The notes beneath the pieces were generated by a model that worked only from the letters and a program-made list of their open reading frames with translations, was not told the origin of the DNA and did no database searches. From contig QLUR01000009.1 in the NCBI GenBank assembly GCA_018725565.1, forward strand, positions 1-64,000: 64,000 nucleotides of DNA. Direction: 5' to 3'. Every line of letters starts with the position of its first letter. Positions within the stretch are counted from its first letter, which is position 1. The position numbers and the translations under genes are program-made. Positions 1 to 64,000 of the stretch are shown here, piece by piece. The stretch comes from Bacillota bacterium (lineage in GTDB: Bacteria > Bacillota > Dethiobacteria > Dethiobacterales > Dethiobacteraceae).

Positions 1-1203
1 GTTTATCGTTTCACTGTAAATAGCACCGTATTTGGCCTGGAGTCTTTCACGATTTGCCGCTAACTCCATATTTATTGAGTCAGCCGTCTCCTCTTTTTTG
101 AGTTCAGCGGGTCCAGCAAATCTTCTGACAATCGCGGCAGGCCGCCTGCGCAAAAAGTCGCTCCAGGTTTCTCCCGGCAGGTCCGGCTTTTCCATAACAT
201 CTAATCCGCTTATCTTTTCCAGTTGTTCGGGATTCGCGCTGCGCCATATGAATTTCGGTGAAGGAAGCGGCATACCCCAGCCCCACGGGTCTAAAAATAT
301 AATGTCGCCTGTTTTGTTTACGGCAAACTCGACCACGCTAATGAATGGATAATCGCCCGGAATCATTTCCCGGAGCGAAAAACCGGCGGTGCGGCGCTCT
401 TTAAGATCAACAATTCTTAATTCTGTTTGTGAGGAGTAGACAATAAAACGAGAATCAGGAGAAAAAGTCGGCGGCAGGATGTAATGTTCAAGCCGTTCAA
501 GAGACATACGCTCATTTGCGGCGAAATTGAATACCCAATATTTTAGTCCGCGGTTATGCCAATCAGCCAATAAGAGGAGATTGCCGTCCGGCGACCAAAG
601 CAGGTCGGATTGTGACCATGACCATTTCATGGCATCATTTCTTATCTTGTCGTCAAATTTATCCCGGTATTGCCAGATATCCGCAGCCAACAGCTCCATA
701 CGGGGATTCTCCGCGCTCAGCCGCGGCAGGAGAAATACCAAAGTAAAAAGCTCTTTTTCACTGACCGGCCAGAGCGCCAGCTCAATGCGGTAAACCGGAC
801 CAAAGGCAGTAGCGTCTGCAGAGATTATGTCGTGAGGATCTAAATCCCGGTGGTAATCATTTTCCAGAGACAAGACCGCATAGCCATCCGCTCTGGCTCC
901 CGAAAGAACACGCTGGTAAACGTCGTCGCTGATTCCAATGGCAAGAACCGGGTGGCTCGGCAATAACTGACCGGCATTTTGCAGGCGGTGGAAAAGATTA
1001 TCCAAGGCGTCCACATTTTGCGCCAGCCCGGCGACCAATAGCGGCATCGGTGAGGCATCTTCATGGTGCAGGCTGATAAGTGTGGTTTTTCGCTCGCTCA
1101 CAAAGCTTGTGGTCACATCGACAGTGGCTCTTGCCGGATGGCCGGCCAGCATCAGCCCTGCAAAGATTATCATGATCAGGCAAAACCTTATTAACCGGAA
1201 CAT
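1..1203 (-). CDS. Secreted beta-propeller-like (TolB/WD40-type) protein, partial
   Basis: The minus strand is open from the ATG at 1203 to the left edge: 401 codons with no stop, so the C-terminus lies outside the window. The N-terminus is a signal peptide: charged MFRLIR, a hydrophobic stretch to about residue 20, then HPARA before the likely cleavage site. Two blade-like motifs, SQSDLLWSPDGNLLLLADW and PTFSPDSRFIVYSS, resemble the W/FSPDG strands of TolB and WD40 propellers. The protein is therefore probably exported and binds or senses something outside the membrane. No catalytic motif is seen and the substrate is unknown. A small membrane protein gene lies 105 bp upstream on the same strand. 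Confidence 0.75.
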   Translation of the reverse strand, partial: MFRLIRFCLIMIIFAGLMLAGHPARATVDVTTSFVSERKTTLISLHHEDASPMPLLVAGLAQNVDALDNLFHRLQNAGQLLPSHPVLAIGISDDVYQRVLSGARADGYAVLSLENDYHRDLDPHDIISADATAFGPVYRIELALWPVSEKELFTLVFLLPRLSAENPRMELLAADIWQYRDKFDDKIRNDAMKWSWSQSDLLWSPDGNLLLLADWHNRGLKYWVFNFAANERMSLERLEHYILPPTFSPDSRFIVYSSQTELRIVDLKERRTAGFSLREMIPGDYPFISVVEFAVNKTGDIIFLDPWGWGMPLPSPKFIWRSANPEQLEKISGLDVMEKPDLPGETWSDFLRRRPAAIVRRFAGPAELKKEETADSINMELAANRERLQAKYGAIYSETIN

Positions 1204-1308
1204 TTTAATCCCGCCTCCGCTCATTTTACAGTGTTTCAAGGTTTGTGCTGCCTTGAATAAGACCTGCAAGCTTGCCGTCAAAAAAGACTTAAACCGGTGA
1301 TAATGCGC

Positions 1309-1479
1309 TTATCTGATAAAAATCAGGTACCAGAGAACAAATATCCATCCGAGGATGCCGTGTAACAAGGCATAAATAACGGACTGGTAGATACTCCAGG
1401 AAATGATCATGGCCAGACAACAGCCAAAGCCGATCCCGGTTTTAATGGTTTTAATGACTGGATATGGCCTTCCATTCAT
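1309..1479 (-). CDS. Small hydrophobic membrane protein (56 aa)
   Basis: A 56-codon minus-strand ORF starts at ATG 1479 and stops at 1309. A strong ribosome-binding site (GGGGAGG) lies about 8 bases upstream of the start. The product has a basic N-terminus (MNGRPYPVIKTIKTG) followed by two hydrophobic stretches (GFGCCLAMIISWSIY and ILGWIFVLWYLIFI), so it should be a two-helix or hairpin membrane protein. I recognise no family. Intact codons and the good Shine-Dalgarno argue that it is real. It may be co-transcribed with the secreted protein downstream. Confidence 0.6.
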   Translation of the reverse strand: MNGRPYPVIKTIKTGIGFGCCLAMIISWSIYQSVIYALLHGILGWIFVLWYLIFIR

Positions 1480-1514
1480 AACAAATAAACCTCCCCTTAT
1501 TAGTTCCTTAAGTC

Positions 1515-1625
1515 TTAATACGCGTAATATAATGTCGTCTCTTTATCCATGATCGGAACTATCTTTTGGGCAGAGAACAATTCTTCAAATGCCTCAAAGT
1601 GGCCGGAACCGGGAAGCAAGATCAT
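1515..1625 (-). pseudogene. Remnant of a PIN-domain toxin C-terminus
   Basis: A short minus-strand frame reads ...GHFEAFEELFSAQKIVPI...KETTLYYAY, then a stop, then DLRN. This looks like the last third of a PIN ribonuclease (end of the core, then the terminal helix). It overlaps the tail of the broken antitoxin gene upstream, as if an internal deletion joined an antitoxin directly to the end of its toxin. The catalytic N-terminal acidic residues are gone. The assignment rests on weak similarity by eye. Confidence 0.35.
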
Positions 1626-1818
1626 TCAGGTCGAACCCTTTTTTCATGGCAGCAAGCTGTCTGTCCTTTGCTTTACTATAGGCGTCATCCTTTTCAACAA
1701 TGTCTTCCAGCGTTTCTGCCAGAAGACGGCAAAGGGATGTTTGCCTGTTTACGGCAAGATGTTTTGCTTTTTATAAAACGTCCTTGGGAATCGATATAGT
1801 AACATTTTGTTTTTCCAT
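1594..1818 (-). pseudogene. Broken ribbon-helix-helix (CopG-type) antitoxin
   Basis: From ATG 1818 the minus strand reads MEKQNVTISIPKDVL, then an in-frame TAA at 1773-1771, then KAKHLAVNRQTSL and a long helical tail ending near KKGFDLNDL. The beta strand VTISIPKDVL followed by the KAKHLA helix is the typical start of small CopG/RHH antitoxins paired with PIN toxins. The stop codon at codon 16 and the truncated tail mark it as decayed, unless translation restarts internally. A PIN-like fragment follows immediately. Confidence 0.6.
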
Positions 1819-2383
1819 GTCTTTTTTACCCCTACGTAAATAAGTGTAGCACATTATACGTGAATATACACGCCGCATTCTCTCACGCATCACTCTTTGT
1901 TTATTTCCGGTACACCATGGTATGGCAGCTTTGAGACAAGGCCTCGAATTCAGCCGGCGTGATGACCATCCATCCTTTGGAGTGCCTGCTAAAACTATAA
2001 CACCGGCAAAGAGGATTTTGTGACAGTATATTTCTGCAATATATGGAAGAAGTCCTTTTTGCGTACGTTTAGTTCATGAAGGGCACTATGCGAAAGTTAC
2101 CTGGCAATCTTGACTGAACCCAGCCACATTTGTATACTATCGATAACTGGCGTTGCAATGTTCCGGTCATTTGACCGAAAACTCCCAAACGGAGAATCAT
2201 ACCCCTACGGCATGGTCGGAAGGGTGAAAATAATTCCCCTCATCACCGCCAAGCGAGAGGGGACTTTAGCGCCTGTCTATATGGCAAAAATTAGACATGG
2301 TGTCCCTCGAATTACCAAAATGAAACTTTTAGATGTTACACGGTACTAGATGCCGGCAGGGAAAGGATGAGCAACAGTCCAGG
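1819..2383. other. Intergenic region, no supported gene
   Basis: This 565-bp stretch separates the minus-strand genes on the left from the miaB-mutS run on the right. It holds short open frames only, none with a convincing ribosome site or family resemblance. An inverted repeat CCCCTC...GAGGGG (about 2237-2262) has no T-run. A palindrome CCGGTCATTTGACCG lies near 2163-2177. A promoter for miaB is expected here but no clear -35/-10 pair was found. Confidence 0.5.
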
Positions 2384-3706
2384 ATGACTAAAAAATACAG
2401 CATGACCGTTTTCGGCTGCCAGATGAACGAGCGGGATGCCGAGACGCTGCGCGGTTTTCTTGATCAGCTGGGGTATACAGAGACAGAGCGGGTCGCGGAG
2501 GCGGACCTGGTGATTATGAATACCTGCGCTGTGCGGCAAAAAGCGGAGGAGAAAGTTTACGGCCTGATTGGGCGGCTGGGCAAGCTAAAAGAACAAAACC
2601 CGGGGATGCTTCTCGCCGTTTGCGGCTGCCTGCCGCAACAGGAGAAAGCGGCTCAAAAAATCCGCAAAAAGTATCCGTTTGTGGACTTAATATTTGGCAC
2701 GCACAATCTGGCAGCTTTCCCTGAGCTGCTGCAGCGGGTGCAAAGTGAACGCGGGCCGGTTATGGAAGTGTGGGACGAAGCCGGTGAAGTGGCGGAAGAC
2801 CTGCCTGTGATGCGCCGGGACGGGGTCAAGGCCTGGGTAAACATAACTTACGGTTGCAATAATTATTGCTCCTATTGCGTTGTGCCGTATGTGCGCGGCA
2901 GGGAAAGGAGCCGGCGGCCGGAGGCCATTTTGGCGGAAATCGGGAAGCTAGTGGCCGGGGGCAGCAAGGAGGTTACCTTGCTGGGTCAAAACGTCAATTC
3001 CTACGGAAAAGACCTGTCAGAAAAGATAGATTTTCCCGGACTGCTGGAGCGGGTAGACCGGGAGAGCGGATTGGCCCGAATTCGTTTCATGACCTCCCAC
3101 CCGCGGGACTTCACCGAAAAACTGGTCGCTGTGATGGCTGAAGGTAATAATATCTGCGAACACGTCCACCTGCCGGTTCAGTCCGGCAGCAACCGGATTT
3201 TAGAGTTAATGAACCGCGGGTATACCCGCGAGCATTACCTGGGACTGGCAGAGCTGCTCCGAAATTATTTGCCGGGGTGCGCGCTGACCACTGACCTGAT
3301 AGTCGGCTTTCCAGGTGAAACGGAAGAAGACTTTCAGGATACACTGGCTCTGGCCGAAGAGGTGCGCTTTGACGCCGCGTTTACCTTTCTTTATTCACCG
3401 CGCCGCGGCACACCTGCCTGCAATATGCCGGAACAGGTGCCGGCGGCGGTTAAGAAAGAGCGATTTGCGAGGCTCCTGGAGGTGCAGAACCGCCGCGGGC
3501 TGGAACGGAACCGGGCGCTTGTGGGCTGCGTGGTCGAAGTATTGACTGAAGGCCCGAGCAAGACCGACCCGAACGTCTTGACAGGGAGGACGCGGACGAA
3601 CAAGACGGTCAACTTTAGCGGTCGCAGTGTCGGGCCGGGGACGCTGGCGGAAGTGGAAATCACAGCGGCGCAGACCTGGAGCCTGCTGGGGAGGCTGGTG
3701 CCATGA
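2384..3706 (+). CDS. miaB: tRNA-2-methylthio-N6-dimethylallyladenosine synthase MiaB
   Basis: MiaB is a radical-SAM methylthiotransferase that adds a 2-methylthio group to i6A37 of tRNAs reading UNN codons. The N-terminal UPF0004 domain begins with FGCQMNERDAE and has further cysteines in NTCAVR and CGCLPQ for the auxiliary cluster. The radical-SAM triad follows in YGCNNYCSYCVVPYVRGRE, and a TRAM RNA-binding domain closes the protein. I chose ATG 2384 because it aligns with family starts (MTKKYSMTVFGCQMN). The frame is open back to 2333, and the ribosome site is weak either way. It overlaps mutS by 4 bp, and its partner enzyme gene miaA lies downstream. Confidence 0.95.
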   Translation: MTKKYSMTVFGCQMNERDAETLRGFLDQLGYTETERVAEADLVIMNTCAVRQKAEEKVYGLIGRLGKLKEQNPGMLLAVCGCLPQQEKAAQKIRKKYPFVDLIFGTHNLAAFPELLQRVQSERGPVMEVWDEAGEVAEDLPVMRRDGVKAWVNITYGCNNYCSYCVVPYVRGRERSRRPEAILAEIGKLVAGGSKEVTLLGQNVNSYGKDLSEKIDFPGLLERVDRESGLARIRFMTSHPRDFTEKLVAVMAEGNNICEHVHLPVQSGSNRILELMNRGYTREHYLGLAELLRNYLPGCALTTDLIVGFPGETEEDFQDTLALAEEVRFDAAFTFLYSPRRGTPACNMPEQVPAAVKKERFARLLEVQNRRGLERNRALVGCVVEVLTEGPSKTDPNVLTGRTRTNKTVNFSGRSVGPGTLAEVEITAAQTWSLLGRLVP

Positions 3707-6300
3707 GCGCGGAAACGCCGCTTATCAGGCAGTACCGGGAAATTAAAGCGCAAAACGAAGACAAACTTTTGTTATTCCGAGTGGGCGACTTTTATGAAAT
3801 GTTTTACGAGGACGCCAGGCGGGGTGCAAGAGAGCTGGAGATTACGCTGACTTCCCGTGAAACCGGCAAGGGCAACCATGTGCCGTTGGCCGGCTTCCCT
3901 TTCCACGCCCTCGACAATTACCTGGGCAGACTGGTCGACAGAGGCTACAAGGTTGCGATCTGCGAGCAGGTAGAAGACGCGAAGCTGGCCAAGGGTCTGG
4001 TCAGACGGGAAATTGTGCGGGTTGTGACGCCGGGAACTCTGACCGAAACATCGTTGCTTGACGAAAAGCGCAACAATTACCTGGCTGCCGTTTTTGCCGC
4101 GCGCGGCGGTTACGGCTTGGCGGCCGTGGATGTTTCTACCGGGGAATTTGTGTGCTGCGAATTACGCGGACGGCAGGCGGCCAGGCTCTTGAGCGATGAG
4201 CTATGCCGCCTGCAACCGGCGGAGCTGGTGGTTAACGCCGTTGCCCTGGCTGACCCGGGCTGCAGGGATGCTTTTGCCCGTCTTGGCAGAGAGGTGCCGG
4301 TGGGTACTGTTACCGGCAGGGAATATAGCTTCCGGTATGCGGAGATAACTTTGCGTGAGCACTTTGGAGTCAATTGCCGACAAATCTCCGGGCTGGCAGC
4401 GGCGGCTGCAGGTGCGGCGGTACGATACCTGCGCGAAAACCAGCCGGGCGGGTTGAAGCACCTGCAAACTCCCGGTGAGTATTCCCCGGAAGGATTTATG
4501 ATCCTGGACCCGGCGACGCGCCGCAATCTGGAACTGACCCGTACCATCCGGGAAGAAAATAAAGCCGGATCACTGCTCTCGGTGCTTGACCGGACCAGAA
4601 CCGGTGCGGGCGCCAGACTGCTGAAAAGGTGGCTGGAGCAGCCGCTCCTTGACTCCGTCGCCATAAACCGGCGCCTTGATGCAGTAGAGGAACTGACTGG
4701 CAATTTACTTTTCCTGGAGGAATTGGCGGAGCAGCTTGATAAGACCAGCGACCTGGAGCGGCTGATCAGCCGGGTCAACTGTGAAAACGCCAACGCCCGC
4801 GACTTGGTGGCCATGCGTTGCACGCTGCTTTTGCTGCCGGGGTTTACAAACAGGCTGACTTTGGCCGGGACTGCAACTTTGCGGGAATTGGCCGGGCGTT
4901 TGCCGGACCTGTCATCTTTGGCAGAATACCTTATGGAGGCGCTGCGGGACGATCCGCCTCTGGCCCTGAAAGAAGGAGGCCTGTTGCGGGATGGTTTTCA
5001 TCCCGAGGTGGACAGGCTGAGGCAAGCGCGCCGCGGCGGCCAGGAATACCTGCTGGGAGTGGAGCAGCGTGAGCGGGAACGCACCGGCATTAAATCGCTC
5101 AAAGTAAGCTATAACCGGGTTTTTGGCTACTATATGGAAATTTCCCGGGCCAACCTGCATCTGGTGCCGGAGGATTATCATCGCAAGCAGACTTTGGCCA
5201 ACGCGGAGCGCTACATAACCCCAGAGTTGAAGGAATACGAAGCCCTGATCCTTGGCGCGGAGGAAAAAATTACCGCCCTGGAATATGAAGCGTTTTTGGC
5301 CATCAGGGAAAGAGTGGCGGAATTTACCGTTTCTATCCAGGAGGCGGCTGCAGTCTTGGCCGAACTGGATGCTTATCAGTCTCTGGCCAGGGTAGCCCGT
5401 GACAACCGCTATGTACGCCCGGAGCTCGACGACACCGTAAAAATCGAAATAACAGACGGGCGCCATCCTGTGTTGGAGAAATTGCTGCCAGACCAGTTGT
5501 TTGTTCCAAACGATCTTTTTCTGGATGGTGTGGAACACCGTGTTTTGCTGATTACCGGACCGAATATGGCGGGCAAGTCAACGTATATGCGCGCGGCAGC
5601 GCTTGTGGTTATCCTGGCGCAGCTTGGCAGCTTCGTTCCTGCCAGAAAAGCGCGGATCGGCCTGGTTGACCGCATTTTTACCCGCATCGGAGCGGCGGAC
5701 GACCTGGTGGGCGGGCAAAGTACCTTCATGGTGGAAATGAGCGAAGTGGCTGGCATCCTGAACAGGGCCACCTCCAGGAGCCTGGTTTTGCTGGATGAGG
5801 TCGGGCGCGGCACCGGTACGGTGGACGGCATCAGCATCGCGCGAGCCGTAGTGGAATACCTGTACTACAAAGTAAAGGCCAGAACACTGTTTGCCACTCA
5901 CTACCATGAACTGACCGCCCTGGCAGCCGAGTTTCCCGCTATTCGAAACCTTGCCACTGCGGTCAAAGAAAAGGGCGAGGAGATTGTTTTCCTCCATAAA
6001 GTGGTGCCTGGCAGTGTCGACAAAAGTTACGGCCTGCAGGTAGCGCGGCTGGCCGGCCTGCCGCCCCAGGTGCTGGAACGGGCACGCGATATTCTGGCGC
6101 AACTGGAAACTGATGGCGGACGGCGGACGGCGGACTCCGCGGAAGAAGGACAGTTGCGCCTGTTTGTTCCGGACCGGGAGTTATCCGCCGCGCTTGATGA
6201 ACTGGAGTTGGCTGACCTGATGACGACTACACCGCTGGAGGCCATGCAGCTGATGTACAGGCTCCAGCAAGCCATGAAAAGAGGTAAACCGCATGGTTAG
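3703..6300 (+). CDS. mutS: DNA mismatch repair protein MutS
   Basis: MutS (865 aa) binds mismatches and loops and recruits MutL. The N-terminal mismatch-binding domain carries the diagnostic Phe-Glu motif in VGDFYEMFYEDA near residue 25. The C-terminal ABC-type ATPase has Walker A GPNMAGKST at about 618-626, Walker B/signature LLDEVGRGTGTVDG and the ATHYHEL switch. Length is normal for the family. The ATG overlaps the miaB stop by 4 bp, and mutL starts 8 bp before this gene ends, so translation of the three is probably coupled. Confidence 0.97.
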   Translation: MSAETPLIRQYREIKAQNEDKLLLFRVGDFYEMFYEDARRGARELEITLTSRETGKGNHVPLAGFPFHALDNYLGRLVDRGYKVAICEQVEDAKLAKGLVRREIVRVVTPGTLTETSLLDEKRNNYLAAVFAARGGYGLAAVDVSTGEFVCCELRGRQAARLLSDELCRLQPAELVVNAVALADPGCRDAFARLGREVPVGTVTGREYSFRYAEITLREHFGVNCRQISGLAAAAAGAAVRYLRENQPGGLKHLQTPGEYSPEGFMILDPATRRNLELTRTIREENKAGSLLSVLDRTRTGAGARLLKRWLEQPLLDSVAINRRLDAVEELTGNLLFLEELAEQLDKTSDLERLISRVNCENANARDLVAMRCTLLLLPGFTNRLTLAGTATLRELAGRLPDLSSLAEYLMEALRDDPPLALKEGGLLRDGFHPEVDRLRQARRGGQEYLLGVEQRERERTGIKSLKVSYNRVFGYYMEISRANLHLVPEDYHRKQTLANAERYITPELKEYEALILGAEEKITALEYEAFLAIRERVAEFTVSIQEAAAVLAELDAYQSLARVARDNRYVRPELDDTVKIEITDGRHPVLEKLLPDQLFVPNDLFLDGVEHRVLLITGPNMAGKSTYMRAAALVVILAQLGSFVPARKARIGLVDRIFTRIGAADDLVGGQSTFMVEMSEVAGILNRATSRSLVLLDEVGRGTGTVDGISIARAVVEYLYYKVKARTLFATHYHELTALAAEFPAIRNLATAVKEKGEEIVFLHKVVPGSVDKSYGLQVARLAGLPPQVLERARDILAQLETDGGRRTADSAEEGQLRLFVPDRELSAALDELELADLMTTTPLEAMQLMYRLQQAMKRGKPHG

Positions 6301-8059
6301 GATTAAGGTCCTGGACGAGGCCACCGCCAACCAGATAGCTGCCGGCGAGGTGGTGGAAAGACCGGCGGCGGTGGTGAAGGAGCTGGTAGAAAATGCCCTT
6401 GATGCCGGGGCAAAGCAGGTTCGCATCTGCGTCTATGGCAGCGGGCTAGCCAGTATAAGTGTGGCTGACGACGGTTCGGGAATGTCGCCGCAGGAGGCCC
6501 GCCTGGCGGTGTTGCGCCATGCCACCAGCAAGATTGCTTCCTTGGAGGACCTGGCAAGCGTCATAACTCTTGGTTTCCGCGGTGAGGCGCTCCCCAGCAT
6601 CGCCTCTGTCAGCCGGATGCGCATTACGACACGACGTCCCGAAGATCTGGCCGGGACTGAGCTTATGCTTCAGGGCGGCAAAACAGTCGGCGACTGCGAG
6701 ACTGGCTGCCCTTCCGGAACAGAGGTTCGGGTGGATGAACTGTTTTACAATACCCCGGCCAGGTTAAAGTTTTTAAAGAGTGAGACGTCCGAATCTGCCA
6801 AAATAACTGAAGTTGTCCAGCGGTTGGCGCTGGCCTGGCCGGAGGTGTCCTTTTCGTACCAGGTCAATGGACGGGAACATCTGGTGACTGCCGGGAATGG
6901 GAAGTACGGCGATGTACTTGTTGCCGTCTTCGGACGTGAGCTTGGTTGCCGGTTTCTGCCGGTTTCCTGGCAAAGACCGCTCCTTTCATTGCATGGTTTT
7001 CTGTCACAGCCGGATCTGTTACGGGCCAACCGCAACCTGCAATACTTTTATGTCAATAAACGGCCGGTCCGCTCACCGCTGCTGAGCGATGCCCTGCAGA
7101 AGGGTTATCTCACGCTGCTGCCGCGCAATCGTTTCCCTGCCGCGGTAATATTTCTCGAGATTGACCCGTCTGAGGTGGACGTCAATGTCCACCCGGCCAA
7201 GCAGGAAGTTCGCTTTTCCCGCGGACAGGAAATCTACCGCCAGTTTCTTGCCGGAGTAAGGCATGCCTTGCGCCAGGCGGGATCGCCGGAACTGAGAACG
7301 TTGACGTCTGCAAGAGACCCCGTGTACCAACAGGATGTTGCCCATCCGACCTTTGAACGCCGACCTCTGACCTCCGTATGCGAGCGCCCGCAGCAGGACA
7401 CGATTTTCCAGCTGCGGGAAACGGCTCCGGCGGGAAAAACTGCTCCGCCGTCAGGAAATTTAACTCTTCCATGTTCACCTGAAACCATTTTTACGGGCCT
7501 AATTCCCATTGGTCAACTGGCTGCCACCTACCTGCTGGCCCAGTCGGGGGCAGGCGATCTCTGTCTTATTGATCAGCACGCTGCTCACGAACGTATTCTG
7601 TACAATTCCTATACCAGGGAAATACAGGAGGGACGGCTTGCAGTTCAGGAGGTTATTCCGCAGACTGTCGAACTTGACCCGCAGAGTGCGGCAGCCCTGA
7701 ACGGTTCTCTGAAAATATTTGCCGGAGCTGGATTAACATTTGCGCCGTTTGGCCATAATACTTTTATCTTGCGAACTGTGCCCGCATTCTTAAGCCATAG
7801 TCTGACCAGGGAAGATATCATAGCCTTGGTTGAGACGGCTTCGGAAAACAGTGAGGCAACCGTATTGCTCGGGGAAGTTCTGAGGCTGATGGCCTGCAAG
7901 GCCGCCGTCAGAGCCGGCCAACCGTTATCCAGGGAAGAGATGACCGGGCTGCTTAACAGTCTTGCGAAAACAGAACAGCCCTTTACCTGCCCGCACGGCC
8001 GGCCTACGGTTATCTCTCTGTCAGCAGCTGAGTTGGCCACGCGTTTCAGGAGGCGTTAG
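6293..8059 (+). CDS. mutL: DNA mismatch repair protein MutL (nicking-type, altered motif)
   Basis: MutL (588 aa) is the GHKL ATPase that links MutS to strand excision. ATP-binding motifs are clear: ENALDAGA, DDGSGM, HATSKI and GFRGEALPSIASVS. Organisms without MutH carry a C-terminal endonuclease with DQHA-x2-E-x4-E, a Cys-containing ACKAAVRAGQ segment and CPHGRPT. Here the first motif reads DQHAAHERILYN (residues 427-438), so the last Glu is Asn. Otherwise the C-terminal domain is intact. It overlaps mutS by 8 bp, and miaA follows after 1 bp. Confidence 0.96.
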   Translation: MVRIKVLDEATANQIAAGEVVERPAAVVKELVENALDAGAKQVRICVYGSGLASISVADDGSGMSPQEARLAVLRHATSKIASLEDLASVITLGFRGEALPSIASVSRMRITTRRPEDLAGTELMLQGGKTVGDCETGCPSGTEVRVDELFYNTPARLKFLKSETSESAKITEVVQRLALAWPEVSFSYQVNGREHLVTAGNGKYGDVLVAVFGRELGCRFLPVSWQRPLLSLHGFLSQPDLLRANRNLQYFYVNKRPVRSPLLSDALQKGYLTLLPRNRFPAAVIFLEIDPSEVDVNVHPAKQEVRFSRGQEIYRQFLAGVRHALRQAGSPELRTLTSARDPVYQQDVAHPTFERRPLTSVCERPQQDTIFQLRETAPAGKTAPPSGNLTLPCSPETIFTGLIPIGQLAATYLLAQSGAGDLCLIDQHAAHERILYNSYTREIQEGRLAVQEVIPQTVELDPQSAAALNGSLKIFAGAGLTFAPFGHNTFILRTVPAFLSHSLTREDIIALVETASENSEATVLLGEVLRLMACKAAVRAGQPLSREEMTGLLNSLAKTEQPFTCPHGRPTVISLSAAELATRFRRR

Positions 8060-8060
8060 C

Positions 8061-9002
8061 ATGGCGCCTTTGCTGGTAATTACCGGACCAACTGCTGCCG
8101 GCAAGTCACAGGTGGCGTTGCAGGTGGCGTTGCGGCTTGCCGGCGAAATTGTTTCCGCTGACTCAGTCCAGGTTTACCGCGGCCTGGATATCGGCACTGC
8201 GAAAGCTTCGCCGGAGGAACGCGCCCTTGTTCCTCATCATTTGCTGGATATTGCTGACCCGCATCAGAACTACACGGCAGCGGATTTTCAGCGGGATGCG
8301 AGGAAAGAGATTAGCGGAATCTTATCCAGGGGCAGGGTGCCGATTTTGGTGGGCGGGACGGGACTTTATATCCGGGCGCTGCTTCGTGGCTTTGCTTTCA
8401 GCGAGGCGGGCGAAGATGCCGGATTGCGCCGGAAATTGTACGAAGAAGCGCAACTGCACGGGCCAGAGGTGCTGCATAAGCGACTGGCGGCGATTGACCC
8501 GGTGTCGGCGTCGGGAATCCATCCCCACGACCTGCGCCGCCAGTTGCGTGCGCTGGAAGTGTTTGCGCAAAGCCGCAGGCCAATCTCAGGGCAATCCTCT
8601 CGCACTGCCGGCACCTCCGGTTATGATGCGCTCATGTTCGTGCTGAACCGGCCGCGGGAGCAGCTGTACCAGCGCATTGAACAAAGGGTGGAAAAGATGC
8701 TGGCCAAAGGCTTGGTGGAGGAAGTAAAAGCCTTGCTTGGCAGCGGTGTGTCTGCTGAGTGCAAGGCCATGCAAAGTCTGGGCTACCGCCAGCTTGTGGC
8801 CTGCCTGCAGGGGATGATGACCCTGCCGGAAGCGGTGGAGTTGATTAAACGGGACACGCGGCGCTATGCCAAACGCCAGCTGACCTGGTTCCGCAGTGAA
8901 CCGGAGGCTGTCTGGATCGACCTTGAAAAGGCCGGCATCGATGGAGCTGTGGAAAATATTTGCGCCGCCACCGGCAGGAGTTTCCAGGCAGAGCGAGAAT
9001 AA
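8061..9002 (+). CDS. miaA: tRNA dimethylallyltransferase MiaA
   Basis: MiaA (313 aa) transfers dimethylallyl from DMAPP to A37 of tRNAs, making the substrate for MiaB encoded upstream. The P-loop GPTAAGKS (residues 9-16) is followed by SADSVQVYRGLDIGTAK, GGTGLYIRALL and the C-terminal KRQLTWFR motif. The frame is open upstream to 7962, but ATG 8061 is chosen: it has CAGGAGG just upstream, it gives the conserved short N-terminus, and it leaves only 1 bp after the mutL stop. Confidence 0.96.
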   Translation: MAPLLVITGPTAAGKSQVALQVALRLAGEIVSADSVQVYRGLDIGTAKASPEERALVPHHLLDIADPHQNYTAADFQRDARKEISGILSRGRVPILVGGTGLYIRALLRGFAFSEAGEDAGLRRKLYEEAQLHGPEVLHKRLAAIDPVSASGIHPHDLRRQLRALEVFAQSRRPISGQSSRTAGTSGYDALMFVLNRPREQLYQRIEQRVEKMLAKGLVEEVKALLGSGVSAECKAMQSLGYRQLVACLQGMMTLPEAVELIKRDTRRYAKRQLTWFRSEPEAVWIDLEKAGIDGAVENICAATGRSFQAERE

Positions 9003-9039
9003 CTTAGTCCAGTGCAGCAGTTAACAGCCTATTGGGGGA

Positions 9040-9279
9040 ATGATTGTGAACAAAGGAACGGTAAACCTGCAGGATAATTTTTTAAACGCGGCCAGAAAAG
9101 ACGACCTGATGCTGACTATTTTTTTAGTAAACGGCTATCAGATTAAGGGGACGGTTCGCAGCTTTGACAACTTCACCATTCTCCTTAATGTAGACAATAA
9201 GCAGCAGCTGGTGTATAAACATGCCGTGTCCACGATTATACCTTTTCGCAATATCAACCTGACCCAGCCGGCGGAATGA
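9040..9279 (+). CDS. hfq: RNA-binding protein Hfq
   Basis: Hfq forms a hexameric Sm-like ring that binds U- and A-rich RNA. The Sm1 motif ([29 protein letters not shown]) and Sm2 core ([10 protein letters not shown]) are both present in a 79-residue product. ATG 9040 is given. GTG 9046 is also likely, because GGGGG at 9034-9038 is better spaced from it. The miaA-hfq-hflX order is widely conserved. A hairpin follows the stop. Confidence 0.95.
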
Positions 9280-9315
9280 GTCCCTTGCGGTTCAAGAAAA
9301 GAGTTCAGGCTAAAG

Positions 9316-9340
9316 AATCGGGGTGTACCCCCGATTTCTC
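9316..9340 (+). terminator. Hairpin terminator after hfq
   Basis: A perfect 8-bp stem AATCGGGG / CCCCGATT with loop TGTAC lies 37 bases after the hfq stop, followed by a short pyrimidine tract (TTTCTCC). The T-run is poor, so termination may be partial and hflX could still receive readthrough. Confidence 0.55.
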
Positions 9341-9342
9341 CG

Positions 9343-9371
9343 TTGTAAGGCGTCAGTCAATAATGTATAAT
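9343..9371 (+). promoter_or_regulatory. SigA-type promoter for the toxin-antitoxin pair
   Basis: TTGTAA (9343-9348), a 17-bp spacer and a perfect TATAAT (9366-9371) sit between the hfq terminator and the antitoxin start at 9404. The AATGTAT / ATGTATA repeats around the -10 box could be the operator for an autoregulating antitoxin. Confidence 0.7.
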
Positions 9372-9403
9372 CTAATGTATAGCGGGTAAAAGGGGTGCCT
9401 TTA

Positions 9404-9661
9404 ATGAGCGAACTGGTCCGCAAACAGTTTTACATTACAAAAACCCAGGAAACACTGCTAAAAAACAGGGCAAAGGAAGCCGGCCTGACGGAGACCGAAC
9501 TGGTGCGGCAGGCAATTGATGCTCAGGTTCGGAAAATAAGCTTTGCCAGAACTTCTCTGCAGGCTTGGCGGGAAGAAAGCAGTTTCATTCGCGGTTTAAT
9601 GGCTGAAGGTCCGGTAAAAGGCGGGCGGAATTGGCAAAGAGAGGACCTTTATGAGCGCTAA
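9404..9661 (+). CDS. VapB-type ribbon-helix-helix antitoxin
   Basis: The 85-residue product has a KQFYITKTQETLLKNRAKEAGLTETELVRQAID core, which fits a strand plus two helices of a DNA-binding ribbon-helix-helix domain, and a charged C-terminal tail that would wrap the toxin. It should neutralise the PIN toxin encoded next and repress its own promoter. ATG 9404 follows AAAAGGGG with good spacing. The frame also opens at GTG 9395, inside that ribosome site. It overlaps the toxin gene by 11 bp. Confidence 0.75.
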   Translation: MSELVRKQFYITKTQETLLKNRAKEAGLTETELVRQAIDAQVRKISFARTSLQAWREESSFIRGLMAEGPVKGGRNWQREDLYER

Positions 9662-10100
9662 GATAATGCTCGACACGAATGTTCTTGTTTACGCCTACGA
9701 CCGTTCTGAGGAGCGTAAGCAAAACATCGCTTTTCGGCTGCTTGAGAAGCTGGTGGCTACAGGCACGGGAGTGATCAGCACACAACTGCTGGCCGAGTTT
9801 TTTGTGACAGTGACGAGAAAAATACCCCTGCCCCTTACCCTGGAGCAGGCTTCTGAGAGAATATCACGTTTTTGCCGGCTCTGGCCCGTGCTGGGTGTAA
9901 ACGAAATGGTCATTCTCGAGGCTATCCGTGGTGTCAGGGAGCACCGTTTTTCGTATTGGGATGCCCAAATATGGGCTACAGCCCGTCTTAACCAGATAGA
10001 GATTGTACTTAGCGAGGACTTTTCCTGCGACAGTTCAGTAGAAGGGGTCCGTTTCCTGGACCCCTTTCAACCCGCTTTTGACTGGCAGCTTTTTCAGTAA
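9651..10100 (+). CDS. VapC-type PIN-domain ribonuclease toxin
   Basis: The 149-residue product is a complete PIN domain. The acidic metal-binding residues are visible: D8 in IMLDTNVLVYAYD, E49 in TQLLAEF, D104 in YWDAQIWA, and E122/D123 in LSEDFS. Such toxins cleave tRNA or rRNA when the antitoxin is lost. The gene overlaps its antitoxin by 11 bp, the usual layout. The pair interrupts the normally adjacent hfq and hflX, which suggests lateral insertion. Confidence 0.85.
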   Translation: MSAKIMLDTNVLVYAYDRSEERKQNIAFRLLEKLVATGTGVISTQLLAEFFVTVTRKIPLPLTLEQASERISRFCRLWPVLGVNEMVILEAIRGVREHRFSYWDAQIWATARLNQIEIVLSEDFSCDSSVEGVRFLDPFQPAFDWQLFQ

Positions 10101-10133
10101 TAAGCGGCAGCCCCAACCCAAAGAGGTGTTACG

Positions 10134-11402
10134 ATGGAGACGGCTATACTGGTCGGCCTGCAGACGGCAAAGGCGGGACTGGCAACAGAAGAAACAATGC
10201 GTGAACTGGCGCAGCTTGTGAAGACGGCAGGAGCAGAGCCGGCAGCCGAGGTGGTGCAAAAGCGGCCGGCTGCGGATTCCGCCTATTATGTGGGGAAAGG
10301 CAAGGCGGAGGAAATCGCTGTCCTGGCCAAAGAGATTGCCGCTGACTGCGTGGTGTTTGATGACGAACTTTCCCCGGTTCAGATTCGCAATCTGGAAGCG
10401 GTCACCGGCGTGCGAGTTGTAGATCGCACCGCTTTGATACTTGATATATTTGCCGGCCGGGCGCGCACTCGTGAAGGGAAACTGCAGGTGGAACTGGCGC
10501 AGGCCAACTATCTGTTGCCGCGGCTTACCGGACGTGGTGAGGCCATGTCGCGCCTGGGCGGCGGAATCGGCACCAGGGGGCCGGGGGAGAAGAAGCTGGA
10601 GACTGACAGGCGAGTCCTGCGCGAGCGGATTGTCGACCTGCGGCGCGAGCTGGAAGAAGTCAAAAAACACCGCAGCCTGCACCGCCAGTCCCGCCAGGCG
10701 ATTCCTCTGCCGGTGGTGACGCTGGTGGGCTACACCAACGCCGGCAAGTCAACACTGCTTAACGCTCTGACAGGAGCAGAGACATTGGTGGAAGATAAGC
10801 TGTTTGCTACCCTTGACCCGACCACCCGCCGGGTCAGACTGCCTGGAGGACGGGAATTTCTGCTGACAGACACGGTAGGCTTCATCCGTAAGCTGCCGCA
10901 TCACCTGGTGGCGGCTTTCCGCGCTACCCTGGAAGAAGTGTTGCAGGCTGACCTGCTCCTGCACGTAGTCGATACCGCCCACCCGCAGGCTGCTGAACAA
11001 ATAGAGGCGGTTATGGATGTTTTAAGACAGCTCGCAGCGGCAGACCGTCCAATGCTGCTCGTTTTTAACAAGCTCGACGAGCCGCTGGCCAAAACAGCTC
11101 TGCCTGCTCTGTCCAGGGGCTACCCGGACCATGTAGCGGTTTCCGCGCAGAATAAAGAAGGTCTGGCGGAGCTGCTGCGCAAAACGGAGGCTTTGCTGCA
11201 GCATGATGACTGCCGCATATCGCTGATGCTGCCGTTAGGCCGGGATGATTTGCTGGCAATTATGAGGAGGCACGGTAAGGTTGACAGCGCAGAGTACACT
11301 GCAGGGGGAATTGACGTCAGAGCAACCCTGCCACGCCTTTGGGCAGCGAAAATCAGCGCTTTCCTGAACAGTCCGGAGAGGAGTGCCGGCGGTGACAGTT
11401 AA
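10134..11402 (+). CDS. hflX: Ribosome-associated GTPase HflX
   Basis: HflX (422 aa) is an Obg-like GTPase that binds the 50S subunit and splits stalled ribosomes. The glycine-rich N-terminal HflX domain ends in SRLGGGIGTRGPGEKKLETDRR. The G domain follows with P-loop GYTNAGKST, G3 DTVGFIRKLPHHLV and G4 NKLD. Only 33 bp separate it from the toxin gene and no promoter is visible between them, so it may now depend on the toxin-antitoxin promoter plus readthrough from hfq. Confidence 0.94.
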   Translation: METAILVGLQTAKAGLATEETMRELAQLVKTAGAEPAAEVVQKRPAADSAYYVGKGKAEEIAVLAKEIAADCVVFDDELSPVQIRNLEAVTGVRVVDRTALILDIFAGRARTREGKLQVELAQANYLLPRLTGRGEAMSRLGGGIGTRGPGEKKLETDRRVLRERIVDLRRELEEVKKHRSLHRQSRQAIPLPVVTLVGYTNAGKSTLLNALTGAETLVEDKLFATLDPTTRRVRLPGGREFLLTDTVGFIRKLPHHLVAAFRATLEEVLQADLLLHVVDTAHPQAAEQIEAVMDVLRQLAAADRPMLLVFNKLDEPLAKTALPALSRGYPDHVAVSAQNKEGLAELLRKTEALLQHDDCRISLMLPLGRDDLLAIMRRHGKVDSAEYTAGGIDVRATLPRLWAAKISAFLNSPERSAGGDS

Positions 11403-12636
11403 TTCCAGTCGTAAATATGAACAGCTTTTTGCGGAAGCCGAAGCGCAAACCGCTCCTGTTTTCCGCCGTATCGGACAGACAGTGCTGCACAACCAGGCAC
11501 GGGTGCTGGAAGCTTTTAAGGAATTTAAAGTGGATGAGACGTGTTTTCATGACTCGACCGGTTACGGTTACAATGACGGCGGCCGGGAAAAACTTGACCA
11601 GCTCTTTGCGCGCATATTCGGTGCAGAGGCTGCCCTGGTACGGCCGCAGTTTGTATCCGGTACACACGCTATTGCTTCCTGTATATATGGACTCCTGCAA
11701 CGCGGCGGCCGCATGGTGTCGCTTACCGGCAAACCCTATGACACGCTGCAGAAAGCACTGGGGCTGGCGGGTGACGGCAAGAAGGGATTGGAAGCGGCTG
11801 GTGTCGGTTATGCCCAAGCCGACCTTTGCGCCGGCTTTGACGGAACGGTCCTGGATGAAGTTTTGGCCGCCGGAGCGCAGCTCGTTTTTATCCAGCGATC
11901 ACGCGGCTACACGGAACGACGCTCACTTACAACAGGGCAGATCGGCCTGCTTTGCCAGGAGGTCAGGAAGAGGGCCCCTGAGGCGGTCATCTTTGTAGAC
12001 AACTGCTACGGCGAGTTTGTGGAGGCGCTGGAGCCCTGCCATGCCGGAGCCGACCTGGTGGCCGGTTCACTGATTAAAAACGCCGGCGGCGGCCTGGCCC
12101 CCGCCGGGGGCTATGTGGCCGGCCGTGCCGACCTGGTGGAGCAGGCGGCATGGCGTTTGACAGCGCCTGGACTTGGCGCAGGGATAGGCAACATGGCCGG
12201 CGTGAAGCGCCTGTACTACCAGGGACTTTTCGTGGCACCGCACCAGACGGGGGAAGCACTCAAAGGGACGGTGCTTGCCGCCTGGCTTTTTGAACGCCTG
12301 GGTTTTGCAGTATGCCCGAAATGGCATGAGGAACGGGGCGACTCAGTCCAGGCCATTTGCCTGGGAACGCCGCAGTTGCTGGAGAAATTTTGCTGTGCTG
12401 TCCAGGCCGCCTCCCCGGTGGACAGCTGCTTTAGGCCAAGTCCCGCCCCCATGCCAGGCTACCGTGACAAAATCATCATGGCCGCCGGCACCTTCGTGCA
12501 GGGGGCGAGCAGCGAACTTTCCGCCGACGCGCCCCTGCGCCCGCCTTATACCGTATTCCTGCAGGGAGGGCTGACCTATGAGCACGTCAGGCTGGCGCTG
12601 GCACAGATGCTTGAGGCAACAGGCCTGGCGGGATAA
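11383..12636 (+). CDS. PLP-dependent YnbB / methionine gamma-lyase-family protein
   Basis: This fold-type I PLP enzyme (417 aa) belongs to the family annotated as aluminium resistance protein or methionine gamma-lyase-like protein (Bacillus YnbB). The lysine in GSLIKNAGGGLAPAGGY fits the Schiff-base position, and VFIQRSRGYTERRSLTTGQI and VDNCYGEFVE are family segments. The true substrate is not established. It begins inside hflX. GTG 11383 is given; GTG 11392 is nearly as good and better spaced from GGAGAGGAG. The position right after hflX is conserved in many Firmicutes. Confidence 0.85.
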   Translation: MPAVTVNSSRKYEQLFAEAEAQTAPVFRRIGQTVLHNQARVLEAFKEFKVDETCFHDSTGYGYNDGGREKLDQLFARIFGAEAALVRPQFVSGTHAIASCIYGLLQRGGRMVSLTGKPYDTLQKALGLAGDGKKGLEAAGVGYAQADLCAGFDGTVLDEVLAAGAQLVFIQRSRGYTERRSLTTGQIGLLCQEVRKRAPEAVIFVDNCYGEFVEALEPCHAGADLVAGSLIKNAGGGLAPAGGYVAGRADLVEQAAWRLTAPGLGAGIGNMAGVKRLYYQGLFVAPHQTGEALKGTVLAAWLFERLGFAVCPKWHEERGDSVQAICLGTPQLLEKFCCAVQAASPVDSCFRPSPAPMPGYRDKIIMAAGTFVQGASSELSADAPLRPPYTVFLQGGLTYEHVRLALAQMLEATGLAG

Positions 12637-12712
12637 GCGAAGCAAAAGAGGAAATAAGACGCCGGCAGCTGAATATTAACGTCTAAGAGCGCTTCGGCAA
12701 GGCGGTGAAGTT

Positions 12713-13417
12713 GTGGGCGTAATCCTGGAAGGCAAGGCTCTCAGCAAGTGGTACCAGATGGGAGAAGTACGCGTAGAAGCCCTGAAAAGGGTATCGTTTC
12801 AAATATACCGCGGGGAGTTTGTGGTCATTCTCGGTCCGAGCGGCTCGGGCAAAAGTACCCTGTTGAATCTGATCGGCGGCATGGACCAGGTAAGTGAAGG
12901 CGAAATCTATTACCAGGGCAAGCCTCTGCACGGGGTTCCGGAAAGTGCGCTTACTACGTATAGGCGCAACACGGTAGGCTTTATTTTTCAGTTTTATAAC
13001 CTGATGCCGAATCTGACCGCCTTTGAAAACGTCCAGCTGGCCGCGGAAATTACCAGGGAACCGCTGCCGGTGATGGATGTTCTGGAAGAGGTGGGGCTGA
13101 GTGAACGGGCGGGGCATTTCCCGTCTCAACTGTCGGGCGGAGAGCAGCAGCGGGTGGCGGTGGCCCGCGCCGTGGCCAAAAACCCGGAAATTCTGCTGTG
13201 TGACGAACCGACCGGCGCCCTGGATTTTAAGACCGGAATTTACGTTTTAAAACTGCTGCGTAACTTTAACCGGAAATATGCTAAAACAGTCATGGTTATT
13301 ACCCATAATGCCGGTATCGCCGAGATGGCCGACCGGGTGTTTACCATGCGGGACGGCGAGATCGCCGCTATCCGGGTGATTGACAGCCCCAGGTCCCCGG
13401 AAGAGGTGAGCTGGTAA
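12713..13417 (+). CDS. MacB-like ABC transporter ATP-binding protein
   Basis: The 234-residue ATPase drives the adjacent FtsX-type permease. Walker [11 protein letters not shown]-loop [18 protein letters not shown], signature LSGGEQQRV and Walker [12 protein letters not shown] are all present. The lolD/macB-type sequence points to mechanotransmission or export rather than solute uptake. GTG 12713 is the start, since the family N-terminus ([10 protein letters not shown]) follows directly. The stop overlaps the permease start by 1 bp (TAATG). Confidence 0.92.
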
Positions 13418-15774
13418 TGCTGCAGCGAAAGATGTGGCGGGACCTGCTGGAAAACAAAACAGCCTACCTGGCCTGTGCCGCTGTGATAGCCATCGGTTTA
13501 ATGGTGTTCGTTTCCATGTCGGTAATTTTCCAAAGCCTGAGCGAAGCGAGAGAAAGTTTTTACCGTGATTTCCGCTTCGCGGACGGGTTTGCCCGTGTGC
13601 GCGCCATCTCGGAAACCCAGACGGAGAGACTCGCCTTGCTGGAGGGAATTGACCGCCTGGAAGGCCGCTTGGTGCGTGATGTCCGCGTCCATTTCCCGGA
13701 CAGGGCGGAAAACGTGTTCCTGCGGTTGGTATCAGTTACCCTTGAGCAGGACGACCGCCTGAATAACGTGCTGGTTTTGGCCGGCCGACTTCCTTCCGCC
13801 GGCACACAGGGAGTGTTGCTGGACCCCGACTTTATGGAAGCCAACGGGCTTGGTCCCGGCAGCAACTTTCAGGTGCTGATTCACGGGGAGAAAGTTACTC
13901 TGCAGGTGACCGGCTCCGGATACAGTCCGGAATTTATTTATGCCATGCGCACGCCCATGGATGTTTTTCCTGACCCCGCCACCTTTGGCATCGCTTATCT
14001 GTGTCTTAACGTGATGCAGGAACTGTTCGGGCAGGAGGCGTTAAACGACCTTTCTTTTACCCTGGCTGACGGCTATACTTTTCAGGATGTGGAGGACAGC
14101 CTTGAGACGAGGCTGGAAGCGCATGGCCTGGAAGCGCTGTATGCCAGAAAAGACCAGACCAGCGAAGCAATGCTGAGCATGGAACTGCAGGGTTTGCAGG
14201 CGATGGTGGCCTCCATGCCGCTGCTTTTTCTGGCGATTGCGGCCATTATCCTGTACATTCTGCTTAAAAGAATGGTTGAGCAGCAAAGAGGTCAGATCGG
14301 CACACTGAAAGCGTTTGGCTTTTCGAACCAGGAGATATTGCTGCATTACCTGACTTACGCCCTGGCGATCAGCGCTGCCGGCGGCCTGAGTGGCGGGCTG
14401 CTGGGAAGCTGGCTTACCTATCCAATGATGGCCATGTACGAGACATTTTTTAATTTACCCGGTCTGACCGGCCGGTTTTCCTGGCTGCATCTGCTGGGCG
14501 GGCTGCTGTTTTCGCTTGGTTTCGGCGCGCTGGCCGGTTACCTTGGCGCCAAAGGGGTTCTGGCACTGCGCCCCGCGGAGGCGATGCGCCCGGCAGCTCC
14601 CCCTATGGCCAAAAGAACACTGCTGGAAGGCTGGCACCTGTACTGGAACAACCTAAATGTTCAAGGGAAAATGGCGACCCGCAACCTGTTCCGCAACAAG
14701 GCCCGCAGTTTTCTAACCGTGCTGGGGGTAATGTCCGCCTTCAGCCTGATTGCCACCACGGGATATTTTCTCTCTATGTTTGACGTGCTGCTCCTGGACC
14801 AGTTCACCAAAGTACAGACCCACGATATCAAAGTTGTTTTCAACGCGCCGGCCGATTACCGCCATGTGCAAAGAGAGCTGGCGCGCCTGCCCGGTATTAA
14901 CAGGGCGGAGGCTTTCCTGGAGGCTCCGGCCAAGCTAAAACACGGCTGGCTGGAAGACGAGGCGGTAATTCTGGGGATAGAGCAGGATTCCTTCCTTTAT
15001 AATCTTCTGGACAGCAGAGGAGAAAGAGTCCCCCTGCCGCCGTACGGGATTGTGCTTTCACAGAAACTGGCGGAGAGCCTTCAGGCCGAATTGGGGGACC
15101 GCCTGGAAGTGGAAAGCCCTTTTGCGGAAGAGTCCCCTGTGTATACCAGGGTGTCGGACATTGTCCCGCAGCACCTTGGCATCAACGCTTACATGGAACT
15201 CGAGGCTCTCTCCCGCCTGCTTGGTCAGAATCACCTTGGCACGGCGATACTGCTGGCCGCAACTGACGGGACATATCCTGTACTTAAAGAGCGCTATCGC
15301 GAGTCGCCGCTTGTTTTCGCCGTGGAGGGGAAAGGTGCCTTGCTGCAGAAATTTAACGAAATGATGGAGTCTTACGGCTACACTGTCTGGCTGCTGGCCG
15401 TGTTCGGGCTATTAACTGCGTTTGCCGTGATTTATAACTCCGGACTGGTTTCCCTCTCTGAGAGAAAACGAGAACTGGCTTCCTTGCGGGTGTTGGGGCT
15501 GACCTCCGGTGAAGTGCTGCAGGTGCTTACTTTTGAACAATGGTTTATCAGCCTGTTCGGCATACTGGCCGGCGTTCCGGCGACTATGCTTCTGATCCAT
15601 GGCATGGCAGACGCCATGGAGAGCGATTTGTTTTCCTTTCCCGTCCTGTTTGAATGGCAGCCCTTTATTATCGGGGCCTTGGGGACGGCGGCCTCTATCT
15701 GGCTGACTCATCAGGTGCTGGCGGTGAGGGTGAGAAGACTTTCCATGGTGGAAGTTCTGAAAGAAAGAGACTAG
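13417..15774 (+). CDS. FtsX-family ABC transporter permease
   Basis: The 785-residue membrane protein has an N-terminal helix (TAYLACAAVIAIGLMVFVSM), a large extracytoplasmic domain and two FtsX cores. The first core is near residues 260-390. The second follows RNLFRNKARSFLTVLGVMSA and ends with three helices (YTVWLLAVFGLLTAF, WFISLFGILAGVPATM and the C-terminal one). This duplicated MacB-like layout matches exporters of peptides, lipids or drugs. The substrate cannot be read from sequence. It works with the ATPase before it and the adaptor after it. Confidence 0.9.
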   Translation: MLQRKMWRDLLENKTAYLACAAVIAIGLMVFVSMSVIFQSLSEARESFYRDFRFADGFARVRAISETQTERLALLEGIDRLEGRLVRDVRVHFPDRAENVFLRLVSVTLEQDDRLNNVLVLAGRLPSAGTQGVLLDPDFMEANGLGPGSNFQVLIHGEKVTLQVTGSGYSPEFIYAMRTPMDVFPDPATFGIAYLCLNVMQELFGQEALNDLSFTLADGYTFQDVEDSLETRLEAHGLEALYARKDQTSEAMLSMELQGLQAMVASMPLLFLAIAAIILYILLKRMVEQQRGQIGTLKAFGFSNQEILLHYLTYALAISAAGGLSGGLLGSWLTYPMMAMYETFFNLPGLTGRFSWLHLLGGLLFSLGFGALAGYLGAKGVLALRPAEAMRPAAPPMAKRTLLEGWHLYWNNLNVQGKMATRNLFRNKARSFLTVLGVMSAFSLIATTGYFLSMFDVLLLDQFTKVQTHDIKVVFNAPADYRHVQRELARLPGINRAEAFLEAPAKLKHGWLEDEAVILGIEQDSFLYNLLDSRGERVPLPPYGIVLSQKLAESLQAELGDRLEVESPFAEESPVYTRVSDIVPQHLGINAYMELEALSRLLGQNHLGTAILLAATDGTYPVLKERYRESPLVFAVEGKGALLQKFNEMMESYGYTVWLLAVFGLLTAFAVIYNSGLVSLSERKRELASLRVLGLTSGEVLQVLTFEQWFISLFGILAGVPATMLLIHGMADAMESDLFSFPVLFEWQPFIIGALGTAASIWLTHQVLAVRVRRLSMVEVLKERD

Positions 15775-15793
15775 CCCAAGGAGAGTGTGCGCA

Positions 15794-17038
15794 GTGAAAA
15801 AGAGAATGAAATGGTTGCTTTGGGTTATGACAGTTATCGCTTTGGCAGCAGTATACGTTTATAACGCGGCTAGGCCCTTGCAGGCCGAACTGCTGGTTGT
15901 GCAACCGCGGGACATAGAAAAAAAGTTTGTGGAAACAGGCACGCTTTCTGCGGTATGGGAAAAGGACCTGTTCAGCGCCGCAGCAGGCAGGGTAACGCTG
16001 TTAACTGTAAAGGAAGGCGATACTGTTGCTGCCGGGGAAACGCTGCTCAGGCTTGATACCAGGGAAATAGAATACCAGATTGCCCAGTTAAAAGGCCAGT
16101 TGCACAGTATTCTTGGCCAGGAAAAACAGGCTTTCAGCGGACCGCGCGCTGCCCAGGTGGCGCAGCAGCAATTGGCGTTGAAACAGGCCGAGCAGCAGTT
16201 GAACAGTGCCCAGGCGGAGTACGGGCGGACAGAGACGCTTTTTGCTGCGGGGGCTGTCAGCAAGTCTGTATTGGAAGAAGCAGGCAGGGCGGTAACACAG
16301 CTGGAGCTGATTCACGCCCAGCAGGTTCAGGCGCTAAAGCTTCTGCAGGAAGAAAGCGGCCCGCCGGCAGGAACCGCTGAGCACTTTGCCGGCCTTACGG
16401 CTTCGTTGCAGGCACAGCTTGCTTTGCTCGAATACCAGAGGAGAAACGCTGTGCTGACCGCGCCGGCAGCCGGTACTGTTGCCGCCCTCCATGTTAAAGA
16501 GGGTGCTATGGTTACACCCGGCACGCCGCTTCTTTCCCTCTTCCGTCCGGGGAAGTACGAGTTGGAACTTTTTGTCTTGCCGCAAGACATCCGTAAGGTA
16601 AAAACGGGCCTGCCCGTCGAAGTATCTTTCCGGGATGAACAGAACGGGAACAGCATGAGCGGCACAGTGACCGGGGTTGCTCCGACAGCAGTGGAAAAAC
16701 TGTCTGCACTGGGAGTGCTGGAGCAAAGAGTGAAGGTTACTGTGGCGGTGTCGGGAGAAGTCGCCGGTTTGCGCCCCGGCTTTGCCATGGATGTAACATT
16801 TGTAACCCAGCGAGAGGAAGGTCAGCTGGCAGTACCCAAAACAGCTCTTTTCAGGCTCGACGGAGAGAGTGCCGTTTGGGTGGTTCGCAACGGCAGGGCC
16901 GGCATTCAGCCGGTGCAAAAGGGCCTTGAAACTGATGATGATGCCGTAATAATTTCAGGGCTTGCAGAAGGGGAGCGGGTGATACTGAATCCCCGCCTGG
17001 AAGGGCTGAAAGAAGGAGTCCGGATTGTTGAGCCATAG
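15794..17038 (+). CDS. HlyD/MacA-type efflux adaptor (membrane fusion protein)
   Basis: The product (414 aa) begins with one membrane anchor (MKWLLWVMTVIALAAVYVY). It then has a lipoyl/barrel-sandwich half (LLTVKEGDTVAAGETLLRLDT), an alpha-helical hairpin rich in Q/A/E, the second lipoyl half (VAALHVKEGAMVTPGTPLL) and beta-barrel domains. It should couple the ABC permease to extracytoplasmic substrate handling. GTG 15794 is chosen because AAGGAGAG lies 8 bases upstream; GTG 15785 overlaps that site. Confidence 0.9.
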   Translation: MKKRMKWLLWVMTVIALAAVYVYNAARPLQAELLVVQPRDIEKKFVETGTLSAVWEKDLFSAAAGRVTLLTVKEGDTVAAGETLLRLDTREIEYQIAQLKGQLHSILGQEKQAFSGPRAAQVAQQQLALKQAEQQLNSAQAEYGRTETLFAAGAVSKSVLEEAGRAVTQLELIHAQQVQALKLLQEESGPPAGTAEHFAGLTASLQAQLALLEYQRRNAVLTAPAAGTVAALHVKEGAMVTPGTPLLSLFRPGKYELELFVLPQDIRKVKTGLPVEVSFRDEQNGNSMSGTVTGVAPTAVEKLSALGVLEQRVKVTVAVSGEVAGLRPGFAMDVTFVTQREEGQLAVPKTALFRLDGESAVWVVRNGRAGIQPVQKGLETDDDAVIISGLAEGERVILNPRLEGLKEGVRIVEP

Positions 17039-17070
17039 CTTCCGCGAGAACGTCCGGCAAGTGGTATGCA

Positions 17071-17099
17071 TTGCTTTTTCAATGTGGTTTTGGTATACT
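17071..17099 (+). promoter_or_regulatory. SigA-type promoter for rlmN
   Basis: TTGCTT (17071-17076), 17-bp spacer, TATACT (17094-17099). It lies 35 bp before the rlmN start and after the adaptor stop, so it begins a new transcription unit that probably covers rlmN-stp-prkC-rsgA-rpe. Confidence 0.65.
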
Positions 17100-17133
17100 T
17101 GCTGCAGGTTCGAGTCTGTACAAGGAGTGTGAC

Positions 17134-18171
17134 ATGCAGAAAGTTAACCTTCTCGACCTGTCGCCGGCTGAGCTGCGAGCCTTTCTTGCCGGCTTGGGTG
17201 AGCCGCCCTACAGGGCTGACCAGATTCAGGACTGGTTGTATAGAAGAGGGGCGGACAGTTTCGTACAGATGACCAACCTGCCGCAGGACTTGCGGGGGAA
17301 ATTGCCGGAGGTCGCCGGAATTGGCTTGTTGCAGGTTTTATCGGAGCAAGCTGCGCAAGACGGGACCAGGAAGCTTCTTTTTGCACTCGCGGACGGCAAC
17401 AGTGTGGAAACCGTTGTTCTGCCGTATGAACACGGCTTTAGCGTATGTGTTTCTACCCAGGTCGGTTGCCGGTGGAAGTGTGGGTTTTGTGCTTCCGGAT
17501 TGCAGGGCTTTGTCAGAAACCTTCGGCCTGCAGAGATTATGGCGCAGGTGCTGCAGGTCAAAAACAACCTGCAGTCCGCAGGGATGGCCCTGAAAAGCAT
17601 CGTGCTGATGGGTACCGGTGAACCTTTGGACAACTGGGATGGCACCGTTGCTTTCCTGCGTGCGGTCCGTGACCCTAAGCTGCTGGCCGTGAGCCTGCGG
17701 CATGTTACTTTGTCGACCGTAGGCTTGCCTGAGCGCATCCGTGCCTTGGCGGATTTTTGCTGGCCGGTGACGCTGGCTGTCTCACTACACGCCGCAGAAG
17801 ATGCGTTGCGTGACAGGATAATGCCTGTTAACAGGAAGTATCCGTTACCTGTTTTACTTGCTGCTTGTGACTATTATGCTGAAAAGACAGGACGGAGAAT
17901 TACCTACGAATATATCATGCTTGACAACATCAATGACAGCCAGGAACATGCTCGGAAATTGTCCGTACTGTTGCGTGGCCGCCTTTGTCACGTTAACCTG
18001 ATCGCCCTGAATACGGTGCGGGTCTTGGACTGCCGGCCAAGCGACGAAGCGGCGGTACGCCGTTTTGCTGATATTTTGGTTAGAGAAAAAATAAACACTA
18101 CGGTCAGGCGCAGGCTAGGTTCGGAAATAGCGGCTGCCTGCGGACAGCTGCGCAACACTTTCCTGGCTTAA
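17134..18171 (+). CDS. rlmN: 23S rRNA/tRNA (adenine-C2) methyltransferase RlmN
   Basis: RlmN (345 aa) is a radical-SAM enzyme that methylates C2 of A2503 in 23S rRNA and A37 in some tRNAs. The cluster ligands are C112, C116 and C119 in VGCRWKCGFC. The C-terminal catalytic cysteine lies in SEIAAACGQL. Other family segments are MGTGEPLDNWD and TLSTVGLPERI. The frame is open from 17071, but ATG 17134 has AAGGAG at ideal spacing and lies downstream of the promoter. Confidence 0.95.
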   Translation: MQKVNLLDLSPAELRAFLAGLGEPPYRADQIQDWLYRRGADSFVQMTNLPQDLRGKLPEVAGIGLLQVLSEQAAQDGTRKLLFALADGNSVETVVLPYEHGFSVCVSTQVGCRWKCGFCASGLQGFVRNLRPAEIMAQVLQVKNNLQSAGMALKSIVLMGTGEPLDNWDGTVAFLRAVRDPKLLAVSLRHVTLSTVGLPERIRALADFCWPVTLAVSLHAAEDALRDRIMPVNRKYPLPVLLAACDYYAEKTGRRITYEYIMLDNINDSQEHARKLSVLLRGRLCHVNLIALNTVRVLDCRPSDEAAVRRFADILVREKINTTVRRRLGSEIAAACGQLRNTFLA

Positions 18172-18218
18172 AGCCGGAACTCCCGGGCTTTCCGGGAAAG
18201 ACAACAGAGGTGTGCCGA

Positions 18219-18959
18219 ATGAAAGCAGCAGGGATGAGTGACAGGGGAAGAGTGAGGGAAAAAAACGAGGATGCCTACCTGCTCATGCGGGAAGGGCCGG
18301 TCTGTATGTTTGCAGTGGCTGACGGCATGGGCGGACACGCTGCCGGAGAGGTCGCCAGCACACTGGCGCTGCAGGTACTGGAAAGTTACCTCCAGGAGAA
18401 GGGAGGGGAATTGCTGGAGAGGCCTGCCGCTCTTCGCTATCTGACTAACTTTATGGAAGAGATGGGTATTTATGTCAACAGCAAAGTCTTGGAAACTGCC
18501 CGTCAAAATACGTTACAGGCTGGTATGGGCACCACGCTGACAATGCTTTTGGGAGTCAACGGACTTTGGTGCCTCGGCCATATCGGCGACAGCCGCGCTT
18601 ATCTGATCAACGGTAACGGCCTTTACCAATTGACCGAAGACCATACCCTGGTGACACAATTAGTTCGCAGCGGCCAACTGAGTGATGAGGATACCGAGAG
18701 CCACCCACAGCGTCATGTGCTGACCAGGGCGCTTGGGACGGATGAGCAGGCTGCTTTTGATATCCTGCCGCAAAGTTTCAGAAATGGGGATATAGTGTTG
18801 CTTTGCAGTGACGGGCTGCACTGTATGCTTGACAACCTGGAGATTGCCTCTCTGGTCAGGAGTGACAGTGACCCGGGTGCTGCGCTGGAACGGTTAATTG
18901 CCCGGGCCAACGAACATGGAGGCACGGACAACATTACCGGTGTTTTAGTCTTCCTGTAG
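18219..18959 (+). CDS. PP2C-type serine/threonine protein phosphatase (Stp/PrpC)
   Basis: The 246-residue PPM phosphatase reverses phosphorylation by the PASTA kinase encoded next. Metal-binding motifs are intact: RVREKNEDAYL, VADGMGGHAAGEVAS, HIGDSRAYL, CSDGLHCML and GGTDNITGVLV. The start is ATG 18219, with AGAGGTG well placed before it; the frame also opens at GTG 18210. The rlmN-phosphatase-kinase-rsgA-rpe order is standard in Firmicutes. Confidence 0.95.
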   Translation: MKAAGMSDRGRVREKNEDAYLLMREGPVCMFAVADGMGGHAAGEVASTLALQVLESYLQEKGGELLERPAALRYLTNFMEEMGIYVNSKVLETARQNTLQAGMGTTLTMLLGVNGLWCLGHIGDSRAYLINGNGLYQLTEDHTLVTQLVRSGQLSDEDTESHPQRHVLTRALGTDEQAAFDILPQSFRNGDIVLLCSDGLHCMLDNLEIASLVRSDSDPGAALERLIARANEHGGTDNITGVLVFL

Positions 18960-18981
18960 CCTTTCAGGAGTGAGATTTGAG

Positions 18982-20799
18982 GTGGGGTTATTGATCGGGA
19001 AGATTTTAGGGAACCGGTATCAGGTGATGGAGAAAATAGGGGACGGTGGTACGGCGTTTGTGTTCAGGGGGCTTGATACCCTGTTGAACCGGAACGTAAC
19101 TATAAAAGTACTCCGTCCTGAATATGTCAGTGACCAGGACTTTGTCAGGCGTTTCCGCCGGGAGGCCCAAGCTGCCGCCAGCCTGTCCCACCCCAACGTG
19201 GTCAGCATTTACGATGTGGGCTGTGAGGATGAGGTCCATTTTATTGTTATGGAATTTGTGAAAGGACAATCACTCAAAAGACTGATTGAGGAAATGGGTC
19301 ACCTGCCGATCCGTCTGGCAGTGGATTACGCCTGCCAGACGGCACAAGCACTGGACCACGCTCACCGCCACGGTATCATTCACCGTGACATCAAGCCGCA
19401 CAACATACTGCTGAGCAGTGACGGGCGCGTCAAGGTGACTGATTTTGGCATCGCTCAGGCAGCAACCTCCTCTACTCTCACTTATCACAATGGGACTCTT
19501 TTAGGCTCTGTTCACTATTTTTCTCCCGAACAGGCGCGAGGCGGCCAGACGGGAGAACAGTCGGATATCTATTCACTGGGGGTCGTCCTGTACGAAATGC
19601 TTACAGGGCGGGTACCGTATGGGGGAGCTTCTCCGGTATCTGTCGCGGTAAAACATTTGCAGGAGCCCTTCCCTGACCCGCGAGCCATAAATCCCGACGT
19701 TCCCGCCTCCATTGCTCATACAGTCCGCAAAGCGGTGGATAAAGACCCGGAACGCCGTTTCCGGTCGGCAAGAGAAATGGCCGAAGAACTTGCCGGCTGG
19801 CTATCCGGCAGGATGCCGCGTTCTGTTGGGCGTGAACAGGAAAAAGGCGATGCCAAAACAGTGCTCCCCGTTATGCAAAAAAGGAGCTTAAACCGCCGCC
19901 TGCTGCCGCTTGTTTTACTTTTTCTGGTGCTGGCGATAGCTTTTGTTGTTCTCGCAGTCCAACTTCGTGCCTTCTTCATTGTTCCCGAGGTACAGGTGCC
20001 AAATGTGGAGGGATTAAGTGCCTCCAGGGCGGTAGAGGTGCTGACGGAAGCGGGGCTCGGCTCGCAAATAGTTGACCAGTTGCCGGACGATAATGTTCCT
20101 GTCGGCCATGTGCTTCGCCAAACCCCGGCACCGGGACGCATGGCGAAACAAAACAGGCAGGTTGATTTAATCCTCAGCACCGGCCCGGTTCTGGTGGAAA
20201 TTGAGGATGTTATCGGTAAGACTGAACTGGAAGCAACCTTAATTTTACAGGGCCAGGGCTTTACGGTCAGTCCGGTCCAGGAATACAGCGACCAACCGCC
20301 TGGCACGGTTATCCGTCAGGACCCAGGCAAAGGGTTCATGCTGGCCAGGGGAAGACAGGTTACATTGACAGTCAGCAAGGGCGGACGCCCGTTTAAAATG
20401 AGGGACCTGACCGGTCTTACCCTGGCTGATGCCAGAAGCTGGCTTGAACTTTTCGGTTTGGTGGAGCGTTTTGTGGATGAGCGGGAAAGTGAGCACCCTG
20501 CCGGGGTGGTTATCGGGCAGCAGCCTGCGGCAAACGAACAGGTTAAGGCCGGAGACCCGGTCGACCTGGTAGTCAGCAAGGGCCTGGGACAAACCCCGCC
20601 GGTTCAACGCTTGATTCAGATAGACACCTCTCTGATTCCCCTGGGGGAAAATATTGTTTTAACTATCAGTGACAGCATGGGGCAACGCGTAGAAAATTAT
20701 GTCAATACCGGTGAGCCTATTGTTACCCGAGGCTTCGGCTACGGTGAAGTGGAAGTGCGCTGGCAGGACAAGGTGGAAAGAAAGAGCTTTCCAGAGTAA
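18982..20799 (+). CDS. prkC: PASTA-domain serine/threonine protein kinase (PrkC/PknB)
   Basis: The kinase (about 605 aa) senses muropeptides or lipid II and controls growth and germination. The kinase domain has GDGGTAFVFRG, IKVL, HRDIKPHN, DFGIAQAA and the GSVHYFSPEQ activation segment. One membrane helix lies near residues 305-325 (LLPLVLLFLVLAIAFVVLAV). Three PASTA repeats follow (VPNVEGLSASRAVEVL..., IEDVIGKTELEATL..., MRDLTGLTLADARSWL...). Start choice is uncertain: GTG 18982 is given, GTG 18970 and TTG 18991 are alternatives, and the last matches family starts best. Confidence 0.94.
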   Translation: MGLLIGKILGNRYQVMEKIGDGGTAFVFRGLDTLLNRNVTIKVLRPEYVSDQDFVRRFRREAQAAASLSHPNVVSIYDVGCEDEVHFIVMEFVKGQSLKRLIEEMGHLPIRLAVDYACQTAQALDHAHRHGIIHRDIKPHNILLSSDGRVKVTDFGIAQAATSSTLTYHNGTLLGSVHYFSPEQARGGQTGEQSDIYSLGVVLYEMLTGRVPYGGASPVSVAVKHLQEPFPDPRAINPDVPASIAHTVRKAVDKDPERRFRSAREMAEELAGWLSGRMPRSVGREQEKGDAKTVLPVMQKRSLNRRLLPLVLLFLVLAIAFVVLAVQLRAFFIVPEVQVPNVEGLSASRAVEVLTEAGLGSQIVDQLPDDNVPVGHVLRQTPAPGRMAKQNRQVDLILSTGPVLVEIEDVIGKTELEATLILQGQGFTVSPVQEYSDQPPGTVIRQDPGKGFMLARGRQVTLTVSKGGRPFKMRDLTGLTLADARSWLELFGLVERFVDERESEHPAGVVIGQQPAANEQVKAGDPVDLVVSKGLGQTPPVQRLIQIDTSLIPLGENIVLTISDSMGQRVENYVNTGEPIVTRGFGYGEVEVRWQDKVERKSFPE

Positions 20800-20815
20800 A
20801 AAATGTGTAGAAGAG

Positions 20816-21703
20816 GTGGCTGTTCTGCGGGGTAGAATCCTTCGTGCCAGTGGTGGTTTTTATGACGTGCAGGCGGACGGAGGCACAATTTATCGTTGCC
20901 GTGCTCGTGGCCGCATGCGCAAAAATGGAGAAGGTCTTTTTGTCGGAGATATGGTGGAGTTTGTCTCCCTTGACGGTACTCAAGGCGTACTGGAAAAAAC
21001 GGTAGACCGCCGGACCCTGCTGAAGCGCCCGGCGATAGCCAATGTCGAGCAGGTCATTATTGTTTGTTCTCCCCAGGAGCCGCCTTTGTCTCTGCAACTT
21101 CTGAACAGGCTGCTTGTTCTTGCGGAAAGCCGGCGGCTTCAGCCAGTCATCTGCCTGAACAAGAACGATCTGCCTGGCAGCACAGAAGCGCAAAAATTGT
21201 TAAAAGAAGTGTTTTGCGCCGCCGCCTACCCGCTGGTGTTCACCAGTGCCCTGGACGGGCGCGGTCTGCAGGAGTTGAGAGTATTGCTCCGGGGGCGGAT
21301 TTCTGTTCTGGCCGGGCCGTCCGGGGCGGGCAAGTCTTCATTGCTTAACCGCTTGCTGCCGGGCGCGAATTTACGCACGGGCAAAGTTTCCGGGAAACTG
21401 CAGCGCGGCCGGCATATAACCCGGCAGGTGGAGCTGCTGCCGCTTGACGGCGGCGGCTTGGTTGCTGATACCCCGGGGTTCAGCCAATTAGACCTGGATG
21501 ATGTCGACCGCTACGCTCTGCCGTCTTTATTTCCTGAGTTTATCACTGTTTCCAGGCATTGCCGCTTTACAGGGTGCGGGCATCACGAAGAGCCGGATTG
21601 CGCAGTAAAACAAGCTGTGCATGATAGTTGTCTGCCGGCTGTACGTTATGAACATTATCTTGTTTTCCTGAAAGAGGTTGCCATGAGAGGAGGGGTGCGT
21701 TGA
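20816..21703 (+). CDS. rsgA: Ribosome small subunit-dependent GTPase RsgA
   Basis: RsgA (about 295 aa) is the circularly permuted GTPase that checks late 30S maturation. An OB-fold N-terminus is followed by the permuted G domain: NKND first, then P-loop GPSGAGKSSLLN and DTPGFSQLDL. The zinc knuckle CRFTGCGHHEEPDC closes it. GTG 20816 is the first sensible start after the kinase stop. The frame is open upstream inside prkC, but that part has no family resemblance. It overlaps rpe by 4 bp. Confidence 0.93.
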   Translation: MAVLRGRILRASGGFYDVQADGGTIYRCRARGRMRKNGEGLFVGDMVEFVSLDGTQGVLEKTVDRRTLLKRPAIANVEQVIIVCSPQEPPLSLQLLNRLLVLAESRRLQPVICLNKNDLPGSTEAQKLLKEVFCAAAYPLVFTSALDGRGLQELRVLLRGRISVLAGPSGAGKSSLLNRLLPGANLRTGKVSGKLQRGRHITRQVELLPLDGGGLVADTPGFSQLDLDDVDRYALPSLFPEFITVSRHCRFTGCGHHEEPDCAVKQAVHDSCLPAVRYEHYLVFLKEVAMRGGVR

Positions 21704-22359
21704 AGTTGGTCAGGATTGCGCCGTCGATCTTATCCGCAGATTTTTCGTGCCTGGCGGAGCAAGTGCAAAAGATTGAAGCCGGCGGGGCCGAGTTGCTTCA
21801 TTTTGATGTGATGGACGGTCATTTTGTCCCTAATCTTACCTTTGGCCCGCAGTTGATCAGGGCGCTGCGAAGTAAGAGCAGACTGATTTTTGACGTCCAC
21901 CTGATGATTGAGCATCCCGAACGGTATTTGCACGATTTTGTCGATGCCGGAGCTGACCTGCTGACTGTTTCAGCGGAAGCGTGTTCCCATCTGCACCGTA
22001 TCCTGCAGCAAATCCGCTCGCTGGGGATTAAAGCAGGCGCAGCTTTAAATCCGGCAACGCCGCTTTCGGCACTGGAATATGTCTTGGATGAGCTTGACCT
22101 GGTCTTGGTAATGAGTGTAAATCCCGGTTTTGGAGGGCAGGAGTTTATTCCGGCCATTTTGCCCAAAATAACAAAACTAAAGGAAATGCTGGGAGACCGT
22201 CCGGTGGAAATTGCGGTAGACGGCGGCATAACTCCAGACAACGCTGCGGTGGTGGTGGCTGCAGGTGCCACAATCCTGGTGGCCGGCACCGCGATTTTTG
22301 GCGCCCAGGATACAACCTTGGCCATTAAGATGTTGCAGACGGGAAAAAGGTTGGTCTGA
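21700..22359 (+). CDS. rpe: Ribulose-phosphate 3-epimerase
   Basis: Rpe (219 aa) interconverts ribulose-5-phosphate and xylulose-5-phosphate. The TIM-barrel signatures are present: APSILSADFSCL, HFDVMDGHFVPNLTFG, HLMIEHPERY, VMSVNPGFGGQEFI and VDGGITPDN. It starts at TTG 21700 behind GAGAGGAGGGG and overlaps the rsgA stop. It ends the phosphatase-kinase-rsgA unit and supplies pentose phosphates that feed riboflavin synthesis next door. Confidence 0.95.
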   Translation: MKLVRIAPSILSADFSCLAEQVQKIEAGGAELLHFDVMDGHFVPNLTFGPQLIRALRSKSRLIFDVHLMIEHPERYLHDFVDAGADLLTVSAEACSHLHRILQQIRSLGIKAGAALNPATPLSALEYVLDELDLVLVMSVNPGFGGQEFIPAILPKITKLKEMLGDRPVEIAVDGGITPDNAAVVVAAGATILVAGTAIFGAQDTTLAIKMLQTGKRLV

Positions 22360-22379
22360 TTATTTATTAATGTTATAAT
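22351..22379 (+). promoter_or_regulatory. SigA-type promoter of the riboflavin operon
   Basis: TTGGTC (22351-22356), 17-bp spacer, perfect TATAAT (22374-22379). The -35 box overlaps the end of rpe. Predicted transcription starts near 22386, so the leader to ribD is only about 13-35 nt and cannot hold an FMN riboswitch. Confidence 0.7.
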
Positions 22380-22419
22380 TGGGGATAGACTTGAAGCTGT
22401 GGCGAGGTATCAAAGACAG

Positions 22420-23532
22420 ATGGAGGCCGACGAGCGCTATATGTGGCTGGCTTTGGACCTGGCCGCCAGGGGGCTGGGGGGGGTCAGCCCCAATCCGTTA
22501 GTGGGAGCTGTTTTGGTTAAGGATGGCGAAGTTATTGCCACCGGCTATCACCAGCGTTGCGGCGGACCACATGCCGAGGTTGTAGCCTTGGATGCGGCCG
22601 GTGAGGCTGCCTGCGAGGCCACGCTTTATGTTAACCTTGAGCCGTGTTCCCATGTCGGCCGGACGCCTCCCTGTGTGGACAGAATTATTGCGGCCGGTAT
22701 CAGCAAAGTTGTTGTAGCCATGCAAGACCCGAACCCGCTGGTTAAGGGCCGTGGGTTGACCAGGCTCCGGGAGGCCGGAATCAAAGTGAGGAATGGGGTG
22801 CTGCAGGAAAAAGCGGAACGACTGAACGAAGTTTTCCTGCACTACATTGTTACCGGACGACCTTTTGTCACCATGAAAGCAGCTATGACCCTGGATGGTA
22901 AAATAGCAACGCGAACAGGTGCCTCTCGTTGGATTTCAAGTGAACGCTCTCGTGAATTCAGCCACCAGCTGCGGCAGCAGCATGACGCTATTATGGTGGG
23001 AATTGGCACCGTACTGGCCGACAACCCGCGCCTGACAAGCCGCCTGCTGCCGGAGGGGCAAACGCCGCTGCGGGTTATTGTTGACAGCAGGGCGAGAACG
23101 CCGCTTGTTGCCAATGTCGTGATTGGTGAGCGCGGGCGGACGCTGTTGGCCGTGACTGAGGAAGCTCCGGATGAGAAGCTGGCTCAGTTGCTTAAGGCAG
23201 GAGTGGAAATTGCATCGTTTCCGCCGGATAGTGCCGGACGTGTTCCGCTTGCCGCTTTGCTAACCGAACTGGGAAGGCGGGAGATTACATCAGTACTGGT
23301 GGAGGGTGGCAGTGAACTGAATTATACTCTGCTGTCCGAAGGCTTGGTTAATAAACTCTGTTTTTTTATAGCGCCGCTGATTTTCGGAGGAGCTTCCGCT
23401 CCTTCACCGATAGGAGGCGCAGGGGTGAAAACTGTTGCTGACGCCTGGCAGGTGGGTAAAGTAGAGATCAGTCATTACGACAATGACTTACTGGTTACCG
23501 GCTATGTTGTCAGCGCCGGCAACAACGATTAG
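22420..23532 (+). CDS. ribD: Bifunctional riboflavin deaminase/reductase RibD
   Basis: RibD (370 aa) deaminates and then reduces the pyrimidine intermediate made from GTP. The N-terminal zinc deaminase has PHAEVVALDAAG and EPCSHVGRTPPCVDRII. The C-terminal reductase has TLDGKIATRTGASRWIS and LVEGGSELNYTLL. ATG 22420 is chosen to fit family starts (MEADERYMWLAL); GTG 22399 is an upstream option. First gene of ribD-ribE-ribBA-ribH. Confidence 0.94.
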   Translation: MEADERYMWLALDLAARGLGGVSPNPLVGAVLVKDGEVIATGYHQRCGGPHAEVVALDAAGEAACEATLYVNLEPCSHVGRTPPCVDRIIAAGISKVVVAMQDPNPLVKGRGLTRLREAGIKVRNGVLQEKAERLNEVFLHYIVTGRPFVTMKAAMTLDGKIATRTGASRWISSERSREFSHQLRQQHDAIMVGIGTVLADNPRLTSRLLPEGQTPLRVIVDSRARTPLVANVVIGERGRTLLAVTEEAPDEKLAQLLKAGVEIASFPPDSAGRVPLAALLTELGRREITSVLVEGGSELNYTLLSEGLVNKLCFFIAPLIFGGASAPSPIGGAGVKTVADAWQVGKVEISHYDNDLLVTGYVVSAGNND

Positions 23533-23603
23533 TTGTGTCTACTGACATGATGGCCTGAGCAGTCACGATTAATTTAAGGACAGATTAAGACAGGGGTGAA
23601 GCA

Positions 23604-24254
23604 ATGTTCACTGGGATTATTGAAGAGATGGGAACAGTTAAATCGTTAAGCGTCCGCAGCGAGTCGGCCAGGATTCAGATAGAGGCACGAAAGGTGCTGG
23701 CTGATGTCCGCCATGGTGACAGCATGGCGGTAAACGGCGTTTGTCTGACAGTAACAGCTTTTTCGCCGCAGGGGTTTACTGCCGACGTTATGCCGGAAAC
23801 GCTGCGCAAGACCAACCTGGTGGAGTTGAGCCCCGGACAAAAGGTTAATCTGGAGAGGGCTCTGGCTTTGGGAGGACGTATCGGGGGGCATTTGGTCAGC
23901 GGACATGTTGACGGGACTGGCCGGATCCGGGACAGGCGGCTGGAGGAAAACGCCGTGGTGCTGTGGATTTCCGCTTCCCTGGAAATACTGCGTGTCATTG
24001 TGCCGAAAGGAAGCATTGCGGTGGACGGAATTTCTTTAACTGTGGCAGATGTCGCCCACGACGCTTTTTCCGTTTCTCTTGTTCCGCACACTGCAGCACA
24101 GACTACGCTGGCCTCTAAGGGGCACGGGGAGATAGTCAATCTGGAAAACGACCTGATTGGCAAATATGTGGATCGGCTGCTGACCATCAACCAGGAACTC
24201 GCCAAAAAGGAAATAAACATTGATTTTTTGAAAGCAAACGGCTTTTTGCAGTAA
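23604..24254 (+). CDS. ribE: Riboflavin synthase, alpha subunit
   Basis: This trimeric enzyme (216 aa) dismutates two 6,7-dimethyl-8-ribityllumazines into riboflavin. Two lumazine-binding repeats are evident, beginning MFTGIIEEMGTV and GHLVSGHVDGTGRI, with MAVNGVCLTV in the first and IAVDGISLTV in the second. ATG 23604 follows AGGGGTGAAGC. The 71-bp gap after ribD shows no promoter or terminator. Confidence 0.95.
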   Translation: MFTGIIEEMGTVKSLSVRSESARIQIEARKVLADVRHGDSMAVNGVCLTVTAFSPQGFTADVMPETLRKTNLVELSPGQKVNLERALALGGRIGGHLVSGHVDGTGRIRDRRLEENAVVLWISASLEILRVIVPKGSIAVDGISLTVADVAHDAFSVSLVPHTAAQTTLASKGHGEIVNLENDLIGKYVDRLLTINQELAKKEINIDFLKANGFLQ

Positions 24255-24268
24255 CAGGAGTGTGACAA

Positions 24269-25474
24269 GTGATTTTTCACAGCATTGAAGAGGCTCTGAA
24301 AGAACTTGCAGCCGGGAAAATGATTATAGTGGTTGATGATGAAGACCGGGAAAATGAAGGGGACCTGGTGATGGCCGCCGAGAAGGCTACGCCCGAGGCT
24401 ATCAACTTCATGGCCCGTTATGGCCGCGGCCTGATTTGCACGCCGTTATCCGCGGAACGTATCGAGGAATTGGAGCTGCCGCCGATGGTGACTGTCAACA
24501 CGGATGCGCACTGCACCGCCTTTACCGTATCCGTGGATGCCAGGCAAACGACTACCGGAATTTCGGCTGTGGAACGGGCGATAACTATCAAGGCGCTGCT
24601 TGATCCGGACACGCGGCCGGCAGACCTGCGCCGGCCGGGACACATTTTCCCGCTCAAAGCGATGGATGGGGGAGTCTTGCGTCGTGCCGGGCACACGGAG
24701 GCCTCTGTTGACTTGGCCCGCCTGGCTGGGGCGTACCCGGCCGGCGTTATCTGTGAAATTATGGCTGAGGACGGAACTATGGCCAGGCTGCCGCAACTGT
24801 TGGAGTTTGCCGGAACCCACGGCCTGAAAATAATCACTATTGCCGACCTGATTAAGTACAGGATGAAAAAAGAGAAACTTGTCCGGCGCGCCGCCGAGGC
24901 GGAGCTGCCGACAAGATTCGGCGAATTTAAGGTTATCGCCTATGAAAACAAGGTGGACGGCCTTGAGCACCTGGCGCTTGTCAAGGGTGAGATTGATCCG
25001 GACGCTCCCGTACTCGTCCGAGTGCACTCCGAGTGCATGACGGGCGATGTTTTTAACTCTCTGCGCTGTGATTGCGGCACTCAGCTGGGACAAGCACTTC
25101 GGATGATTAACTCTGAGGGGAGTGGTGTTCTGGTTTATATGCGGCAGGAGGGACGGGGAATTGGCCTGGTAAATAAAATAAGGGCTTATGCTCTGCAGGA
25201 CCAAGGCAAAGACACAGTGGAAGCAAATGAGGAGCTGGGCTTTGCCCCGGATCTTCGCGACTACGGCATAGGGGCACAAATCATAGTTGACCTGGGAGTG
25301 CGCGCCATCCGTCTGCTAACCAACAATCCCCGTAAAATCAAAGGGCTTGAGGGTTACGGTTTGACTGTGGTTGAGCGTGTCCCGCTGGAGGTGGCGTCCT
25401 GTTCTTTCAACCAAGACTACTTGGAAACCAAACGATGTAAAATGGGGCATATTTTAGACGCTCGCTGGCTGTAA
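24269..25474 (+). CDS. ribBA: Bifunctional DHBP synthase / GTP cyclohydrolase II RibBA
   Basis: RibBA (401 aa) makes both riboflavin precursors. The N-terminal 3,4-dihydroxy-2-butanone 4-phosphate synthase has [20 protein letters not shown] and the [13 protein letters not shown] segment. The C-terminal GTP cyclohydrolase II has zinc cysteines in [18 protein letters not shown] and the arginine-bearing [10 protein letters not shown]. Both halves look complete. GTG 24269 is preceded by ACAGGAGTGTGAC. Confidence 0.96.
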
Positions 25475-25587
25475 GCAGAGCATTCCGGGTAAGCTGACAA
25501 CCCTCGGAATAAAATATACTGCAACTGCGCAGGCCGTTATATGACGCTGGTAGTTACAACAAATTGATTATGGGAAGGGCGGTACTA

Positions 25588-26055
25588 ATGGTCAAACTTT
25601 ACGAAGGACGTTTGGTAGCCAGAGATTACCGGTTCGGCATCGCTGTGGCGCGCTTTAACGAATTTATTTCCAGCAAGCTGCTCAGCGGTTGTCTGGACGC
25701 CCTGAAAAGGCATGACGCCTTGGAGGAGAATCTCGAAATCGCCTGGGTGCCGGGTGCTTTTGAGTTGCCGCTGTTGGCTCAAAAAATGACAGGCACCGGG
25801 CGTTTTGATGCGGTTATCTGCCTTGGTGCGGTTATCCGGGGTGCTACCCCGCATTTTGAGTATGTGACAAGTGAGGCGGCCAAGGGGATTGCCAAAGTCA
25901 GCCTGGACAGCGGTGTGCCCGTAATTTTTGGTCTTGTAACCAGTGATACATTGGAGCAGGCTATTGAACGCGCGGGCACCAAAGCCGGAAACAAGGGTTG
26001 GGATGCGGCCCTGAATGCCATAGAGATGGCTGACCTGCTGAAGAAAATCGGCTGA
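25588..26055 (+). CDS. ribH: 6,7-dimethyl-8-ribityllumazine synthase
   Basis: RibH (155 aa) condenses the RibD and RibB products into lumazine and assembles into 60-meric or pentameric shells. Signatures are [44 protein letters not shown] and [23 protein letters not shown] 25588 follows GGAAGGGCGG. An in-frame TTG at 25564 is less likely. The 113 bp after ribBA contain an imperfect hairpin without a T-run. Confidence 0.95.
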
Positions 26056-26073
26056 CCGCGGAGGGAGCGGGTC

Positions 26074-26703
26074 ATGCTTTTGGACGACAGGGAACTGGTC
26101 AGGCGCTGCCTCGAAGGAGAGCTGTCCTCTTTTGATGAGTTGATGCAGCGTTATGGGCAAAAAGTTTATTCCCTCGCGTTTCATATGCTGGGCAGCCCGG
26201 ATGATGCCGCCGACCTGGCCCAGGAGGCTTTTTTGAAAGTCTACCGGGCCTTACCTGCGTTCAGGGGAGAGGCTCTCTTTTCAACGTGGCTGTTTCGGAT
26301 CGTGACCAATACCTGCCTGGACGGGCGCAGGCGGGCGAAAAAACGGCCGCCTGTCATCTCCCTCTCTCAGTCTGCCGGTACCGGTGAGAGTAGGCTGCCT
26401 CTGGAAATACCAGATAATACAAATGACCCGCAAAACACTTATCTGGAACATGAGTTGCAGGAAGAAATCCAAGAGTTGCTCAGAAAGCTTCCGGCTGCTC
26501 AGAGACTGGTTCTGGTGATGCGCGATCTGGAAGGATATTCCTATGAAGAAATTGCCGCAGCACTTGGCATCTCGCTGGGCACGGTCAAATCAAGGCTGAA
26601 CAGAGCCCGTCGTCGTCTGCGTGAACTTTATTCCCACAGGGAGGAACTTTTTGGCCGGCCTTTGTATCTAAAGGGAAAAGGAGGCGCTGGACATGACCTG
26701 TAG
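26074..26703 (+). CDS. ECF-family RNA polymerase sigma factor (SigW-like)
   Basis: The 209-residue factor has region 2 (FDELMQRYGQKVYSLAFHMLGSPDDAADLAQEAFLKVYRAL in part, then FSTWLFRIVTNTCLDGRRR) and region 4 (LPAAQRLVLVMRDLEGYSYEEIAAALGISLGTVKSRLNRARRRLREL). It is encoded with a zinc anti-sigma factor whose start overlaps its end by 11 bp, so it is probably held inactive at the membrane until stress. GGAGGGAG precedes ATG 26074. It lies 18 bp after ribH. Confidence 0.93.
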   Translation: MLLDDRELVRRCLEGELSSFDELMQRYGQKVYSLAFHMLGSPDDAADLAQEAFLKVYRALPAFRGEALFSTWLFRIVTNTCLDGRRRAKKRPPVISLSQSAGTGESRLPLEIPDNTNDPQNTYLEHELQEEIQELLRKLPAAQRLVLVMRDLEGYSYEEIAAALGISLGTVKSRLNRARRRLRELYSHREELFGRPLYLKGKGGAGHDL

Positions 26704-27337
26704 GCAGGCGCGCCGGCTGTTTGGTGAATATCTGGAAAACCTGCTGACGGAACAAGAGTCGACAGTTTTGCGCAACCATTTGGCTGCTTGTCCGAATTGT
26801 TCCCGCGAGGCGGCGAAGCTGCAATCCGCCTTGAGCTTTGTGCGTCAAGCAAAGCCGCCGGCATTGCCGCAAGACTTTCGACAAAACGTCTTGCGGCAAA
26901 TAGAGTGCGATAAAACCGCCGCCCGCAAACAGTGGTCTGTACCACGAAATATGCCAGCCATGGCTGCCGCGGCCGCCGTTTTTATCATGCTGCTGGCCGG
27001 GAACTTATTGTTAACTGTTTTGCCTGCTTCCAGGCTGGCTGCCGACGCCCCTGAACCACGAGCACAAATGAAAACTATTTTGCAGGAAAGCGTAAAGATG
27101 CAGCAGCCTCAGCCAGCGCCTGAACCCCCTGAAACGCCGCCAGGGGACACAACGTTCCGCCAACAGGGCGAGCTGCGATTAGCAGAAGATGCTATGCAGG
27201 CCAATGATGCAGGCGCCAAGGCAGAGTTTTTGCAGGACCGGACGCCAGCTATCCGGCGTCTGCTGCTTAATGCGTTCCTGATACCGCTTTTCATCTTACT
27301 TTTGTGGCGGGCTGTGAAAAAGAGAAGGGTGGTTTGA
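26693..27337 (+). CDS. Membrane anti-sigma factor with zinc-finger (zf-HC2) domain
   Basis: The N-terminus has the anti-sigma zinc site C3, H29, C33 and C36 (CRQARR... NHLAACPNC). Hydrophobic helix 1 is AMAAAAAVFIMLLAGNLLL near residues 85-106. A Pro/Gln-rich extracytoplasmic linker follows, and a second helix (LLLNAFLIPLFILLLW) ends with a basic tail. Two membrane helices are unusual for a simple zf-HC2 anti-sigma factor. It should bind and inhibit the sigma factor encoded upstream. Start ATG 26693 with AAAGGAGG. Confidence 0.88.
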   Translation: MTCRQARRLFGEYLENLLTEQESTVLRNHLAACPNCSREAAKLQSALSFVRQAKPPALPQDFRQNVLRQIECDKTAARKQWSVPRNMPAMAAAAAVFIMLLAGNLLLTVLPASRLAADAPEPRAQMKTILQESVKMQQPQPAPEPPETPPGDTTFRQQGELRLAEDAMQANDAGAKAEFLQDRTPAIRRLLLNAFLIPLFILLLWRAVKKRRVV

Positions 27338-27339
27338 CC

Positions 27340-30045
27340 TTGCCGGATGCCCGGGAGAAATTTTTGCTGATAGATGGCAGCAGCTTGGTTTACCGGGCTT
27401 TTTTTGCCCTGCCGCTGTTGCAGACCAGGCACGGTGTTTATACTAACGCGGTTTATGGCTTTACAACCATGCTGCTGCGCCTGCTGGAGGAAGAAAAACC
27501 TGATTATGTGGTGGTGGCCTTTGACAAAGGCGGCCCTACTTTTCGCCACCGCTTGTTTGAAGGGTACAAGGCCAAGCGCGAGAAAACCCCTCGCGAACTG
27601 CTTGAGCAACTGCCAAAGGTGAGGGAGCTGCTGGCCGCCCTCCGTCTGCAGGTGGCAGAGGAAGAGGGACTGGAGGCGGACGACCTGATCGGCACTTTGG
27701 CGCGACTGGCCGCGGAGCAAGCTGTCAAACCGGTTATTGTCAGCGGGGACGCCGATGTATTTCAGCTGGTGGACCTGCCGGCGGAGGTTATCTTCACCCG
27801 CCGTGGCATTTCTCAGACCGAGAAGTATACAGGCAGGGAGCTATTTGAACGATACGGCATGACCGCCCGGCAGTTTATTGACTATAAAGCGCTTAAAGGC
27901 GATCAGTCCGATAATATCCCCGGCGTACCGGGCGTTGGTGAAAAGACGGCCAGGGAATTGCTCGGGAGTTTTGCCTCGCTGGACGAAATATACCGGCATC
28001 TTGATCAGCTGAGAAGCAATTCTTTGCGGGAGAGGCTCGCGACTTACAGGGAACAGGCCTACCTCAGCCGGCAGTTGGCAACCATTGAGCTTAATGCGCC
28101 GGTTTCTTTTTCTTTGGATGATTACCGCCTGAAAAGTCCGGATTACCAGTCTCTGAGGACCTGTTTTGAGCAGCTGGAATTTAAAAGCATGCTGGAAAAA
28201 CTGCCACCGGCGGACATTCCTTCCCAGGGGCCTGTTCCTGACTTGACACCGGAGGAGGCTGAACGTAAACAGTTCTCCGACAGTTCATATGTGGTTATCA
28301 CCGGACCACGGGAACGACTTCTTCTGCAAACCGCAGTATCTGGCTTCCGGCAGGCAGCTTTGCTGTCAGATCCGCCTGACTGCTCATGGCAGGATGAGCC
28401 GAAAGGAATGGCGCTGTCAGTCAACGGGCGACTGTTTTACTTGCCCCTGCACGCAGTACCGCCGCAGGAACTGACAGTTTTTCTGGATGAGCCCGCCCTT
28501 GTTTTGTCCAATGACGCCAAAAAATGGATAAACCTTTGCTACCGCTGGTTTGGTAAAGAACCGTCAGGCAGGCTGTTCGATGTCTCACTTGCTGCTTACC
28601 TGCTTGACCCGTTGGCAAACGACTACTCGCTTGACAGGTTGGCTGCCCGCTACCTGCCTGCCAACCAGCAGACGGAGGTCAGAAATCGGAATGCCGGAAG
28701 TCCGGTGCCTGACAGCCTGCAAGGCGCAGCCGTGCCTGCTGCTGCTAAAGCCTTGGCTGCCCGGGCCATTTCTGACCTCTATCCGGTATTACAGTCCAAG
28801 CTTGCGGATGATTCACTGGATAAGCTGTACAATGAGATAGAACTGCCTCTAAGTTTTACCCTGGCCCGGATGGAAAGAACCGGAATTGCTGTGGATTCGG
28901 ATATTTTGAGGGAGTTGAAGAAAGAACTGTCCGTCCGCGTTGCTTCCCTGGAAAAGGAAATTTTTGCGCTGGCCGGGGAGACATTCAACTTAAACTCACC
29001 TAAACAACTGGGCTATGTTTTGTTTGAGAAGCTGTCGCTGCCTGCCCTGAAGAAAACCAAGACCGGCTTTTCCACTGACGCAGAAGTGCTGGAGGAACTG
29101 GCGCCACGCCATGAGATCGCAGCAAAAATCCTTGAGTACCGGATGCTGACCAAACTGTTGGCCACCTATCTGGACGGCTTGTCCAGGCTGGTTAACCCCG
29201 GCACCGGGCGTATTCACACAACCTTTAACCAGACAGTGACGGCAACGGGCCGTTTAAGCAGTACAGAGCCGAACCTGCAGAACATTCCCATTCGCCTGGA
29301 AGAAGGACGCCGGGTGCGACGTGCCTTTGTGCCCGGCAGGAAAGGGAGCGTGCTGCTCTCGGCTGACTACTCACAGATTGAGTTGCGAATACTTGCACAT
29401 ATTTCCGGAGACCAGGCCTTATTGGATTCCTTCCGCCGCGAGGAGGACATCCACCGCCGGACAGCGTCCGAGGTCTTTGGTGTAGATCTGGAACAGGTGA
29501 CACATCAGATGCGTGACCGGGCTAAGGCGGTCAATTTCGGCATCATCTACGGGATCAGCGACTACGGCCTGTCGCGCCAGCTGGCCATTCCCAGGCAGGA
29601 GGCGCGTTTACTGATTGAACGCTACCTGGACCGCTATCCGGGCGTTTGCCGCTACCTGCGCGAGGTGGTGGAAAAGGCCCGGCAGACCGGCTATGTTACA
29701 ACTTTGCTTGGGCGCAGGCGGTTACTTCCAGGTATCAATTCCCGCAATTTTGCCGAGCGCAGCTTTGCCGAACGCACGGCGCTCAATACTCCCCTCCAGG
29801 GCACTGCTGCGGACATCATCAAGCTGGCTATGCTGCACGTGGAAAAGGCTCTGAAACCCTACGAACAGCAGGCGCAAATGCTGCTGCAGGTTCACGATGA
29901 GCTTGTTTTTGAGGTGGATGAGGAAGTGCTGCCAACAGTGTCAAGGCTTGTACGCCTGGAAATGGAGAGAGCATTTCCGCTCTCTGTTCCTCTGACGGTT
30001 GAAGTAAAGACCGGCATTAACTGGGCCCAGATGAAGAAACTGTAA
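27340..30045 (+). CDS. polA: DNA polymerase I
   Basis: PolA (about 901 aa) fills gaps and removes primers. The N-terminal 5'-3' exonuclease has LLIDGSSLVYRAFFALP, DDLIGTLAR and DQSDNIPGVPGVGEKTA. The middle 3'-5' exonuclease-like domain has lost its catalytic acidic motifs. The polymerase domain has SADYSQIELRILAH, AKAVNFGIIYGISDYGL and LLQVHDELVFEV. TTG 27340 is chosen because AAGGGTGG ends 6 bases upstream. It would start just after the anti-sigma stop; the frame itself is open from 27304. Confidence 0.96.
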   Translation: MPDAREKFLLIDGSSLVYRAFFALPLLQTRHGVYTNAVYGFTTMLLRLLEEEKPDYVVVAFDKGGPTFRHRLFEGYKAKREKTPRELLEQLPKVRELLAALRLQVAEEEGLEADDLIGTLARLAAEQAVKPVIVSGDADVFQLVDLPAEVIFTRRGISQTEKYTGRELFERYGMTARQFIDYKALKGDQSDNIPGVPGVGEKTARELLGSFASLDEIYRHLDQLRSNSLRERLATYREQAYLSRQLATIELNAPVSFSLDDYRLKSPDYQSLRTCFEQLEFKSMLEKLPPADIPSQGPVPDLTPEEAERKQFSDSSYVVITGPRERLLLQTAVSGFRQAALLSDPPDCSWQDEPKGMALSVNGRLFYLPLHAVPPQELTVFLDEPALVLSNDAKKWINLCYRWFGKEPSGRLFDVSLAAYLLDPLANDYSLDRLAARYLPANQQTEVRNRNAGSPVPDSLQGAAVPAAAKALAARAISDLYPVLQSKLADDSLDKLYNEIELPLSFTLARMERTGIAVDSDILRELKKELSVRVASLEKEIFALAGETFNLNSPKQLGYVLFEKLSLPALKKTKTGFSTDAEVLEELAPRHEIAAKILEYRMLTKLLATYLDGLSRLVNPGTGRIHTTFNQTVTATGRLSSTEPNLQNIPIRLEEGRRVRRAFVPGRKGSVLLSADYSQIELRILAHISGDQALLDSFRREEDIHRRTASEVFGVDLEQVTHQMRDRAKAVNFGIIYGISDYGLSRQLAIPRQEARLLIERYLDRYPGVCRYLREVVEKARQTGYVTTLLGRRRLLPGINSRNFAERSFAERTALNTPLQGTAADIIKLAMLHVEKALKPYEQQAQMLLQVHDELVFEVDEEVLPTVSRLVRLEMERAFPLSVPLTVEVKTGINWAQMKKL

Positions 30046-30078
30046 TACTGCAGGGGGAGAAAAGGAAACCGCCTGTGC

Positions 30079-30216
30079 TGCCGCACCGCTTGCCGGACAA
30101 GGATGTATAATGCTGTCGTCATATTCATGCCCAATTCAGAAAAAAGCTGCTCCGCCTGTTCTTTCAGTTCCCTATCCATACGGATACTTAAGTTTGTCGT
30201 TTCAGCCGCGGCAAAT
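30079..30216 (-). pseudogene. Truncated RelB/DinJ-type antitoxin, copy 1
   Basis: The minus strand encodes AETTNLSIRMDRELKEQAEQLFSELGMNMTTAL in segments, the N-terminal ribbon-helix-helix part of RelB/DinJ. It is about 96% identical at DNA level to the complete copy at 31800-32156. Here the GTG start codon is GCG (30209-30207), and the C-terminal half is lost where similarity ends near 30079. An internal ATG (30179) could still start a frame that runs into the polA 3' end, but that tail is unrelated. Most likely a dead duplicate. Confidence 0.75.
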
Positions 30217-30236
30217 CATCCCGTGTATGATACATT
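30079..30236. repeat. 158-bp repeat (antitoxin segment), copy A
   Basis: This stretch matches 32026-32183 in the same orientation with about six substitutions and no gaps. It covers the 5' part of the RelB/DinJ-type gene plus about 25 bp upstream of it. Confidence 0.85.
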
Positions 30237-30351
30237 TCCTTTAGACGACCCGACCGGGAGAAGCGATGAAGAATTTATAGCCGTCATCAGCGAGATAAAA
30301 AACAAGCTCACAGAACTGGCAGCAAGGATCAGGGCTTTGAAGACACAATAG
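30237..30351 (+). pseudogene. C-terminal fragment of arsenate reductase (ArsC, LMW-phosphatase type)
   Basis: The plus strand reads PLDDPTGRSDEEFIAVISEI, then a helical tail ending LKTQ and a stop. The D-PTG-SDEEFI sequence followed by a helix matches the C-terminus of thioredoxin-type ArsC proteins of the low-molecular-weight phosphatase fold. The catalytic N-terminal Cys loop is absent: upstream, the frame enters the antitoxin repeat exactly at 30236/30237. It is a remnant, not a gene. Confidence 0.55.
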
Positions 30352-30375
30352 AAATTTTTAAGTTATGTCTATTCG
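30332..30375. repeat. 44-bp direct repeat, left copy
   Basis: Matches 31306-31349 at 41 of 44 positions; all three differences are A to G. It includes the stop of the arsC fragment and an imperfect palindrome AGACACAA...TTATGTCT. The right copy forms one end of the MITE-like relic, so this left copy may be a solo transposon end. Confidence 0.8.
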
Positions 30376-30383
30376 CCGCTCAT

Positions 30384-30818
30384 TCAAACAGGCGGTAGAT
30401 ATTCTTCAATATACCTGGCAATAACCGTGCAGAATTCCTGAAAATCATCCAGCCTGGTTTGAATTATACTATATATCTCGTCGGGGGTAACCATCGCGTA
30501 CCCATGAACCAGTCTGTTGCGATACCCCGCCATCCCCTGAATCTTATTCGCAAAATCAGGGCTGATAACTTTATGTTGTCCTAGCTTTTCTATTATTTGC
30601 TTATAGTTTTCTGGTTTGCCGTAGCCTTTCTTGGCAATAATGTGCCGGCCTATATCAAATAAAGCCTCCAACGACCTTCTGAGATGATGTTCGGCCAAGG
30701 CAAAGTTGTCCGGGTTTGCGAGATACTCATCCCGTGAGAGAGCTTTCATCTTGTCAAGCCTTATTACTGAAGCTCTGATTTGACTCAGGCGCTCCTCCAG
30801 CAGCACTTCATTAACCAT
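30384..30818 (-). CDS. hepT: HepT-like HEPN ribonuclease toxin (DUF86)
   Basis: The 144-residue protein is an all-helical HEPN domain. Its catalytic motif is RNRLVHGY (R100-x4-H105-x-Y107), exactly the R-x4-H-x-Y of HepT toxins. In characterised systems the Tyr is AMPylated by the partner nucleotidyltransferase, which silences RNase activity. ATG 30818 follows AAAGGCGGTGG; the frame also opens at GTG 30827. It overlaps the antitoxin gene, which is upstream in the transcript. Confidence 0.88.
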   Translation of the reverse strand: MVNEVLLEERLSQIRASVIRLDKMKALSRDEYLANPDNFALAEHHLRRSLEALFDIGRHIIAKKGYGKPENYKQIIEKLGQHKVISPDFANKIQGMAGYRNRLVHGYAMVTPDEIYSIIQTRLDDFQEFCTVIARYIEEYLPPV

Positions 30819-31239
30819 AAAAACCACCGCCTTTTATGGATTGGCGTACTTCTTTGCGATACATGTCAAGCACAGGCTTAAAGTCAAGATAGTCTCTGAT
30901 GGCCGCATCCTCAAAGTCAGTCCGCAAATCATCGTTGCCGGAGTAAATTAATATGCCCCGCTTTATAATAAGAAATTTTAATTCAATAGAAGCGGAGTTT
31001 AAGATGACAATATCCGTTTTCCGCTTGGTTATTTCGGCTAATTCTTCGGCAAGGTTCATCTCCAGAAGCACGGTTTGTTCAAAATCCACCGCTTCTTCCA
31101 GCAAAACACCAAAATCATAGTCACTGTCGGATGCCGCAGTCCCGTCGGCACGGGAACCAAACAAATAAACGGCCGGCAAAGTATACTTTGCAAAAATTCC
31201 TTCCAGTGCCTTGACGTCAGGCAATATAGTACCGGTCAT
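30811..31239 (-). CDS. mntA: MntA-like nucleotidyltransferase antitoxin
   Basis: The 142-residue protein is a minimal nucleotidyltransferase with LFGSRADG...SDSDYDFGVLL. Motif G-S-x10-D-x-D is at residues 28-42, with a third acidic residue expected in TDIVILN. It should AMPylate and neutralise the HepT toxin encoded next. The frame is open upstream to 31320, but ATG 31239 sits behind AAAAGG and downstream of a good promoter (31271-31299). Overlap with hepT is 8-17 bp depending on the toxin start. Confidence 0.88.
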   Translation of the reverse strand: MTGTILPDVKALEGIFAKYTLPAVYLFGSRADGTAASDSDYDFGVLLEEAVDFEQTVLLEMNLAEELAEITKRKTDIVILNSASIELKFLIIKRGILIYSGNDDLRTDFEDAAIRDYLDFKPVLDMYRKEVRQSIKGGGFYG

Positions 31240-31270
31240 TATCTCACAACCTTTTTGCCAGGTTGTTAAC

Positions 31271-31299
31271 ATTATATACCAAGTAACAGCACCCGGCAA
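31271..31299 (-). promoter_or_regulatory. SigA-type promoter for mntA-hepT
   Basis: Reading the minus strand: TTGCCG (31299-31294), 17-bp spacer, perfect TATAAT (31276-31271). It lies 32 bp before the antitoxin start and just outside the 44-bp repeat, so the cassette carries its own promoter. Confidence 0.65.
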
Positions 31300-31305
31300 C
31301 GTCCG

Positions 31306-31349
31306 GGGCTTTGGGGACACAATAGAAATTTTTAGGTTATGTCTATTCG
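31306..31349. repeat. 44-bp direct repeat, right copy
   Basis: Second copy of the repeat at 30332-30375. Together they bracket the HepT/MntA cassette. Its GGGACACAATAGAAATT portion is also one terminal inverted repeat of the 31314-31500 relic. Confidence 0.8.
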
Positions 31350-31500
31350 TAGTCAGTGTCGCAGAAAAAGTCGGAAGACGCCTGTTTCCAAGCTGGGTAA
31401 CGTGGCGAGGAATTCCCGGAACGACAACTCTGGCTATACTTGGCAGGCCTAAATTATAAGACCAGTCATCCGCACAGTCAATAATTTATATTGTGTCCCT
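31314..31500 (-). mobile_element. MITE-like deletion relic of a Y1-transposase element
   Basis: The 187-bp segment is bounded by GGGACACAATAGAAATT and its inverse AATTTATATTGTGTCCC (16 of 17 positions pair). Inside, on the minus strand, are a promoter-like TTGACT-N17-TATAAT (31481-31453) and the beginning of a Y1-type transposase. The transposase reading frame runs almost directly into the other end, so the element looks like an internal deletion derivative that keeps both ends. It cannot move unaided. Confidence 0.65.
31340..31446 (-). pseudogene. N-terminal fragment of a Y1 (IS200/REP-type) transposase
   Basis: The minus strand reads LPSIARVVVPGIPRHVTQLG then NRR, matching the highly conserved start of REP-associated Y1 transposases (MPRxARxVxPGxPHHVTQRGNRRQ). 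The next block continues in another frame (DFFCDTDYE, then stop), so there is a frameshift. The HUH motif and catalytic Tyr are missing. The initiator appears as CTG. Confidence 0.7.
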
Positions 31501-31765
31501 TAGGTTTCAACATAAAAGGGCTTGTCTTTTCGGCGGGGCATGATAAATGTAGGAACAACCTGGAAACTGTGTTTCTCGTTACCTTCGGACACCTTCCGGC
31601 TAGCGGTACACGGTCTTGTCCGACCGTACATTAGGCTCAATAGTCGGCTTTGGGCTTGGCGAAGCTTCTGAAGCAACGGTTCAACAAGATGGTGCAACCG
31701 GCCCAACACCTGCGAAAGACTATCAGCCAACCTCCGCTTTAGAGAGTAGTTCCCTGCCAGATAAT
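31501..31765. other. Unassigned stretch with one weak minus-strand frame
   Basis: A minus-strand frame (31730-31500, 76 codons) reads MADSLSQVLGRLHHLV... and ends at the relic boundary. I do not recognise it. Short inverted repeats such as TACGGTC...GACCGTGTA occur inside, so it may be a relic of a structured or mobile sequence rather than a gene. Confidence 0.3.
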
Positions 31766-31793
31766 AACCCCTTGCTCCTGTGAGGGGTTTGTG
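31766..31793. terminator. Hairpin, possible bidirectional terminator
   Basis: AACCCCT and AGGGGTT form a 7-bp stem around a loop of about 10 nt, with TTGTGTT on one side and TAATAT-rich sequence on the other. It lies just after the end of the minus-strand antitoxin gene. Confidence 0.45.
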
Positions 31794-31799
31794 TTACCC

Positions 31800-32156
31800 T
31801 TAAAGCGAACATATGTTCTTTATCAATTCAGGCCCAACAAAAATAGCAGGGGCAATTCGCGTTTTTTCGGCAGCCCCTGGCGCCCTTCTTTCCACAACAG
31901 AAGCGGAAATTTCCGCCGATTTTCCATTTGCATTTGGGTCACGGCTCATTTTATTGGCTTCTTCCATAGCTGCAATTGTTTCAGCATTTGGTTTATTCAG
32001 GGTAATTTCAAAAGGTATTTTCCCCTGCCGCATCGCTAACCGGACAAGGATGTTTAATGCTGTCGTCATATTCATGCCCAATTCAGAAAAAAGCTGCTCC
32101 GCCTGTTCTTTCAGTTCCCTATCCATACAGATACTTAAGTTTGTCGTTTCAGCCAC
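31800..32156 (-). CDS. RelB/DinJ-family antitoxin, copy 2 (orphan, long tail)
   Basis: From GTG 32156 the protein (118 aa) reads AETTNLSICMDRELKEQAEQ, then LFSELGMNMTTALNILVRLA: the ribbon-helix-helix dimerisation and DNA-binding part of RelB/DinJ antitoxins. IPFEITLNKPNAETIAAMEEA follows as in the family. The last 45 residues (from about NGKSAEISA) do not resemble a normal toxin-binding tail and may come from a frame change. No YafQ/RelE toxin gene is adjacent, so it is an orphan or decaying gene. Confidence 0.65.
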   Translation of the reverse strand: MAETTNLSICMDRELKEQAEQLFSELGMNMTTALNILVRLAMRQGKIPFEITLNKPNAETIAAMEEANKMSRDPNANGKSAEISASVVERRAPGAAEKTRIAPAIFVGPELIKNICSL

Positions 32157-32183
32157 GGCAAATCATCCCGTGTATGATACATT
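32026..32183. repeat. 158-bp repeat (antitoxin segment), copy B
   Basis: Second copy of the repeat at 30079-30236. Here it sits in the longer gene, so this is likely the donor. Confidence 0.85.
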
Positions 32184-32286
32184 ACATGCATTTTAAGATA
32201 GAATATGTGCGCTGTAAATACATTGCATATATTTGGTGCACGACAATTTTGTGAGTCAATATTTACTACTATTATTTTTTATGCTA

Positions 32287-33468
32287 TTAGATGACCTGCC
32301 GCTTCGCAAACCCGGAGTAAACAAAATAGATTGTTACGGCAGATATCAGCAAAAAGAGGAAATACATTACCTGCAAATAAAGGACAGGCATTCCGAAGAG
32401 ATTAATAACATGGAAATTGCTAAACATTTTTTCCACTATTATGAGTTGGCTATAGCTGAAATCCATAAGTCTTTGGATCAATTCATGCTCAATGTTTAAG
32501 ACGCGGGTTAGAAAAAAGGGGCCTGCATAGATTGCCCCTCCGGTAAAAAACGGGATCAGCGCATTGCGGCTGAAAACCGATAACAGTAGGACAAGAAGGC
32601 TGAACGCGGCGGCGCCAAAGAGATGTGTGGCCTGCTGGATGAAAAAATATTGGGAAACATTAAGATTAAACGGGGAATGTCGATATGGAAACAGCTCCTG
32701 TAAAGCAACCTGGCTGCCATCCAGGCTAAACAGCACGCTGTTTACAGCCACGTTTATGATGAGAAGAATAACCGCATAGCTGAATACTGCAAACAGTGAC
32801 GCTACGATTTTTGCTGTGACAACCTTTTTTCTGCCATGACGGCTGGAAAGAATCAAACTATCCATCTTAACTGCATATTCATCCGCAAAGACCGGCGCCA
32901 ATGTCAGTAAGATCAGGGCGCCTAGAACAACAAAGCCAAAGGTCTTCGCAGAATCTATTAGTTGCCCCCAGCCTCGGAAATAATCTCCCGAAGGGGGCTT
33001 AAGGCCGCTTAACATATTATAATGCATCAAGTTTTTCAAATAGTTAAAATCCTTTTTGTCGGCGGTTTCGGCATTACGAATTTCTTCCCGCAGGTCCGCA
33101 GTGAGGTCGTTGCGGTTCTGAAAACGATCCCACCGGTTTACAAGATCAAAACGCACACCAAGTTTAGACCCTAAAGTTTTATCCCATTCAAAAATGACTG
33201 CGTTTTGACTTTGGTGGTCTGCTATATATTTTTCCCAGTCTTCCTCCTGCTGTGCTTCCAACTCACGCAGTTCCTGCCGGGCGATAGCAACCCTCTCTTC
33301 GGTAAGGGGACCATTCCACTCAATATGCATGTTTCTAAAGTGTTGAATATCTCCCAGGTTAAATTGGGAAATATTCAAGAAATACAGTAGGATAAATACT
33401 GACAATACAAGGATAGTATACTTTCTGGATGCAATTTTATATAGCTCAAACTTTATAAGCTCAAACAT
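32287..33468 (-). CDS. ABC-2 type transporter permease
   Basis: The 393-residue protein has an N-terminal helix (ILVLSVFILLYFLNIS), a large extracytoplasmic loop of charged helices (about 40-165) and then five helices (FVVLGALILLTLAPVFA, VASLFAVFSYAVILLIINVA, AAFSLLVLLLSVFSR and two near the end). This is the ABC-2/BcrB-like layout. It pairs with the ATPase encoded just upstream, overlapping it by 16 bp. The large loop may bind a peptide or antibiotic ligand; the substrate is unknown. Last gene of the sigma factor operon. Confidence 0.82.
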   Translation of the reverse strand: MFELIKFELYKIASRKYTILVLSVFILLYFLNISQFNLGDIQHFRNMHIEWNGPLTEERVAIARQELRELEAQQEEDWEKYIADHQSQNAVIFEWDKTLGSKLGVRFDLVNRWDRFQNRNDLTADLREEIRNAETADKKDFNYLKNLMHYNMLSGLKPPSGDYFRGWGQLIDSAKTFGFVVLGALILLTLAPVFADEYAVKMDSLILSSRHGRKKVVTAKIVASLFAVFSYAVILLIINVAVNSVLFSLDGSQVALQELFPYRHSPFNLNVSQYFFIQQATHLFGAAAFSLLVLLLSVFSRNALIPFFTGGAIYAGPFFLTRVLNIEHELIQRLMDFSYSQLIIVEKMFSNFHVINLFGMPVLYLQVMYFLFLLISAVTIYFVYSGFAKRQVI

Positions 33469-34340
33469 GCTTCCGCCTCCTCAAGATCAAAGCAGCTTAG
33501 ATACAGTTCTTCCAGTGTCGGTTGTACCAACAGCGCATTCGGAAAGGGTTTTTCATCACTGATGACTTTTACCTCCAAATTGCCGTTTTTGCGGGTCATA
33601 TTGCCCACTTTATAAAGTTTTCGTAAGCTGTTCAGCGCAGAGTCAGGAACGGTAACGGACCATACTTTCCCAACTAATTCCTTAACAAGTGCTTCCGGCG
33701 AACCGCTCTTTAATATGCTGCCTTCCTTCATAAATAAGACCTGCGTCGCTGTGTTTTCCACATCGGAAACAATATGGGTGGACAGCAAAACAATACGATC
33801 GCCGGAGATTTGGGTGATTAAGTTGCGGAAGCGAACGCGTTCGTTCGGATCAAGCCCTGCCGTAGGCTCATCTAATATTAGCACGCGCGGATTATTTAAG
33901 AGGGCCTGTGCAATTCCCAACCGTTGTTTCATCCCTCCGGAAAAAGTGCCTATTGGTTTCTTTTTTACATCTTTAAGATTGAGCAGTTCCAGCAGTTCAT
34001 CCGTTTTTTTCCGGGCCTGCTCAGTTGGTAAACCTTTAAGAGCAGCCATATAATAAAGAAACTTTTCGGCGGAGAAGTTGCGGTACATGCCGAAATGCTG
34101 GGGAAGGTAGCCCAAAGCATCCCGGTAACGTTCATCGAGAATCGCAATATCCGTACCATTGAAAAGAACCCGGCCGCTTGTGGGCCTTAAAATATCTACC
34201 AGCATCCGCATCAACGTGGTTTTCCCTGAACCGTTTGGTCCAATCAAACCACATACTCCCTCTGTAAACGTAAACGAAAAATCTTTTACGGCATGAAAAG
34301 AGCCAAATTTTTTGCCGAGATTTTCAGCTGCCAGATTCAC
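33453..34340 (-). CDS. ABC transporter ATP-binding protein
   Basis: The 295-residue ATPase has Walker A GPNGSGKTT, Q-loop YLPQHFGMY, signature FSGGMKQRLG, Walker B VLILDEPTAGLD and the STHIVSD switch. A C-terminal domain of about 80 residues, as in BcrA/NatA-like exporters, follows. GTG 34340 is the start (AGGTGGAG upstream). It overlaps the membrane protein gene before it by 17 bp and the permease after it by 16 bp, so the set is translationally coupled. Confidence 0.92.
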   Translation of the reverse strand: MNLAAENLGKKFGSFHAVKDFSFTFTEGVCGLIGPNGSGKTTLMRMLVDILRPTSGRVLFNGTDIAILDERYRDALGYLPQHFGMYRNFSAEKFLYYMAALKGLPTEQARKKTDELLELLNLKDVKKKPIGTFSGGMKQRLGIAQALLNNPRVLILDEPTAGLDPNERVRFRNLITQISGDRIVLLSTHIVSDVENTATQVLFMKEGSILKSGSPEALVKELVGKVWSVTVPDSALNSLRKLYKVGNMTRKNGNLEVKVISDEKPFPNALLVQPTLEELYLSCFDLEEAEACLSL

Positions 34341-35151
34341 AATGACTCCACCTTTCTGTCGTTAATAAATACTTATCCGTCATTTTACAGGTTTCATAAA
34401 TTAAAACAATAACAGAAAAGAAAGTGATTAACAAATGCGCCCACGTATTAACTGTTTGCAGAAAGACCATAAATCCAGCCATCTGTACTAGGATTATGGC
34501 CGCTGTCCAGGTTACCAGGAAGAAAGCCACAGCGTACCCGCTTTTAACTTTCTGGGCGATATATAAGGCAATAGCGGATATAAAAGTAAATGGAGTCAGC
34601 CAAATCAGAGTCAGCTGCCAAAGATAAGCACCGGGCTGCGAATAATAAATGAAAACTGACAGCAACGTATTCAATAAAACGCCGTATGCTCCGATGACCA
34701 CCACCCGGGCCAAAATCACTTCGCGGAGGGAAAGCTTGCAGGACATTTCCATCTCTGTCATGCCGGTGTCCCGTCCCTTAAACAGTTCCAGCAGGCCTAA
34801 AATAAAAGGAATGGGCGCTATCAGCAGCATAATTGCATACACATGGGAATCGGCGGCAGTAATGATCCAATACCCTACGGAAAATAAAACTATCCCGGCT
34901 AGCCAATATCCCCAACTAAAGAAAGGAGCGTCCTGGCGCGCCGTACTCAAAACATCCGCCAACCTCTCTGCCTGTCTGTTCCATAAACTTTGCTTTTTAG
35001 GAACATATTGACGCAAACTTTCTACGGTTCTCTCAATTTGTTGATGTGGAACAGCCGAAATGTTGTAACGGTTAAGCAGATTTTCCAGCCGCGTCATTTC
35101 AGTGTCAATAATTATTTTTTTATGGTTTGAGCCTGGGTTTTTTGTTTTCAC
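34324..35151 (-). CDS. Polytopic membrane protein linked to the ECF sigma factor
   Basis: The 275-residue protein has a soluble N-terminal helical region (about 1-75, with LENLLNRYNISAVPHQQIERTV) and then six hydrophobic helices starting at WGYWLAGIVLFSVGYWII. It lies between the sigma factor and the ABC genes, overlapping both. By position it could be the anti-sigma factor or a second permease subunit. No zinc site is seen. I do not recognise a named family. GTG 35151 follows GAGAAGGTG. Confidence 0.7.
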   Translation of the reverse strand: MKTKNPGSNHKKIIIDTEMTRLENLLNRYNISAVPHQQIERTVESLRQYVPKKQSLWNRQAERLADVLSTARQDAPFFSWGYWLAGIVLFSVGYWIITAADSHVYAIMLLIAPIPFILGLLELFKGRDTGMTEMEMSCKLSLREVILARVVVIGAYGVLLNTLLSVFIYYSQPGAYLWQLTLIWLTPFTFISAIALYIAQKVKSGYAVAFFLVTWTAAIILVQMAGFMVFLQTVNTWAHLLITFFSVIVLIYETCKMTDKYLLTTERWSHCESGS

Positions 35152-35716
35152 TTAATTCACCTTCTCCCGCCAATAGGTGTTTTTTTAATTTATCCAGAGC
35201 TTGGTAAAGACGTGACTTTACAGTGGCCTCCCCGCTCCCTATTATGTCGGCGATCTCTTTTAGCTTTAGATCGTGGTAAAACCGAAGAAGCACAACTTCT
35301 TTTTGAAACTCAGGCAGACTGTCCAGGGCATCTTTTATATGCTCTCTTTCCGTGCTCTTACTAAAAATATCCCAAATATTGCTCTGACCGTCGGAGAAAT
35401 TTGCCTCCAGTTCCACTTCACGGGCTGTTCTGGCGGAAGCGCAACGAAAACTATCACGGCAGCAGTTTACGGCAATCCTAAAGAGCCAGCTCTTAAATTT
35501 TTCACGCTCGCGGTATGTGGAAAGCCCTTTCATCATTTTTATAAAAATGTCTTGCGTTACGTCTAGGGCCGCATGGTAGTCCCCTGTCTGTCTATACACA
35601 TAGGCAAAAACACTTTCATAATGCCGGCGCACTAAAATTTCCATAGCTGCCTGACTGCCATTTAGTATTTCTATAATAAGCTCACTATCAGTCTGCAATT
35701 TTTTGCTCACCACCAT
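35120..35716 (-). CDS. ECF-family RNA polymerase sigma factor
   Basis: The 198-residue factor has region 2 (MEILVRRHYESVFAYVYRQTGDYHAALDVTQDIFIKMMK, then FKSWLFRIAVNCCRDSFR) and region 4 (LDSLPEFQKEVVLLRFYHDLKLKEIADIIGSGEATVKSRLYQALDKLKK). The frame is open to 35953, but the extra N-terminus has no family resemblance, so ATG 35716 is chosen; GTG 35713 and 35710 are also possible. It heads a four-gene unit with a membrane protein and an ABC transporter, which it probably controls. Confidence 0.85.
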   Translation of the reverse strand: MVVSKKLQTDSELIIEILNGSQAAMEILVRRHYESVFAYVYRQTGDYHAALDVTQDIFIKMMKGLSTYREREKFKSWLFRIAVNCCRDSFRCASARTAREVELEANFSDGQSNIWDIFSKSTEREHIKDALDSLPEFQKEVVLLRFYHDLKLKEIADIIGSGEATVKSRLYQALDKLKKHLLAGEGELSENKKPRLKP

Positions 35717-35953
35717 TTCATATATTATAACGAACAAAAAAGGGAAAAGTTTTAGACAGGCCAGGATTTCGATTAGGATAATATTTCCCGCACATATCCA
35801 GTACCCGCGCTTATTTTTCCCCAGACCGAAAAAAAGTGTACCCAATTTTTGAACCGCAATTTTGGCAAAACAGCTTGACGAAAAATGAGTAATCACGTGT
35901 AAAGTTGCTTTTGCCAGTCTTGGAATAACCGCGCATACTTGAACTTCGGGCAA

Positions 35954-36493
35954 ATTCCGCCTTCAGTGTGGACGGAAACGGCATTCTCCTCAGAATGAAC
36001 AATGCGCTCCAGAACATTGTCGGCATCAATGCACGAAATATTTTTTGGCGCAGAGCGTTTGTGCCGCAAGGAAGCACCAGGACATATTGCAGTGATACCT
36101 GCACAGGGTGGTCAACAGGGAAAGCAAAAAATGACGGCCTATAAGCCGCCCACGGTACAAAAATACAAAAAAGCCCTACAGCCATTTGGAAATAATTGTG
36201 GTAGCTGCACGCAGACTGCTGAATATTTCCACGTCTCCTCACCAAGCGTATAGTAAAAAAGCGCCTTCCCCTGCGGCACGACCCCCTTGATCCCGGCAGC
36301 GCCGGTCGAAATCAGCCGCTCTGCCGCAGCGCCCTCGTATGAAATACCGATGGCGCCAACGCTGCCACTGCACCAGGGCTGGGAGACTGCCCAGGCTACG
36401 ACTTCGCCGTAATCGGATATCTCCTCATAGAGCAGCCTGGCTTTCCGCATAATTGTCAGACAGGCTTGCCTCCCTTCCGGCAAAATACCCCCA
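35954..36493. other. Decayed region between the sigma factor and methyltransferase genes
   Basis: No intact gene. It contains the CocE/S15 esterase fragment. A minus-strand frame (about 36000-35890) reads IVHSEENAVSVHTEGGICPK and on; it looks protein-like but I do not recognise it. This is probably the debris of one or two genes. Confidence 0.45.
36250..36440 (-). pseudogene. Fragment of a CocE/NonD (peptidase S15-type) hydrolase
   Basis: The minus-strand segment EISDYGEVVAWAVSQPWCSG followed by SVGAIGISYEGAAAERLI and a GVVPQ tail matches the nucleophile elbow of CocE/NonD and X-Pro dipeptidyl-peptidases (D-V-E-W-x-AxQPW-NGxVGxxGxSYxG). The serine of GISYEG is kept, but the rest of the alpha/beta hydrolase and the C-terminal jelly-roll are missing. 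The frame continues from 36522 to 36139 with unrelated sequence. Confidence 0.65.
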
Positions 36494-37255
36494 TTACTTT
36501 TCCGCAATAATAAGCATTTCATAATCTGCTGTCGTGAGCTGATCTTCCCTTGAGTATGCCCCCAGTTTTGCTCCGAATATTTCGATCTTTTTAAACCCTA
36601 AGGATTTGAGCAGCCAGGTTATCTCGCTTGGCATATAGTATCTTTCGTCGCACTTAAGCTCGCATACCTTTCCGTCGTCATCAGTAAACGTAGTGACGTT
36701 ATAATCCCTCATGGTCATCAAATCAAAACTGTCGCTCTTGTAATGTGCGCCTTCTTCATTAGCGCCCGTTTCATGAAAATCATTAATGGAATGATATAGA
36801 GGAAACAAACCATTAAGGGTTGTAAAAATGAATTTAGCGGAGCTTTTCAATGATTTTGCGGCATTTTTCAATATCTCAAAATTCATCTCGTCTGTTTCCA
36901 TTAATGGGAATCCGCCTTCGCAAAGCATAATGGCTGCATCAAACTGATTTTCAAAGGGCAGATTTCTGGCATCATGTCTGAAAAAATCAATCCTGAGGTC
37001 GAGCTTCTGCGCTTTCTCTCTTGCTTTATTCAGCTGAGACTCAGATAAATCAATTCCGGTAACTAAATATCCTCTTTTTGTAAGCTCGATAGCATGCCTG
37101 CCGGTTCCGCAACCGATGTCGATGATCTTTAAAGAACTGTCATAATTAAGCTCTTTCTCGATAAAGTCACATTCACCGGCTGTCCCCTGAGTAAAAGACT
37201 CTTTGTCATACTGATCCCCGTAATTATCAAACAATATTTCGTACCACTGCTTCAT
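36494..37255 (-). CDS. Class I SAM-dependent methyltransferase
   Basis: The 253-residue protein has motif I IIDIGCGTGRHAIEL (about residues 44-58), motif II TGIDLSESQL, and a post-motif FDAAIMLCEGGFPLME. This is a Rossmann-fold methyltransferase of the Methyltransf_11/25 type, probably acting on a small molecule. The substrate is not evident. The insert with SINDFHETGANEEGAHY is acidic and may form a lid. AT-rich codon use sets it apart from the housekeeping genes on either side of the island. Confidence 0.88.
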   Translation of the reverse strand: MKQWYEILFDNYGDQYDKESFTQGTAGECDFIEKELNYDSSLKIIDIGCGTGRHAIELTKRGYLVTGIDLSESQLNKAREKAQKLDLRIDFFRHDARNLPFENQFDAAIMLCEGGFPLMETDEMNFEILKNAAKSLKSSAKFIFTTLNGLFPLYHSINDFHETGANEEGAHYKSDSFDLMTMRDYNVTTFTDDDGKVCELKCDERYYMPSEITWLLKSLGFKKIEIFGAKLGAYSREDQLTTADYEMLIIAEK

Positions 37256-37284
37256 TATCTGTTCCCTCCAGTCATTTAAATGCG

Positions 37285-37719
37285 TTATTCATCTTCCTCG
37301 TCTTTCCTGCTAGTTGCTTTCTTGATTACCGCTGCGATTAATATGCCAAGCAGCCCGGCAGCGGAAACGATAAAAAGTATTATCCCTGAATTGTCATTGG
37401 TTTTTTCTGGGATATGCCCCATTGAAAGTGCAATCGCAAGCGCGATGGAAACGATAATGGCGATAATTAAAGTTATTACAGATCTGTTCTGGGTTTTCGG
37501 AGGATGGTAGGCGTGCAGCGCAATCAGCCTGACCAAGTATATACTTATACAGGCGGATATAATAACCATAACATTGGCAGGATAATTAAGCCAGCGCACC
37601 CCAGCTCCATAAAGACCGGAATCAATGAGGAGCGCATAGAACATAAACATAAACATTTGATTGCCTATTGTATCGCGCCGTCCCTTTTGCATTTCGTCCA
37701 AACCGTCTTTATTTCTCAT
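37285..37719 (-). CDS. Four-helix membrane protein paired with an Xre regulator
   Basis: The 144-residue protein has four hydrophobic segments (MFMFMFYALLIDSGLYG, VMVIISACISIYLVRLIAL, VITLIIAIIVSIALAIALSM, IILFIVSAAGLLGILIAAVI) and a charged C-terminus KKATSRKDEEDE. It resembles membrane proteins that are commonly encoded after a short YgzD-type Xre regulator, and it overlaps that gene by 11 bp. ATG 37719 has GGGAGGGTG well placed; the frame also opens at 37728. Function unknown. Confidence 0.75.
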   Translation of the reverse strand: MRNKDGLDEMQKGRRDTIGNQMFMFMFYALLIDSGLYGAGVRWLNYPANVMVIISACISIYLVRLIALHAYHPPKTQNRSVITLIIAIIVSIALAIALSMGHIPEKTNDNSGIILFIVSAAGLLGILIAAVIKKATSRKDEEDE

Positions 37720-37921
37720 GATCTTCACCCTCCCAGAAGAGTTGGTCTAGCGTTTTCCCAAGCACTTTACAGATCGCGATGCACAGTTTTATTGAGGGGT
37801 TGTAGTCGCCCTTTTCAATCGCATTCATTGTTTGCCGAGCTACCCCGACGGCTTCCGCAAGGTCTTTTTGGGACATGTCCTTTGCGGCTCGCGCTGATTT
37901 TACCCGCAGGTTCTTACCCAT
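37709..37921 (-). CDS. Short Xre/Cro-type HTH transcriptional regulator
   Basis: The 70-residue protein is almost entirely one HTH_3 domain (LRVKSARAAKDMSQKDLAEAVGVARQTMNAIEKGDYNPSI...), like Bacillus YgzD. It should repress its own promoter and so control the membrane protein gene that overlaps its end. ATG 37921 follows ATGGAGGTGG; the frame opens at 37936 but the SD fits 37921. Confidence 0.85.
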   Translation of the reverse strand: MGKNLRVKSARAAKDMSQKDLAEAVGVARQTMNAIEKGDYNPSIKLCIAICKVLGKTLDQLFWEGEDHEK

Positions 37922-37942
37922 CGCTGCCACCTCCATGAAACC

Positions 37943-37971
37943 ATGGTAACATATATAAGAATATTAGTCAA
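37943..37971 (-). promoter_or_regulatory. Promoter of the Xre regulator gene
   Basis: Minus strand: TTGACT (37971-37966), 17-bp spacer, TACCAT (37948-37943). The AT-rich spacer (ATATTCTTATATAT) is a plausible autoregulatory operator. It lies about 22 bp before the start codon. Confidence 0.55.
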
Positions 37972-38094
37972 ACATAAATGACATAATTATTTGTGTATAC
38001 GACTATAGCTTTGGGTTTTGGCGGGATACAAAAGATATTTTTAAGTTATGCGTCTTTGCCGGTGGTGTCCGTTCACAAAATTTCCATTTTGACG

Positions 38095-38123
38095 TTGTGA
38101 CTGTTCGTTTCTGCGGTTATAAT
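38095..38123 (+). promoter_or_regulatory. SigA-type promoter for mutM
   Basis: TTGTGA (38095-38100), 17-bp spacer, perfect TATAAT (38118-38123), followed by a leader of about 110 nt. It lets mutM be expressed independently of polA, from which the island has separated it. Confidence 0.65.
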
Positions 38124-38239
38124 ATAGGCTGTACACAAAATTTTTGGAAGGTGAAAAGGCTTAATTTGATGTCGGGGACGGTTGACCAACTTTAGTGAAT
38201 TCACCACCATATATAACCTAGCTCTGGGAGTGAAGACAG

Positions 38240-39061
38240 TTGCCGGAATTGCCGGAAGTGGAAACAATCCGCCGTGGGCTTGAAGAGGTGTTGCCAGGAC
38301 TGGTGTTCGCTGTTGTGGAAATAATCAGCCCGGGGCCGCTGAAAGACCTGCCGACCGATCAGTTTGCCGGATCAATTGTGGGGGAAAAAGTTCTCGGCAT
38401 TGAGCGGCGAGGGAAGTACCTGCTGCTAAATCTGGTAGACGGCTGCAGCATCTTAATCCACCTGCGGATGACCGGGCGCCTGGTCTTCAGCAGGCATCAA
38501 CAGCAAGCAGACAGGCACACCTGTCTGCTGTTTCACTTTACCGATGGTTCCTGCCTTTCTTTCTCCGATATTCGGAAGTTTGGCACCGTAACTTTACTGA
38601 CTGCGGGTGCCAAAAGTAACACAGCACTGTCTATGCTTGGTCCAGAACCATTGTCGGGCGACTTCAATTTTCCGTACCTGGACAGGGAGCTGGAAAAACG
38701 CGTCGTCAGCGTCAAGGCGCTGCTGCTGAACCAGCGGGTAATAGCCGGTCTGGGCAATATCTATGTCGATGAAATCCTGCACCGGGCCGCTATCCGGCCG
38801 GAACGCAGGGCTAGGTCGCTTGACCGCAAAGAGCGGCTGGCGCTGTTCAGGATCATCCGGGAAGTTCTTGAAGAAGCTGTCAATTGCCGGGGCACAACGA
38901 TGAGCGACTACCGCGATGCGACCGGTTCAGCGGGGACGTTTCAGGGAAAACTTCTGGTTTATGGGCGGATGGACCGGCCGTGTTTCCGATGCGGCACAGC
39001 CATTTGCCGCTCACGTGTAGCCGGCAGAGGTACCCACTTCTGCCCGGAGTGTCAGAAATAA
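38240..39061 (+). CDS. mutM: Formamidopyrimidine-DNA glycosylase (Fpg/MutM)
   Basis: MutM (273 aa) removes 8-oxoguanine and FapyG and cleaves the abasic site. Catalytic P2 and E3 follow the initiator (PELPEVETIRRGL). The H2TH region has NQRVIAGLGNIYVDEILHRAAIRP, and the C-terminal zinc finger is CFRCGTAICRSRVAGRGTHFCPECQ. The start is TTG 38240, which is required to place Pro at position 2, with GGGAGTGAAG upstream. In many Firmicutes mutM directly follows polA; here 8.2 kb intervene. Confidence 0.96.
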   Translation: MPELPEVETIRRGLEEVLPGLVFAVVEIISPGPLKDLPTDQFAGSIVGEKVLGIERRGKYLLLNLVDGCSILIHLRMTGRLVFSRHQQQADRHTCLLFHFTDGSCLSFSDIRKFGTVTLLTAGAKSNTALSMLGPEPLSGDFNFPYLDRELEKRVVSVKALLLNQRVIAGLGNIYVDEILHRAAIRPERRARSLDRKERLALFRIIREVLEEAVNCRGTTMSDYRDATGSAGTFQGKLLVYGRMDRPCFRCGTAICRSRVAGRGTHFCPECQK

Positions 39062-39087
39062 TGGCAGTAGTATTACGGCTTGTGCCG

Positions 39088-39897
39088 TTACGATGAAATT
39101 GAAGCAAAAGTGTCTATACAGTCGTCTATTATATCAATCAGGTGGATGCAGCCCTGTCCTCCTCCCAGGAAATGGGCGAGGTCCTTCTTCCGGAGGTGCC
39201 GAAGATCAGTACCTGCCAGGTTTGCCAGAAACGAGGCGGCTTCAGCGCAAACCGGGTCAGGTACGCGCAGGAAGTCGGCCTCGGCCAAGCCGATAACGGC
39301 ATTATTTGTCTCGAGGCGGACATTTAATTCATGAAAGGTGTCGACCAGGCTGCCGATGGTCAGATAGTGATTTGGCCCGAGACCGTAAAGCAGGTAGGTT
39401 TTCGACCGCAAGAAAAGCTGGTTGCGCCGTTCCCTGCTGCCGGCGTATTCGTCCCAGTGGTGCAGGATACGCTCCAGATTGCTGTAATATCGGCAAGAAC
39501 CGGCGTACATGTTTTCCCAGTAATTGCTATATTCCGCTGAGGAATTAAACCCGCGTTCTTTCAGCAGATAGGTTTCGGCCTGGACCACGCCGCGCACTGC
39601 TTCGGCAACAAGTGATGCTACCGGCCTGTCCAGGCTTTTTAAAGCAGATTTCAGACCGGATCCGCCGTCCAGGTATGCTTTGACTCCCCTCAACTGTTGA
39701 AGGGGGATGACCGCTTCGTCTGCGGGCGTTACGAAAGTTTCCAGCCTGGCCTCTCTGACCAGAAAACTATCCGGCTCAACCGACAAGATGACTGTTTGTT
39801 CAACACCTTTCTCCATGCCGGCGGTCTCGGCGACAATCATCCCGCCCTCGCTCCGGCTGACTCGCGTCTGGATAATACGCTGCAACAGGCATTGCAT
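39088..39897 (-). CDS. DUF2889-like protein
   Basis: The 269-residue protein begins MQCLLQRIIQTRVSRSEGGM and ends with GGGQGCIHLIDIIDDCIDTF. This C-terminal GC-HL helix resembles the signature of DUF2889 proteins, which lack a known function. The middle is helical with a Tyr-rich segment (AEYSNYWENMYAGSCRYYS). No signal peptide. ATG 39897 follows GGGAGGAG; the frame opens at 39933. It is convergent with mutM. Confidence 0.6.
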   Translation of the reverse strand: MQCLLQRIIQTRVSRSEGGMIVAETAGMEKGVEQTVILSVEPDSFLVREARLETFVTPADEAVIPLQQLRGVKAYLDGGSGLKSALKSLDRPVASLVAEAVRGVVQAETYLLKERGFNSSAEYSNYWENMYAGSCRYYSNLERILHHWDEYAGSRERRNQLFLRSKTYLLYGLGPNHYLTIGSLVDTFHELNVRLETNNAVIGLAEADFLRVPDPVCAEAASFLANLAGTDLRHLRKKDLAHFLGGGQGCIHLIDIIDDCIDTFASISS

Positions 39898-39968
39898 GCT
39901 TTCTCCTCCCTGACAGGGCAATTTTGCTCTCATTATAATATCTTAAGATGTTTTAAAGCAATGATTAG

Positions 39969-41435
39969 CTATGAGCTGCTCCAGCGCTTACAGGCTTCTC
40001 GTGCCAGGTACTGTACCTGACGGCGGCATTCCTCCCCCTCGAGGACTGTGATATTCTCCGGATGCCGGCGCTGGTTGTATAGAGTTTGATTCACCCAGGA
40101 GAAACGGAATGGTCCGGCCAGCCTCAGCATTAGGTCGAAATCTACCGCTAGCAGGCGCTGGTCATAAATCTTTGTTCGCCATCCCCCTACCGCATCAAGG
40201 GCTGCTTTGCGGTACAGGCGGGGACAGTGAGTCTGCTGTTTTTCCAGGAATTCGTACTTGTCCCGATAATTTATTCCCGGAACAACAGGACCCGGCTGGA
40301 GACCGCGTTCGCTTTCATACCACAATTGCCGGTTGGCATATACCATGGCAACGTCCCCCGGCTGGCGGTCCATTTCCCGGACAAGGGTTTCCAAGGCGCG
40401 AGGTTCCAGCCAGTCGTCTCCGTCCAGCTCCAGAATATATTCCCCCAGGGCAAAGCGCAGGCCGTAGTTCAGGGCTGCCGCATTGCCCCTGTTTTTTGAC
40501 AGGCAAAGGAGAATAATGCGTTCATCAAAAAACTTGTTCATTTCCTGCCAGGTCCTGTCACTGGAGCCATCGTCGACAACTATAAGATGAAAAGAACGGA
40601 AGGACTGCGCAAGGACGCTGTTAATAGCCTGGGCAATAAATTTTTCCTGATTAAGAGCGGAGATCAGGACGCTTGCTTTCGGCAGATCCTGCGTCCTGTG
40701 CCGCGTCTCAAAACTGGCCAGCGCACTCTTCCTGATTATTTCCTCCCTGGAAGAGTTGGTGGTATAAGCGTATTTGCCTCCCAGACGGTACTCCATCAGC
40801 GGAGCCGGGACAAACTTTATATCGCCCAACTGCAGCAACCTCATCCAAAATTCATGGTCTTCGGCTTTCTCATAGCGGGGATCGTACCCGCCGGTTCTGA
40901 GATAGGCTTCTTTTCTGAACAGGAAGGAGGCGCCGACAAAACAGTGCTGCAGGATATGTTCCCTCGGCCGCCGCATGAAGGTTACCATAGCTTTTTCGGG
41001 TCCCTGCACGCGCTCTCCCCTCTCATTTATAACGTAAAACAGGGAGTAGGCGAGCACAGTGCCGGCGGGTGAGGCCTCCAAAGCAGCCAGCAGCTCAGAC
41101 AAAAACTCGGGCTGGTAGCGGTTGTCACTGGAAACCCAGGTGAGATAATCGCAATCAGTCAGTTTGGCAAAACCGGTATTAAGAGAAAAGGCGATTCCCC
41201 TGTTTTTCTCCTGCTCGCAAATTGTGTATGGGATTGTCAAGCGCCGGCAGGCTATTTTGACGGCTTCCCTGGTACCAGCGTTTGCCCCGTCAATTACAAT
41301 TACAGCCCGGAAATCACGGAAGCGCTGTGCCTCGACGGACTCCAGGCATTCGTTGATATATCCGGCATGTTGATTATATACAGGAAGCACCAGCCCGATT
41401 TTCGGAATTGCTCGTCTCGCCAATATCTTATTCAT
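39969..41435 (-). CDS. Tandem family-2 glycosyltransferase
   Basis: The 488-residue protein carries two GT-A domains. The first has GLVLPVYNQHAGYINECLES, FRAVIVIDGANAGT and a DxD-like YLTWVSSDN. The second has SVLISALNQEKFIAQAINSV, LIVVDDGSSDRTW and LELDGDDWLEP. No membrane helix is seen. Such double GT2 enzymes build repeat-unit glycans on cell surface, spore or flagellin. ATG 41435 follows AGGAGGGTG; the frame opens at 41453. It is divergent from another glycosyltransferase gene 130 bp away. Confidence 0.88.
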   Translation of the reverse strand: MNKILARRAIPKIGLVLPVYNQHAGYINECLESVEAQRFRDFRAVIVIDGANAGTREAVKIACRRLTIPYTICEQEKNRGIAFSLNTGFAKLTDCDYLTWVSSDNRYQPEFLSELLAALEASPAGTVLAYSLFYVINERGERVQGPEKAMVTFMRRPREHILQHCFVGASFLFRKEAYLRTGGYDPRYEKAEDHEFWMRLLQLGDIKFVPAPLMEYRLGGKYAYTTNSSREEIIRKSALASFETRHRTQDLPKASVLISALNQEKFIAQAINSVLAQSFRSFHLIVVDDGSSDRTWQEMNKFFDERIILLCLSKNRGNAAALNYGLRFALGEYILELDGDDWLEPRALETLVREMDRQPGDVAMVYANRQLWYESERGLQPGPVVPGINYRDKYEFLEKQQTHCPRLYRKAALDAVGGWRTKIYDQRLLAVDFDLMLRLAGPFRFSWVNQTLYNQRRHPENITVLEGEECRRQVQYLAREACKRWSSS

Positions 41436-41565
41436 GTTCACCCTCCTGTTCATATTATGACAGTCGAGATTATTCTTTCAGCATAAGGGACAGATTTTAC
41501 ATATAATTTTTTAGGAGAAGCTGCAGTCTGATGGCAGCGGCCGGAAACTTTTGGGGGTGAATTCG

Positions 41566-42549
41566 ATGCTATATTTTGTCGGTTACCACGATGCGGAGGA
41601 CAGCTGGACCGGCTGTTTTACCCGCGCGGTTCGCTCGGAGCTGTTGCGTCTTCGGGTCGCGTTTACTGAGTTGCCGCCTTTTGACTGGTGGGGCCCCGCT
41701 GCACCGGTCAGCCATTATTTGCGGATCAAGAGCTCCGCGGAAGACGTCTGGCTGATAGGCTGGGCGCAAAGTGAACTGATTGAGCTGGTCGCAGCAAAAG
41801 ATGGCCGTAAATTCGGCCTGGTTGTCGGTCTTACCGCAGGACATCTTGACCCGCTTGCCTTTACTCAGGCAGTTGTTAACGAACGTCAGCGCCTGGCACT
41901 GTATGACGGGATTTTTGCCAACTCCCAATGGTGTAAAGCCTGTATCAGCCGCGCCTATCCGGAAATAGCCGGCAGGGTGGCCGTGACAGGCTTTCCCTTT
42001 GACTATCAGGAGTTGCATCCTTATCTCAAACAAAAAAAAGAGCAGGACCTGGTAGTGTTCAACCAGCGCTTTGCCCTGGAAAAATTGCATATTCTGGAGT
42101 TGGAGGCGGCGCGCCTGTTATCCGGGCAAGGGTTTCGTGTCCAGCACCTCTCGGGTGTTACAGAAGAAAGGCTTATCCGAAGCAACCCGTCTCTGGGACC
42201 GCTGCTTGCAGCCGCCCGCCAAAGAGGCCTGCAATTTATCCATAATCCCGATAAACATACTTACCTGCAGAATCTGGCCAAAGCAGCCACAGTTGTTACT
42301 ACTTCGATTGCCGACATGCTGCCGGTTTCGCTCATTGAGGCTATTTACCTCGGGGCAACGCCTGTTGCGCCAAGAACTCTCTGCTTCCCGGAATTTGTGC
42401 ACCCGGACAATCTCTATACACCTTATGACCTGACGGAAATTACTGATATCGCCCTCAGGCAGCCAAAGCGTTTTCACCTCATAGAGCAATACGCCAAAGA
42501 AGCTGTCGTGGGGCGTATGCTTGCCGCAATGGGATACAGTGATTTCTAA
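41566..42549 (+). CDS. Glycosyltransferase-like protein (GT-B type, family unassigned)
   Basis: The 327-residue protein reads like the GT-B fold: an N-terminal Rossmann half with LIGWAQSELIELV, a linker with GRVAVTGFPFDY and DLVVFNQRFALEKLHILEL, then TTSIADMLPVSLIEAIYLGATPVAPR, close to the nucleotide-sugar motif of GT4-type enzymes, and CFPEFVHPDNLYTPYDL. It may work with the divergent GT2 enzyme. ATG 41566 follows GGGGGTGA; an in-frame TTG at 41551 is less likely. Confidence 0.7.
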   Translation: MLYFVGYHDAEDSWTGCFTRAVRSELLRLRVAFTELPPFDWWGPAAPVSHYLRIKSSAEDVWLIGWAQSELIELVAAKDGRKFGLVVGLTAGHLDPLAFTQAVVNERQRLALYDGIFANSQWCKACISRAYPEIAGRVAVTGFPFDYQELHPYLKQKKEQDLVVFNQRFALEKLHILELEAARLLSGQGFRVQHLSGVTEERLIRSNPSLGPLLAAARQRGLQFIHNPDKHTYLQNLAKAATVVTTSIADMLPVSLIEAIYLGATPVAPRTLCFPEFVHPDNLYTPYDLTEITDIALRQPKRFHLIEQYAKEAVVGRMLAAMGYSDF

Positions 42550-42861
42550 GCAGCTAGCAGGATATTGCTGATTCAGCAAGAAATATGATTTATGGAAGTG
42601 AATATTTTCTGGAGATCATCTGTTCCCGTCTAAATTTTAGAACTCAAGGAGAGTGTTTAAGGTCAACATAAAAAAGCTGACAAATTTCTTGTTGCTGTAA
42701 GCAGGAGTTCACGGGGGAGCGTCGAATTCGCAAACGGGGTATAAACCAATAAGCCGGCGGAGAGCTGCTCCCTCAACCAGTTACGGCGCCGGCCCGCTAT
42801 GTGTCAGACCTTGCTTGTGTGTCATGGAAAGTACAGTTTCTTAATTTAGGAGGAGCCATGC
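42550..42861. other. Intergenic leader of the hydrogenase region
   Basis: No gene seen. A perfect 7-bp inverted repeat GCCGGCG (42753-42759) / CGCCGGC (42787-42793) could fold in the mRNA. No clear -35/-10 pair or Rex-like palindrome was found, although a promoter for the DRTGG-ATPase-FeS genes is expected here. Confidence 0.4.
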
Positions 42862-43224
42862 TTGAAGCTTTTAAAGATACAACAGATTCTAGAGGCTGAG
42901 ATTCTGGTAGAAGCCGATAATATGGATAAAGAGATCAGGGTAGCCTTCAGCGCCGATCTTATCAGTGATGTTTTGGCTATGTGTTGTGAGCAAGCCTTGT
43001 TGATTACAGGGATGACTCATGTGCAGGTAATCAAAGCGGCCAGGATCTGCGATCTGTCGGCGGTAGTTTTTGTGCGGGGCAAACGTCCTGGCCCGGAAGT
43101 GATTGAGCTGGCAAAACACAACGGAATACCTGTTCTGTTAAGTCGTCTGACCATGTATGAAGCGTCTGGCCTGCTGTTTTCTGCCGGTTTGTCCGGAATC
43201 AACCAGATTTCTGACCCCCATTAG
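42862..43224 (+). CDS. DRTGG-domain protein 1
   Basis: The 120-residue protein is a stand-alone DRTGG domain (Rossmann-like, as in the middle of phosphotransacetylase-associated and CBS-DRTGG proteins). It includes a LITGMTHVQVIKAARICDLSAVVFV core and a KHNGIPVLLSRLTMYEASG tail. These domains are thought to be regulatory or ligand-binding. The start is TTG 42862, 6 bases after GGAGGAG; the nearby ATG 42858 is out of frame. First of four tightly spaced genes with the ATPase, FeS protein and second DRTGG protein. Confidence 0.75.
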   Translation: MKLLKIQQILEAEILVEADNMDKEIRVAFSADLISDVLAMCCEQALLITGMTHVQVIKAARICDLSAVVFVRGKRPGPEVIELAKHNGIPVLLSRLTMYEASGLLFSAGLSGINQISDPH

Positions 43225-43235
43225 GAGGGTATAGG

Positions 43236-43691
43236 GTGAACGAGCAATCCAGGGAGGAACAATCGCTTTTTTTGGAATTTCCCTTGGAATCTCTTGATTT
43301 TATGCGAGCCGGTGAAGCTTCAAGCGAGCTCAAGCAGCGCTTAAAAAAATTGGGTGTAAAGCCTGAACTTGTGCGCAGGGCGGCTATAGCCGCCTATGAA
43401 GCGGAAATGAATGTAATTATACATGCCCGGAAGGGTACTATGCGGGTGGAGATTACTCCTGCCCGGCTGCTGATCCTGGTGGAAGACGAGGGGCCGGGGA
43501 TTATTGATATTGAACAGGCGATGCAAGAAGGGTTTTCCACTGCCTCTCAAGCGATAAGAGAATTAGGCTTCGGCGCCGGGATGGGGTTATCCAACATCAA
43601 GCGTTGCGCGGATGATTTAGTGATTCAGTCCACTCCCGACCAGGGAACAAGACTGCAGATCACTATAAACATTGAGAAAAGTGACAGGTGA
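43236..43691 (+). CDS. RsbW-like ATP-binding (HATPase) regulator
   Basis: The 151-residue protein is a lone GHKL ATPase domain. The N box is in AAYEAEMNVIIHARKG, G1 is VEDEGPGIIDIEQA and G2 GFGAGMGLSNIKRCAD. Small proteins of this kind (RsbW/SpoIIAB/RsbT-like) are serine kinases that act on partner proteins. Here it lies between a DRTGG protein and an H-cluster-type FeS protein, overlapping the latter by 4 bp, so a role in relaying the hydrogenase or redox signal is likely but inferred. Confidence 0.82.
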   Translation: MNEQSREEQSLFLEFPLESLDFMRAGEASSELKQRLKKLGVKPELVRRAAIAAYEAEMNVIIHARKGTMRVEITPARLLILVEDEGPGIIDIEQAMQEGFSTASQAIRELGFGAGMGLSNIKRCADDLVIQSTPDQGTRLQITINIEKSDR

Positions 43692-45034
43692 TCAAGATGA
43701 GCATCTACTATCATTCTGTCCGTCTCGACAGGGAAAAGTGCAAAGGGTGTGTTAATTGCATCAAAAAATGTCCTACGGAAGCTATCCGGGTACGCAGGGG
43801 CAAGGCAGAGATAAATGAGGAAAAGTGCATAGACTGCGGAGAGTGCATCAGGGCTTGTCCTAACCAGGCCAAATACGTGGAGACAGACTCCCTGGAAATG
43901 CTTAAATCATATCGCTGCAGCGTGGCATTGCCGCCCCCGTCATTATTTGGCCATATGCGGGCTACCGTACCACCGGATCAAGTGCTTTCAGCCCTTACCG
44001 ACATTGGTTTTGACAGTGTTTTCGAAGTGGCGGTGGGAGCCGATGTTGTAAGTTCTGAGATCAAACGTTTATTCAGGTCCGGAGAAATCAGCGGCCCAAT
44101 TATCTCCTCCGCCTGTCCGGCGGTAGTACGGTTGATTCAGGTACGTTTTCCTGATTTGACAGGGCGGGTCATGCCCTTATCCCCGCCTACAGAAGTTGCG
44201 GCTCAGCTTGCCCGGCAGGAGATGCTAAGCCGTCTGGGGTGTGCGGCAGGAGATATCGGTATTTTCTTCCTTACCCCCTGTGCGGCCAAGGTTACTTCTG
44301 TAAAAGCTCCTGTGAGCGGTATCCCGTCAAACATAGACGGTGCCATCGGCGTGCACCAGATCTATCCTCAACTTAACCGGTGTCTCAAGAAGCCTCATCA
44401 AAAACTGCTGAAATCTCTGGCGTCTGGTTCAGGTATGGCGTGGGGGATATCAGGCGGCGAGCGGTTGGCCGTAGGGTTGGAGAACTATCTGGTAGTCGAC
44501 GGGATCCATAACGTGATTAGCGTCCTGGAAGAACTGGAGATGGGGCACCTGGGGGGGATAGATTTTATTGAGGCCCAGGCCTGCACCGGGGGGTGCGTAG
44601 GGGGATATCTGCATGCTTTAAATACTTTTGTGGCCCGGGTGCAGCTGCGCAAGCTGGCCCGGGAGCTGGACAAAAAAAAGTCGCCTTCGGAAAAGCAACA
44701 CTCTCAGTTGGCCTGGCTGGACTGCCAGGTGCCCCGTATCACAGTTCAGCCGCGGCAAATAGTATACCTGGATACCGATATCAACAAAGCTATGATCAAG
44801 ATGGCCGACGCGGAGAGGGTTGCACAACTGCTGCCGGGATTGGACTGCGGCGCTTGTGGTGCACCAAACTGCAAGGCCTTGGCCGAAGATATCGTTTTGG
44901 GAAAAGCCAAGGAAACAGACTGCATCTTTGTCCTGCGGGAGAGGATTATGGACCTGAGTCTGCATGTCTATGATTTAGCGAAAATAAGGCCACCGGCTAT
45001 GAATCAGCCTGGCGGCGAAGGGAGTGAAAGCTAA
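43688..45034 (+). CDS. H-cluster-type [FeFe]-hydrogenase-like protein (HydS/sensory type)
   Basis: The 448-residue protein has two 4Fe-4S sites (CKGCVNCIKKCP, CIDCGECIRACP), an H-cluster domain and a C-terminal 4Fe-4S domain (LDCGACGAPNCKALAEDI...DC). The H-cluster cysteines are kept: C143 (SSACPAV), C198 (LTPCAAK), C299 and C303 (ACTGGCVGG). Position 142 is Ala instead of the proton-shuttle Cys, and the L2 Glu is missing (KVTSVKAP). This pattern fits slow or sensory hydrogenases such as HydS. GTG 43688 is given; ATG 43697 is an alternative. Confidence 0.85.
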   Translation: MIKMSIYYHSVRLDREKCKGCVNCIKKCPTEAIRVRRGKAEINEEKCIDCGECIRACPNQAKYVETDSLEMLKSYRCSVALPPPSLFGHMRATVPPDQVLSALTDIGFDSVFEVAVGADVVSSEIKRLFRSGEISGPIISSACPAVVRLIQVRFPDLTGRVMPLSPPTEVAAQLARQEMLSRLGCAAGDIGIFFLTPCAAKVTSVKAPVSGIPSNIDGAIGVHQIYPQLNRCLKKPHQKLLKSLASGSGMAWGISGGERLAVGLENYLVVDGIHNVISVLEELEMGHLGGIDFIEAQACTGGCVGGYLHALNTFVARVQLRKLARELDKKKSPSEKQHSQLAWLDCQVPRITVQPRQIVYLDTDINKAMIKMADAERVAQLLPGLDCGACGAPNCKALAEDIVLGKAKETDCIFVLRERIMDLSLHVYDLAKIRPPAMNQPGGEGSES

Positions 45035-45381
45035 TGAAACTGACAGAAGCAATCAAAGAACTGGCCCTCACAGTTGTTGCCGCGGTGGATATAGAATGTG
45101 AGATCAGCGGCGGTTATGTCTCAGACCTGTTAAGTAATGTTATGGCCCGTGCCGCTGCCGGGCAGGTTTGGATTACCCTGCAGGGACATCAGAATATTGT
45201 GGCCGTAGCCGTGTTGCTGGAACTGGCAGCAGTCATTGTCGCCGGCGGGGTGCAGCCTGATGAGGAAACTAAACAGAAGGCTGTTTCTGAAGGAGTAACC
45301 CTTCTTGCCACTCCGCTGCCGATATTTGAGGTTGCCGGGCGTCTTTACCAGTTGGGGCTGCGAGGCGGTGACAACGCTTAA
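45034..45381 (+). CDS. DRTGG-domain protein 2
   Basis: The 115-residue protein resembles the DRTGG protein at 42862 in size and fold, with SGGYVSDLLSNVMARAAAGQ, IVAVAVLLELAAVIVAGGV and GVTLLATPLPIFEVAGRL. The ATG overlaps the stop of the FeS protein by 1 bp. Two DRTGG proteins flanking one ATPase and one FeS sensor suggest they act as a pair, perhaps as phosphorylated partners of the ATPase; this is inference. Confidence 0.72.
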   Translation: MKLTEAIKELALTVVAAVDIECEISGGYVSDLLSNVMARAAAGQVWITLQGHQNIVAVAVLLELAAVIVAGGVQPDEETKQKAVSEGVTLLATPLPIFEVAGRLYQLGLRGGDNA

Positions 45382-45449
45382 ACGGTCACAACTTATTTAT
45401 TCTTCTCTTTTTTTTTTGGAAAGAGACGGACTCGGGGAAGGAGGAGTTT

Positions 45450-45479
45450 ATGTTTTCCACTGCTGTTAGTTTGCTTTAA
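45450..45479 (+). CDS. Possible 9-codon leader peptide before the nuoE-like gene
   Basis: ATG 45450 lies 5-6 bases after GGAAGGAGGAG and opens MFSTAVSLL then TAA. A weak hairpin CTTGGGG...CCCCAG (about 45488-45514) follows, before the nuoE-like gene at 45536. The strong ribosome site on such a short frame suggests translation-coupled control, but it could be chance. Confidence 0.35.
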   Translation: MFSTAVSLL

Positions 45480-45535
45480 TCGGTTTAGCTTGGGGTTCCG
45501 GTAATTTTTCCCCAGAGAACAAGGAGGTTGAGAAG

Positions 45536-46033
45536 ATGTTTGAAGGCGCTTGTGCCTGTGCCCAGCAGCTGCCGAACAACGGTGATTATGACCGGCTGGC
45601 GGAGTTGTTGAATAAGTATAAACAACAAAAAGGTGCTTTGATTCCGATGTTGCAGGAAACGCAAAAGTTATTCGGTTATTTGCCGGAACCGGCTATGGAG
45701 CAGATCGCCAGGGCCTTTGCTGTGCCGCTTGGCCATATTTACGGTGTTGCTACTTTTTATGCTCAATTTTATCTTGAGCCGCGTGGCCGGCATGTGATCA
45801 GGGTTTGTCAGGGAACGGCCTGCCATGTGCGGGGCTCGTCCAAAATTCTCGATCGGGTCAAACAGGAACTTGGGATCAATGCCGGGGAGACCACCAAGGA
45901 TTTCCGTTATACCATTGAACCGGTGGCTTGTATAGGTGCTTGCGGTTTGGCGCCGGTTATGATGATTAATGAGAACACCCACGGCCGCCTGACGCCGGAA
46001 ATGATGTCGAAGATCTTGCTCAAATATGAGTAG
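45536..46033 (+). CDS. NuoE-like 2Fe-2S subunit of NADH-linked hydrogenase (HydC)
   Basis: The 165-residue thioredoxin-like ferredoxin carries one 2Fe-2S cluster with cysteines in VCQGTACHVRGSSKI and EPVACIGACGLAPVM. In trimeric [FeFe]-hydrogenases this subunit passes electrons between NuoF-like and HydA subunits. The helical N-terminus (LAELLNKYKQQKGALIPMLQET) is typical. ATG 45536 follows AAGGAGG. Confidence 0.92.
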   Translation: MFEGACACAQQLPNNGDYDRLAELLNKYKQQKGALIPMLQETQKLFGYLPEPAMEQIARAFAVPLGHIYGVATFYAQFYLEPRGRHVIRVCQGTACHVRGSSKILDRVKQELGINAGETTKDFRYTIEPVACIGACGLAPVMMINENTHGRLTPEMMSKILLKYE

Positions 46034-46041
46034 GAGAGCCG

Positions 46042-46590
46042 ATGGAAGAGTTGTCTTTGCATATTCTTGATCTGGTTCAGAACTCTCTGGGTGCGGGTGC
46101 CGGCTGTATCGAAATCGTAATTGAGGAAAATACGGACCGCGACCTGTTCCTGGTGGAAATCCATGATGATGGAAAGGGGATGAGCCGTGAATTTGTAGAG
46201 CGTGTCCTAAACCCTTTTACTACGACACGAACTACCCGACGGGTGGGTCTGGGACTGTCTCTGCTGGAAATGGCAACCCGGCAATGCAATGGCGGAATTG
46301 AGATAGATTCAGAACTAGGGAGAGGAACCAAGGTAAGGGCGGTTTTTCAGCACAGCCACTGGGACCGTGCGCCGCTTGGCAATATTAAGGCCACCTTAAT
46401 AACTATCATTAGTGCCAACCCGCTGGTGCGTCTGGTCTACCGTCACCGGGTTAACAACCGGAGTTTTTCTTTGGATACTGAGGAAGTAATAACAGTTTTA
46501 GGTGATATACCCCTTAATCATATGGCAGTCCTGGACTGGTTGGAAAACTACCTGAGCCAGGAATTGAACGAGCTATACGGAGGAGGATAG
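46042..46590 (+). CDS. Stand-alone histidine-kinase-type ATPase protein
   Basis: The 182-residue protein has a GHKL domain without a dimerisation/His domain: N box HILDLVQNSLGAGAGCIEIVI, G1 IHDDGKGMSREF, G2 RRVGLGLSLLEMATRQCNGG, and the GRGTKV end. About 60 residues of unknown type follow (NIKATLITIISANPLVRLVY). Genes of this kind commonly sit between nuoE- and nuoF-like genes of clostridial hydrogenases. It may phosphorylate a partner or regulate assembly. It is 8 bp after nuoE and 3 bp before the next gene. Confidence 0.82.
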   Translation: MEELSLHILDLVQNSLGAGAGCIEIVIEENTDRDLFLVEIHDDGKGMSREFVERVLNPFTTTRTTRRVGLGLSLLEMATRQCNGGIEIDSELGRGTKVRAVFQHSHWDRAPLGNIKATLITIISANPLVRLVYRHRVNNRSFSLDTEEVITVLGDIPLNHMAVLDWLENYLSQELNELYGGG

Positions 46591-46593
46591 ACG

Positions 46594-46965
46594 GTGGCGA
46601 CACTAAAGAGTTTGGATGATTTGCGCAAACTGCGCGAGCAGGTTCAGGGAGAGATTACTGAACGTTTTGGCGGTGAAGTGAAGATTATCGTGGGGATGGG
46701 TACCTGTGGCATTGCAGCCGGGGCCCGTGACGTGATGACGGCAATATTGCAGGAGCTGCGCACCCGCAATATTCAGGCTGCGATTACACAAACAGGGTGC
46801 GTGGGTATGTGTGAAAGGGAACCTTTGATAGACATTGTGCGGCCCGGCGAAGAAAGGATAACCTATGGCAGAGTTACGCCTGTGGATGCCAAACGGCTGG
46901 TAGCGGAACATGTTGTTCACGGCCGGGTAGTGGAGGATCTGGTTGTAGCGAGGTTTGAGGAATAA
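46594..46965 (+). CDS. Thioredoxin-like 2Fe-2S ferredoxin
   Basis: The 123-residue protein has cysteines in VGMGTCGIAAGARDV and QTGCVGMCEREPLIDIV, the spacing of the thioredoxin-fold 2Fe-2S family. It probably feeds electrons to or from the NuoF-like subunit encoded 27 bp downstream, or is an auxiliary subunit of the hydrogenase. GTG 46594 is the start. Confidence 0.88.
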   Translation: MATLKSLDDLRKLREQVQGEITERFGGEVKIIVGMGTCGIAAGARDVMTAILQELRTRNIQAAITQTGCVGMCEREPLIDIVRPGEERITYGRVTPVDAKRLVAEHVVHGRVVEDLVVARFEE

Positions 46966-46992
46966 ACTCGGCTAATGTAAGGAGGCAGTGGA

Positions 46993-48786
46993 ATGGAATT
47001 AGTTCGTGCCCACGTCTTGGTTTGCGGAGGTACCGGTTGCGTTTCTTCTGGTTGTCATAAAGTGCAAGAAGCGCTGCACCGGGAGCTGGCGAAGCATAAG
47101 ATTGAAAAAGAAGTCAAGATTGTGGAAACCGGCTGTCATGGTTTTTGTGAGAAAGGCCCTCTGGTAATAGTCTACCCGGAAGGGACCTTTTATACCCTGG
47201 TGCAGCCCGAAGACGTCCCCGAGCTGGTAGAGGAGCATCTGTTGAAAGGGCGCATTGTTCGCCGGCTCTTATACACTGAACCTATGACGCAAAAGCAGGT
47301 GCCCGGCTATAAAGAAATCGTATTTTATAGAAAGCAGCAGCGTATTGTGCTGCGAAACTGCGGCTATATCGATCCCGAAAAGATAGAAGAGTATGTGGCC
47401 AGGGACGGCTATGCCGCTTTGGTTAAGGTTTTGGGAGAGATGACCCCTGAACAGGTTATTGAAGAGATAAAAGCATCGGGTTTGCGCGGCCGGGGCGGCG
47501 CGGGGTTCTCCACTGGCCTGAAGTGGGGCTTTTGTGCCAAAGCTGCCGGCGACAAGAAATTTATCATCTGTAACGCTGACGAAGGAGACCCCGGAGCCTT
47601 TATGGACCGGAGCATCCTGGAGGGTGATCCGCACAGTGTTTTGGAAGGCATGCTGATAGGTGCTTACGCTATTGGCGCCGATGAAGGGTATCTTTATGTC
47701 CGGGCGGAGTATCCATTGGCGATCAAGCGTTTGCGGATCGCCCTGGAGCAGGCGGAAGCGATGGGTTTGATGGGAGAAAATATTCTGGGGACCGGTTTCA
47801 ACTTGCGCCTTCATATTAAGGAAGGGGCGGGTGCTTTCGTCTGCGGTGAGGAAACTGCGCTTATGGCTTCTATTGAGGGCTACCGGGGGATGCCGCGCCC
47901 CAGGCCTCCATTCCCGGCCATCAAAGGTTTATGGGACAAGCCTACAAACATCAATAATGTGGAAACATTTGCTAATGTCCCCCATATTATCCGTAACGGC
48001 GCCAGCTGGTTTGCGGCCATGGGGACGGAAAAGAGTAAGGGGACCAAGGTTTTCGCCCTGACCGGCAAAGTAAAGAATACCGGTTTGGTTGAGGTGCCTA
48101 TGGGGATTCCTATGCGGGAGATAGTTTTCGATATAGGGGATGGTATCCTCGACGACAAGAAATTTAAAGCGGTCCAGATCGGCGGTCCTTCCGGCGGCTG
48201 CTTGCCGGAAGAGAAGATGGATCTGCCGGTTGATTATGAATCGCTGACCGGGGCCGGGGCCATTGTGGGTTCAGGCGGCTTGGTGGTAATGGATGAGACC
48301 ACTTGCATGGTGGATGTGGCTAAATACTTTCTTGACTTTACCCGCCGGGAATCTTGCGGTAAATGCACACCTTGCCGTGAGGGCACCCAAAGGATGAGGG
48401 AGATGCTGGAAAGATTCAGCAAGGGTCAGGGGTCGCTGGATGATCTTGATATTTTGGCCAACCTGGCACAGACGATTAAAGATACCTCTCTGTGCGGCTT
48501 GGGACAAACCGCTCCTAACCCCATCATAACTACTTTACGCTATTTCCATGATGAATATGTAGCACACATCATAGATAAAAAATGCCCTGCGGGTGTTTGC
48601 CAGGAACTCTTGACTTATCTGATTTTAGTTGATATGTGTAACGGTTGCACTGCCTGCGTCAAGGTTTGTCCCGTTGATGCAATCAGCGGCGAGAAAAAGC
48701 AACCCCATATTATCAATCAACAAAGATGTATTAAATGTGGCGCCTGTCTGAGCAAATGCCGCTTCGACGCCATAAGCCTCCAGTAG
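46993..48786 (+). CDS. NuoF-like NADH/FMN subunit of [FeFe]-hydrogenase (HydB)
   Basis: The 597-residue flavoprotein has an N-terminal 2Fe-2S ferredoxin domain (CGGTGCVSSGCHKVQ, TGCHGFCEKGPL). The NADH/FMN domain has LRGRGGAGFSTGLKWGF and NADEGDPGAFMDR. The NuoF 4Fe-4S site is ESCGKCTPCREGTQRM, and two C-terminal 4Fe-4S sites are CNGCTACVKVCP and CIKCGACLSKC. This is the HydB layout in electron-bifurcating hydrogenases, where FMN splits electrons between NAD and ferredoxin. ATG 46993 follows AAGGAGG. Confidence 0.94.
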   Translation: MELVRAHVLVCGGTGCVSSGCHKVQEALHRELAKHKIEKEVKIVETGCHGFCEKGPLVIVYPEGTFYTLVQPEDVPELVEEHLLKGRIVRRLLYTEPMTQKQVPGYKEIVFYRKQQRIVLRNCGYIDPEKIEEYVARDGYAALVKVLGEMTPEQVIEEIKASGLRGRGGAGFSTGLKWGFCAKAAGDKKFIICNADEGDPGAFMDRSILEGDPHSVLEGMLIGAYAIGADEGYLYVRAEYPLAIKRLRIALEQAEAMGLMGENILGTGFNLRLHIKEGAGAFVCGEETALMASIEGYRGMPRPRPPFPAIKGLWDKPTNINNVETFANVPHIIRNGASWFAAMGTEKSKGTKVFALTGKVKNTGLVEVPMGIPMREIVFDIGDGILDDKKFKAVQIGGPSGGCLPEEKMDLPVDYESLTGAGAIVGSGGLVVMDETTCMVDVAKYFLDFTRRESCGKCTPCREGTQRMREMLERFSKGQGSLDDLDILANLAQTIKDTSLCGLGQTAPNPIITTLRYFHDEYVAHIIDKKCPAGVCQELLTYLILVDMCNGCTACVKVCPVDAISGEKKQPHIINQQRCIKCGACLSKCRFDAISLQ

Positions 48787-48809
48787 AATCGGGGAAGGAG
48801 TGTTAAAAA

Positions 48810-50540
48810 ATGGATATGATAACTGTAAAGATTGACGGAAAAGACATTCAGGTGCCAGCAGATGCCACGGTGTTGACAGCTGCGCAGATGGCTGGTATCG
48901 ATATCCCCACACTGTGCTATTATCCTGGCTTGCGGCCGGAGGGAGCTTGCCGGGTCTGTGCGGTAGAAGTGGAAGGGGTCAAAAGCCTGGTGGCGAGCTG
49001 TGTGTATCCGGTTACCCCGGGAGCGGTGATACACACCAATACCCCCCGGGTCAGGAATGCCCGCCGTACTATTGTTGAGTTAATGCTGGCCAATCATCCC
49101 AACAGCTGCCTGACTTGTGAACGTAACAACAACTGTGAGCTGCAGCAAATAGCTTTCAAAGTGGGAGTGCGGAAGGTTTCTTTTAGCGGTGAGCGCAGGG
49201 AATGGCTCAAAGACGAGACCAGCCCCTCGGTGGTGCGTGATCCCGAAAAATGTATCCTCTGCGGCCGCTGCGTGAAGGTCTGTAACGATATACAGTCTGC
49301 GGGTATTTTAAATTATAACAACCGGGGATTTGACACCCTTGTAGCGCCGGTTCTGAACCGGGGACTGGGCAGCACTTCCTGCGTGGCCTGCGGACAGTGC
49401 AGCGTGGTGTGTCCAGTGGGTGCCATCACTGAGAAAAATGATGTTGACGAGGTGTGGCGCGCTCTGTCAGACCCCAAGCTTCATGTGGTGGTGCAAACGG
49501 CTCCTGCGGTGCGGGTAGCCATTGGAGAGGAATTCGGTCTCACTTCGTCGGTTGAAACGGGCAAGCTGGTAGCGGGGTTGCGAAGACTGGGTTTTGACCG
49601 GGTATTCGACACAGATTTTACTGCAGACCTGACCATAATTGAAGAAGCTCATGAGCTTTTGCACAGAATACAAAACGGTGGCACGTTGCCCATGATTACC
49701 TCTTGCAGCCCTGGCTGGATTAAGTTTTTGGAGCACAACTATCCTGCATTGCTGCCGCACCTGTCTACCTGCAAGTCGCCTCAGCAGATGTTTGGAGCCC
49801 TGGCAAAAAGCTACTATGCTGATAAGATGGGCTTAAAACCTGAAGAGATTTACGTCGTATCGATTATGCCCTGTACAGCCAAGAAGTATGAGGCAAAACG
49901 TCCGGAAATGAGCCGGGACGGTATTGTCGACGTAGATGCCGTGTTGACGACACGGGAGCTAGGGCGGATGTTTGAAGAAGCGGGGATAGATTTTGCCAAA
50001 CTGCCTGACGAAGAATTTGATGAACCCATGGGAATTTCCACCGGGGCGGCTGTTATCTTCGGGGCTAGCGGCGGTGTGATGGAGGCTGCTCTGAGGACGG
50101 CGGTGGAGGTTATTACCGGTAAGGAGCTGCACGATATCGAGTTTGCTCAGGTGCGCGGCCTGGAAGGCATTAAGGAAGCGACACTGGATGTAGCCGGTCA
50201 AAAGGTTAAGGTGGCGGTTGCCAACGGCTTGGCTAATGCCCGTAAGCTGATGGATCTTCTGGCCGCGGGTCAGGCCGATTACCACTTTATCGAAATCATG
50301 TCCTGCCCTGGCGGCTGTATCGGTGGCGGCGGGCAGCCTCTGCCGGTGGATATGGAGGTGCGCTTAGCCCGTATGAAAGCCATCTATCAAGCCGACCGGG
50401 ATCTGCCCTTGCGGAAATCACATGAAAATCCGGCCGTAAAGGAGCTGTACAAGACTTTTCTTGGTAAGCCCCTGGGTCACAAATCTCACGAACTGCTGCA
50501 CACAAGCTATACTTGCCGGCCTCTGTTCAAAGAATGTTAA
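48810..50540 (+). CDS. hydA: [FeFe]-hydrogenase catalytic subunit HydA
   Basis: The 576-residue protein contains, in order, a 2Fe-2S domain (CYYPGLRPEGACRVC), the His-Cys 4Fe-4S site (HPNSCLTCERNNNC), two 4Fe-4S sites (CILCGRCVKVC, CVACGQCSVVC) and the H-cluster. L1 is TSCSPGW (297-303), L2 MPCTAKKYE (from 353) and L3 EIMSCPGGCIGGGGQP (from 495). The second L1 position is Ser where many enzymes have Cys. With the NuoE- and NuoF-like subunits it forms an NAD(H)- and probably ferredoxin-dependent complex for H2 production or uptake. No signal peptide. Confidence 0.96.
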   Translation: MDMITVKIDGKDIQVPADATVLTAAQMAGIDIPTLCYYPGLRPEGACRVCAVEVEGVKSLVASCVYPVTPGAVIHTNTPRVRNARRTIVELMLANHPNSCLTCERNNNCELQQIAFKVGVRKVSFSGERREWLKDETSPSVVRDPEKCILCGRCVKVCNDIQSAGILNYNNRGFDTLVAPVLNRGLGSTSCVACGQCSVVCPVGAITEKNDVDEVWRALSDPKLHVVVQTAPAVRVAIGEEFGLTSSVETGKLVAGLRRLGFDRVFDTDFTADLTIIEEAHELLHRIQNGGTLPMITSCSPGWIKFLEHNYPALLPHLSTCKSPQQMFGALAKSYYADKMGLKPEEIYVVSIMPCTAKKYEAKRPEMSRDGIVDVDAVLTTRELGRMFEEAGIDFAKLPDEEFDEPMGISTGAAVIFGASGGVMEAALRTAVEVITGKELHDIEFAQVRGLEGIKEATLDVAGQKVKVAVANGLANARKLMDLLAAGQADYHFIEIMSCPGGCIGGGGQPLPVDMEVRLARMKAIYQADRDLPLRKSHENPAVKELYKTFLGKPLGHKSHELLHTSYTCRPLFKEC

Positions 50541-50839
50541 AATCTGCAGAATATCGGAAACCGGCTTTTGTCCTGTAATATTGAGCCTGATTTTTAAGCG
50601 GGACAACCTGGCACTACGGCGAAGATATCAGCATTTGCAGCACTATAAGACAACTTTTATGCCGTAGCGGAGCAAGGCAAAACACAAGGAAGCATGGCTG
50701 TCTTTGGCCTTTCGCTGTAGTGTCGGGTAAACTTGCACAAAAACCTCCGGATATGTTTCTACTTTACACAAAAATCATACAAATGAAGGTCTGCTTTTGA
50801 AATGCGGGAAACTAAAGCTGTTTTCTCAAGTCAGGGCTT
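50541..50839. other. Gap after hydA with related inverted repeats
   Basis: No gene seen. Three related short segments occur: GGCACTACGGCGAAG (about 50609), ATGCCGTAGCGGA (about 50658) and CTTTCGCTGTAGTGTC (about 50714). The first and third are near-perfect inverse copies, and the second is inverse to the first. They can form alternative hairpins, perhaps ending the hydrogenase transcript. Confidence 0.4.
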
Positions 50840-51637
50840 ATGATGAGCGTGTTTGCAGAACAGATTGATGTACCTATGCTTACCCGGTATCAGGCAGATT
50901 TGCATATTCATACCGTGCTTTCTCCATGCGCCAGTCTGGATATGGGACCTGCCAACATTGTTCGTGCGGCCCGCCGCCTGGGAACAGGTATTATAGCTAT
51001 TGCCGATCATCATTCGGTGGCCAATGTACCCGCAGTGGCGGAATACGCGGGTGAGGGACCGCCCTTGGTTATTCCCGGTATCGAGGTGCAGACCAAGGAA
51101 GAGGTTCATTTGCTCTGTCTCTTCCCGGATTTGAATACGGCGGATGATTTTGCCGCACTGATCAGGGATAAGCTGCCGCCTGTACGTAACCGGCCGGACC
51201 TTTTTGGGGAACAGGTAGTAGTCAACGGGGCGGAGGAGATTCTCTACTTTGAGGAAATCCTCCTTGCTGGTTCGGTTGAGATGACGGTAGAAGCTGTGGC
51301 AAGGGAAGTAATCAAGAGAGAGGGTTTGTTGATCCCTTCCCATGTTGACAGGCCTGCTTACAGCCTGCTGGCCAATTTAGGTTTTCTCCCTCCGGGCTTG
51401 ACAGTTCATGCCTTGGAAATATCACGACCTCAGCACATAGATAAGCTGCTGACCGAGCATCCCAATTTAAAGGATATCGTCTTTATCACTTCTTCGGACG
51501 CTCATTTTCTGAGTCAAATGGATACTAAATATGTAACTGTGTTTTATTTGGCCGGGCTGACTTTTGGGGAAATCAAGCTGGCTTTTGGAGGCAAGGCGGG
51601 GAGAAGGGTTTTGATCGAAGCAAGAGATACGAAATAA
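50840..51637 (+). CDS. PHP-domain phosphoesterase
   Basis: The 265-residue protein is a PHP metal-dependent phosphoesterase with ADLHIHTVLSPCASLDM, IAIADHHSVANVPA, PGIEVQTKEEVHLLCLF and a late TSSDAHFLSQM. PHP proteins of this size are often near clostridial hydrogenase and DRTGG genes. The substrate is unknown; nucleoside 3',5'-bisphosphates are a known target of some relatives. The start could be ATG 50840 or an ATG 12 codons later, before LTRYQADLHIH. Confidence 0.85.
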   Translation: MMSVFAEQIDVPMLTRYQADLHIHTVLSPCASLDMGPANIVRAARRLGTGIIAIADHHSVANVPAVAEYAGEGPPLVIPGIEVQTKEEVHLLCLFPDLNTADDFAALIRDKLPPVRNRPDLFGEQVVVNGAEEILYFEEILLAGSVEMTVEAVAREVIKREGLLIPSHVDRPAYSLLANLGFLPPGLTVHALEISRPQHIDKLLTEHPNLKDIVFITSSDAHFLSQMDTKYVTVFYLAGLTFGEIKLAFGGKAGRRVLIEARDTK

Positions 51638-51656
51638 TGTATGTAGCATAGTTTTG

Positions 51657-51687
51657 GAGAACCGGGAGCGGGTTTTTCTTTTTTTTC
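51657..51687 (+). terminator. Terminator after the PHP gene
   Basis: A short stem AACC...GGTT around GGGAGCG is followed by a 14-base tract of T with one C (51673-51686), 20 bases past the stop. The stem is weak but the T-run is long. Confidence 0.5.
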
Positions 51688-51710
51688 CGGGTACAGCAGG
51701 AACTCTATGT

Positions 51711-51726
51711 TGGCACAAATATTGCA
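51711..51726 (+). promoter_or_regulatory. Sigma-54 (-24/-12) promoter for acetoacetyl-CoA synthetase
   Basis: TGGCAC (51711-51716), 5-bp spacer, TTGCA (51722-51726) matches the sigma-54 consensus TGGCAC-N5-TTGCW exactly. It lies 38 bp before the start codon at 51764. Transcription would need RpoN and an enhancer-binding activator, neither encoded in this window. Confidence 0.85.
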
Positions 51727-51763
51727 CTAAGTTTAGGGCAAGTATTACAGGGAGGTACTGCCT

Positions 51764-53716
<1,953 letters not shown>

Positions 53717-53818
53717 TAATTGATGCAGATTTAAATCGAATGTCATGCGATAATGCATTGCAAAATAGCGCTTACAACGGGCAGCTTTTTGCGGTGTGCA
53801 AGTTATAGGGTATGGTCA

Positions 53819-53844
53819 ACAGCCGGAGTTCCGGCTGTTTTTGT
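53819..53844 (+). terminator. Rho-independent terminator
   Basis: A perfect 9-bp stem ACAGCCGGA / TCCGGCTGT with a 2-base loop is followed by TTTTTGTT. It ends the acetoacetyl-CoA synthetase transcript and isolates dprA. Confidence 0.85.
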
Positions 53845-53939
53845 TGGCTGGAATCATTTGCAGGCGAATTGGTGCGTACTGTAGGAAAAGGAAATTTCTC
53901 TTTCAGCGAGAATGTAAATCGCTGGAGGCGAATTTTAGA

Positions 53940-55013
53940 ATGAATGATACTAAGTATTGGGTTGCTCTGAGTCTGGTGTCCGAGCTTGGGGCCAGGAGAA
54001 TCCGCCTGCTTTATGATCATTTTGGTTCAGCCAAAGCCGCCTTCGGAGCAGGAAAGTCCGACCTTTCGCGCTCCGGGCTTCCTGCACGGGCGGTTGCGGT
54101 TCTGCTTGCGGAACGGGAGAAGATAGATCCTGATATTCAGTGGACAAATCTGCTTGAGCAAGGCTATAATGTTATAACGCTGGCTGATCAGCATTATCCA
54201 GGCCTTTTACGGCAGATTTACGACCCTCCGGCGCTGCTGTTTTACCGCGGGGAACTTTCTGTTCTGGAGGCGCCTTGCGTTGCAATAGTAGGTTCCCGTA
54301 AAGCGACTGCCTACGGACGGACAGCCGCCGCCAGGCTGGCGGCGGGGCTGGCACATGCCGGCGTCGTGGTAATCAGCGGAATGGCACGCGGCATTGACAC
54401 TTGTGCTCATCAGGGTGCGCTGCACGGAGGCGGACTTACCGCCGCCGTACTTGGCTGCGGGCTTGACATCTGTTATCCGCCGGAAAATCTGCGCTTACGT
54501 GAAAAAATAGTACGGGCAGGGGTATTGCTAAGTGAATTTCCGCCCCGAACAGAGCCGAAAGCACAGCACTTTCCGCAGCGAAACAGGATCATCAGCGGAC
54601 TTTCTTTGGCAACAATAGTGGTAGAGGCAGCAGAGAAAAGCGGCGCCCTGATCACCGCTGACTGTGCTTTGGAGCAGGGGAGGGAGGTTTTTGCCGTACC
54701 GGGCAGTATTAACAGTCCCTACAGCCGTGGCTGCCACAAACTGCTGAAAGAAGGTGCGGCCATACTGGAGGAGGCGAGCGATGTTTTGCTGGAGCTGGGA
54801 TTGGCGCTGCCCGGCCCGGGAAGGGAGCCACTACAAAAATTTACGGATGAAGAGCAAAAAGTACTGGCTAATCTGGCTTTTGAGCCGGTTAACTTTGACG
54901 AACTGCTGGTAAGTTCCGGCATGACTGCATCAGCCTTGACCGCTATCCTGGTGGAGCTCGAAATGCGTCAGCAACTCCGGAAACTTCCTGGGAATTACTT
55001 CCTGCGCGTATAG
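53940..55013 (+). CDS. dprA: DNA-processing protein DprA
   Basis: DprA (357 aa) protects incoming single-stranded DNA and loads RecA in transformation. An N-terminal helical SAM-like region precedes the Rossmann core with VAIVGSRKATAYGR, VISGMARGIDTCAHQGAL, TAAVLGCGLDICYPP and FPQRNRIISGLS. A winged-helix-like C-terminus follows. The frame is open to 53796, but that part spans the terminator. ATG 53940 is therefore chosen, with GGAGG about 11 bases upstream. dprA-topA is a conserved order. Confidence 0.94.
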   Translation: MNDTKYWVALSLVSELGARRIRLLYDHFGSAKAAFGAGKSDLSRSGLPARAVAVLLAEREKIDPDIQWTNLLEQGYNVITLADQHYPGLLRQIYDPPALLFYRGELSVLEAPCVAIVGSRKATAYGRTAAARLAAGLAHAGVVVISGMARGIDTCAHQGALHGGGLTAAVLGCGLDICYPPENLRLREKIVRAGVLLSEFPPRTEPKAQHFPQRNRIISGLSLATIVVEAAEKSGALITADCALEQGREVFAVPGSINSPYSRGCHKLLKEGAAILEEASDVLLELGLALPGPGREPLQKFTDEEQKVLANLAFEPVNFDELLVSSGMTASALTAILVELEMRQQLRKLPGNYFLRV

Positions 55014-55072
55014 TCCGCATAAAATGGCATATTAAGATTAAAAATCTTTCAAAAATAAGCCGGGGGTGCCCG

Positions 55073-57259
55073 ATGTCCGATTACCTTGTAATTGTTGAAT
55101 CGCCTGCCAAGGCCAACACAATCAAAAAATATTTGGGCCGAAAATTTCGGGTTATGGCTTCCAAAGGGCATTGTATGGATTTGCCCAAAAGCCAGTTCGG
55201 TATCGACCTGCAGAATAACTTCGAGCCGAAGTATATAACCATCCGCGGGAAGGGTGCTCTTCTTAAAGAGTTAAGGGCGGCGGGAAAAGAAGCAAAAAGA
55301 ATATTCCTGGCTGCTGACCCTGATAGAGAGGGAGAAGCCATTTGCTGGCATCTGGCCAAACTGCTGGGACTTGCCGAAGACGAAGCATGCCGTGTTGAAT
55401 TTCATGAAATTACTGAGTCGGCAGTCTTGCAAGCTTTTAAAGAACCGCGCTCTCTCAGCCGTGCAATGGTGGATGCCCAGGTCTGCCGCCGGGTGCTGGA
55501 CCGGATCGTCGGCTACAAAATATCACCTTTGCTGTGGAAAAAAATAAGAAAAGGTCTTTCTGCCGGGCGGGTACAATCGGTTGCGTTGCGTTTGATTGTT
55601 GACAGAGAAAAAGAAATCGGGCACTTTCAGCCGGCAGAATACTGGACACTGACTGTCCGGCTGGATGCCGGCAACTTTGAGTTTTCCGCAAACTATTTTG
55701 GACGCAAGGGGAAAAAGCATATCCCGGCCACGAGTGAAGAAATCAACAGCCTGTTGGATAATCTGCGGGACAAAGCATTTCTTGTGACAAGTGTTAAACA
55801 AAAATCGCGTCGTCGCATGCCGGCACCGCCGTTTACCACCAGCAGCTTGCAACAGGAGGCTTCCCGCAAACTCGGTTTTACCTCTCGCCGAACGATGATG
55901 GTAGCACAACAACTTTATGAAGGCTTGCCACTGGAGGATGGCATCGTGGGAGGACTGGTTACGTATATTCGTACAGATGCCACGAGAATCGCTCAGGCGG
56001 CACAAACAGAAGCGCGCCAGTTTATTGCCAGAGAGTTCGGGAAGGACTATCTTCCAGCCAAACCTCCGGTTTATGCGGGGAAAAAATCGGCGCAGGCGGC
56101 GCACGAGGCAATCCGCCCCACAGATGTGCGGCGAACACCGGAACAGATAAAAGCGATTTTGTCACGCGACCAGTACAGATTGTACAAGCTGATCTGGGAA
56201 CGCTTTCTTGCAAGTCAGATGAGCGCAGCCGTCTATGATTTGGTCGAGGTCGACATTGCAGCAGGGGATTACCAGTTCCGTGCTGCCGGTTCACAGGTCC
56301 TCTTTGACGGATTTATAAAACTGTATACAGAGGGGCAAGATGAAGAGGAAGCAGCAGGCAAAACGCTCCGCGTAAATCAGGAAACTGATGGGTTGACTCC
56401 TGTTTTTGCCTGTTCGCTGTCAGGACTGGTTGCCGGTCAAGCGCTGACGGTGCTCGGCTTAAAACCAATGCAGCATTTTACTCAACCGCCTTCCCGTTAC
56501 AGCGAGGCGATGCTGATTAAAGCTCTGGAGGAGAAAGGAATCGGCCGGCCCAGTACCTATGCGCCTACTGTGGAAACCCTGCTGACTCGCGGCTATGTTG
56601 TACGTGAGAATAAGATTTTTTCCCCCACGGAGCTTGGCAGTATAGTACTTGAGCTTTTAATGGAGTTTTTCTCCGGCATCTTAAATGTTGATTTTACTGC
56701 TGAGATGGAGGAAAAATTAGATCATGTCGCTGCCGGTGGCCTCTCTTGGGTTGAGGTAATCAGAGAGTTTTACGAGGGCTTCACTAAGGACTTGAAAGCA
56801 GCGGAAGAACGAATGGAAAAAATAGAGCTGGTACCGGATGTCAGCGATGAGCCATGCCCAAACTGCGGAAAACTGCTTGTCCGTAAGTTGGGCCGTTTCG
56901 GTCATTTTTTGGCCTGTCCCGGGTTCCCCGGGTGCCGATTTGCCAAGCCGATCGTCAGAGAGACCGAGGCATCCTGCCCTGAGTGCGGGAAAACACTGGT
57001 AGAGAGGAGAAGCAAGCGAGGGCGTAAATTTTTCGGCTGCTCCGGCTACCCATCGTGCAAATTTACGACATGGGATGTTCCGCAAAAAGAGAAATGCCCG
57101 TCCTGCGGCTACCTGACAGTGAAAAAGGGAAATTTATGGCGTTGTGCCAGCAAAGAGTGCAGTCAGGTCTTGTACGAAAGGCAGTCTAAAAGGACGGGTC
57201 AAAGCCAACCTCTCCCGGAAAAGACGGGAACAAAGCCAGCCGGCAGGGATGCCGAATAA
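55073..57259 (+). CDS. topA: DNA topoisomerase I (type IA)
   Basis: TopA (728 aa) relaxes negative supercoils through a 5'-phosphotyrosine. The TOPRIM domain has VIVESPAKANTIKKYLG and ADPDREGEAICWH. The catalytic Tyr298 is in VTYIRTDATRI. Three C-terminal zinc-ribbon-like motifs follow (CPNCGKLLV...CPGFPGC, CPECGKTLV...CSGYPSC, CPSCGYLTV...CASKEC), then a basic tail. ATG 55073 matches the family start. The trmFO gene often found between topA and xerC is absent here. Confidence 0.97.
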   Translation: MSDYLVIVESPAKANTIKKYLGRKFRVMASKGHCMDLPKSQFGIDLQNNFEPKYITIRGKGALLKELRAAGKEAKRIFLAADPDREGEAICWHLAKLLGLAEDEACRVEFHEITESAVLQAFKEPRSLSRAMVDAQVCRRVLDRIVGYKISPLLWKKIRKGLSAGRVQSVALRLIVDREKEIGHFQPAEYWTLTVRLDAGNFEFSANYFGRKGKKHIPATSEEINSLLDNLRDKAFLVTSVKQKSRRRMPAPPFTTSSLQQEASRKLGFTSRRTMMVAQQLYEGLPLEDGIVGGLVTYIRTDATRIAQAAQTEARQFIAREFGKDYLPAKPPVYAGKKSAQAAHEAIRPTDVRRTPEQIKAILSRDQYRLYKLIWERFLASQMSAAVYDLVEVDIAAGDYQFRAAGSQVLFDGFIKLYTEGQDEEEAAGKTLRVNQETDGLTPVFACSLSGLVAGQALTVLGLKPMQHFTQPPSRYSEAMLIKALEEKGIGRPSTYAPTVETLLTRGYVVRENKIFSPTELGSIVLELLMEFFSGILNVDFTAEMEEKLDHVAAGGLSWVEVIREFYEGFTKDLKAAEERMEKIELVPDVSDEPCPNCGKLLVRKLGRFGHFLACPGFPGCRFAKPIVRETEASCPECGKTLVERRSKRGRKFFGCSGYPSCKFTTWDVPQKEKCPSCGYLTVKKGNLWRCASKECSQVLYERQSKRTGQSQPLPEKTGTKPAGRDAE

Positions 57260-57343
57260 GCCCATATTTATTTGAGAGAACCCAAAATTAACTTGCAAAG
57301 CAAATTTTGATATGTTAAGATTCTTTCAGGAAGAAGGCAGGAA

Positions 57344-58243
57344 ATGTCCGATTATTTAGGCAGTTTTACGCTCTATCTGCAGGTGGAAAGAAATGCTTCG
57401 CCGCATACGGTAAGAAATTATGCCGAAGATATCAGTAAATTTCTTGCTTTTTTGGACGAACGTAGCATTTTGTTTCCGCAAGAGCTTGATTATTTGGCTC
57501 TTAGGCATTATCTTGCCCATTTGCAGTATGCTTCCTATGAGCGCCGGACAATTGCGCGAAAACTTTCGGCCATCCGCTCCTTTTTAAGGTTTTTGGCTCG
57601 GGATGGAGTGCTTGTCTCAGCTGCAGCCGCACTTGTCGCCACCCCGCGTATGGGGAAAAAATTACCGAAGTTTCTGTATATGGAGGAAATGCTGCGTCTT
57701 TTGTCCGCCCCGGACACCACGTTGCCGGCGGGGTTACGGGATGTTGCGCTGCTGGAGTTTCTTTATGCCTCCGGGTTGCGTGTCGGTGAGCTTGTCAGCC
57801 TCTCTACCGCTTGTCTTGACTTGAATGCCGGTCAGGGTATTGTTCTCGGCAAGGGCGGCAGGGAAAGGGTCTTTTATTTTGGCAGCTTTGCGAAAGCAAG
57901 TGTCCGTGCTTATTTGGAACTGGCCAGACCTGTCCTGCTGAAGAAGGCAAAGGCTCCTGAAAAAGAGGATGCTCTTTGGCTTAATAAATACGGCTCTCGC
58001 CTGACTGACCGGGGAGTACGTCGGATTGTGGGAAAATATGTCTCGCAGACAGGCTTAGCGATGGGTATTAGCCCGCACAGCATTCGACACAGCTTTGCCA
58101 CCCACTTGTTGAACGGAGGAGCGGATCTCCGGGCTGTACAGGAGTTGCTGGGACATGTCAATGTTTCTACAACTCAGATTTATACTCATATTACCCGGGA
58201 AAAGCTAAAAAATGTTTATACTTCTGCTCATCCGCGGGCCTAA
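57344..58243 (+). CDS. xerC: Tyrosine recombinase XerC
   Basis: The 299-residue integrase resolves chromosome dimers at dif together with XerD. The N-terminal SAM-like domain starts [21 protein letters not shown]. The catalytic domain keeps the Arg of [13 protein letters not shown], a Lys in the beta-hairpin ([10 protein letters not shown]), [15 protein letters not shown], and the nucleophile Tyr in [12 protein letters not shown]. It is followed by hslV after 11 bp, as in Bacillus (codV-clpQ-clpY-codY). Confidence 0.93.
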
Positions 58244-58254
58244 AAGGAGCAGTC

Positions 58255-58785
58255 ATGTTTCATGCTACCACCATCATAGCTGTTTTAAAGGAAGGAAGAT
58301 GCGCCTTGGCTGGAGACGGCCAGGTGACTTTTGCCGGCAATACGGTTATGAAGCATCAGGCCAAAAAGGTCAGGTCGATTTATCAGGGACGGGTGCTGGC
58401 CGGTTTTGCGGGTTCGGTGGCCGATTCGCTAACTTTGTTTGAGAAGTTTGAGGAGCAGCTGGAGAAGTATCATGGCAATCTGCGGAGAGCTGCTGTAGAG
58501 CTTACCAGAGAATGGCGCACAGACAAGGTGCTGCGTCGGCTGGATGCACTGTTGCTGGTGGGAAATGTCGACGGGCTATTGATATTATCAGGCAGCGGCG
58601 AGGTGATTGAGCCAGACGACGGTATAGCAGCAATTGGTTCCGGAGGTCCGTACGCCTTGGCTGCCGGTCGGGCCCTTCTTCGCTGGACAGGTATGCCTGC
58701 AGGGGAAATAGCGCGAAAGGCGCTGCAGATCGCCGGAGAAATTTGTGTTTTTACCAACACTAACATTGTCATAGAAGAAATTTAA
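58255..58785 (+). CDS. hslV: ATP-dependent protease subunit HslV
   Basis: HslV (176 aa) is the proteasome-like peptidase core capped by HslU. It begins [10 protein letters not shown]; Thr5 should become the N-terminal nucleophile after removal of the first four residues, as in the FHATTI start of Bacillus Clp[15 protein letters not shown] and the late CVFTNTNI are family signatures. ATG 58255 follows AAAGGAG. It sits 18 bp before hslU. Confidence 0.96.
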
Positions 58786-58803
58786 GCTTGGCGGAGGGCG
58801 TAG

Positions 58804-60210
58804 ATGTCCGGAGCAGAATTGACGCCTCAGGAAGTTGTTGCAGAACTAGATAAATATATTATCGGGCAAAGCGAGGCCAAAAAGTGCGTGGCTGTTGCCC
58901 TGCGTAACCGCCACAGGCGCAAGCACCTGCCGGAAGAACTTCGTGAAGAGGTTTATCCCAAAAATATTATCATGATCGGCCCGACCGGGGTTGGCAAGAC
59001 CGAAATCGCCCGCCGGCTGGCCAAGCTTGCCAAGGCACCATTTATTAAAGTCGAAGCTACAAAGTTTACGGAAGTTGGCTATGTGGGCCGGGATGTAGAA
59101 ACCATGATCCGCGACTTGGTGGAAACGTCTATCCGGATTGTACAAACGGAAAAAATGGCCGGTATGGAGGAAAAGGCCAGAATTTTGGCTGAGGAGCGCC
59201 TTCTTGATTTGCTAGCGCCACCGCTGCAACAAGATCGACCTGCATCTAACCCTCTAAGTTTGTTTTTCCCTGCTGTTGCACATAAGGAAGCACCTGAAGA
59301 TGAAGAAGATTTTCGCCAAAGGCAGTTTAATCAGGAAAAAATCCGGGACTTTTTGCGTGCCAGACTGCAAAGGGGTGAACTGGAAAGCGAAACAGTGGAA
59401 GTTGAGGTCGACGAGCGCCCCCGGGTTATGGAGATTTTCACCGGTTCCGGTATGGAGGAGTTGGGGATCAACTTCCAGGATGTCTTAGGGAGCATTTTCC
59501 CGAGAAAAAAGAAACTGCGCCGTTTGCAAATCAAACACGCACGCAAACTGCTGCAACAGGAGGAGGCGCAAAAACTTATTGACATGGATGAAGTTAGCGC
59601 TGAGGCTGTCCAGCGTGCTGAACAGGCAGGGATCATTTTTCTGGATGAAATTGACAAGGTCGCCAGCAAGGGTTATGTTGGCGGGCCTGATGTTTCACGG
59701 GAAGGGGTGCAGAGGGATATTCTGCCTATCGTCGAGGGTTCGACAGTGATGACCAAGTATGGTCCGGTCAGGACTGATTTTATGCTGTTTATTGCTGCCG
59801 GAGCATTTCATGTCTCAAAGCCATCTGACCTGATCCCTGAACTGCAGGGGCGCTTCCCGATCAGGGTCGAATTGCATAGCCTTAGCGAGGATGACTTCAG
59901 GCAAATTTTGACCGAGCCGGCCAATGCGCTGTTGAAACAGTATATCGCTCTCCTTTTAACCGAGGGCGTGGAGATACAGTTTAACAGTGCCGCAATTACT
60001 GAAATTGCCGCAATGGCGAGACAACTGAATGAGGAGATGGAAAATATCGGTGCCAGGCGCCTGCACACCATCCTGGAAAAAGTTTTGGAAGACCTGTCAT
60101 TTACTGCCTCGGAACTTGCCGGCCAGCGGATAACTGTCACTGCCCAGTATGTTCGGGATAGATTGCAGGCAATAGTCGGGAATAAAGACCTAAGCCGTTA
60201 TATTCTATAA
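58804..60210 (+). CDS. hslU: ATP-dependent protease ATPase subunit HslU
   Basis: HslU (468 aa) unfolds substrates and feeds them to HslV. Walker A is GPTGVGKTE (residues 59-67) and Walker B is [11 protein letters not shown]. The intermediate I domain, about 110-230, is rich in charged residues. Sensor motif [12 protein letters not shown] and the C-terminal tail inserted into HslV (ending DLSRYIL) are present. It belongs to the xerC-hslV-hslU-codY operon. Confidence 0.97.
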
Positions 60211-60236
60211 ACAAGTGAGCAGAGAGGATGATTCCT

Positions 60237-61034
60237 GTGGTAATGACGCCCCTACTTGATAAAACACGCCGAATTAACAAGATTCTGCAAAAGACCGCCG
60301 GGCAGCATGTTGACTTTGAGGAAGTGGCAGATGTTTTAAGAAATGTTATTCATGCCAACATCTACATAGCGGAACGCGGCGGCAAAATACTGGGGTATGC
60401 GCTTGTCGATGAGTTTGAATGTGAATTGATGGTCAGTGAGGTTTTGAGAAACGGTACTTTCCCGGAAGAATATAATGAGATGCTGCTCGGCCATGATGAT
60501 TCACGTGTCAATTTGCGGCAAAAATGTAATGTCTGCGTATTTCTTGAGGAGTCGGCCTGCCTTTTTACCAACAAAATTACAACTATCGTTCCTATTGTCG
60601 GTGGCGCAAAAAGGCTTGGTACACTTTTGCTTGCTCGCTTCGACAAGGAGTTTGGCCCGGAAGACCTTATTCTTGCTGAATACGGAGCGACTGTTGTGGG
60701 CATGGAAATCCTGCGCTCCAAGGCTGAAAAAATTGAGGAGGAAGCTCGCAACAAGGCTATTGTCCAGTTGGCTATCGGCACTCTCTCTTACTCCGAGCTG
60801 GAGGCGGTAGAACAAATATTTGCTGAGCTGAATTCCGATGAAGGTTTGCTGGTGGCAAGCAAAATTGCTGACCAACTCGGGATAACCCGCTCGGTCATCG
60901 TCAATGCGCTGCGTAAACTTGAGAGCGCGGGAGTAATCGAATCCCGGTCGCTTGGAATGAAAGGGACATATATAAAAGTGAAGAACCCCTATCTGCTTAA
61001 CCAACTGGCCCGGCGAAAAGCAGGGCGGGGGTAA
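60237..61034 (+). CDS. codY: GTP- and branched-chain amino acid-sensing repressor CodY
   Basis: CodY (about 265 aa) represses catabolic and amino acid genes when GTP and isoleucine are plentiful. The N-terminal GAF domain starts [18 protein letters not shown], and the C-terminal winged helix is [30 protein letters not shown]. Start choice: GTG 60237 is 10 bases from AGAGAGG; ATG 60228 is too close to it, and ATG 60243 aligns best with known CodY. It ends the hslVU unit. Confidence 0.94.
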
Positions 61035-61082
61035 GAATGTTCCTGTCAGCTTTCCATACAAGGTAGTAGTTACAAAAATTGA

Positions 61083-61111
61083 TTGTCAAATATCACATTG
61101 TATGCTATAGT
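61083..61111 (+). promoter_or_regulatory. SigA-type promoter for rpsB-tsf
   Basis: TTGTCA (61083-61088), 17-bp spacer, TATAGT (61106-61111). The leader of about 100 nt contains a GCCGGC-CGGA-GCCGGT hairpin (about 61155-61170) and a 14-codon frame before rpsB. Confidence 0.7.
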
Positions 61112-61186
61112 ATGACCTGTGAAAAACGCACGTCATCTGATTCCCAAAGGTGTGCCGGCCGGAGCCGGTGCCTAGGGGAGGTGAAG

Positions 61187-61231
61187 ATGGCGGAGGAACA
61201 ACAAGCATGGGAGGTTTTTGGGTGTCAGTAG
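61187..61231 (+). CDS. Candidate 14-residue leader ORF overlapping the rpsB start
   Basis: ATG 61187 is preceded by AGGGGAGGTGAAG, a stronger ribosome site than that of rpsB itself. It encodes [14 protein letters not shown] and stops at 61231, ten bases inside rpsB in another frame. Termination there could deliver ribosomes to the rpsB GTG at 61222. It may be a translational coupling leader. Confidence 0.5.
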
Positions 61232-61971
61232 TTACTATGAAGCAGCTTTTGGAAGCTGGTGTCCACTTTGGGCATCAGACCCGTCGTTGGAACCCTAAGA
61301 TGAAGCCTTATATTTTTACGGAGCGTAACGGTATCTACATTATTGACCTGCAAAAGACGGTTAAGATGTTCGATGAGGCCTACGGCTATGTGAAAGCGCT
61401 TGCTGGCAGCGGCGGCAAAATTATGTTTGTAGGTACCAAGAAACAGGCTCAGGAGTCAATTCAGTTAGAAGCAACTCGTTGCGGCATGCCTTATGTCAGT
61501 CAGCGCTGGCTGGGAGGCATGCTTACCAACTTCAGGACTATCCGCAACCGTGTCAGTCGAATGCTTCAACTGGAAAAGATGGAAACAGAAGGCGTGTTTG
61601 ATGTCCTTCCCAAAAATGAAGTACTGGCACTGCGTCACGAGCACGAAAAATTATCTAAATTTCTGGAAGGGGTACGTTACCTGCAAAAGCTTCCTGACGC
61701 ACTGTTTATAGTTGACCCGCGCAAGGAAAAGATTGCCATCGCTGAAGCCAGAAAACTTGGGATTCCCGTTGTCGGTATTCTTGACACCAACTGTGACCCT
61801 GATGAAATAGATTATCCTATACCCGGCAATGATGATGCAATAAGAGCTGTGAAGTTGATTTCCTCCCGGCTGGCGGATGCCGTTCTGGAGGGGTTGGAAG
61901 GTCGCCAGGATCATGTGGTGATTGATGATATCCCGGTGAAGCGAGACGAAGTGCTTCTGGTAGAAGCTTGA
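61222..61971 (+). CDS. rpsB: 30S ribosomal protein S2
   Basis: S2 (249 aa) binds late to the 30S subunit near the mRNA exit and recruits S1. Signatures are [59 protein letters not shown] and [24 protein letters not shown] in parts. The frame is open from 61150, but GTG 61222 with GGGAGG 7 bases upstream gives the family N-terminus. It heads rpsB-tsf. Confidence 0.96.
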
Positions 61972-62038
61972 ACCTTTAGCAGTTAATTGTTTGACAACTG
62001 CTCCCAATGTATCTGACTTTAAATTGAGGAGGGCAAAG

Positions 62039-62692
62039 ATGATTTCCGCTGCCTTGGTTAAAGAGCTCCGTGAAAAGACAGGGGCGGGAATGATGGACTG
62101 CAAAAATGCACTTGGCGAAACGGGCGGGAACCTCGAGAAGGCAATAGAATTGCTGCGCCAGAAAGGCTTGGCAGCGGCGGCCAGAAAGTCCAGCCGCATT
62201 GCGGCAGAAGGCGTTGTAGACGCTTATATTCATCTTGGCGGGCGAATTGGCGTGCTGGTTGAAGTTAACTGCGAAACAGATTTCGTAGCCCGTACCGATG
62301 AGTTCCGCTCCTTTGTTCATGATATTGCCATGCAGATTGCGGCATCAAACCCGATTTACCGCGAAAAAGCGGATGTGCCAGAGGAAGTTATCATCAAAGA
62401 AAAAGAGATATTAAAGCAGCAGGCCCTTCATGAGGGCAAGCCGGAAAAGATTATCGATAAGATCGTTTCGGGCCGGATAGAAAAGTTTTACGCTGAAAAT
62501 TGCCTGCTTGAACAGCCTTTTATCCGTGACCCTGATATTAAGGTTAATGACCTTCTGAAAGAAAAAATTGCTAAAATTGGCGAAAATATTAGTGTCCGTC
62601 GTTTTGTCCGTTATGAGATGGGCGAGGGGCTGACCAGGAAAGAATGTAACCTGGCGGCAGAAGTGGCTGAAATCACACGGCAGGAGGCATAA
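62039..62692 (+). CDS. tsf: Elongation factor Ts
   Basis: EF-Ts (217 aa) is the nucleotide exchange factor of EF-Tu. The N-terminal UBA-like domain is [36 protein letters not shown] is the EF-Tu-contacting core. The length fits the shorter clostridial form with one reduced dimerisation subdomain. ATG 62039 follows GAGGAGGG; the frame opens earlier at 61991 without family resemblance. Confidence 0.96.
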
Positions 62693-62711
62693 GGCAAGGT
62701 ACGTCAAAAAC

Positions 62712-62740
62712 AAAAAAGAGCACTTAGGTGTTCTTTTTTT
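62712..62740 (+). terminator. Rho-independent terminator after tsf
   Basis: AAAAAAGAGCAC, loop TTAG, GTGTTCTTTTTTT: a long A/U-supported stem with a T-run, 20 bases after the tsf stop. It separates rpsB-tsf from pyrH-frr. Confidence 0.85.
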
Positions 62741-62789
62741 ACAGGAAATTGCCAGGTTGTGTAGAATATCTGACAGGGGGTTAAGCTGC

Positions 62790-63512
62790 TTGGCGAATGC
62801 TGTTTATAAGCGAATCGTCCTCAAATTGAGCGGTGAGGCTTTGGCCGGAGACAAAGGCTTTGGTATCGACTCAGAGGTGTTGCGGGATATTGCTGCTCAG
62901 GTAAGCGAGGTTCGGCAACTGGGAGTCGAGGTTGCCATTGTGGTAGGAGGTGGCAATATCTGGCGTGGCGCCCCGGCCGGAGAGCGTGGCATGGACCGGG
63001 CTACCGCCGATTATATGGGGATGTTGGCCACTGTTTTGAATGCGCTTGCCCTGCAGGATTCCTTAGAGAGCTGCGGAGTTGATACGCGAGTACAGACAGC
63101 AATTGAAATGCGCCAAATTGCTGAGCCTTATATACGCCGGCGGGCTATCAGACACCTGGAAAAGGGCCGGGTGGTCATTTTCGCAGGCGGAACTGGCAAC
63201 CCTTATTTTTCAACGGATACAACAGCAGCATTACGTGCTGCCGAGATTGAAGCGCAGGTAATTTTACTGGCCAAGGGCAAAGTAGATGCCATCTATGATG
63301 CCGATCCGCTGATTTGCTCTGAGGCCAAAAAATTTACGGAGTTAAACTATAAGGACTTACTGACTAAGGGTCTAGGTGTCATGGATTCTACTGCCGCTTC
63401 ATTATGCATGGACAACAAACTTCCACTCATTGTCTTTGGTCTCAACAAATCCGGCAACATAAAAAAAGTTGTCCAGGGAGAAAAAATTGGCACTTATGTA
63501 AAGGGGGAATAA
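62790..63512 (+). CDS. pyrH: Uridylate kinase
   Basis: PyrH (240 aa) phosphorylates UMP to UDP and is a hexamer of the amino acid kinase fold. Signatures are [41 protein letters not shown] and a [14 protein letters not shown] segment. TTG 62790 is chosen because it lies 9 bases after AGGGGG and gives the family N-terminus; the frame is open from 62757. It overlaps no gene, and frr follows after 3 bp. Confidence 0.95.
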
Positions 63513-63515
63513 TGA

Positions 63516-64000
63516 ATGGCTCAGGGAACAAAACAAATCGCCGGCGAGAGGATGGAAAAGGCAGTTACCGCCTTGCGCCGCGAACTGGCCACAATACGAG
63601 CCGGCCGGGCTATGCCTTCATTGCTTGATAAAATCACTGTCGAATACTATGGCTCCGGAATGCCGATAAACCAGCTGGCTAACATCTCCGCTCCAGAGCC
63701 TCGCCTGCTTGTCATTCAGCCCTGGGATAAAAAAACTGCAGCTGAAATTGAGCGAGCTATTCTCAAGTCAGACCTGGGACTGACCCCCAACAATGACGGT
63801 TCCGTCATCCGCTTGGCGGTTCCACAGTTGACGGAGGAGCGACGCAGGGAGTTGGTTAAAGTAGTCAGGAAAAAAGCTGAAGAAGCACGTGTCGCTATCC
63901 GAAACATCCGCCGCGATATTAACGAAGAGATTAAGAAAAGCGAGAAAAGCGGGGAGATAACTGAAGACGAAATGCACAAGACCCAGGATGATATCCAGAA
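63516..64000 (+). CDS. frr: Ribosome recycling factor, partial
   Basis: Frr splits post-termination ribosomes with EF-G. The visible 161 codons read [20 protein letters not shown] and continue with [50 protein letters not shown] and [15 protein letters not shown], which are full-strength Frr signatures. The window ends about 25 codons before the expected stop. ATG 63516 follows AAGGGGG; an ATG at 63512 overlapping the pyrH stop is out of frame. Confidence 0.95.

Follow-up and report, generated by a model that had tools for sequence, protein, structure and literature searches.

The window, the whole 64,000-nucleotide stretch of DNA analysed here, encodes HydS, a protein whose defining residues, architecture and genomic context identify it as a group D (M2e) [FeFe]-hydrogenase. 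HydS itself is ordinary for group D, a kind of protein already known, and the part worth following is the evidence on its partners. On balance, we favour a reading in which HydS would be the sensory subunit of a previously undescribed module, DRTGG1-HATPase1-HydS-DRTGG2-PHP-HATPase2. The H-domain would directly control a SpoIIAB-like ATPase and DRTGG adaptors, and the whole would form a self-contained redox/H2 switch joined to bifurcating hydrogenases, to formate dehydrogenase-like enzymes or to Rnf, surviving in one family without an H-cluster. The class raises the question of how a PAS-less group D hydrogenase passes its signal on: its interaction partners were still unidentified in the 2026 literature (PMC13104023) and its signal transduction mechanism has been described as unknown (PMC11376134). 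The nearly invariable linkage reported below and three types of natural fusion name testable group D partners, and a degenerate lineage (family f32) sets the signalling role apart from H2 chemistry.

The hydS gene and its residues

HydS is encoded at 43688-45034 of the forward strand by an open frame of 448 aa, which starts with GTG (an ATG lies three codons further in) and is free of internal stops. A Dethiobacter MAG provides its closest sequence (82%). Compared with the closest relative, HydS gives a dN/dS of 0.086; a pseudogene or frameshift was ruled out on the open frame and this value. Eight N-terminal cysteines (C18-C57) account for two [4Fe-4S] clusters, and are followed by the H-domain, with loops L1 (139-146), L2 (194-206) and L3 (293-306), and by a C-terminal [4Fe-4S] motif (C387/C390/C395/C412). 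Pfam identified PF02906 (H-domain, 3e-26) and PF13237 (N-terminal), both above cut-off, and assigned the C-terminal FeS domain to PF04060 (8.1e-13). All 16 cluster cysteines are invariant across 93 group D homologues, which together with the low dN/dS shows that these features did not arise by chance. The AF2 model (pLDDT 71, below 50 in the E258 loop) confirmed by Foldseek the [FeFe]-hydrogenase fold and no more than that.

CpI numbering was transferred by profile-profile alignment of HydS with the group A HydA encoded in its operon. Loop L1 reads I-S-S-A142-C143-P-A-V, where A142 corresponds to the shuttle cysteine C299 of CpI and C143 to CpI position 300. A reading of the sequence alone had noted SSACP with the ligand Cys143 kept and Ala142 in place of the shuttle cysteine, and both the open frame and the alignment bear this out. 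HydS residues C299 and C303 are likewise intact in L3, as had been stated, and this loop also includes E295. An alternative shuttle cysteine was sought in homologue and profile-profile alignments, and none aligns. The proposed parallel with HydS of Thermoanaerobacter mathranii (TamHydS) holds as well, the alanine there being A137 (PMC10407848). Ala142 is no oddity, though, since alanine is the class norm at this position (76/93 homologues).

Loop L2 reads L-T196-P197-C198-A-A-K201-V-T-S204-V-K, with T196, K201 and S204 at the positions of M353, K358 and E361 of CpI. The claim that it lacks Met-Pro was half right: the methionine is changed to Thr196, but the proline is kept (TPC). The L2 glutamate is indeed missing, with Ser204 at the E361 position, but E361 is not, as had been taken, one of the catalytic proton-path glutamates (E279/E282). 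This position varies within group D (A in 31, E in 28 and S in 15 of 83 sequences), so that a glutamate in L2 is non-diagnostic of class. Nor is a proton path missing. The path E252-E289-S249-D265 of TamHydS is exclusive to group D (PMC8163306, PMC10407848, PMC13104023), and HydS has it complete as S255/E258/D271/E295, at one constant offset from S249/E252/D265/E289 of TamHydS; the loss of the group A path therefore does not mean loss of proton transfer. Among homologues, E258 is conserved in 82/83, E295 in 83/83 and D271 in 79/83. In TamHydS, the change E252D leaves almost no H2 oxidation. The presence of K201, E258 and the maturases led us to reject degeneration of the [2Fe] site for the window HydS.

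Class assignment

The definition of group D (M2e) combines a pair of N-terminal clusters with a Cx2Cx4Cx16C motif at the C-terminus and the absence of PAS; it also includes loss of the CpI C299 equivalent (mostly to Ala) and replacement of M353 with Ser/Thr (PMC8163306, PMC10407848, PMC13104023). HydS combines two N-terminal [4Fe-4S] clusters with an H-domain carrying C143/C198/C299/C303, as expected for group D, and the spacing of C387/C390/C395/C412 is exactly Cx2Cx4Cx16C. No PAS was found in HydS by Pfam or among the NCBIfam matches listed, and the same Pfam scan does detect PAS in L145 and L146, two group C proteins also encoded in the window genome. Thr or Ser occupies the T196 position in 91 of the 93 homologues. 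The group A hallmarks, shuttle cysteine C299 and Met353, are replaced in HydS by A142 and T196, and the fused PAS that marks group C is missing.

In the maximum-likelihood tree, HydS and 46 cassette-linked homologues form one clade (support 100), apart from PAS-type group C (99), group A (100), group B and the sigma54-fused group C proteins; the tree was built without TamHydS, to whose published positions the HydS residues were matched. HydS thus falls outside the group A enzymes and was not placed among high-turnover hydrogenases. Its description as a sensory-type H-cluster protein stands, in the sense that its class is that of TamHydS. The idea that the C-terminal 4Fe-4S domain replaces a PAS domain had to be abandoned: TamHydS is itself a group D protein with a C-terminal [4Fe-4S] cluster and without PAS, and PAS-bearing group C has this C-terminal cluster as well as PAS, so that no replacement took place (PMC8163306, PMC13104023). 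That HydS is a group C (PAS-type) protein with recent PAS loss is extremely improbable. A C-terminal [4Fe-4S] cluster and a missing shuttle cysteine are common to group C too (PMC8163306), but the two classes form separate clades with the supports given above, HydS has E258 and D271, which are found in group D only, and L145 and L146, the group C proteins that its genome also encodes, fall elsewhere in the tree.

HydE, HydF and HydG are all encoded in the window genome, and hence a normal H-cluster can be made. A relative of HydS at E <= 1e-30 occurs in 191 of 399 genomes sampled across the phylum, some of these matches being non-group-D.

Other H-domain proteins were encountered alongside. 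In L124:11560-13785(-) and L144:12347-14575(-), an H-domain with a C-terminal FeS domain is joined in a single protein to a sigma54 AAA+ activator and a Fis-type HTH (confirmed), and similar ORFs of 741-778 aa are present in L140, L113 and L117. In four loci the gene for such a protein lies shortly before the group D cassette; these proteins are apparently one-protein H2-responsive transcription activators. Two shorter H-domain proteins of 366 and 357 aa, L147:8521-9621(-) from the window genome and L150:8077-9150(+), have the L1 motif IASPC and lie outside groups A-D, on a branch whose length is 3.1. L147 has no C-terminal FeS domain.

Operon and conserved cassette

The genes around hydS are closely spaced on one strand (+), with DRTGG1-HATPase1-HydS-DRTGG2 upstream of HydC-HATPase2-HydD-HydB-HydA. 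DRTGG1 (42862..43224; PF07085, 7.6e-10) is a stand-alone DRTGG-domain protein of 120 aa, and HATPase1 (43236..43691; PF13581/PF02518) a SpoIIAB/RsbW-like GHKL ATPase of 151 aa, whose gene overlaps hydS by 4 bp. On the other side, a 1 bp overlap joins hydS to the gene for a second stand-alone DRTGG-domain protein of 115 aa, DRTGG2 (45034..45381; PF07085, 1.6e-5). They are followed by HydC (45536..46033), a NuoE-like [2Fe-2S] subunit (PF01257, 1.6e-54); HATPase2 (46042..46590), a histidine-kinase-like ATPase domain of 182 aa (PF02518, 1.9e-15); HydD (46594..46965), a small [2Fe-2S] thioredoxin-like protein (PF01257, 1.2e-4, below cut-off; NF041612, 1.5e-10); and HydB (46993..48786), a NuoF-like NADH/FMN subunit (PF01512, PF10589). 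HydA (48810..50540) is the catalytic group A [FeFe]-hydrogenase of bifurcating type, matching NF040763 (group A6) at 906 bits (cut-off 765); its nearest solved chain is A. woodii HydA1 (7q4v). Its L1 motif, TSCSPGW, has Ser where CpI has the cubane-ligand cysteine C300, and is common to most cassette HydA proteins and to 7q4v. A PHP-type metal-dependent phosphoesterase (50840..51637(+); PF02811, 3.4e-4, below the gathering score) is encoded 299 bp after hydA. In the window genome this gene stands at the operon 3' end; in related loci of otherwise the same order it lies between DRTGG2 and HydC.

The cassette is strongly conserved. Among loci with enough flank to be counted, HATPase1 adjoins HydS in 77/77, DRTGG2 in 75/77, and DRTGG1 stands beside HydS in 73/77. 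PHP is a neighbour in 70/75 loci, HATPase2 in 62/71 and HydB in just 49/63. A histidine-kinase-like ATPase flanking group D genes has been reported before (PMC8163306, PMC3608648, PMC3561251), and our literature search found no paper linking DRTGG proteins to hydrogenases. Scans for promoters and terminators stayed at chance level, and the module contains no gene for a DNA-binding output.

In some relatives the cassette precedes a molybdopterin formate-dehydrogenase-like enzyme (L107, L108, L135 and L165; divergent in L132), and in L136 it precedes Rnf genes. This placement is consistent with control of redox balancing in general. The loci L107:852-3566(-), L108, L132, L135 and L165 combine HydC/D/B with the molybdopterin (formate dehydrogenase-like) enzyme and have no HydA; they likely encode a bifurcating formate dehydrogenase that the same sensor would control.

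These neighbourhoods also bear on whether HydS could instead serve the bifurcating HydABCD complex as a low-rate accessory, in catalysis or in electron transfer. The hydS gene directly precedes HydC/D/B/A in the same orientation, and TamHydS is bidirectionally active, though slow (PMC10407848). HydB, however, is missing from 14 of the 63 cassette loci, the cassette is also found before the formate-dehydrogenase-like or Rnf genes, in family f32 it persists without any hydrogenase subunit, and the strict partner of HydS is HATPase1. We regard an accessory role as improbable.

Candidate partner proteins and natural fusions

The closest solved relatives of HATPase1 by sequence are the anti-sigma F structures 1l0o/1til. 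Its match to TIGR01925 (3.3e-14) reaches 53 bits against an equivalog cut-off of 135, which ruled it out as a SpoIIAB ortholog and leaves it a superfamily relative only. The N, G1 and G2 boxes are invariant in 80 homologues, so HATPase1 should bind ATP. The AF2 model of DRTGG1 (pLDDT 91) matched best in Foldseek to the DRTGG structures 2ioj and 3l2b and then, more weakly, to HPr kinase 1ko7; the PF07085 score of DRTGG2 lies at the gathering cut-off (25.1 vs 25.2 bits). Among homologues, S35 and T49 are invariant in DRTGG1 and S34, T48 and N54 in DRTGG2, the Ser/Thr residues being at matching positions in the two proteins. We hypothesise that HATPase1 phosphorylates the DRTGG proteins; the invariant threonine may be structural instead of a phospho-acceptor.

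Natural fusions join these proteins in three combinations: DRTGG1-HATPase1 (L114, L115, L063, L072, L124 and L140), HATPase1-HydS (L137 and L138) and HydS-DRTGG2 (L113, L117 and L143). Pfam confirmed one HATPase-HydS and one HydS-DRTGG case; in the L124 DRTGG1-HATPase1 fusion it shows the HATPase part only, the DRTGG part being a phmmer match of 66 bits. The HydS tree implies one or two origins for the DRTGG1-HATPase1 fusions and a single origin for each of the other kinds. Gene fusion is standard evidence of physical or functional partnership, and the three kinds make HATPase1 and the DRTGG proteins the best candidates for group D interaction partners. HATPase1, DRTGG1 and DRTGG2 are candidate signalling partners of HydS.

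The relationship to anti-sigma factors opens another route for the signal, in which HATPase1 would hold an unlinked sigma factor and be released by DRTGG acting as anti-anti-sigma, with a transcriptional output. The closest solved structures and the TIGR01925 match agree with this, but the conserved cassette showed neither a sigma factor nor a STAS gene, and the score of 53 vs 135 bits sets HATPase1 apart from SpoIIAB orthologs. We consider this route unlikely, albeit the most serious of the competing explanations.

Family f32 and the distribution of maturases

Family f32 (L160-L164) has kept DRTGG1-HATPase1-HydS-DRTGG2-PHP-HATPase2, but its locus no longer has HydC, HydD, HydB or HydA. HydS is the sole PF02906 protein found in the five genomes; HydG gave no match in 5/5 of them, and HydE and HydF none in the four tested. 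The f32 proteins have Gln at the L2 lysine, which in CpI contacts a cyanide ligand of the [2Fe] site, and Gln at the proton-path glutamate as well. They are the clearest exceptions among the 93 homologues and are joined by L135 alone (Lys to Arg, Glu to Asp), in whose genome no maturases were detected. All 16 cysteines are nevertheless kept in f32, and dN/dS of 0.03-0.07 indicates purifying selection. Our reading of these sequences is that the signalling function outlived H2 chemistry in this family.

The argument depends on several losses coinciding, not on the absence of maturases alone. HydE/F/G were also not found in G011, G097, G132, G187, G052, G235, G130, G259, G042, G062, G016 and others, in which group A/B [FeFe]-hydrogenase genes look intact, and G235 is a single-contig genome. 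Gaps in the assemblies, divergence of the maturases or maturation by a different route are possible causes. Since intact-looking hydrogenase genes occur without maturase matches, maturase absence alone is weak evidence of an empty site.

For the window HydS, a protein without the [2Fe] subcluster, working as a plain 4x[4Fe-4S] redox sensor, is highly improbable. Such a protein is plausible in f32, given the sole PF02906 gene, the absent maturases, the loss of both Lys and Glu to Gln, the retained cysteines and the low dN/dS. In the window HydS, however, K201 and E258 are intact, and its genome encodes HydE/F/G and other, coexisting H-cluster proteins.

Proposed mechanism

HydS is probably a slow H2/redox sensor and not a metabolic enzyme, with its signal passing via HATPase1 and the DRTGG proteins to an output on redox-balancing systems. 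TamHydS is slow, H2-responsive and changes structure upon H2 (PMC8163306, PMC10407848, PMC13104023), and by analogy HydS would bind and slowly oxidise H2 at a normal H-cluster, with protons moving through the group D path E258-E295-S255-D271. An H2-sensing function in the cell is putative even for TamHydS (PMC13104023), and we infer it for HydS. HATPase1, as a SpoIIAB-like ATPase or Ser/Thr kinase, would receive the signal together with the two DRTGG proteins, on which it may act by kinase or sequestration chemistry; the PHP phosphoesterase and HATPase2 would be further members of the module. The output would tune NADH/ferredoxin redox-balancing systems, here HydABCD, and could be post-translational, on the adjacent NADH/ferredoxin enzymes, or transcriptional, via a sequestered sigma factor.

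Comparison with known systems

HATPase1 belongs by sequence to the same superfamily as the anti-sigma kinases SpoIIAB/RsbW (1l0o, 1til), and DRTGG1 by fold to that of the DRTGG domains 2ioj and 3l2b. Unlike SpoIIAB, HATPase1 scores far below the equivalog cut-off, has no sigma factor or STAS partner nearby and is paired with an [FeFe]-hydrogenase.

With group A HydA (A. woodii HydA1 7q4v, T. kivui 8a6t and the window HydA) HydS shares the H-domain fold and the cubane region. Group A proteins differ in keeping the shuttle cysteine, M353, M497 and the group A proton path; they carry N-terminal [2Fe-2S] and small-subunit domains and form a metabolic, high-turnover class. Group C (M2f), represented by TmHydS and by L145 and L146 of the window's own genome, resembles HydS in its N-terminal 2x[4Fe-4S], H-domain and C-terminal [4Fe-4S] cluster, and in that the shuttle cysteine is not conserved across the class, but has a fused PAS, forms a separate clade and does not conserve the group D proton path (PMC10407848).

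The nearest counterpart is TamHydS of T. mathranii (group D/M2e), which agrees with HydS in domain order, Cx2Cx4Cx16C motif, lack of PAS, alanine at the shuttle position and a hydroxyl residue at the CpI M353 position (PMC8163306, PMC10407848, PMC13104023), Ser in TamHydS and Thr in HydS. The TamHydS charges R30/R32/K35/K58/D378/E392/D393/D403, which surround the clusters, are conserved in HydS at constant offsets, whereas R42 is Lys46 and S384 is Ala392. In the window, PHP has shifted to the last position of the operon; in both organisms the gene for the group D protein lies upstream of a bifurcating group A hydrogenase and is flanked by a histidine-kinase-like ATPase.
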